A stretch of 22,564 bases of DNA from a virus. The stretch spans positions 1 through 22,564 of IMG/VR virus record IMGVR_UViG_3300043567_000491, one strand, 5' to 3'. Both the position numbers and the translations under genes were made by a program. Positions 1-22,564 of the stretch are shown here, piece after piece. The notes under the pieces are model-generated. The model was not told where the DNA came from. It saw only the letters and a list, made by a program, of their open reading frames with translations, and made no database searches. Position 1 is the first letter of the stretch; the number at the start of each line of letters is the position of its first letter.

Positions 1-1
1 T

Positions 2-55
2 TCGCCGTTCGCGTGCATCCGCTACGCCCAGTGCCAGTATCCGGGGGCCGGCTGA
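2..55 (+). CDS. C-terminal tail of the gene upstream of the portal (partial)
   Basis: From position 2 the second frame is open for 17 codons and stops at TGA 53-55, three bases before the portal ATG. In a lambda-like order the gene before the portal would be the terminase large subunit or a small gpW-type head-tail joining protein. The visible residues, ending QCQYPGAG, are too few to identify it. The tight spacing fits the packed operon style seen throughout, but the portal frame is also open here, so this may be a chance reading. Confidence 0.3.
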   Translation, partial: SPFACIRYAQCQYPGAG

Positions 56-57
56 GA

Positions 58-1836
58 ATGGGGATCTTCTCACGCATTCTTGGACCCTCGCGGTCCACCA
101 TGCAGTCGACGATCGACGCCCAGAAGGCAGCGATCTCGACGATGGTGCGTGCGAAGTATGACAGTGCCCAAACGACCGACTTGAACCGCAACCACTGGTC
201 GCGGGCCGACAACCTCTCGGCCGACGCCGGGCTCCAGCCCCAAATCCGCCAGATTCTCCGCAACCGTGCCCGCTACGAGCTGCGAAATAACTCCTACGCG
301 GCTGGCATCGCGTCCACCTGGTCTAACGACCTCGTCGGCACCGGCCCGCGGCTCCAACTCGATCTCGGCCCCGACGTGTCCCCCGACGCGGTGCGGTCGG
401 TTGAGACGGCATTCCTCGACTGGGCTGACCGGATCGACCTCGCCCGCAAGCTGCGGATCGCTAAGACCAGCAAGATTTCCGACGGCGAAGTATTCGGACT
501 CAAGACGAACAACTCCAAACTCCGCGGCGTGCAACTGGACCTCAAACTCGTCGAGGCCGACCAGGTCATTTCGCCGGTCGGCTACCTGACCGAGAACGAC
601 GTTGACGGCGTGCGGTTCGACGAGGACGGCAACGTCACCGACTACTGGGTTGCGAGGTCTCACCCCGGATCGCTGCTGCCGGGATTCACGCTGGACGGCC
701 AGTGGATCGACTCGGATTACGTCTGCCACTGGTATCACGCCACCCGACCAGGCCAGCACCGCGGTGTGCCGGAGATCGCCCCGTCGCTGGAGCTGTTCGC
801 CCTTCTGCGGCGTTACACGCTCGCGGTCGTGACGGCCGCCGAGACGGCCGCCAGTTTCGCCGCGATCTTGAAGACGACCATGCCGGCCGACGGGTCCGGT
901 GCCGCGAGTCTGTCCACCCTCGAGACGATGCCGATCGTCCGCGGGATGGCGATCGCCGCCCCCGACGGGTGGGAGCCGGTCCAAATGCGAGCCGAGCACC
1001 CGACCTCGTCGCACGACGCATTTGTGCGTCGGATGCTCAACGAGATCGCAAGAAGTTTGGATATGCCGTACATCGTCGCCGCGATGGATTCGTCTACCGC
1101 GAACTACTCGTCGATGCGTGGCGACTACCTCGTGTATCGCAAGCGGATCGCCGTCGAGCGGTCGGACATGGAACGGGTGTTTCTCGACCCGCTTCTGATG
1201 TCGTGGCTCGACGAGGCCGTGACCGCCGGCATCCTCCCGCGTGGTCTGCCGCCGTTCGCCACATGGAACTGGACGTGGACGTGGGACGGGTTTGAACACG
1301 TCGACCCGCTCAAGGAAGCCGACGCCGATGCCGCAATGATCGGCAGCAACATGGCGAGCCTCGCCGAAGTCTGTGCCAAGCGTGGCCGCGACTGGCGGAT
1401 CGTGCTGCGGCAGCGGGCGATTGAGAAGTCGATGGAGCGTGAGCTTGGCGTTGACGCCCAACCGGCGGCGATGGCCGCCGAGGACGACGAGGACGGCATC
1501 GAGGCCGCCGACGGCTACCGGCCCCCGCAAGCCGCTCGTGACGCGGCCCGCCGCGGTCTTGAGTTGCGACGCGAGTACGGGCGTGGTGGCACGGCGATCG
1601 GCGTGGCTCGTGCCCGTGACATTGCCAACGGCCGATCCCTATCGCTCGACACGATCGGGCGGATGGTGAGTTACTTCGCACGCCACGAGGTTGATAAGCA
1701 AGGCCAAGGGTGGTCGGAGGGCGAGGACGGCTACCCGTCGGCCGGCAAGATTGCGTGGCTGTTGTGGGGCGGTGACGCCGGCCGTTCGTGGGCCGAGGGT
1801 GTCTACAAGCGAGAAACCGAGGACGCCAACGCATGA
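58..1836 (+). CDS. phage portal protein, lambda gpB family, with extra C-terminal domain
   Basis: Portal protein, 592 residues: the dodecameric ring at the capsid vertex through which DNA is packaged and the neck attached. The N-terminal half shows the lambda-type portal pattern: a basic segment with RNRARYELRNN, then a glycine-rich step NDLVGTGPRLQ, and a Trp-rich segment WNWTWTWDGF before the C-terminal third. The final ~100 residues (from about nucleotide 1522) form a separate conserved-looking domain with REYGRGGTAIGVARARDIA, SYFARHEVDK and AWLLWGGDAG. As I recall, this small domain also occurs alone or fused in other phage structural proteins. An in-frame GTG at 13 would add 15 residues; the ATG at 58 is preferred because the product then begins MGIFSRILG, like other portals. 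It overlaps the next gene by ATGA. The family call is confident; the role of the extra domain is unknown. Confidence 0.92.
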   Translation: MGIFSRILGPSRSTMQSTIDAQKAAISTMVRAKYDSAQTTDLNRNHWSRADNLSADAGLQPQIRQILRNRARYELRNNSYAAGIASTWSNDLVGTGPRLQLDLGPDVSPDAVRSVETAFLDWADRIDLARKLRIAKTSKISDGEVFGLKTNNSKLRGVQLDLKLVEADQVISPVGYLTENDVDGVRFDEDGNVTDYWVARSHPGSLLPGFTLDGQWIDSDYVCHWYHATRPGQHRGVPEIAPSLELFALLRRYTLAVVTAAETAASFAAILKTTMPADGSGAASLSTLETMPIVRGMAIAAPDGWEPVQMRAEHPTSSHDAFVRRMLNEIARSLDMPYIVAAMDSSTANYSSMRGDYLVYRKRIAVERSDMERVFLDPLLMSWLDEAVTAGILPRGLPPFATWNWTWTWDGFEHVDPLKEADADAAMIGSNMASLAEVCAKRGRDWRIVLRQRAIEKSMERELGVDAQPAAMAAEDDEDGIEAADGYRPPQAARDAARRGLELRREYGRGGTAIGVARARDIANGRSLSLDTIGRMVSYFARHEVDKQGQGWSEGEDGYPSAGKIAWLLWGGDAGRSWAEGVYKRETEDANA

Positions 1837-3668
1837 GCAATCGCATCGAACTATCCGCGGCCCTCAACGTGCAAGCGGCCGACGAGGACGCTGTGCCGAC
1901 GTTTGAGTTGGTGGCCTACACCGGGGCGTCGATCCGCCAGGGCTGGTCGAGAAACCCGCTGGTGGTGGATCTCGCACACATGGACGCTTCGCGTCCGATC
2001 CCGATTCTGTACGCCCACGGCAAGGAGATGCCTCTCCTCGACTCGGTGATCGGCAAGAGCCTGGAAGCCACGAACGACGGCAACCAGCTCATGCTCCGCG
2101 GGGAACTGATCCGCGGGACGCCAGCGGCCGACAAGCTCATCGCTCTTGCGAAGGCCGGGGTGCCGCTGCAAGCGAGCATCGGAGCCGACGTTGGCTCAAT
2201 CGAAAACATTGCCGCGGGAGCGGTCGTGACCGTCAACGGTCGCGAGTTCCCCGGCCCCATCAGCGTTGCTCGTGGAGCGGTCCTCCGTGAAACGAGCGTG
2301 GTCCTGTTCGGTGCGGACAGTGCAACGTCCGCGGCTATCGCCGCCGAGGCGAATGAGGTTTCCACTATGAGCGAGCAGCTCAACGAGAAGCCCGTCGAGG
2401 CCGCCGTGCCAACGACGGAAGCCACGGCGATTGTCGCCGCGGACCAGAAGGTGATTGCCGGCAACGACGGTGCCAACACCGTTGACGCCGAGGCCGTCGC
2501 CAACATCGTGCTGGAACGGCTCCGTGCCGACCGGCTCGCCGAGGTGCGTGCCGAGCGGCCCAAGGCTCCGGCTGCCCACGTCGTGGACGCTTCGGCGGCT
2601 CACGACCCGCGGGTGATCGAAGCGGCTCTCTGCCTCAACGGCGGACTCGGCAACGTCGAGAAGGTCTTCGACCAGAAGACCCTCGAGGCGGCTGACCGTC
2701 GGCGTGGCAGCACGTCGCTGCAGGAGGTGCTCGTCGAGGCCGCCCGTGCCAACGGGTATCACGGCCCCGCCCGCATCTCGGCCGGCAACATCCGCGAGGT
2801 TCTTGCGAGTGGTTTCGCCACTCACTCGATCTCCAACGTGCTCGCCGCGACCTACGGCAAGTTTCTTCTCCAGGGCTACACCGCTGTCGAATCAGCGTGG
2901 GACCAGATCGCGTCGATCCGTTCGGTCAGTGACTACAAGACGGTCACTGGCGTGCGGCTCAACGGCGGTTTCGATTTTGAAGATGTTGGACCTTCCGGCG
3001 AACTGAAGTCGGCCGACGCTTCGGACGAGACGCGGACGATCAAGGCCAAGCTGACAGGCCGTATGAGTTCCATAACGATGGTCGATGTCGTGAACGACGA
3101 CCTCGGTGCTCTTACTCAGGTTCCGGCCCGTCTTGGCCGCGGTGCCGCGGTGAAGCTCAACAAGGATTTCTGGACGGAGTTTCAGTCCAGCAACTCGTCG
3201 TTCTATCGGGCCGAGACCGCGGCTGCCGGCAACGCCCTGCAGATTTCGTCCCTGCGGACGGCGGTGGCTTCCTACCGGAAGCTCACCGACCCGGACGGCA
3301 ACCCGCTCGGCATCACGCCGCAGCTCTTGCTCGTCCCGCCGGAGCTGGAGATGACGGCCGAGGAGCTGATGGGCTCGTCGGTGCTCATCACCGGAGAGAA
3401 CGCGACTCGCGGAAATGTGAACGTGTTCGCTGGTCGGTTCCGCGTGGTCTCCAGTGCGTACCTCACCAGCGGTACGACCTGGTGGCTCATGGCGAACCCG
3501 GCCGAACTGCCGGCGATGGAAGTCGCCTTCCTCAACGGCCAGCGGCTGCCGACGGTGCAGCAGGCCGAGGCGGACTTCAACATGCTCGGCATCCAGGTTC
3601 GCGGTCACTTCAGCTACGGCGTTGCCAAGGCCGAAGCCCGCGGTGCCTACCGGATGGCGACTGCCTGA
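1833..3668 (+). CDS. fused prohead protease and HK97-fold major capsid protein
   Basis: A 611-residue polyprotein. Residues 1 to about 170 resemble the S78/HK97 prohead protease group: a His in LYAHGKE (H62), then VIGKSLE, and the serine segment LQASIGAD (S115), the expected His-Ser order for that fold. Residues ~180-265 are acidic, Ala/Glu-rich and helical, as expected of a scaffold or delta domain. Residues ~270-611 look like a Mu gpT/HK97-type major capsid protein, with LLVPPELEMTAEEL, a segment ending RFRVVSSAYLTSG, WWLMANPAELPA and a C-terminal basic strand. It starts with ATG overlapping the portal stop (ATGA) and ends with tandem stops TGATAA. In most phages protease and capsid are separate genes. 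ATG 2367 inside the gene has its own GAGG at good spacing and may yield the capsid part alone. The fusion is seen directly; the roles are inferred from family resemblance. Confidence 0.88.
   Translation: MSNRIELSAALNVQAADEDAVPTFELVAYTGASIRQGWSRNPLVVDLAHMDASRPIPILYAHGKEMPLLDSVIGKSLEATNDGNQLMLRGELIRGTPAADKLIALAKAGVPLQASIGADVGSIENIAAGAVVTVNGREFPGPISVARGAVLRETSVVLFGADSATSAAIAAEANEVSTMSEQLNEKPVEAAVPTTEATAIVAADQKVIAGNDGANTVDAEAVANIVLERLRADRLAEVRAERPKAPAAHVVDASAAHDPRVIEAALCLNGGLGNVEKVFDQKTLEAADRRRGSTSLQEVLVEAARANGYHGPARISAGNIREVLASGFATHSISNVLAATYGKFLLQGYTAVESAWDQIASIRSVSDYKTVTGVRLNGGFDFEDVGPSGELKSADASDETRTIKAKLTGRMSSITMVDVVNDDLGALTQVPARLGRGAAVKLNKDFWTEFQSSNSSFYRAETAAAGNALQISSLRTAVASYRKLTDPDGNPLGITPQLLLVPPELEMTAEELMGSSVLITGENATRGNVNVFAGRFRVVSSAYLTSGTTWWLMANPAELPAMEVAFLNGQRLPTVQQAEADFNMLGIQVRGHFSYGVAKAEARGAYRMATA
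2354..2369 (+). promoter_or_regulatory. candidate internal ribosome binding site and start inside the protease-capsid fusion
   Basis: TGAGG at 2354-2358 lies 8 bases before an in-frame ATG at 2367 (residue 179), exactly at the junction between the protease-like domain and the scaffold-like segment. Initiation here would give a 433-residue scaffold plus capsid protein without the protease, allowing many capsid subunits per protease. In-frame internal starts in head protease genes are established for lambda gpC/Nu3. Whether this one is used is inference. Confidence 0.45.
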
Positions 3669-3688
3669 TAAGTGACGTGAAAATCGTT

Positions 3689-3721
3689 CCCGGCCGGCGG
3701 GCCAAAAACCCGCCGGCCGGG
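3689..3721 (+). terminator. perfect 13-bp GC hairpin after the capsid gene (no T-tract)
   Basis: Arms 3689-3701 (CCCGGCCGGCGGG) and 3709-3721 (CCCGCCGGCCGGG) are exact reverse complements with a 7-base loop, CCAAAAA. The hairpin lies 18 bases after the TGATAA stops of the capsid gene and is followed by GTAACAAACAACAACC rather than a run of T. It could be a partial terminator, an mRNA-stabilising 3' end or a processing site between two highly expressed genes. Confidence 0.65.
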
Positions 3722-3762
3722 GTAACAAACAACAACCACCCTGTTTTGAAAGGTTTCTCCAA

Positions 3763-4086
3763 ATGGCTTCTTATCGTAGTGATGGCGACAAGCTCGATTA
3801 CACGCCGGCTTCCGCCGTGGCAGCGGGCGACATCGTTGTCCTGGGCTCCCTCGTGACACTCGCCGACCGGGCGATTGCCGCGAACGAACTCGGTGCGGTG
3901 CTGACCAACGGCATCGTGACCGGCCCGTGCGGCACTGGCGCGACCGGTGCTCAAGGCGACGCGATCAAGTGGTATTCGGTCTCTGGCGTGTTTCACGCCA
4001 CGACCGGCACCAACTGCGGTTACCTCGCCCGTGCCCGTGCTGCTGCCGACACGACCGTGTCGGTGCTCCTCTGGCCGGGTTCGTGA
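3763..4086 (+). CDS. capsid decoration (cement) protein, DUF2190-like
   Basis: A 107-residue protein directly after the capsid gene, the standard place for a head decoration protein that binds and stabilises the mature shell. It is rich in Gly, Ala, Thr and Val, with the beta-type pattern AAGDIVVLGSLVTLADRAIA near residues 20-40, a glycine/threonine-rich middle (GTGATGAQGDAIKWY) and the ending TVSVLLWPGS, all typical of DUF2190-type cement proteins. GAAAGG at 3748-3753 gives a ribosome binding site 9 bases before ATG 3763. Unlike most genes here it is not coupled to its neighbours; hairpins lie on both sides, suggesting separately tuned expression. The family call rests on resemblance and position. 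Confidence 0.8.
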   Translation: MASYRSDGDKLDYTPASAVAAGDIVVLGSLVTLADRAIAANELGAVLTNGIVTGPCGTGATGAQGDAIKWYSVSGVFHATTGTNCGYLARARAAADTTVSVLLWPGS

Positions 4087-4100
4087 TCGACCCCACGCAA

Positions 4101-4139
4101 GGGGGCGGGTGCGGCCAGCTACCGGCCGTGCCCGCCCCT
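4101..4139 (+). terminator. long GC hairpin after the decoration gene (no T-tract)
   Basis: Arms 4102-4116 and 4124-4138 pair over 15 bases (two internal G-T wobbles, with one further wobble pair outside) around the 7-base loop AGCTACC. The hairpin starts 14 bases after the stop of the decoration gene. As at 3689-3721, no T-run follows. The arm length and equal loop size suggest the two structures play the same part on either side of the decoration gene. Confidence 0.6.
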
Positions 4140-4199
4140 CTGGCACCTGGTGACTCATGCGTGACGTGATCGCCATCGGCTTGTGGCACCACTGTGAAC

Positions 4200-4580
4200 A
4201 TGATGCAAGACCTCATAGCAAAGGGCGTGACGTGGTTTGAGGAGCAGCGGAAGCTCCACATGGCCGTGAACGTCGAGTACCGTGCCCTTGGGTCGCTCAT
4301 TCCATCCGTGGTGCCGGCGACCATCGGCGGGTCGCGGTTTGAGGCTGCCGATGCCGCCGGACAGATCATCCGGTACGAGACCCGCGACTATTTCATCGGC
4401 GTATCGGATTGGCCGGACGCCCCGGTGCGTGGTGACCGCATCACCGAGACCGACGCCAGCGGCGTCAAGCGGGTGTACGAAGTCGCGTTGCCGGCTGGTG
4501 CCGGCAACCCGTGGCAGTGGGGCGATCGGTCCCAGCGGGTGCGAAGGATTCACACGACCTTTGTGGGAGTGACGGCATGA
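4200..4580 (+). CDS. putative head completion / head-tail connector protein
   Basis: A 126-residue protein in the position where head completion (adaptor or stopper) proteins sit, after the decoration gene and before tail genes. It starts MMQDLIAKGVTWFEEQRKLH, a helical N-terminus, followed by a beta-rich body containing RYETRDYFIGV, VRGDRITETD and a VYEVALP strand, then a basic ending with HTTFVGV. The pattern of a short strand, GDRI, and a later Y-x-V strand is common in head-tail joining proteins (HK97/SPP1 stopper type), but identity is not certain. GTG 4194, ATG 4200 and ATG 4203 are all possible starts and none has a clear ribosome binding site. The stop overlaps the next start as ATGA. 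Confidence 0.5.
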   Translation: MMQDLIAKGVTWFEEQRKLHMAVNVEYRALGSLIPSVVPATIGGSRFEAADAAGQIIRYETRDYFIGVSDWPDAPVRGDRITETDASGVKRVYEVALPAGAGNPWQWGDRSQRVRRIHTTFVGVTA

Positions 4581-6220
4581 GCCCTCGAGGATCGTGGCCC
4601 CGCGGTGGTGTGCGGACGCGGCTGCCGATTACTTTCTGGAAGAGTGGTGCGGAGTTCACGCCGGCTGAAATCCCCGGCCTCGCCCTCTGGCTTGACGCGA
4701 GCGATGCGTCCACGCTGTTCCAAGACGCTGCGGCAACGACGCCCGCCACCGCGACGAGCGACCCGGTGGGCGCATGGCTGGACAAGAGCGGCAACGCGAG
4801 GCACGCCACGCAGGCTACGGCGGGGAGTCGGCCGACTCGTAGCGTTGCTATTAACACGCGGTCTGCGGTTTTGCTGGCTAACGGTGCTGTGCAGAGACTG
4901 ACTGCCAATGGCGTCTACATGGACGCACTAGGGGATAACACAAACAAGAGAATCACAATCCTTGCCACCCTGCAATCGTCAGGCCAATCGCAGCAGAAGT
5001 CAATCGGAGAGGTTGACCAAGGTTCTGGATTCGGCTGCTACCACAACATCAGCAACATCGCGTACTTCGACGCTGGTGCTGGCGTTCCCGCATCTAGGGC
5101 GCAGGGCGCACTTGCTTCGTCGGTGATTACTGGAGGGGCGGTATTCATCGGCCGTCGCGACGGCGGTGCTGTAGATCAGTGGTACAACGGCGCTTTGATT
5201 GCCGGGAGCCTAACGTCAGCGACGGGTTCGCTAAGAACGGCTGGAGACAATCCATTCTCGGTCAAGGCCGTGAACTCTGGGAGCCTCGCATACGGTGAAG
5301 TGCTGGTCTACAACCGCGCTCTCACCAGCGCAGAACGTCAGCGTGCGGAACGCTACTTGGCGAGCCGCTGGGGCATCACCCTCGCCCCGCAAGTCAGCAA
5401 CGCCGACGCGCAAGATTGGATCAACAGGGTCTATGCCAACGGCGGCCAAGTGAGTGCCAGCACGGCGGCGGCGGTGAACCAGTTTTGCCTAGACATCGAA
5501 AATGCGCCGGGCGGTTCGATTCGGGATCGGTTCTACCGTCTCAATCTTTTCTGCGGCTCAAATCTCAACGCCGCACTGGTGCCGCTCTATCGCGGGCCGT
5601 CGCTGGGCGGGACGCAGTATGGCGGGGCCACCGATACCAACGTGGGCGGGCTGTTCGTCAGTGGAGACTACAACGAGACGGGGGCGAGCGGTGGGCTAAA
5701 GGGAAATGGAACTACGAAGCACCTGGACACCGGCTTTCAGCAGTCAACTGTGTCACTCAGCAATCTGCATTTGTCGGCCAGTTTCTTGCAAATGGATACG
5801 TCAGGGACTGCGGAGCGAACTCTGATTGGTCACTACAACGCCGCGCAGGCTGATTTCGCGGTGCTTCGATCTGCCATCACAAGCGGCAACATGGAGTTCT
5901 TCGCTGGATCGTTTAGCGGCGCCTCTTCGACATCGTATTTATCAAGTGCGTCTCACCTGATGGGCGTGAGGTCGTCGCAAACGTCGGCGGTTATGTATAG
6001 CGCCGGTGTGTCAGTTGGAACCAGCGCCACCAATGTCGGCAGTCCCTCCACTTCGGCGCTCTCCTATTTTGTTTTTGCTCGCAACAACGGCGGCACGGCA
6101 GACACAAGAACGTCAGTTAGGATTCGCATGTACTCCATCGGGCAAGCCATTGACGCCGCTGGTGCGTCTGCTTTCGCCAATGCTGTCGCCGCCTTCAACA
6201 CCGCGATGGGCAGAACATGA
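4577..6220 (+). CDS. virion-associated protein with two LamG/concanavalin-like domains
   Basis: A 547-residue protein. After a basic N-terminal segment, residues ~30-270 carry the phage LamG signature: LALWLDASDASTLF, VGAWLDKSGNARHATQ, a run of alternating strands, GEVLVYNRALTSAER and the closing helix RAERYLASRWGI. After a linker, residues ~330-547 form a second all-beta domain that opens with the GLKGNGTTKHLDTGF segment and ends with RIRMYSIGQAID and a helix. Such proteins usually bind carbohydrate or act as head or tail fibres/spikes. It sits between head completion and the glycan cassette, and starts by ATGA overlap. Several stretches (for example around 4920-5000 and 5930-6130) are less GC-rich than the neighbours, hinting at exchange. 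The LamG fold is likely; whether it sits on head or tail is unknown. Confidence 0.72.
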   Translation: MSPRGSWPRGGVRTRLPITFWKSGAEFTPAEIPGLALWLDASDASTLFQDAAATTPATATSDPVGAWLDKSGNARHATQATAGSRPTRSVAINTRSAVLLANGAVQRLTANGVYMDALGDNTNKRITILATLQSSGQSQQKSIGEVDQGSGFGCYHNISNIAYFDAGAGVPASRAQGALASSVITGGAVFIGRRDGGAVDQWYNGALIAGSLTSATGSLRTAGDNPFSVKAVNSGSLAYGEVLVYNRALTSAERQRAERYLASRWGITLAPQVSNADAQDWINRVYANGGQVSASTAAAVNQFCLDIENAPGGSIRDRFYRLNLFCGSNLNAALVPLYRGPSLGGTQYGGATDTNVGGLFVSGDYNETGASGGLKGNGTTKHLDTGFQQSTVSLSNLHLSASFLQMDTSGTAERTLIGHYNAAQADFAVLRSAITSGNMEFFAGSFSGASSTSYLSSASHLMGVRSSQTSAVMYSAGVSVGTSATNVGSPSTSALSYFVFARNNGGTADTRTSVRIRMYSIGQAIDAAGASAFANAVAAFNTAMGRT

Positions 6221-6534
6221 CACTCTCCGACCTCACGCTCCCAGTGCCATACGACGAGTGCAAAGACCTTGCCCTCGTCTACGACTACGCTACCGCAGCC
6301 GAGTGGTACACCATCCAAGAGCAACACGGCGACCCTCGCCATGTCGCGGGTGGGCAGCAACTCACCGATGGCCGATGGATGATGGGCGGGCATCTCCTGT
6401 CGGAGTTGCATGAGGGCGGCATCCTCGCGTGGGCCTTGCCGCACCTGACTCCGGAGTTCATGGCGAAGGCGGAAGTCATCCCCCTGGCCGACGCTATTGC
6501 CCTGCTGCCAGAGTCCCCTAGCCCTGTGAGCTAG
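6217..6534 (+). CDS. hypothetical protein following the LamG protein
   Basis: A 105-residue acidic protein that I do not recognise. It starts by ATGA overlap with the LamG gene, so the two are probably translated together; it could be a fibre chaperone or accessory virion protein. Visible features are a tyrosine-containing helical stretch (ALVYDYATAAEWYTIQEQHG), a central turn with GRWMMGGHLLSELHEGG, and a Pro/Ser C-terminus. There is no signal peptide, membrane segment or known catalytic motif. Codon use and GC are like the surrounding genes. Confidence 0.6.
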   Translation: MTLSDLTLPVPYDECKDLALVYDYATAAEWYTIQEQHGDPRHVAGGQQLTDGRWMMGGHLLSELHEGGILAWALPHLTPEFMAKAEVIPLADAIALLPESPSPVS

Positions 6535-6590
6535 TGGACTTCCACAGTGAAAATCCGGGGTTTACGCCCACGCCGATCCCGCTAGGCTAA

Positions 6591-6612
6591 CCGGTGAACA
6601 GGTGAACACCGG
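6591..6612 (+). promoter_or_regulatory. hairpin presenting the ribosome binding site of the glycan cassette
   Basis: CCGGTG (6591-6596) and CACCGG (6607-6612) form a 6-bp stem ending one base before ATG 6614. The ribosome binding site AGGTGA (6600-6605) lies in its 10-base loop. The loop and stem also contain a perfect tandem copy of GGTGAACA (6593-6600 and 6601-6608). A hairpin abutting the start codon could tune translation of the whole coupled cassette; this is inference from geometry only. The rest of 6535-6590 shows no clear promoter. Confidence 0.4.
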
Positions 6613-6613
6613 C

Positions 6614-7675
6614 ATGATCGAACACCTACACCGACTCGCGGCCCACGCTTACTACTGCGGCGAGCACGACGCTGGACGCCGAGCGTGCGAACGGCTCATG
6701 CGGCTTCCGCTCTCCGCGGAGAAAGAGGAGAAGGTCCGGGCCAACCGGACGTGGTATACGCGGACGCTGGCAGACCAAGGCGTCGCCGCGGAGTTCACGA
6801 AGATCGACGTGCCGCCGGCCCGCGTTGGCTGGTCGCTATTCAATCCGTCGGTCGTGAGCCACGGCGACCGGCTACTCGTCAACGTGCGGTCAAGTAACTA
6901 CCGCATCGACGAAAACGGTCGCTACGTCATTCCGCCGGAGGACCGCGAAGCGATCCGGACATACAACTGTCTCGTTGAGCCTGGTGACGGGCACGCACGC
7001 TATTGGGCCGCAGACTACGAAGCCAGCGGGTTCGCGGTGACCGGGCTCGAGGACGTGCGGCTCAACTCCGTGAACGGCGAACTGATCGCGTCCGCCACGA
7101 TTCGCAACTGGGCGGGCCGCGATGGGACTTGCCGTATCGGCGTCGGGAAGCTGGAGAGATTCGACCGGATTCACGACCTGCGCTGCCACGACACCGTGAG
7201 CGGCCGGCACGAAAAAAACTGGATGCCGATCACCGGCCGGAGGGAGTGGCTGTATTCGTGCAGCCACGAAGGCCGGACGTGCATCGTCAAGGAGTACGGC
7301 GACGATTGGACCGTGACGGCACACGCCGAGGCTCCGCTGGTGGCCCGCGGGTTCCGCGGCGGCTCGCAGCTCGTCGAGCACCCATGGGCTCCTGGTCTGT
7401 GGTGGGCGATCGTCCACGAGGTCGCCGTCTCCGGCGGCCGGCGGGTCTATGAGCACCGATTCGTCATGTTCGACGAGGGGGCCGATTGGCGGATCACGCG
7501 GGTATCCCCGCCGTTCGCGTTCCGAGAAACCCGCAGCATCGAGTTCGCCGCCGGCCTCGCGGTCAGCGGCCAGGACACGCTCGTGGCATCTTTCGGCGTG
7601 CGGGACGCCGAGGCGTGGCTGGCATACGTTCCGATCGCGGACGTACTCAACATCATGGTGGACGCATGGGGATGA
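6614..7675 (+). CDS. TPR plus five-bladed beta-propeller (GH130-like) glycan-processing protein
   Basis: 353 residues. The first ~50 look like a tetratricopeptide repeat (LAAHAYYCGEHDAGRRACERL). From about residue 75 the protein shows a GH130-like propeller pattern: SLFNPSVVSHGDRLLVNVR, GLEDVRL, HEKNWMPITG, then RGGSQLVEHPW, VHEV, RVYEHRFVMFD, and the closing strand segments IEFAAGLAV and LVASFGVRDAEAWLA. As I recall, propellers of this kind are found joined to GT2-TPR proteins, where they are thought to act on sugars; here the GT2-TPR part is a separate gene at 8828. ATG 6614 is chosen over GTG 6602 because AGGTGA sits 8 bases upstream. It overlaps the methyltransferase by ATGA. A role in virion or cell-surface glycan synthesis is likely; the exact reaction is unknown. 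Confidence 0.68.
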   Translation: MIEHLHRLAAHAYYCGEHDAGRRACERLMRLPLSAEKEEKVRANRTWYTRTLADQGVAAEFTKIDVPPARVGWSLFNPSVVSHGDRLLVNVRSSNYRIDENGRYVIPPEDREAIRTYNCLVEPGDGHARYWAADYEASGFAVTGLEDVRLNSVNGELIASATIRNWAGRDGTCRIGVGKLERFDRIHDLRCHDTVSGRHEKNWMPITGRREWLYSCSHEGRTCIVKEYGDDWTVTAHAEAPLVARGFRGGSQLVEHPWAPGLWWAIVHEVAVSGGRRVYEHRFVMFDEGADWRITRVSPPFAFRETRSIEFAAGLAVSGQDTLVASFGVRDAEAWLAYVPIADVLNIMVDAWG

Positions 7676-8226
7676 CAGCATCGGTGGCGTGGACCGACTC
7701 CGTCCGCAAACTGCTGGAAAGCAACTGGCGGGAGGACGATTGGTTCGGCTGCGACTCTCGGGTGATTTTCCATTACGCGATGAAGGGCGAGGTTTTTCGC
7801 CGCCACAAGCCGGCCACGGTGATCGAGATCGGCACCCGCTGCGGCTACTCGCTACTGACGTTTGAGGCCGCGGCCCCCGGTGCCCACTACCTGTGCATCG
7901 ACGGGGCAATGGACGCCGACTCCTACGACTGTCTCGCCCACTGGCGGCGGCTCGTTGCGAAGCACCAGATCGACGCCGACCTGGTCGTGGTGGATTCCCA
8001 CGCGATCAAGAGTCTGCCGCCGGCCGATTTCGCTCACGTCGATGGCGACCACTCCTACGCCGGGGCACTGGCCGACCTCCGGCTGGTGGCCGGCAGCCGG
8101 GTGATCCTCGCCGATGACTGCGACAACCGGGAGGTGCGGGCGGCGGTCGAGACGTTCGCCAAGGAGCAGGCCAGGGCCGTGGAGTATTTCGATGACGGGC
8201 TAAGACAAGGGGCGGTGCTGACGTGA
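7672..8226 (+). CDS. class I SAM-dependent methyltransferase (Methyltransf_24-like)
   Basis: 184 residues. The SAM-binding motif I appears as TVIEIGTRCGYS (about residues 49-60), followed by an acidic strand end YLCIDGAMD and the segment FAHVDGDHSYAGALADL (120-136), which is the hallmark of the Methyltransf_24 group. A later LADDCDN fits the usual core strand with acidic residues. The likely substrate is a sugar or small nucleotide-sugar intermediate, judged from its place between the propeller protein and a second methyltransferase. ATG 7672 overlaps the upstream stop; ATG 7666 is a close alternative. The stop overlaps a GTG start of the next gene. The fold is certain by motif; the substrate is inference. 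Confidence 0.85.
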   Translation: MTASVAWTDSVRKLLESNWREDDWFGCDSRVIFHYAMKGEVFRRHKPATVIEIGTRCGYSLLTFEAAAPGAHYLCIDGAMDADSYDCLAHWRRLVAKHQIDADLVVVDSHAIKSLPPADFAHVDGDHSYAGALADLRLVAGSRVILADDCDNREVRAAVETFAKEQARAVEYFDDGLRQGAVLT

Positions 8227-8831
8227 ATATAAAAACTGATGGCCGATCTGATTTGGAATACATAGTGTCCGAGGTCTGGCATTCCAAATGCTACAGATTT
8301 TCGGATCTTTCGCAGATCGTCACTGCAAAGGTTGCGATTGACATCGGTGCGTCTTGCGGTCCGGCAACGATCCAGATTCTCACGACCTGGCCGCAGTCTG
8401 TCGTCTACTCGTATGAGCCAGACCCCGTAAGGTTCTCCCTGCTGAAAGAGAACACCGCAGAGTTTTCGGACCGCGTCCGGCTTTCCATGACTGCCGTGTG
8501 TGGATCGAACAGGGATCATGTTGGCAGCGATGGCGTGCATAGAAAAAACGCTGGAGCAGTGTGGGAATACATGGCTGCGTTCGGGTCAACCGAGTCGTCG
8601 GCCGAATCGCTTCCGGCTGCCGATCTCATGAAGATCGACTGCGAAGGGTTTGAGTGGGGAATCATTGAGGATTTGGCGTTACTTGGCAGGCTGCCGACAG
8701 TGATCGTAGGGGAGTGGCATTTTCAAGATTGCAAAGACGCAATCACTGAAATCTTGTCGAGAACACACTCCGCGACGTTTTCCCCGACTGGCTATCCGTG
8801 GGGCCAGTTCCTTGCGGTGAAGAAAACATGA
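8223..8831 (+). CDS. FkbM-family methyltransferase
   Basis: 202 residues. Motif I is KVAIDIGASCGPATI (36-50), followed by the FkbM landmarks VYSYEPDPVRFSLLKEN (61-77) and LMKIDCEGFEWGII (135-148). FkbM enzymes O-methylate hydroxyls, commonly on sugars. The start is GTG in a GTGA overlap, and the stop overlaps the glycosyltransferase start as ATGA, so it is firmly inside the cassette. Base composition changes sharply here: 8221-8280 has only 26 G/C in 60 bases, and A/T-ending codons (AAT ATA AAA) are common, unlike both neighbours. This suggests that this single gene was swapped in from a less GC-rich source while keeping the overlapping junctions. Confidence 0.87.
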   Translation: MNIKTDGRSDLEYIVSEVWHSKCYRFSDLSQIVTAKVAIDIGASCGPATIQILTTWPQSVVYSYEPDPVRFSLLKENTAEFSDRVRLSMTAVCGSNRDHVGSDGVHRKNAGAVWEYMAAFGSTESSAESLPAADLMKIDCEGFEWGIIEDLALLGRLPTVIVGEWHFQDCKDAITEILSRTHSATFSPTGYPWGQFLAVKKT

Positions 8832-9880
8832 AAGTCGCCATCTACGCCCTCGCCCGCAACGAAGCCGACAACGTCGAGCGGTGGGAATCGTCGTGCCGGG
8901 AGGCCGACGTTCGCGTGGTCACCGACACCGGCTCGACCGACAACACCGTGGAGCTGCTCGAGGCCGCGGGCGTGACGGTGGCCCGCGGGGCTCCGATCCC
9001 TTGGCGGTGGGACGACGCCCACAACCTTTCGCTGATGCACGCCCCGGCCGACGCCGACGTGGTGATCCGGCTCGACCTCGACGAAGCCCTCGACCCCGGC
9101 TGGCGAGAAGCCATAGAGCGTGATTGGACGCCGGAGACCACCAAACTCCGCTACTGGTACTGGTGGTCGCACGAGGTGCGGTTTCGGTGCGACCGGATTC
9201 ACGCCCGCACGGGCTACCGGTGGACCGGGGCGACGCACGAGGGGCTGGTGCGGTGGGACGGCGAGGAAGTGCAGACGGTGTCCGACGGCGTAGTGATCCG
9301 CCATCACCGGCAACCCGGCAAGGTCCACAAAACCGACCTGACGCTGCTGCGGCAAGCCGTCCGCGAGAATCCGACCGACGCCCGGATGCAGTGGTATCTC
9401 GCCCGCGAAATGGACTACGCGGACGATCCGGCGTGCGTCGAGGAGTTTCAGAAATACCTTGCCATGCCGGGCGGGGCTCCGAACGAGCGGGCGTATGCCC
9501 GCCGGGTGCTTGCCAGACGGGACGAGCGTGGGCGTGCCCGCCACATGCTCGGGTCGATGCTAGAGAGCCCGCTGGAGCCAGAGGCATACGCCCACGTCGC
9601 TGAGTTGGCCTGGTCGAAAGGCGACGCGGTGGGGGCACTCTACTGGGCACGGCAAGCCCTCAACTGCTCCGACGAGAACCGGTCGCACGCTAGCGATCCG
9701 GCTGCCTACGGAGAGTTTCCAGCCGACGTGGCGTATTCAGCCGCGTACAAGCTGGGGCTCATGGGTGAGGCTATTAGCCATGCCAAGGAAGCCGCACGAC
9801 GGAATCCTGGCAATCAGCGGCACGCGGACAACGTGCTGGCGATTGGGAGAATGGAAGTAGAGGAAGGCCCAAAACCATGA
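8828..9880 (+). CDS. family 2 glycosyltransferase with C-terminal TPRs
   Basis: 350 residues. The GT-A nucleotide-sugar domain is evident: the opening strand MKVAIYALARNEADNVERW, DTGSTDNTVELLEA (33-46), and the metal-binding DxD-type motif in RLDLDEAL (81-88). An aromatic segment YRWTGATHEGLVR follows, the position of the acceptor loop in this family. From about residue 175 the protein turns to TPR-like helices, ending with the YKLGLMGEAISHAKEAARR repeat. It transfers a sugar from an activated donor, most likely to a glycan destined for the virion, because the gene is coupled to structural genes on its 3' side (ATGA with 9877). Other possible roles are modification of host surface polysaccharide. 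The fold is confident; donor and acceptor are unknown. Confidence 0.88.
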   Translation: MKVAIYALARNEADNVERWESSCREADVRVVTDTGSTDNTVELLEAAGVTVARGAPIPWRWDDAHNLSLMHAPADADVVIRLDLDEALDPGWREAIERDWTPETTKLRYWYWWSHEVRFRCDRIHARTGYRWTGATHEGLVRWDGEEVQTVSDGVVIRHHRQPGKVHKTDLTLLRQAVRENPTDARMQWYLAREMDYADDPACVEEFQKYLAMPGGAPNERAYARRVLARRDERGRARHMLGSMLESPLEPEAYAHVAELAWSKGDAVGALYWARQALNCSDENRSHASDPAAYGEFPADVAYSAAYKLGLMGEAISHAKEAARRNPGNQRHADNVLAIGRMEVEEGPKP

Positions 9881-10341
9881 ATGCCATCGAAATACTCATT
9901 GCTGACTCGCTGGCCGACAGTCTCTCTAGACATACGTTTGACGGTGCGATTTCCAAGATCGATGCCGTTCGCCGGTTCGTGCCCGACTTCCAGGGCGATG
10001 ACGTGTCGACGCTGAAAGTGTCGGTCGTTCCCGGTGAGTGCGAAGTGTCCAACCATACGCACGGGGCCGATTTGTTTGAGGCATCCGTTCACGTCGTGAT
10101 CGCGAAGCGGATCACGTCAGACGAAGACGTGGAAGACCTTGTAGAGCTGCGGACGAACATCGTCGACGCGATTCGCTCGAAAATCCTTCCCACGTCATCT
10201 CCGGCTATGCCGGCCGGCGTTTCGTGGTTCTCGATCTCCAACTCCGTCACGTTTCAGCCCGACCAAATCACGAACCATCGCGTGTTCATGGGCGAAATCA
10301 TGGTGACGTATCGCAGGGCTCAAGCGAAAGTCACCGCGTGA
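9877..10341 (+). CDS. putative tail terminator / tail completion protein
   Basis: A 154-residue protein opening the tail module. It has an N-terminal helix (EILIADSLADSL), a beta-rich centre with LKVSVVPGECEVS and EASVHVVIAKRIT, a helical acidic segment DVEDLVELRTNIVDAI, and a final strand GEIMVTYRRAQ. This alpha/beta order and size match the gpU/gp17-like tail terminators that cap the tube at the head-proximal end, but the sequence match is only general. A good ribosome binding site, AGGAAGG (9861-9867), precedes ATG 9877, which also overlaps the glycosyltransferase stop. The next gene starts by GTGA overlap. Confidence 0.5.
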   Translation: MNAIEILIADSLADSLSRHTFDGAISKIDAVRRFVPDFQGDDVSTLKVSVVPGECEVSNHTHGADLFEASVHVVIAKRITSDEDVEDLVELRTNIVDAIRSKILPTSSPAMPAGVSWFSISNSVTFQPDQITNHRVFMGEIMVTYRRAQAKVTA

Positions 10342-11105
10342 TCCCAAACATTCCTCGCATCGTGCCAAACATCCCGGCCGTGGGAATGCGGGCCAGCACG
10401 TCCATGTTTTTTGACCGCGAAGCCGTGCAGGCCGCGATGTCGGAAATGGATCTCAAGGCGTTGTCGAAAGCGTCGATGCTGGTGAAGGATCGTGCGAGGC
10501 GAATCATCAAGAAGCGTGGACTGTCTCGGATCCCTCGCACACTTCAAGAGCGATACCCTGGTGCCGGCCCGACGGCCCTCCAGGCAATGGGGGTGATTTC
10601 GCCACGGGCACGCGACGTTATTATCCGCGAGGTGCAGTTCCCGCCAGCTTCGCCGCCAGGGTCGCCACCGTTCACGCACACCCCGTACAGCGGCCACCAG
10701 GCGTCGTTCCTTGGGTTTCGCCGCAATCTGTGGAACTACTACGACTCGCAAACCCACTCGGCCGTCGCCGGCCCGTCAAAGAAGGGGCGGATGCTGCCGT
10801 ACCTTCACGAGTTCGGTGGCACCGTGCGGCTGCGGACGTGGGTCTATATCCCGCAGATCAAAACCAAGAGCGGTGGGATGCGGCGGCCGATCACGATGAA
10901 ACTGCCGACCGGCCAGCGTCCCAACAACATCACGCACTGGCGACCGATGTCTCGGCAGATCGTGACGGTCTACCCGGCCCGTCCGTTCATGAAGCCGGCT
11001 ATGGATTTCTGTGTGGCGAACGGCTCGATCGCCAAGGCTTTCAAGGGTTCGTTTCGGCACACCGCCGGCACTAGGGGGAGCGGGTTTACGGTTCGTCGCG
11101 GATGA
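10338..11105 (+). CDS. HK97 gp10-like neck / tail completion protein
   Basis: A 255-residue basic protein. The central and C-terminal parts carry the gp10-like pattern: a helical segment with VKDRARRIIKKRGL, a Pro-rich loop QFPPASPPGSPPF, then YLHEFGGTVRLR, and the closing signature VYPARPFMKPAMD. Proteins of this family join head and tail or complete the tail in HK97-type siphophages. The start is the GTG of a GTGA overlap; the N-terminus then repeats IPNIP and VPNIP within 12 residues, echoed at DNA level by CCAAACATTCC and CCAAACATCCC. At 255 residues it is longer than the usual 110-180 of the family, mainly through the basic loop around residues 175-200. It ends before a real intergenic gap. 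Confidence 0.68.
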   Translation: MIPNIPRIVPNIPAVGMRASTSMFFDREAVQAAMSEMDLKALSKASMLVKDRARRIIKKRGLSRIPRTLQERYPGAGPTALQAMGVISPRARDVIIREVQFPPASPPGSPPFTHTPYSGHQASFLGFRRNLWNYYDSQTHSAVAGPSKKGRMLPYLHEFGGTVRLRTWVYIPQIKTKSGGMRRPITMKLPTGQRPNNITHWRPMSRQIVTVYPARPFMKPAMDFCVANGSIAKAFKGSFRHTAGTRGSGFTVRRG

Positions 11106-11111
11106 TCGTGC

Positions 11112-11120
11112 TGGTATACT
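11112..11120 (+). promoter_or_regulatory. candidate extended -10 promoter before the tail-tube genes
   Basis: The 65-base gap after the gp10-like gene contains TGGTATACT (11112-11120), an extended -10 (TGn plus TATACT). The -35 region 17 bases upstream, TTCGTC, is weak. The start would fall about 40 bases before ATG 11171. A short stem TGGCC/GGCCA (11131-11135 and 11141-11145) follows. Tail-tube protein is needed in high copy number, so a local promoter would make sense. Low to moderate support. Confidence 0.4.
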
Positions 11121-11170
11121 GACGTACAGATGGCCGATCGGGCCAAATCTCGCACAAAAGGAGCCGTTTG

Positions 11171-11530
11171 ATGCCCGTTGCCCACGCTTACCAACTCGGC
11201 AAGGATTGCTCATTCACCTTTGGATCGTCGATCGCCAACAAGGACGTGAAGACCGTCACGGTCACCAGAGAGACTTCGGCCGAGGCCGAGGTTACCACCC
11301 GTGGCAGCGACGTTGTCCAAGAGTTCGTGCCCGTTCGCCAGAACATGACGATCGAGGTTGTGTGTCTTGACCATTCTGCGGTCATTCACAGCACTGGCGT
11401 GGCAACGGTTACGCCGGCGACTGGTGCCGCTATCACTGGCGTTTATTACGTCAACAACATTTCGATCCCGCAAGAGATCGACGGTGCCGTCGAGTTCACG
11501 ATCACGCTCAAGCGTTTCGTTGGCGTATGA
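11171..11530 (+). CDS. tail-tube-like protein, copy A
   Basis: A 119-residue beta-rich protein with a strong ribosome binding site, AAAGGAG (11157-11163), seven bases before ATG 11171. The sequence alternates strands: HAYQLGKDCSFTFG, VKTVTVTRETSAEAEVTT, MTIEVVCLDHSAV, then ending EFTITLKRFVGV. The order RET, then EV-T, then Q and a strand followed by D, and the final LK are shared with the next gene, so the two look like diverged duplicates. The position, between tail completion and tail chaperone genes, is that of the major tail protein that polymerises into the tube. Which of the two is the main tube subunit cannot be told. Confidence 0.58.
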   Translation: MPVAHAYQLGKDCSFTFGSSIANKDVKTVTVTRETSAEAEVTTRGSDVVQEFVPVRQNMTIEVVCLDHSAVIHSTGVATVTPATGAAITGVYYVNNISIPQEIDGAVEFTITLKRFVGV

Positions 11531-11541
11531 GGCATTGACGC

Positions 11542-11949
11542 ATGGCTATCGACGGCGGACGTAGCCGCACCTACGCACTTGGCCGGGAGTGCATCCTGGC
11601 TATTGAGGGCGAGGAGGTTACGGGTGCCGCGGATATGTCGTTGCGTGAGACTGTGACAGAGGTCGACGCGACCGGGTTCAACCACCAGGTCGTGTCGACA
11701 ATCGTCACTCAGCGAACCTACGAAATCAGCGTCAGCATCCCCGACATGAGCCAAGCATCGCGGCTTTACGGGCTGCGTTGGCGACTGTTCGACGGGTTCA
11801 AGGTGCCAAATATCTTGGAACTGTCTCTTCAGGGCGGTCTGGTGGAGTTCACTGACGCGAAGTTCACGATCCACGACGTTGACGCCGACGAGCCGCTAGA
11901 TGGAGTTGTGGTGCCGCGGTTTACGTTGAAGCAGTGGGGCCACGACTGA
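11542..11949 (+). CDS. tail-tube-like protein, copy B
   Basis: A 135-residue beta-sandwich-like protein: RTYALGRECILAIEG, MSLRETVTEVDATGF, RTYEISVSIPDMSQA, and an ending VPRFTLKQWGHD. It aligns along most of its length with the preceding protein, with a longer insert around residues 70-100 (RWRLFDGFKVPNILELSLQG). Both resemble small tail-tube subunits of siphophages. TGAGG sits 9 bases before ATG 11542; the stop overlaps the chaperone start as TGATG. Possibly one copy forms the tube and the other an end ring or a second layer. Confidence 0.58.
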   Translation: MAIDGGRSRTYALGRECILAIEGEEVTGAADMSLRETVTEVDATGFNHQVVSTIVTQRTYEISVSIPDMSQASRLYGLRWRLFDGFKVPNILELSLQGGLVEFTDAKFTIHDVDADEPLDGVVVPRFTLKQWGHD

Positions 11950-12515
11950 TGCACTTGTTCAAGGACAACAAAGGCCGCGAGTGGAAGGTTGAGGCCAACT
12001 TCGGCAGCTACGGCCGCGTGAAAGCCGCGACCGGCGTCAAGCTCTACGACATTGCCACCGAGAATCGGGATAGTCTCATCCAACTGGCCGACGCACTCAC
12101 GCTCGGCCAGGTGCTATGGGCGATGGTCGAGCCGCAAGCCGAGGCCCGCGGCGTGACGCCCGACGAGTTTTATGAAGCGTTTGACGGCGAGGTTTTGAAT
12201 ACCGCCTACGCGGCGTTGATTGACGAGATGATTTTTTTTTGCCACCCGCGGCAGAGGAAGGTGCTGGGGATAGCGGTGCAGAAGGTGCGGGAGGCCGAGA
12301 TCAAGGCGGACAAGGTGGTGGACGCCAATCTCGCGGAGTACGAGAAGGAAATCGACCGGGCAATCGACCAGTGGACCCGTGGGTTCTCGGGTTTGAGCTT
12401 GCCGGAATCATCGGCGTCCACCCACGAGATTGGTCCCTCCGTGAGCTTGTCGACGCCTCTCGAGGCCGACGGCGAGAAGAGTGGAACCACACTTGTGCAG
12501 TCCTCGCCCAAATGA
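11949..12515 (+). CDS. tail assembly chaperone, short (gpG-like) form
   Basis: 188 residues read without frameshift. The N-terminal half (KDNKGREWKVEANFGSYGRV, ATGVKLYDIA, LGQVLWAMVEPQAEARGV) resembles gpG-type chaperones of tape-measure assembly, and residues ~100-145 are charged and helical. After about residue 150 the zero-frame sequence becomes Ser/Thr-rich and low in character (LSLPESSASTHEIG), which looks like readthrough of a region whose real coding frame is -1. This is the classic arrangement in which most ribosomes make the short form and some shift to the long form. A run of nine T (12232-12240) sits inside without breaking the frame. Confidence 0.72.
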   Translation: MHLFKDNKGREWKVEANFGSYGRVKAATGVKLYDIATENRDSLIQLADALTLGQVLWAMVEPQAEARGVTPDEFYEAFDGEVLNTAYAALIDEMIFFCHPRQRKVLGIAVQKVREAEIKADKVVDANLAEYEKEIDRAIDQWTRGFSGLSLPESSASTHEIGPSVSLSTPLEADGEKSGTTLVQSSPK

Positions 12516-12637
12516 CCGAGATCCACAGAGACCCCAAGAAGAGATCACGACCCTACGACGCATCCGAGTTCCATCCAATGCGTGAGGCTCCGATGGTGCC
12601 GATCGCCACTCCAGAAATGTTGAGCGAAGGAATATGA
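11949..12637 (+). CDS. tail assembly chaperone, long (gpGT-like) form by -1 frameshift
   Basis: If ribosomes slip back one base at G GGT TTG (12389-12395), the product is about 229 residues: 149 shared with the short form, then 80 in the -1 frame ending at TGA 12635-12637. The added part starts ELAGIIGVHPRDWSLRELVD and continues with ASRGRRREEWNHTCAVLAQ, IHRDPKKRSRPYD and EFHP, which is the pattern of the downstream T-type chaperone domain (helix with GRRREEW, then a short basic NxxRDPKK-like stretch, then DFHP). The -1 frame lacks a good start of its own, and its stop overlaps the tape measure ATG as ATGA, as expected if it is translated. Frameshifted chaperones before the tape measure are well established in siphophages. 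Confidence 0.75.
12232..12240 (+). repeat. run of nine T in the chaperone gene
   Basis: A homopolymer of nine T is unusual in DNA this GC-rich. In the zero frame it is read as part of codons ATT TTT TTT TGC, giving IFFC. The zero frame stays coding-like (G/C third positions, charged helical protein) on both sides, so the run length is not an obvious sequencing error. It could still allow polymerase or ribosome slippage at a low rate. Confidence 0.7.
12389..12395 (+). promoter_or_regulatory. -1 ribosomal frameshift site G GGT TTG
   Basis: In the chaperone reading frame the heptamer is phased exactly as X XXY YYZ: G, GGT (12390-12392), TTG (12393-12395). After slippage both codons re-pair as GGG TTT and translation continues with GAG CTT GCC in the -1 frame, where the T-type chaperone domain begins. 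Five bases downstream a small stem, GCCG (12401-12404) with CGGC (12412-12415), could stimulate pausing, though it is weak. The point where the zero frame loses coding character coincides with the heptamer. Confidence 0.7.
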
Positions 12638-14514
12638 GCGCTGGAGCAGTACGGGCCGGAAAAGCGTTTGTCGAGATCACCGCGAACGACACTGACTTCC
12701 AGCGTGGGCTAAAGCGTGTCCAGCACAGTGTCGTCCGGCTCGGCAACGTCATGCGTCAGGTCGGAAGCGGCATGGCGATCGCCGGCGGTGCGATGGGGTT
12801 GCCGATGGTGCTGGCCGCCCGCCAGGCCGCTACGTTTGAAGATGCGTTGCTTGAGCTGCAAGGGGCCGTCAGCGACATCACGCCGGACCAGATGAGGGCC
12901 GTCCGCGAGGAGGCTATTCGGCTTTCGCGTGCGATGGGGGTGGCTCCGGAGAAGATCGCACAGTCGTTCACGCTTCTTATCAAGGCCGGCATGGGCGTTG
13001 AGGACGCTTTGCGTGGTGGAGCAAAGGCCGCTACGGAGTTTGCCCGCGTCTCTGGCGTCGAGGCCGCGGACGCCGCCGAGTTCATGAAGGTGGCGATGAA
13101 CGTGTTCGGCATTTCCGCCACCCAAGCGGCCGACACGCTTTCCGCCGCTGCCGACTCGAGCGAAACGTCTATCGCGTCAATGGTCGAATCGTTTGCCCTA
13201 GTCGCCAGCGTTGCTAAGGGCACCGGGCAATCCCTATTCGGACTGTCTCAAGGGCTGGCCGTTCTCGCACGCTACGGAATCAAAGGGGAGGAGGCCGGCA
13301 CTGGCATCAAAACGCTGCTGGTGAAACTTCTGGCCCCGGCTAAGGACGCAAAGGACGCCCTTGCAACGCTCGGGCTTTCGATGGAGTCGCTGGTCGACCA
13401 GACCGGCAAACTGTTGCCGCTGGCCCAACTCGCCGGAGTATTTCGCAAGGCTCTCGGAGGCATGGGGAAGGAAGCCCGCGATGCCATGCTTGCCAACGAG
13501 GCACTAGTCAAGGTTTTTGACGTTCGCGGCATTCGCGTGATTCAAGCATTCTCCGACATCGGCGAAGAGGGGTTCAACAACATCGCGACGGCTATGGAAA
13601 GCAGTCGGACGGTATCCGAGAAGTTTTCCATCGCTATGTCTGGGATCACCGGTTCGTTTGAGCGGCTGTATTCCGCCGTCCAGCGGATGGCGATCGCGTT
13701 CATGGTGGGGGCCGCACCAGCACTATCGGCGTTCGCAGCGGCGGCCGTGCCGGTGATGGATTTCATGGCGTTCATCTTCACGCAAGTGCCGATCATCTCG
13801 CCGATCCTTGCGGGGATGGCCGTGGGATTGTTTGGAGTCGGTCTAGCCGCCCTCGGTGCTGGTGCGATGCTTGGTTTCATGAACTTTGGGCTGAAAAACA
13901 TCATCAACTTCCGCACGACGTTCGTCATGGCCGTCCGTGCCATGACCAGCGTGATCGGAAACTTTTCGAGGGCGCTTGTCGGGCTTCGCGTCGCCATGCT
14001 TGCCATCCCCGGATGGGGGTGGGCTCTCGCTGCATTGGCCGCGGCTGGCGGTGCCGCAGCGTGGATGATGTCCGGGTCGGGCTCAACTGCCAAGGGAAAG
14101 GGCTCCGGCATCAAGCGGGACGCCAATCGCGACCCGCTGGCAAATCCAATGGGCGGCGGCATGGCAGCACAAGCCAGGGCACGCGGCGAGGCTCTCGGGA
14201 CGTTCTCGGCAGCGGTGGCGTCGCAACTCGGCATCGGCCCGGCCCTCACGGCCGCCGACGAGACCGCTGCCAATACGGGCCGGATGGCCGACGGGGTCGA
14301 CGCCCTCGTCCGGCAGGGCGAGGCTCGGATGCCGGGGGCCGCGGCGTTGCAAGCCGGCATGGTGCCGCCCGGCGTCCGCGGCGGCGTGGCTGCCCGCAGC
14401 GACCGCGACCTGGTGAGCATGAGCGAGCGGGCCGCGATCGCGGCCGAGGAGTCGCGTACCTACCTCCGGCAACTAGTTGAGAAAGCGAGGGACGGGGGCT
14501 TGGCCTTCGCGTAA
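12634..14514 (+). CDS. tail tape measure protein, TP901/PhageMin_Tail type
   Basis: 626 residues: the extended helical protein that sets tail length and is later delivered with the DNA. The N-terminus (AFVEITANDTDFQRGLKRV) and the block from about residue 60 to 330 (TFEDALLELQGAVSDI, then SFTLLIKAGMGVEDALRGGAKAA, and a region with SSETSIASMVESFALV) fit the TP901-type core. Hydrophobic helices fill residues ~345-475 (ISPILAGMAVGLFGVGLAAL, then GWALAALAAAGGAAAWMM), as expected for membrane insertion during DNA entry. The C-terminus is Ala/Arg/Glu-rich and helical. Taking about 0.15 nm per residue, the tail would be near 95 nm (inference). It starts by ATGA overlap with the long chaperone stop, with AAGGA upstream. 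Confidence 0.9.
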   Translation: MSAGAVRAGKAFVEITANDTDFQRGLKRVQHSVVRLGNVMRQVGSGMAIAGGAMGLPMVLAARQAATFEDALLELQGAVSDITPDQMRAVREEAIRLSRAMGVAPEKIAQSFTLLIKAGMGVEDALRGGAKAATEFARVSGVEAADAAEFMKVAMNVFGISATQAADTLSAAADSSETSIASMVESFALVASVAKGTGQSLFGLSQGLAVLARYGIKGEEAGTGIKTLLVKLLAPAKDAKDALATLGLSMESLVDQTGKLLPLAQLAGVFRKALGGMGKEARDAMLANEALVKVFDVRGIRVIQAFSDIGEEGFNNIATAMESSRTVSEKFSIAMSGITGSFERLYSAVQRMAIAFMVGAAPALSAFAAAAVPVMDFMAFIFTQVPIISPILAGMAVGLFGVGLAALGAGAMLGFMNFGLKNIINFRTTFVMAVRAMTSVIGNFSRALVGLRVAMLAIPGWGWALAALAAAGGAAAWMMSGSGSTAKGKGSGIKRDANRDPLANPMGGGMAAQARARGEALGTFSAAVASQLGIGPALTAADETAANTGRMADGVDALVRQGEARMPGAAALQAGMVPPGVRGGVAARSDRDLVSMSERAAIAAEESRTYLRQLVEKARDGGLAFA

Positions 14515-14516
14515 CC

Positions 14517-15506
14517 ATGGCGACACTGCCACCAGACAGTATCGAGGGCGTTGAATCCGGGGCTGGCACGCTGTCCGTAGGATCGGACGGCTTGATGAGC
14601 CGCGAGGTCGAGCTGCGGTTCCTCGTGCGGTCGATGGAAGGTTATTCCGACGCCGAGGATAAGGGGCGTGAGCTGGCCCCGCTCTACTACGACGGGCATC
14701 GTCGAGGGACGTTGCAGTGCCGGCCGGTTGGTGGTGGCTGGTATCAGATTTCGGTCAACTACTCCAACACTGGCGTGAATGCCTACGAGGGGTGGGGCGT
14801 CGAGAACAGCGACGGCGTCGTGCTGATCCCGAATGGTATTTCGGTAGATACGACCGGCGGTTCGGAGCACATCACGCAAGCGATATTTGCGACCGGGTAT
14901 GAGGCCGCCGGCCCAAGTGCCCCAAACTCATACAAGGCGATCAACGTCAGCGGTAATCAAGTCAACGGCGTCACGAAGACCGTGCCAGCGTTCAACTTCA
15001 CCGAAACGTGGCTCGTTCCGGCGTGGTACTTGATGGTAGGTGCCAAGAAGGAAGGGGTAGGTAACGACGGCGAAAACGACCCCGGTGCATTGACGCCATA
15101 CGCCCAAACACTTCGCGAGATGACCGGCACGATCAACAAGGACAAGTGGCGGATATTTGAGGGCGGCGAGGTGCTGTTCCTTGGGGCACGGTACGACGTT
15201 TCCCGTGCGTCAAGTCTTGTGCCCGTCACCTACTCGTTTTCCGTCCAGCTCAGCAAGAACGACTTCAAGGTTGGAGACATTGATGTCTATTCCAAGCAGG
15301 GCTGGGACTTCATGTGGATCGTCTACGAGGACGCCATCGACGCCAACTTCCCGGTCAAGAAACCTAAGTACGTCTACATCGACCAGATTTACGAGGAGAC
15401 AGACTTCCGAGACCTCGGCATCGGGATGAAGTGGGGCCAGCACTTCATGTTCACTGGCGACACGTTTGCCCACCCGTTGGTTGAGGCCAAGAGGGACAAG
15501 GTGTGA
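14517..15506 (+). CDS. putative distal tail / baseplate protein
   Basis: A 329-residue protein immediately after the tape measure, the usual place for distal tail or hub proteins. The N-terminal ~130 residues are beta-rich (VELRFLVRSMEGYSD, WYQISVNYSNTG), with an acidic/aromatic body including ETWLVPAWYLMVG, and a C-terminal half with VTYSFSVQLSKNDF, the aromatic WDFMWIVYEDAID and MKWGQHFMFTG. No enzymatic motif is seen. I do not recognise a named family; the role is inferred from the conserved order tape measure, then distal tail protein. The stop overlaps the next start as GTGA. Confidence 0.5.
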   Translation: MATLPPDSIEGVESGAGTLSVGSDGLMSREVELRFLVRSMEGYSDAEDKGRELAPLYYDGHRRGTLQCRPVGGGWYQISVNYSNTGVNAYEGWGVENSDGVVLIPNGISVDTTGGSEHITQAIFATGYEAAGPSAPNSYKAINVSGNQVNGVTKTVPAFNFTETWLVPAWYLMVGAKKEGVGNDGENDPGALTPYAQTLREMTGTINKDKWRIFEGGEVLFLGARYDVSRASSLVPVTYSFSVQLSKNDFKVGDIDVYSKQGWDFMWIVYEDAIDANFPVKKPKYVYIDQIYEETDFRDLGIGMKWGQHFMFTGDTFAHPLVEAKRDKV

Positions 15507-16321
15507 GCGACGCATTCCGAAAGGTTCGCCCTGGCGAGCCGCTAAAGATAGCCGCCCAAGCGTGGAACCAGGTCATCGACCAGGTGACGACGCGGCCGCG
15601 GTTCGATGCGTCCACGAGCCCATATCCGGCCATCAACTTCCAGATCCGTTGCCGCAATGCCACGTCGGGCGACGTTGCCCGCTGGGGCGTGTTGCAGATT
15701 ACCGGCGTGCTCGAGACTCCTACGGGTGCCACCGGGTCAACAGGGTCAACCGGGTCCACCGGGTCGACCGGGTCCACAGGCTCGATGGATCCGGGCACGA
15801 TGTCGTTCTTGGCGTATCCGGGGATTGTCGGCGTGACGCCAACGGATACGGCCGGGGCTCGCTACGTCGTGGCGACGCAGCCGATCAAGGCTGGCGAAAT
15901 CGGGATGGCGGCGATCGACGGCGTTGTCCAGGTCAAGCTGGACATTCAATCGGCCAGCGACAACTTCGCCACGGTCAAGAGCGGGTCGGTTGAGCAGATG
16001 AAGACCGCGTCAAGCGGCGACGCGAGTGTGCTGTGGAAAGAGGGCGGGACGGGCGTCAAGTGGGGGCTCGTGCGGATCGGTGCCGGGAGCGGCGGTGCTA
16101 CCGGCGGCGTGAAGATCGGCAAGATCACCGGGACGTGGACCAAGGGGTCGACGCAGACGGTGTGGGAATACACGGCGGCCGGATCTCAAGCCAGCGGGTC
16201 GCCGTCAATGACCGGCGTGAATAGGTTCGCTACCGTCAACGCTTCCGGCAGTGCGTCTAGGTGGGTTGCTGTGGCGAGTATAGATTCGGCTTGGCACCTA
16301 ATCGCAGCGGAGTGCTCGTAA
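15503..16321 (+). CDS. tail-associated protein with collagen-like Gly-Ser-Thr repeat
   Basis: 272 residues. An N-terminal domain opens FRKVRPGEPLKIAAQAWNQV, a pattern I associate with small phage structural proteins, and contains a strand-rich NFQIRCRNATSGDVARWGVL. Residues 75-95 are a short collagen-like stretch of G-A-T and five G-S-T triplets, typical of trimeric phage fibres. The C-terminal ~175 residues are Gly/Ser/Thr/Val-rich and beta-like (VQVKLDIQSASDNF, then ASRWVAVASIDSAWHLIA). It probably forms a trimeric tail fibre or tip component. It starts with GTG overlapping the previous stop, with GAGGGA upstream, and its stop overlaps the next ATG as TAATG. Confidence 0.6.
   Translation: MSDAFRKVRPGEPLKIAAQAWNQVIDQVTTRPRFDASTSPYPAINFQIRCRNATSGDVARWGVLQITGVLETPTGATGSTGSTGSTGSTGSTGSMDPGTMSFLAYPGIVGVTPTDTAGARYVVATQPIKAGEIGMAAIDGVVQVKLDIQSASDNFATVKSGSVEQMKTASSGDASVLWKEGGTGVKWGLVRIGAGSGGATGGVKIGKITGTWTKGSTQTVWEYTAAGSQASGSPSMTGVNRFATVNASGSASRWVAVASIDSAWHLIAAECS
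15725..15787 (+). repeat. 9-base tandem repeat coding the collagen-like stretch
   Basis: About six or seven imperfect copies of a 9-base unit of the form GGGTCNACC, coding Gly-Ser-Thr, with silent differences between copies. Such repeats can change copy number by slippage and lengthen or shorten the stalk of a trimeric fibre. The reverse strand reads as Val-Asp-Pro repeats, an artefact of the same repeat. Confidence 0.75.
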
Positions 16322-17073
16322 TGGTGCTGCTGCCGGGGTGCGGGTGTTGTGGGTGCAGTCAAGACGCTTGCGAATGTCCTGATTTTTGCGCCTACACAGC
16401 AGCCGGATCATTTGCTGGTTTGTCGGCAAACGCAGGTCAATGCAGTTGCAGTTCATCCATTAAGATTGATCTAAAGAGTAACTCTTCTTTTGCTTATGGC
16501 GGGATCATATCTGGATGGACTTTAGTAGAAGCACAAACGCAATTTGGTGCGAGCGTTAGTAGGTCGTCGCGGGCTGTAGGAGTTGGTGGAAGTAGTAGTG
16601 CTGTCTACCGGATATATCATGGGGCTTATGATTATGAGGAACTTAGGTGCGGTGCAAGCGACGAAACTTCCTTGAGGTGCGAAAATAATCCAGGATATCC
16701 TGGATCATACGAGCTATTTAGAGTCCGGTCTGCATCGGCAAACTACCTAGATACACGAATAAACGCTTTGCTTCGTATCTGTGATTACGGAGTGGCGAAG
16801 TCTCAAGGTTTTTCTGTTTCTTTGTCTTGCCAAGCAATGGGCGATCGGTCGTGCTCAACTGCTCTGTCGGCTGATTGCAGGAGATATTTTACTGAGCCGT
16901 TTGACCTTCCATCACTAACTTCCGCATCAAGTGGTAGCGGGTCGGGGCAAAGCAGTTATCCGTCGCAGTTTGATTACGTCAAAGGCGTTGCAGAGTCAAT
17001 CTTCAGCGCCATTGACGCAAGCCCAGTGACCGGGACTATCGGCCTATTTGAATCGTGCAACCCGCTCCCATGA
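16321..17073 (+). CDS. cysteine-rich protein of unknown function, AT-rich
   Basis: A 250-residue protein with 16 cysteines, seven of them in the first 24 residues (PGCGCCGCSQ, ACECPDFC), and others spaced through a Ser/Gly/Tyr-rich body. There is no membrane segment or clear signal peptide; LLPGC resembles a lipobox only loosely and lacks a basic n-region. The DNA is far less GC-rich than its surroundings (16441-16500 has 22 G/C in 60 bases) and uses A/T-ending codons, which points to recent acquisition or diversification. Position after the collagen-like protein suggests a tail-tip or receptor-binding component. It starts TAATG and ends ATGA with its neighbours, so it is translated as part of the tail operon. 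Function unknown. Confidence 0.6.
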   Translation: MVLLPGCGCCGCSQDACECPDFCAYTAAGSFAGLSANAGQCSCSSSIKIDLKSNSSFAYGGIISGWTLVEAQTQFGASVSRSSRAVGVGGSSSAVYRIYHGAYDYEELRCGASDETSLRCENNPGYPGSYELFRVRSASANYLDTRINALLRICDYGVAKSQGFSVSLSCQAMGDRSCSTALSADCRRYFTEPFDLPSLTSASSGSGSGQSSYPSQFDYVKGVAESIFSAIDASPVTGTIGLFESCNPLP

Positions 17074-17393
17074 TCTCCTGCCGGATCGGCCACCTAGAGC
17101 AACGCTGCCGCGAGCGTGGCTACACGCTCGACGAGGTGCGACCGTGTATCGTGAGCCAGGACGGCGACGAGATCACGGTTGACGAGACGCATCCGGCCTA
17201 TCCACGAGCAAGGCCCGGCCTCGGCGACCTAGTGAAGTCCGGTCTGTCCGCCATCGGCATCACTGAGGAGCGAGTAAGTAAGGCCATCGGCCGCCCGTGC
17301 GGGTGCGGCGAGCGGGCCGAGATGCTCAACGCCGTCGGGGCCAAATATCTCGGCCTTTCTCCAGGCTCGACCGCCCCGGAAAACAAGGGTTGA
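17070..17393 (+). CDS. small conserved-looking phage protein with Cys motif
   Basis: A 107-residue protein. The N-terminus MISCRIGHLEQRCRERGYTL, followed by an IVSQDGDEITVDETHPAYP segment, is a pattern I recognise from phage genomes but cannot name. The C-terminal part has RPCGCGERAEMLNAVG, where two or three cysteines could bind a metal together with those near the N-terminus. It starts by ATGA overlap with the Cys-rich gene. An accessory structural or metal-binding role is possible. The gene ends just before a promoter-like TTGACA. Confidence 0.6.
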   Translation: MISCRIGHLEQRCRERGYTLDEVRPCIVSQDGDEITVDETHPAYPRARPGLGDLVKSGLSAIGITEERVSKAIGRPCGCGERAEMLNAVGAKYLGLSPGSTAPENKG

Positions 17394-17405
17394 CACCCGT
17401 ACACT
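17390..17405 (+). promoter_or_regulatory. promoter-like motif, first copy (TTGACACCCGTACACT)
   Basis: TTGACA (17390-17395) begins in the last codons of the preceding gene, and the run ACACCCGTACA (17393-17403) is repeated exactly at 19435-19445, also just before a start codon. TACACT at 17400-17405 could be a -10, with CGAGGA (17411-17416) as the ribosome binding site of ATG 17424. The consensus TTGACA with a -10 at normal spacing is not present, so either a promoter or an operator is possible. Confidence 0.4.
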
Positions 17406-17423
17406 ATCCGCGAGGATCGTGCT

Positions 17424-17672
17424 ATGGGCACGCTCGTCGACCGCATAAACGCGGCTGCAGCCGGCATCAAATCCGCTCCCCGCGGGTTTGAATCGCGGCT
17501 GCCGCCGGCCGTCCGCGAGCAGCTCCTAGAGATCCGCCGGCAGTGGCAGTCGGGTGAGCTGCAAGTGTCGGCGTGCTGGCTGGCAGATCAGATCGTCGCC
17601 ATGGCGGCGGCGGATGGATTTCCGGTTTGCGGTCGCCAAGGGCTTCGGCAATGGCTGACAAGGAAAGACTGA
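17424..17672 (+). CDS. small putative DNA-binding protein
   Basis: An 82-residue helical protein opening MGTLVDRINAAAAGIK and ending RQGLRQWLTRKD. Its middle, RLPPAVREQLLEIRRQWQSG, and the C-terminal helix resemble small helix-turn-helix phage proteins; the final GRQGLRQWL could be a recognition helix. It is preceded by the ACACCCGTACA motif and CGAGGA ribosome binding site. It overlaps the metallophosphoesterase gene by 22 bases, a tight link suggesting joint work or a regulator of this short set. The DNA-binding call is tentative. Confidence 0.55.
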   Translation: MGTLVDRINAAAAGIKSAPRGFESRLPPAVREQLLEIRRQWQSGELQVSACWLADQIVAMAAADGFPVCGRQGLRQWLTRKD

Positions 17673-18817
17673 TCGACCGGGTGAAGGCCGCGGCCCCGCC
17701 GCCGGCTCCAGCCGCCGACGCCGAGCAAGTCACGAAGCGCCAGGACGGCGACGTGCTCGAGGCTAGGTCTACGTCGCGGACGATCCGCACGGTCGAGGAT
17801 TTGTTGCGGCATATCGAAGCCGACCTCGACCGCTACGAGGTCGCGGCCAGTGAGGCGACCAAATGGGAGTCGGCCTCGGTCGATCGAAATACCGGGCAGC
17901 CGGTGGTGACCGAGTTGTTCCGGGTGTTCGTGCGGTTGAAGCCGCGGGGCGGGCCGACAACTAGGGAAATCGTGGACGGGCTGATCGCCGCCGCGGCTAG
18001 TTCGCTACGGCTTCCCAAGCGTGGCGGGCACGGCCGCAAGCAGTCCGGCTTGTGGAGTGTGCTGGTGATGAGCGATCTGCATTTCGGCGGTCGGTCGTGG
18101 CGGCACACGACCGGCAGCGACTACGACTTGTCGATCGCCGCCGAGCTAGTCGGAAAGACGGCGAGCCGGCTGATTGACCGGAGTGCTGCGTCGTGCCGGA
18201 GGACCATTGTCCTCGCTGGCGACACGCTGCATTTCGACACGATCTCTGGGACCACTACGGGCGGCACCTACATCGACCGCGACTCTCGGCTGCAGAAGAC
18301 GATTGAGATGGCCGTCGCTGCCATCGCCGGAGTGGTGGAGCAGTCTGCCGAAACGCTGCCGACCGAGGTTGTCTTCGTGCCCGGCAATCACGACACCGCG
18401 ATGGCGTGGGCTCTCCAAAAGATATTCGCCGAGCGGTATAGGGACGACAAGCGTGTGTCGGTCAACACAGAGTTCACGTCGAGGAAGTATCTGACGCACG
18501 GCGGCAATCTTATCGGCGTCACTCACGGCGACAAGGCGAGGAAGAAGCTGGCCGGCGTGATGGCGATTGAGGCCGCGGCCCAGTGGTCTCAGTGCCGGCA
18601 TCGCGAGTGGCACGTCGGGCACCTTCACCACCAGGCCGCCGAGGTCGGGACCATCGACAGCGTGATCGTTCGCACGGCTCCGACGATCGTCCCGCCGGAT
18701 TCGTGGCACGTCGACATGGGCTTCGTCGGGGCCGAGCGTGCGATGCAAGGTTTCGTGTATTCGCAGCGTGGCGGGCTGCACGAGATGCACATGGAGTATG
18801 TCGGGGGTGCGAAGTGA
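17651..18817 (+). CDS. calcineurin-like metallophosphoesterase
   Basis: 388 residues. The full metal-ligand set is present in order: SDLHFGG (D142, H144), AGDTLHFD (D191), PGNHD (N246, H247), THGD (H292) and GHLHH (H324, H326). Residues 1-~130 form an N-terminal helical extension that may bind DNA or a partner. Such phage enzymes are often annotated as phosphatases or DNA-repair exonucleases of the SbcD/Mre11 type; nothing here distinguishes substrate. The start ATG 17651 is inside the end of the small upstream gene. It shares a GTGA overlap with the next gene. A role in nucleic acid or nucleotide processing is likely, placed unusually between tail and probable lysis genes. Confidence 0.88.
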   Translation: MADKERLIDRVKAAAPPPAPAADAEQVTKRQDGDVLEARSTSRTIRTVEDLLRHIEADLDRYEVAASEATKWESASVDRNTGQPVVTELFRVFVRLKPRGGPTTREIVDGLIAAAASSLRLPKRGGHGRKQSGLWSVLVMSDLHFGGRSWRHTTGSDYDLSIAAELVGKTASRLIDRSAASCRRTIVLAGDTLHFDTISGTTTGGTYIDRDSRLQKTIEMAVAAIAGVVEQSAETLPTEVVFVPGNHDTAMAWALQKIFAERYRDDKRVSVNTEFTSRKYLTHGGNLIGVTHGDKARKKLAGVMAIEAAAQWSQCRHREWHVGHLHHQAAEVGTIDSVIVRTAPTIVPPDSWHVDMGFVGAERAMQGFVYSQRGGLHEMHMEYVGGAK

Positions 18818-19434
18818 CAAAACCTAGTCACTTAGAAACTTGTACCGAGGTTTCGTCAAACGAACCGCTGACTGACGAATACATCGCGACGGTCGTGCGT
18901 GACGCCCGTCGGTACCAATCGCAGTGGACCGGAACAGCGGGCACGTTGGCGGCCCACTGCATGAGACTCGTAAGAGAAAGGGAACGGATGCTGGAGGCAA
19001 CAAGGTCGAGCGGCGTGGCGGACGGTGCGGAGAGTGCGGCGGCGATCACCGCGGCGTGGGAGAAATACAAGCGGGACCAGATAGCCCCGGACGGCGAACC
19101 GATCACCCGGCGGGTTTACGGTGCCAGCGGCGATCGGCCGGAGCCGGAGCAGACTCCAGCCGAGCAGTTGTGCTCGAGGACCGCCGAGGTCATCCGCGAC
19201 CGCCGGCCGAAGTACGGCGGGCCGAAACATCACTTCGCCAGGACAATAGGCATGGTCAACGCGGCATTCGCCGAGGTGCTGAAACGACCGCTGACCGAAG
19301 CGGATTGGGCCACGATCCTGATCCTCGACAAGATCGCACGGTTCCGGGGGCCGAATGCCACGGTCGACGGCCCGGTGGACATCGCCGGATATGCCGCGTG
19401 CCTCTACGAAGTCATGGACCGAGAGGGCCAGTGA
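18814..19434 (+). CDS. DUF6378-like phage protein
   Basis: 206 residues. The N-terminal part is helical and charged (RLVRERERMLEATRSSG). The C-terminal ~85 residues carry the DUF6378-like pattern: RRPKYGGPKHHF, then a helix with FAEVLKRPLTEADWATILIL, then DKIARF, and DGPVDIAGYAACLYEV. This domain is common in phages, and its helical Asp-containing pattern recalls MazG-like nucleotide pyrophosphohydrolases, though catalysis is unproven. The start is the GTG of a GTGA overlap with the metallophosphoesterase, so the two are probably made together. The stop is followed by the second copy of the ACACCCGTACA motif. Confidence 0.72.
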   Translation: MTKPSHLETCTEVSSNEPLTDEYIATVVRDARRYQSQWTGTAGTLAAHCMRLVRERERMLEATRSSGVADGAESAAAITAAWEKYKRDQIAPDGEPITRRVYGASGDRPEPEQTPAEQLCSRTAEVIRDRRPKYGGPKHHFARTIGMVNAAFAEVLKRPLTEADWATILILDKIARFRGPNATVDGPVDIAGYAACLYEVMDREGQ

Positions 19435-19459
19435 ACACCCGTACAATGGTGTTAGAGGG
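19435..19459 (+). promoter_or_regulatory. promoter-like motif, second copy, with ribosome binding site
   Basis: ACACCCGTACA (19435-19445) repeats the motif at 17393-17403. It runs into TACAAT (19442-19447), a 5 of 6 match to a -10, and GAGGG (19455-19459) is the ribosome binding site of ATG 19466. No -35 is seen at normal spacing. The placing, in a gap between coupled gene blocks, supports a regulatory role. Confidence 0.42.
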
Positions 19460-19465
19460 CACTGC

Positions 19466-19699
19466 ATGACCGACTCGTTGTTTCGATCGACCGCCAGGGG
19501 CCGCGAGCCGCTGGCGTCGGCCAGCGATGCCGGCGAGCACGTCCACTACGAGCCGTCGCGTCGTGTTGGGATCGGGTCGATCACCAGCCGGCAGCCATCG
19601 GGCCGCACGCCACTGACGTTTTTTGAGTTCCTTGCCATACGGGCTGGGCTGACGCTCGCCGAAGCCAAACGACTTCACGCGGAAGGGAAGATCCACTGA
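19466..19699 (+). CDS. hypothetical small protein
   Basis: A 77-residue protein that I do not recognise. The first 50 residues are polar and probably disordered (STARGREPLASASDAGEHVH), while the C-terminal 25 (PLTFFEFLAIRAGLTLAEAK) look like a helical segment that could bind a partner. It follows the second promoter-like motif and starts the block containing the two tandem paralogs, to which it is coupled by a TGATG overlap. Confidence 0.55.
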   Translation: MTDSLFRSTARGREPLASASDAGEHVHYEPSRRVGIGSITSRQPSGRTPLTFFEFLAIRAGLTLAEAKRLHAEGKIH

Positions 19700-20193
19700 T
19701 GGCAAACACCCTCTCGGTTTCTGGAAACACTCGGCTGGCGTGGACTCTGTCCGAGAGCCAGAGCATTGGGTCGGTGTCGAGGTCGGTGGAGCAGCGGTCG
19801 TCTCGGTCGATCGCCAATGGCACCGGGCCGAGCCAAGCCAGCATTGCTTTCTCAACGACCGAGAGCGTGACCGGGACGAACACCCGAAATCTTAACGTTG
19901 CCGCCTATGCCGCAAATGCGTTTGGGTTTCCGGGGCAAGCATTTTTCTCGACCGTTCGCGAAGTGCTGGTGAGCGTCACTACCGGGCCGACCGGCGGAAA
20001 TCTCACGGTTGGGCTTCCCACTGGCGTCACTGGCGTGCGTCTCAATGTTGGCGGCCAGTTTCATTGGATTGACTACCTCGGCGGAATACCGTCGTCGGCG
20101 AGCCCTGCCAATGTCTCACTCAAGAGCAACGTGACGGGCGTTTACTCGGTTGACGTGACTGTGATCGGCACTGGCGACTTCGGGAGTATCTGA
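19699..20193 (+). CDS. tandem paralog 1, beta-rich putative virion protein
   Basis: 164 residues, rich in Gly, Ser, Thr and Val with no long hydrophobic segment. It begins MANTLSVSGNTRLAWTLSES and has the blocks SSRSIANGTGP, REVLVSVTTGPTGG, LPTGVTGV and VGGQFHWIDYLGGI, all of which recur in the next protein. The pattern of short strands and glycine turns suggests a small beta-sandwich surface or decoration protein. Starts TGATG and ends TGATG. The family is unknown to me; a structural role is inferred from composition and location. Confidence 0.65.
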   Translation: MANTLSVSGNTRLAWTLSESQSIGSVSRSVEQRSSRSIANGTGPSQASIAFSTTESVTGTNTRNLNVAAYAANAFGFPGQAFFSTVREVLVSVTTGPTGGNLTVGLPTGVTGVRLNVGGQFHWIDYLGGIPSSASPANVSLKSNVTGVYSVDVTVIGTGDFGSI

Positions 20194-20666
20194 TGCCAAA
20201 CACTCTTTCTGTGGCTGGTGCGACTCGTGTTGCGTGGTCTCTCGCAGACTCCGATGGGGCGTCAAAGAGCGACACGCAATCGTCGAGCCGGTCGATCACC
20301 ACCGGCACCGGGCCAAACCAGGCCAACGTCGCGTGGTCGTATCCGTTTTCGACCACCGGCATCGGTTCGGCGTCGTGGTCAGTGTCCGCCCTGCCGGTTT
20401 CTGCATTCGGGCCAACGGGCTCCGCGAGCGTGACCGCCATAAAGGAAGTGCTGGTCACCGTGTCCACCGGCCCGACCGGTGGCTATGTGGCGTTCAGCCT
20501 TCCGACGGGCGTGATCGGTGCCCAAGTGGCCGTCGGCGGGCAGTTCCACCTCGCCGACTATCTGACCGGGATTGGCGTCACCACTGGGAACATCGTGATC
20601 GCCAACGGCCCGACGGGTTCGTATGCCGGTGAGATCACGATCGTCGGCAACGGGTCATACCAGTGA
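20193..20666 (+). CDS. tandem paralog 2, beta-rich putative virion protein
   Basis: 157 residues, a clear duplicate of the preceding gene: shared NTLSV-G-TR-AW-L, SSRSI--GTGP-QA, then AFG--G, KEVLVTVSTGPTGG, LPTGVIG and VGGQFHLADYLTGI. The copies differ most near residues 20-35 and at the C-terminus. Retention of two diverged copies side by side suggests two subunits of one assembly or two binding specificities. It is coupled to the next gene by GTGA. Confidence 0.65.
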   Translation: MPNTLSVAGATRVAWSLADSDGASKSDTQSSSRSITTGTGPNQANVAWSYPFSTTGIGSASWSVSALPVSAFGPTGSASVTAIKEVLVTVSTGPTGGYVAFSLPTGVIGAQVAVGGQFHLADYLTGIGVTTGNIVIANGPTGSYAGEITIVGNGSYQ

Positions 20667-21037
20667 TCGCAGAAGCACCGGCCGCGGCTGCGGCCAACAC
20701 CCCCGGCGGCGTTCTCGTGAAACTCCATGCGTTCGTCGAGTCGGCCAAGTCTGCCGCTGCCGATGGGCTGACGTGGGCCGAGTTCGGTGAACTGCTGGTC
20801 GCGTTCCTCCGGATGGCCGTCTCGCTCTATGACGACGTGGTCGGCATGACGGGCGAGGAGAAGAAGGCCGCGGTGCTCGACGGCGTGGCCGCCCTCTTCG
20901 ACGCGGTGGCCGACCGATGCGTGCCCCTGGTGCTCTGGCCGCTATGGGGGCTGGTTCGCGGTCCCGTCCGGCTCCTGGTTCTCGCCCTCGCGTCCGGGGC
21001 GATCGAGCAACTCCTACCACTCGTGAGGCTCGCATGA
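20663..21037 (+). CDS. small protein with hydrophobic C-terminal half
   Basis: A 124-residue protein with an Ala-rich N-terminus, a helical centre (AVSLYDDVVGMTGEEKKAAV) and a hydrophobic C-terminus (CVPLVLWPLWGLVRGPVRLL, then VLALASGAIEQLLPLV) that could cross or lie on a membrane. It starts with GTG overlapping the upstream stop and overlaps the next start as ATGA. Placed before a double-TM protein and a membrane-anchored protease, it may take part in lysis (holin-like), but no diagnostic feature is seen. Confidence 0.5.
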   Translation: MIAEAPAAAAANTPGGVLVKLHAFVESAKSAAADGLTWAEFGELLVAFLRMAVSLYDDVVGMTGEEKKAAVLDGVAALFDAVADRCVPLVLWPLWGLVRGPVRLLVLALASGAIEQLLPLVRLA

Positions 21038-21588
21038 TTCCTACGCTTCTCATAATCGCAGCGGTGGCAGCCTGGGGCTGGCCTCACCTCCAGCCGTTGG
21101 CCGAGAAGGCCAAGGCCGCCGCCGCCAAACTCACGCCCCGCCACTACGCCGGCATCGCGCTGGTGGCCGCGGCCGTCGCGTATGGTCTCGGGCCGTCGGA
21201 GTCTCCCGCCCCCGGCCCGACCCCCGCCCCCGACGCCGGCCCGCTGTCGTTGGCCGGATTGTTCGCCGGCCCCACGGCTTCGGAGGACGCATCCCTGGTG
21301 GGGGCTATGTGTGCAGAGATCGCCGACGAGGTCGAGTTCTCTGCCGGCCACCCAGACGGCTACCTCTCCACCGGCATCGCAGTTGATGAGCTGCGGAAGA
21401 GAACCCGCATTCTCCGCTGCCGGGGTATTTCGATTGGCGACCGGCAGCCGGCCGCAAGGGACGCGATCGCCAAGTACCTCGAGGACGCCGTGGGCACCGA
21501 CGGCGGGCCGCTGACCGCCGAGCAGCGGACGGCGTGGGTTGCCGCGTATCGCGATTTGGGGAGGGCTGCCACCAATGCGGCGAAGTGA
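21034..21588 (+). CDS. membrane protein with two N-terminal TM segments
   Basis: 184 residues. Two hydrophobic segments (about residues 3-16 and 39-52) flank a short Ala/Lys-rich link; a Pro-rich stretch (54-70) then leads to a soluble domain of ~110 residues with two Cys and a DGYLSTGIAVDELRKRTR helix. The layout of two membrane helices, a proline spacer and a soluble domain could fit a holin- or spanin-like accessory, but that is inference. It is coupled to 20663 by ATGA and overlaps the papain-like gene by 14 bases. Confidence 0.6.
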   Translation: MIPTLLIIAAVAAWGWPHLQPLAEKAKAAAAKLTPRHYAGIALVAAAVAYGLGPSESPAPGPTPAPDAGPLSLAGLFAGPTASEDASLVGAMCAEIADEVEFSAGHPDGYLSTGIAVDELRKRTRILRCRGISIGDRQPAARDAIAKYLEDAVGTDGGPLTAEQRTAWVAAYRDLGRAATNAAK

Positions 21589-22564
21589 TTGGTCGTGGTC
21601 TGCGATCGCGTTCGTGGTATTCGCGGCGGTGCTGGGGACGATCGTCTCGCGATACGTCTCGCGGCTGGCTGACCGCGTCGAGACAAACTTCGGTTACGTC
21701 CCCGACGCCGAGGGCACCCGCGAGTTTCTCCGCGAGCTGGACCAGCCGCTATTCCGCCAGGCCGGGGCCGAGGTCATCGCCGGGGCGAAGGGGCACGATG
21801 CCTACCTTTACCGGTTCGCCGACCGGTGCCACCGGCAGAAGTATGGCAAGCCGTTCGGGCCGTGGAACCAGGGCAGTGCCGGGACGTGCGTGTCGTTCGG
21901 CTGGGCTATGGGTTCGTACATCGGCCAGTGTGTCGATCACGTCGCTGGCGGGCTGGCTGAGTGCCCACTGATCGTTGCGACCGAGCCAATCTACGGCGGG
22001 TCGAGGACGGCCGGCAGAATGCCGCCGGTCACAAACGCCGGCTTCTCCGACGGCTCCTACGGCGGTGCTGCGGCCCGATGGGTGTCGGGGCGGTGCAAGG
22101 ACCAGACTGTCGGCGGGATCCTTTATCGCCAGGTCTACGGCGACATCGACCTCACGACCTACTCAATCGACCGCTCTCGGCAGTGGGGTGCATACGGAGT
22201 GCCACCCTCGCTCGCGAAGCTGGCCCGCGAGCACACCGCGAGGGCCGTGGCTCTCTGTGAGGATTGGGCGTCGCTGACGGCGGCGCTCGAGTCGGGCATG
22301 TGCGTGCCAATCTGTTCCAACGTCGGCTTCGCGACCGGCGATCGTGACGCTGACGGATTCTGCCGGAGGTCGGCACAACCCTGGAACCATTGCATGGTGG
22401 CGTGCTCTTTGAAGTACGCGAAGAACAACGGGCCAGGTTCCGCAACCCCGATGAAGAATCCACGCGACGGGATCCTCATCTTGAATAGCTGGGGCTCGTA
22501 TGTCGGCGGCGGCAAGCACCCCGCCGACCAGCCGGATGGCTCATTCTGGATCACGCGGGCCGAC
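21575..22564 (+). CDS. membrane-anchored papain-like (C1A) cysteine protease, 3' end beyond window
   Basis: An open frame of 330 codons without stop to the right edge, starting at ATG 21575. Residues ~6-25 (WSWSAIAFVVFAAVLGTIVS) form a membrane anchor or signal. The papain hallmarks follow: NQGSAGTCVSFGWA, with the oxyanion Gln Q99 exactly six residues before the Cys C105 as in papain; NHCMV, with His H272; and ILNSWG, with Asn N304. One of the usual disulfide cysteines in QGSCGSC is replaced by Ala (A102), while nine other Cys are spread through the domain. It would be a thiol protease acting outside or at the membrane. It overlaps the upstream membrane protein gene by 14 bases. The role could be lysis, processing of virion or host surface protein, or protection; the fold call is strong, the role unknown. 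Confidence 0.86.
   Translation, partial: MRRSDWSWSAIAFVVFAAVLGTIVSRYVSRLADRVETNFGYVPDAEGTREFLRELDQPLFRQAGAEVIAGAKGHDAYLYRFADRCHRQKYGKPFGPWNQGSAGTCVSFGWAMGSYIGQCVDHVAGGLAECPLIVATEPIYGGSRTAGRMPPVTNAGFSDGSYGGAAARWVSGRCKDQTVGGILYRQVYGDIDLTTYSIDRSRQWGAYGVPPSLAKLAREHTARAVALCEDWASLTAALESGMCVPICSNVGFATGDRDADGFCRRSAQPWNHCMVACSLKYAKNNGPGSATPMKNPRDGILILNSWGSYVGGGKHPADQPDGSFWITRAD

Follow-up and report, generated by a model that had tools for sequence, protein, structure and literature searches.

How tailed phages escape from hosts with protein-rich, peptidoglycan-poor walls appears to be unanswered in the literature searched. A locus that raises this question lies at the end of an incomplete viral contig of 22.6 kb (the window, by which we mean the whole stretch of 22,564 nucleotides analysed). 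The final three genes of the window, designated F2, F3 and F1, had been read in the initial annotation as a possible lysis module in overlapping frames, composed of a protein with a hydrophobic tail, a double-TM protein and a papain-like protease with an N-terminal TM segment. This layout was confirmed: a GTGA forms the overlap at the start of F2 (20663-20666), F2 and F3 share an ATGA (21034-21037), and F3 and F1 overlap by 14 nt. The hydrophobic tail of F2 corresponds to residues 102-120, and F3 begins with two helices (residues 2-29 and 34-51) in an AlphaFold model with a pLDDT of 88. The start codon of F1 is the ATG at 21575, the TTG at 21539 given by the ORF finder being an in-frame codon further upstream. 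Completing the gene beyond 22564 through a 100% identical contig yielded a protein of 383 aa; the genes past this position are known only through the near-identical relatives L002 and L003. The features of the locus are the following.

20663..21037, plus strand: F2, 124-aa protein with a conserved motif and a hydrophobic C-terminal segment
21034..21588, plus strand: F3, 184-aa protein with an N-terminal TM hairpin, a Pro-rich linker and a C-terminal helical bundle
21575..22564, plus strand: F1, C1A-like papain-fold cysteine protease (predicted) with an N-terminal membrane anchor; 330 of 383 aa in the window
21602..21658, plus strand: predicted TM anchor of F1, residues 10-28, from hydrophobicity
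21869..21871, plus strand: Gln99 codon of F1 (oxyanion-hole glutamine), invariant in alignments A1 and A9
21887..21889, plus strand: catalytic Cys105 codon of F1, invariant in alignments A1 and A9
22388..22390, plus strand: catalytic His272 codon of F1, invariant in alignments A1 and A9
22484..22486, plus strand: Asn304 codon of F1 (NSWG motif), invariant in A1, Gln in three distant relatives in A9

Two adjoining paralogs of a further family, F7, lie just before the cassette (19699-20666), the first having phrog_22694, of unknown function, as its sole match. Inside the structural module, four genes (6602-9880) read as glycan-related: one glycosidase/phosphorylase-like, two methyltransferases and a GT2-like glycosyltransferase.

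Searches with the F1 sequence gave no Pfam match at E<=1, no match to PDB sequences and a single, insignificant match among the PHROGs. The Pfam Peptidase_C1 model matched none of 28 family members. The top PDB structure matches of an AlphaFold2 model of F1 (pLDDT 83, pTM 0.80) were C1A peptidases, namely xylellain, cathepsins and Cwp84. The best was xylellain (3ois; Z 21.9, 242 residues aligned, rmsd 3.2, 19% identity), and Cwp84 scored Z 17.9. Matches among viral structures included proteins named Peptidase_C1, and those in BFVD included phage proteins named N acetylmuramidase and peptidoglycan binding-like. F1 thus resembles the C1A enzymes (papain, cathepsins, xylellain, Cwp84) in its fold, in the order and spacing of Gln-Cys...His...Asn and in the NSWG motif. 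Judging from the model, F1 is a papain-fold cysteine protease with predicted activity; we term it C1A-like because Peptidase_C1 is unmatched and the assignment comes from structure and motif. No cell-wall-binding domain was identified in the protein.

The papain residues proposed at the outset (Q99, C105, H272 and N304) are correctly numbered for the ATG at 21575 and are invariant across 28 diverse relatives (alignment A1). Q, C and H are again invariant among 21 divergent members, whose identity falls as low as 28%, and the catalytic Asn is replaced by Gln in three of these (alignment A9). The TM segment, equally part of the original description, spans residues 10-28 (KD 2.05) and is kept in 26 of 27 diverse relatives; in some lineages the protein is soluble. 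Net charge is higher before the segment than after it in 18 of the 27, a pattern that weakly favours an N-in/C-out orientation with the protease facing the periplasm. As had been suggested, phage-encoded homologs were collected with their neighbours: IMG/VR contains 551 relatives of F1, which recur in a gene cassette, and none was found among 50,697 phage records or 72,556 plasmids. The number of relatives, the invariance of the catalytic residues and the C1A fold together indicate that the observation is not due to chance. F1 differs from known C1A enzymes in a sequence beyond the reach of Pfam and PDB searches, in the TM anchor, in belonging to a phage cassette and in the Gln that stands for Asn in distant members. 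Soluble homologs of about 35% identity are also present in Mucilaginibacter genomes, at positions without obvious phage context (L083:9953-10915 and L084:9857-10783).

Neighbouring genes were counted around 81 distinct F1 genes in IMG/VR, taking only loci with enough flanking room. In 75 of 75 loci the gene directly upstream of F1 is F3, which mostly overlaps it; F2 lies upstream in 67 of 75. On the other side, F52 follows in 68 of 69 loci, and F4 is found near F1 in 39 of 69. F2 is characterised by the motif GxEKK...FD..ADkcVP...P.W..RP..R..VL..A.GAIE (alignment A2) and, by reading of the sequence, is present in Planctomycetota prophages too. Pfam gives no holin match for it, and PHROG no match at all for its relative L130:1152-1520; we regard F2 as a holin candidate. 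F3, whose conservation was derived from alignments A3 and A8, gave no informative fold match in a structure search, and its C-terminal helical bundle is expected to lie in the periplasm. In F52, a small protein, a hydrophobic segment at the N-terminus is joined in most members by an HAxGW-like motif at the C-terminus. F4 has three hydrophobic segments and a weak relationship to Transgly_assoc: nine of nine members match PF04226 (Transgly_assoc / GlsB; best E 4.9e-5), one of them with 22.8 bits, under the gathering cut-off of 25.3. No cassette protein matched a known holin or spanin family in Pfam or PHROG. F1 and the small membrane proteins around it form a group among the late genes.

No standard holin-endolysin cassette lies just downstream of F1; a small TM protein and the Transgly_assoc-like protein are found there instead. 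The initial annotation had seen no endolysin in the window, and this holds in longer genomes. G007 (42.7 kb) and G009 (45.4 kb) were taken as complete (circular) because each has 127-bp identical ends. Their Pfam matches comprise portal, terminase, tape measure, integrase and replication genes, with no lysozyme, amidase, transglycosylase, CHAP, NlpC/P60, M15 or M23 among the matches listed, and no described endolysin family is among those listed for G005 (42.3 kb), whose F1 is 93% identical to that of the window; the lists for G007, G009 and G005 cover described families only and, for some, the best 25 of 31, 26 and 53 families. A PHROG scan of G009 likewise gave no endolysin among the matches listed. 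G007 encodes, a few genes before the cassette, a 92-aa protein with a HELIH motif (L129:17524-17799), probably the SprT-like Pfam match of that genome.

Another IMG/VR contig, G003 (77375 bp), was dropped as a single complete genome because it seems to consist of two phage genomes that meet at a 126-bp repeat. The first of these (positions 1-36792; 36.7 kb, closed by the 126-bp repeat) is from a related phage and carries no F1 and no endolysin by Pfam. Directly after a TM protein, it encodes a protein (L119:1882-2793) with papain-like motifs, TNQ..HECTCH...GHAV, and about 30 relatives in IMG/VR. Since a profile comparison of this protein with F1 was not significant, the idea that a second papain-like protease has replaced F1 is no more than a lead.

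That the hosts are Planctomycetes, as originally suggested, is supported by a close F1 relative accompanied by F3 and F4 in a Planctomycetota MAG contig, by a distant relative in a Gemmatales MAG and by homologs in 10 of 392 genomes sampled from the phylum. In three of these 10 genomes, the prophage loci L148-L150 have the order F2-like, F3, protease, F52-like (not called in L149), thioredoxin-like and then terminase-like genes, the terminases being identified by reading of the sequence rather than by HMM matches. The thioredoxin-like protein in these three loci scores above the cut-off of PF13899 and has an N-terminal hydrophobic or signal-like stretch; L151 combines a lipoprotein-like F3 and a soluble protease with a thioredoxin above the PF00085 cut-off. 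In these four loci, thioredoxin-like proteins that are apparently exported or lipoprotein-like thus adjoin the protease, their genes being located as follows.

L148:13610-14182, L149:10661-11185, L150:8715-9275 and L151:7692-8777: thioredoxin-like genes

None was seen beside F1 in the window's own lineage. The planctomycete sacculus is described as consisting of disulfide-bonded protein (PMC2754498), and the YTV proteins are cysteine-rich and present in cell-wall preparations (PMC8567305, PMC10632474). YTV wall proteins are found in all 10 homolog-bearing genomes, compared with 42 of 392 overall (hypergeometric 7e-11, ignoring shared ancestry), a count confounded by host phylogeny, since YTV marks a clade and clade-restricted phages would give the same result. 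Peptidoglycan has also been detected in Planctomycetes (PMC10632474). Of 11 hosts, 8 had a murE gene above cut-off and 3 had murG; in 6 of the 11, some of which may have incomplete assemblies, murG gave no match or a weak partial one. The notion of hosts devoid of peptidoglycan was therefore not generally upheld. The protein-rich envelope invoked in the initial annotation is favoured by the YTV genes.

From the genomes we infer a function for F1 in lysis, together with its topology, the roles of the small proteins and the substrate. The reading that we prefer is a role in lysis, which we judge fairly probable. At the centre of the lysis cassette of temperate Planctomycetota siphophages, F1 would be the enzyme that occupies the place of a classical endolysin, as suggested by its anchored and soluble forms, the small membrane proteins, the late-gene position and the lack of a recognisable alternative. 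The N-terminal anchor would hold the protein in the inner membrane with the catalytic domain towards the periplasm; the soluble form of some lineages would need a holin. F2, F3, F52 and F4 may permeabilise the inner membrane or release F1, which would then hydrolyse a load-bearing part of the envelope. The most likely substrate would be the cysteine-rich protein wall of the hosts (YTV proteins), favoured on the grounds of protein-cleaving relatives, thioredoxin partners and YTV-bearing hosts; where an exported thioredoxin adjoins the protease, disulfide reduction may assist. It is plausible that F1 opens a protein wall, which would be new. The full scheme, in which an anchored thiol protease, joined in some lineages by an exported thioredoxin, breaks a disulfide-crosslinked, cysteine-rich wall and so brings about lysis, is put forward tentatively. 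F1 alone might not free the virions, since several hosts encode murE and murG.

These same hosts give some weight to an alternative in which F1 is still a lysis enzyme and cuts the stem peptides or cross-bridges of peptidoglycan, as an unusual papain-fold endolysin peptidase. Papain-fold domains (N5, C39-like) have been proposed in mycobacteriophage LysA (PMC3314691), and the names of the BFVD matches (N acetylmuramidase, peptidoglycan binding-like), the murE and murG scores over or near the cut-offs in several hosts and the peptidoglycan detected in the phylum (PMC10632474) point the same way. However, the closest folds belong to protein-cleaving C1A enzymes (xylellain, cathepsins, Cwp84), F1 has no identified cell-wall-binding domain, and murG is absent or weak and partial in 6 of 11 hosts, some perhaps with incomplete assemblies. 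We consider this alternative unlikely, though the peptidoglycan genes of several hosts keep peptidoglycan a candidate target beside wall protein.

The F2-F3-F1-F52 set travels together while its genomic position varies. In the lineage of the window, the cassette comes after the tail genes; it precedes genes read as TerS/TerL in L070 and, in L046, sits inside the head cluster, with a gene read as prohead protease on one side and one read as major capsid protein on the other (names given in both loci from the sequence, not from HMM matches); it is found with differing head modules. F1 thus adjoins terminase, tail or head genes, not integrase or repressor genes. This late-region position, and the retention of F1 in phages with no other recognisable lysis enzyme, make it rather improbable that the protein serves a non-lytic purpose such as superinfection exclusion, removal of surface receptors or processing of host defence or secreted proteins, even if an anchored protease with partner membrane proteins, the homologs kept in prophages and the soluble homolog outside phage context in Mucilaginibacter would suit such a function. 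Least credible is a virion protein or a maturation/ejection protease, to which the head-cluster and tail-gene placements could point: F1 has a TM anchor, G009 encodes a separately recognised head maturation protease, and the cassette, found with differing head modules, shifts between unrelated positions relative to the structural genes in a way not expected of a constant virion component.

Among known systems, the lysis role that we favour recalls the SAR (signal-anchor) endolysins such as R21 and P1 Lyz, which have a weak N-terminal TM anchor that can leave the membrane and are glycosidases acting on peptidoglycan; phage endolysins occur in SAR and soluble forms. F1 resembles them in its anchor, its small membrane partners and its location at the endolysin's usual place, and differs in being a papain-fold protease, for which release from the membrane is hypothetical. 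PeiW and PeiP of methanogen viruses, unlike F1, are not membrane anchored, and they differ from it in family and substrate. They are lytic pseudomurein endoisopeptidases matched to a special wall (PMC12596118, PMC4456609), and F1 is likewise a candidate viral lytic peptidase suited to a special host wall. With mycobacteriophage LysA, F1 shares a papain-fold cysteine peptidase proposed within a phage lysis enzyme (PMC3314691); LysA is modular and directed at peptidoglycan, whereas F1 is a single anchored protease with no wall-binding domain identified. Clostridium difficile Cwp84 has the C1A fold and is tied to a surface protein layer but, unlike the role proposed for F1, is a bacterial S-layer protease and not a lysis enzyme.

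Literature searches found no phage lysis by a papain-like protease, and no description of an anchored C1A-like protease that has its own cassette and is the sole recognisable lytic enzyme. Already known are the papain-fold domains proposed inside phage endolysins (PMC3314691) and the special-wall lytic peptidases of methanogen viruses. A 2015 review of archaeal virus egress proposed that holins might act together with proteolytic enzymes against the S-layer and noted that no such S-layer-degrading enzyme was known then (PMC4456609); the main text of a census of the lytic proteins of prokaryotic viruses, published in 2025, mentions neither papain, cysteine proteases nor planctomycetes (PMC12596118). 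The F1 cassette, with homologs numbering in the hundreds and copies in prophages of Planctomycetota, is a concrete candidate that makes the question of escape testable, and it could yield a tool for breaking planctomycete cells. The conserved cassette and the lack of a recognisable wall-cutting enzyme suggest that phages may burst protein-walled hosts by proteolysis. If true, this would be a lysis principle directed at protein, not peptidoglycan.
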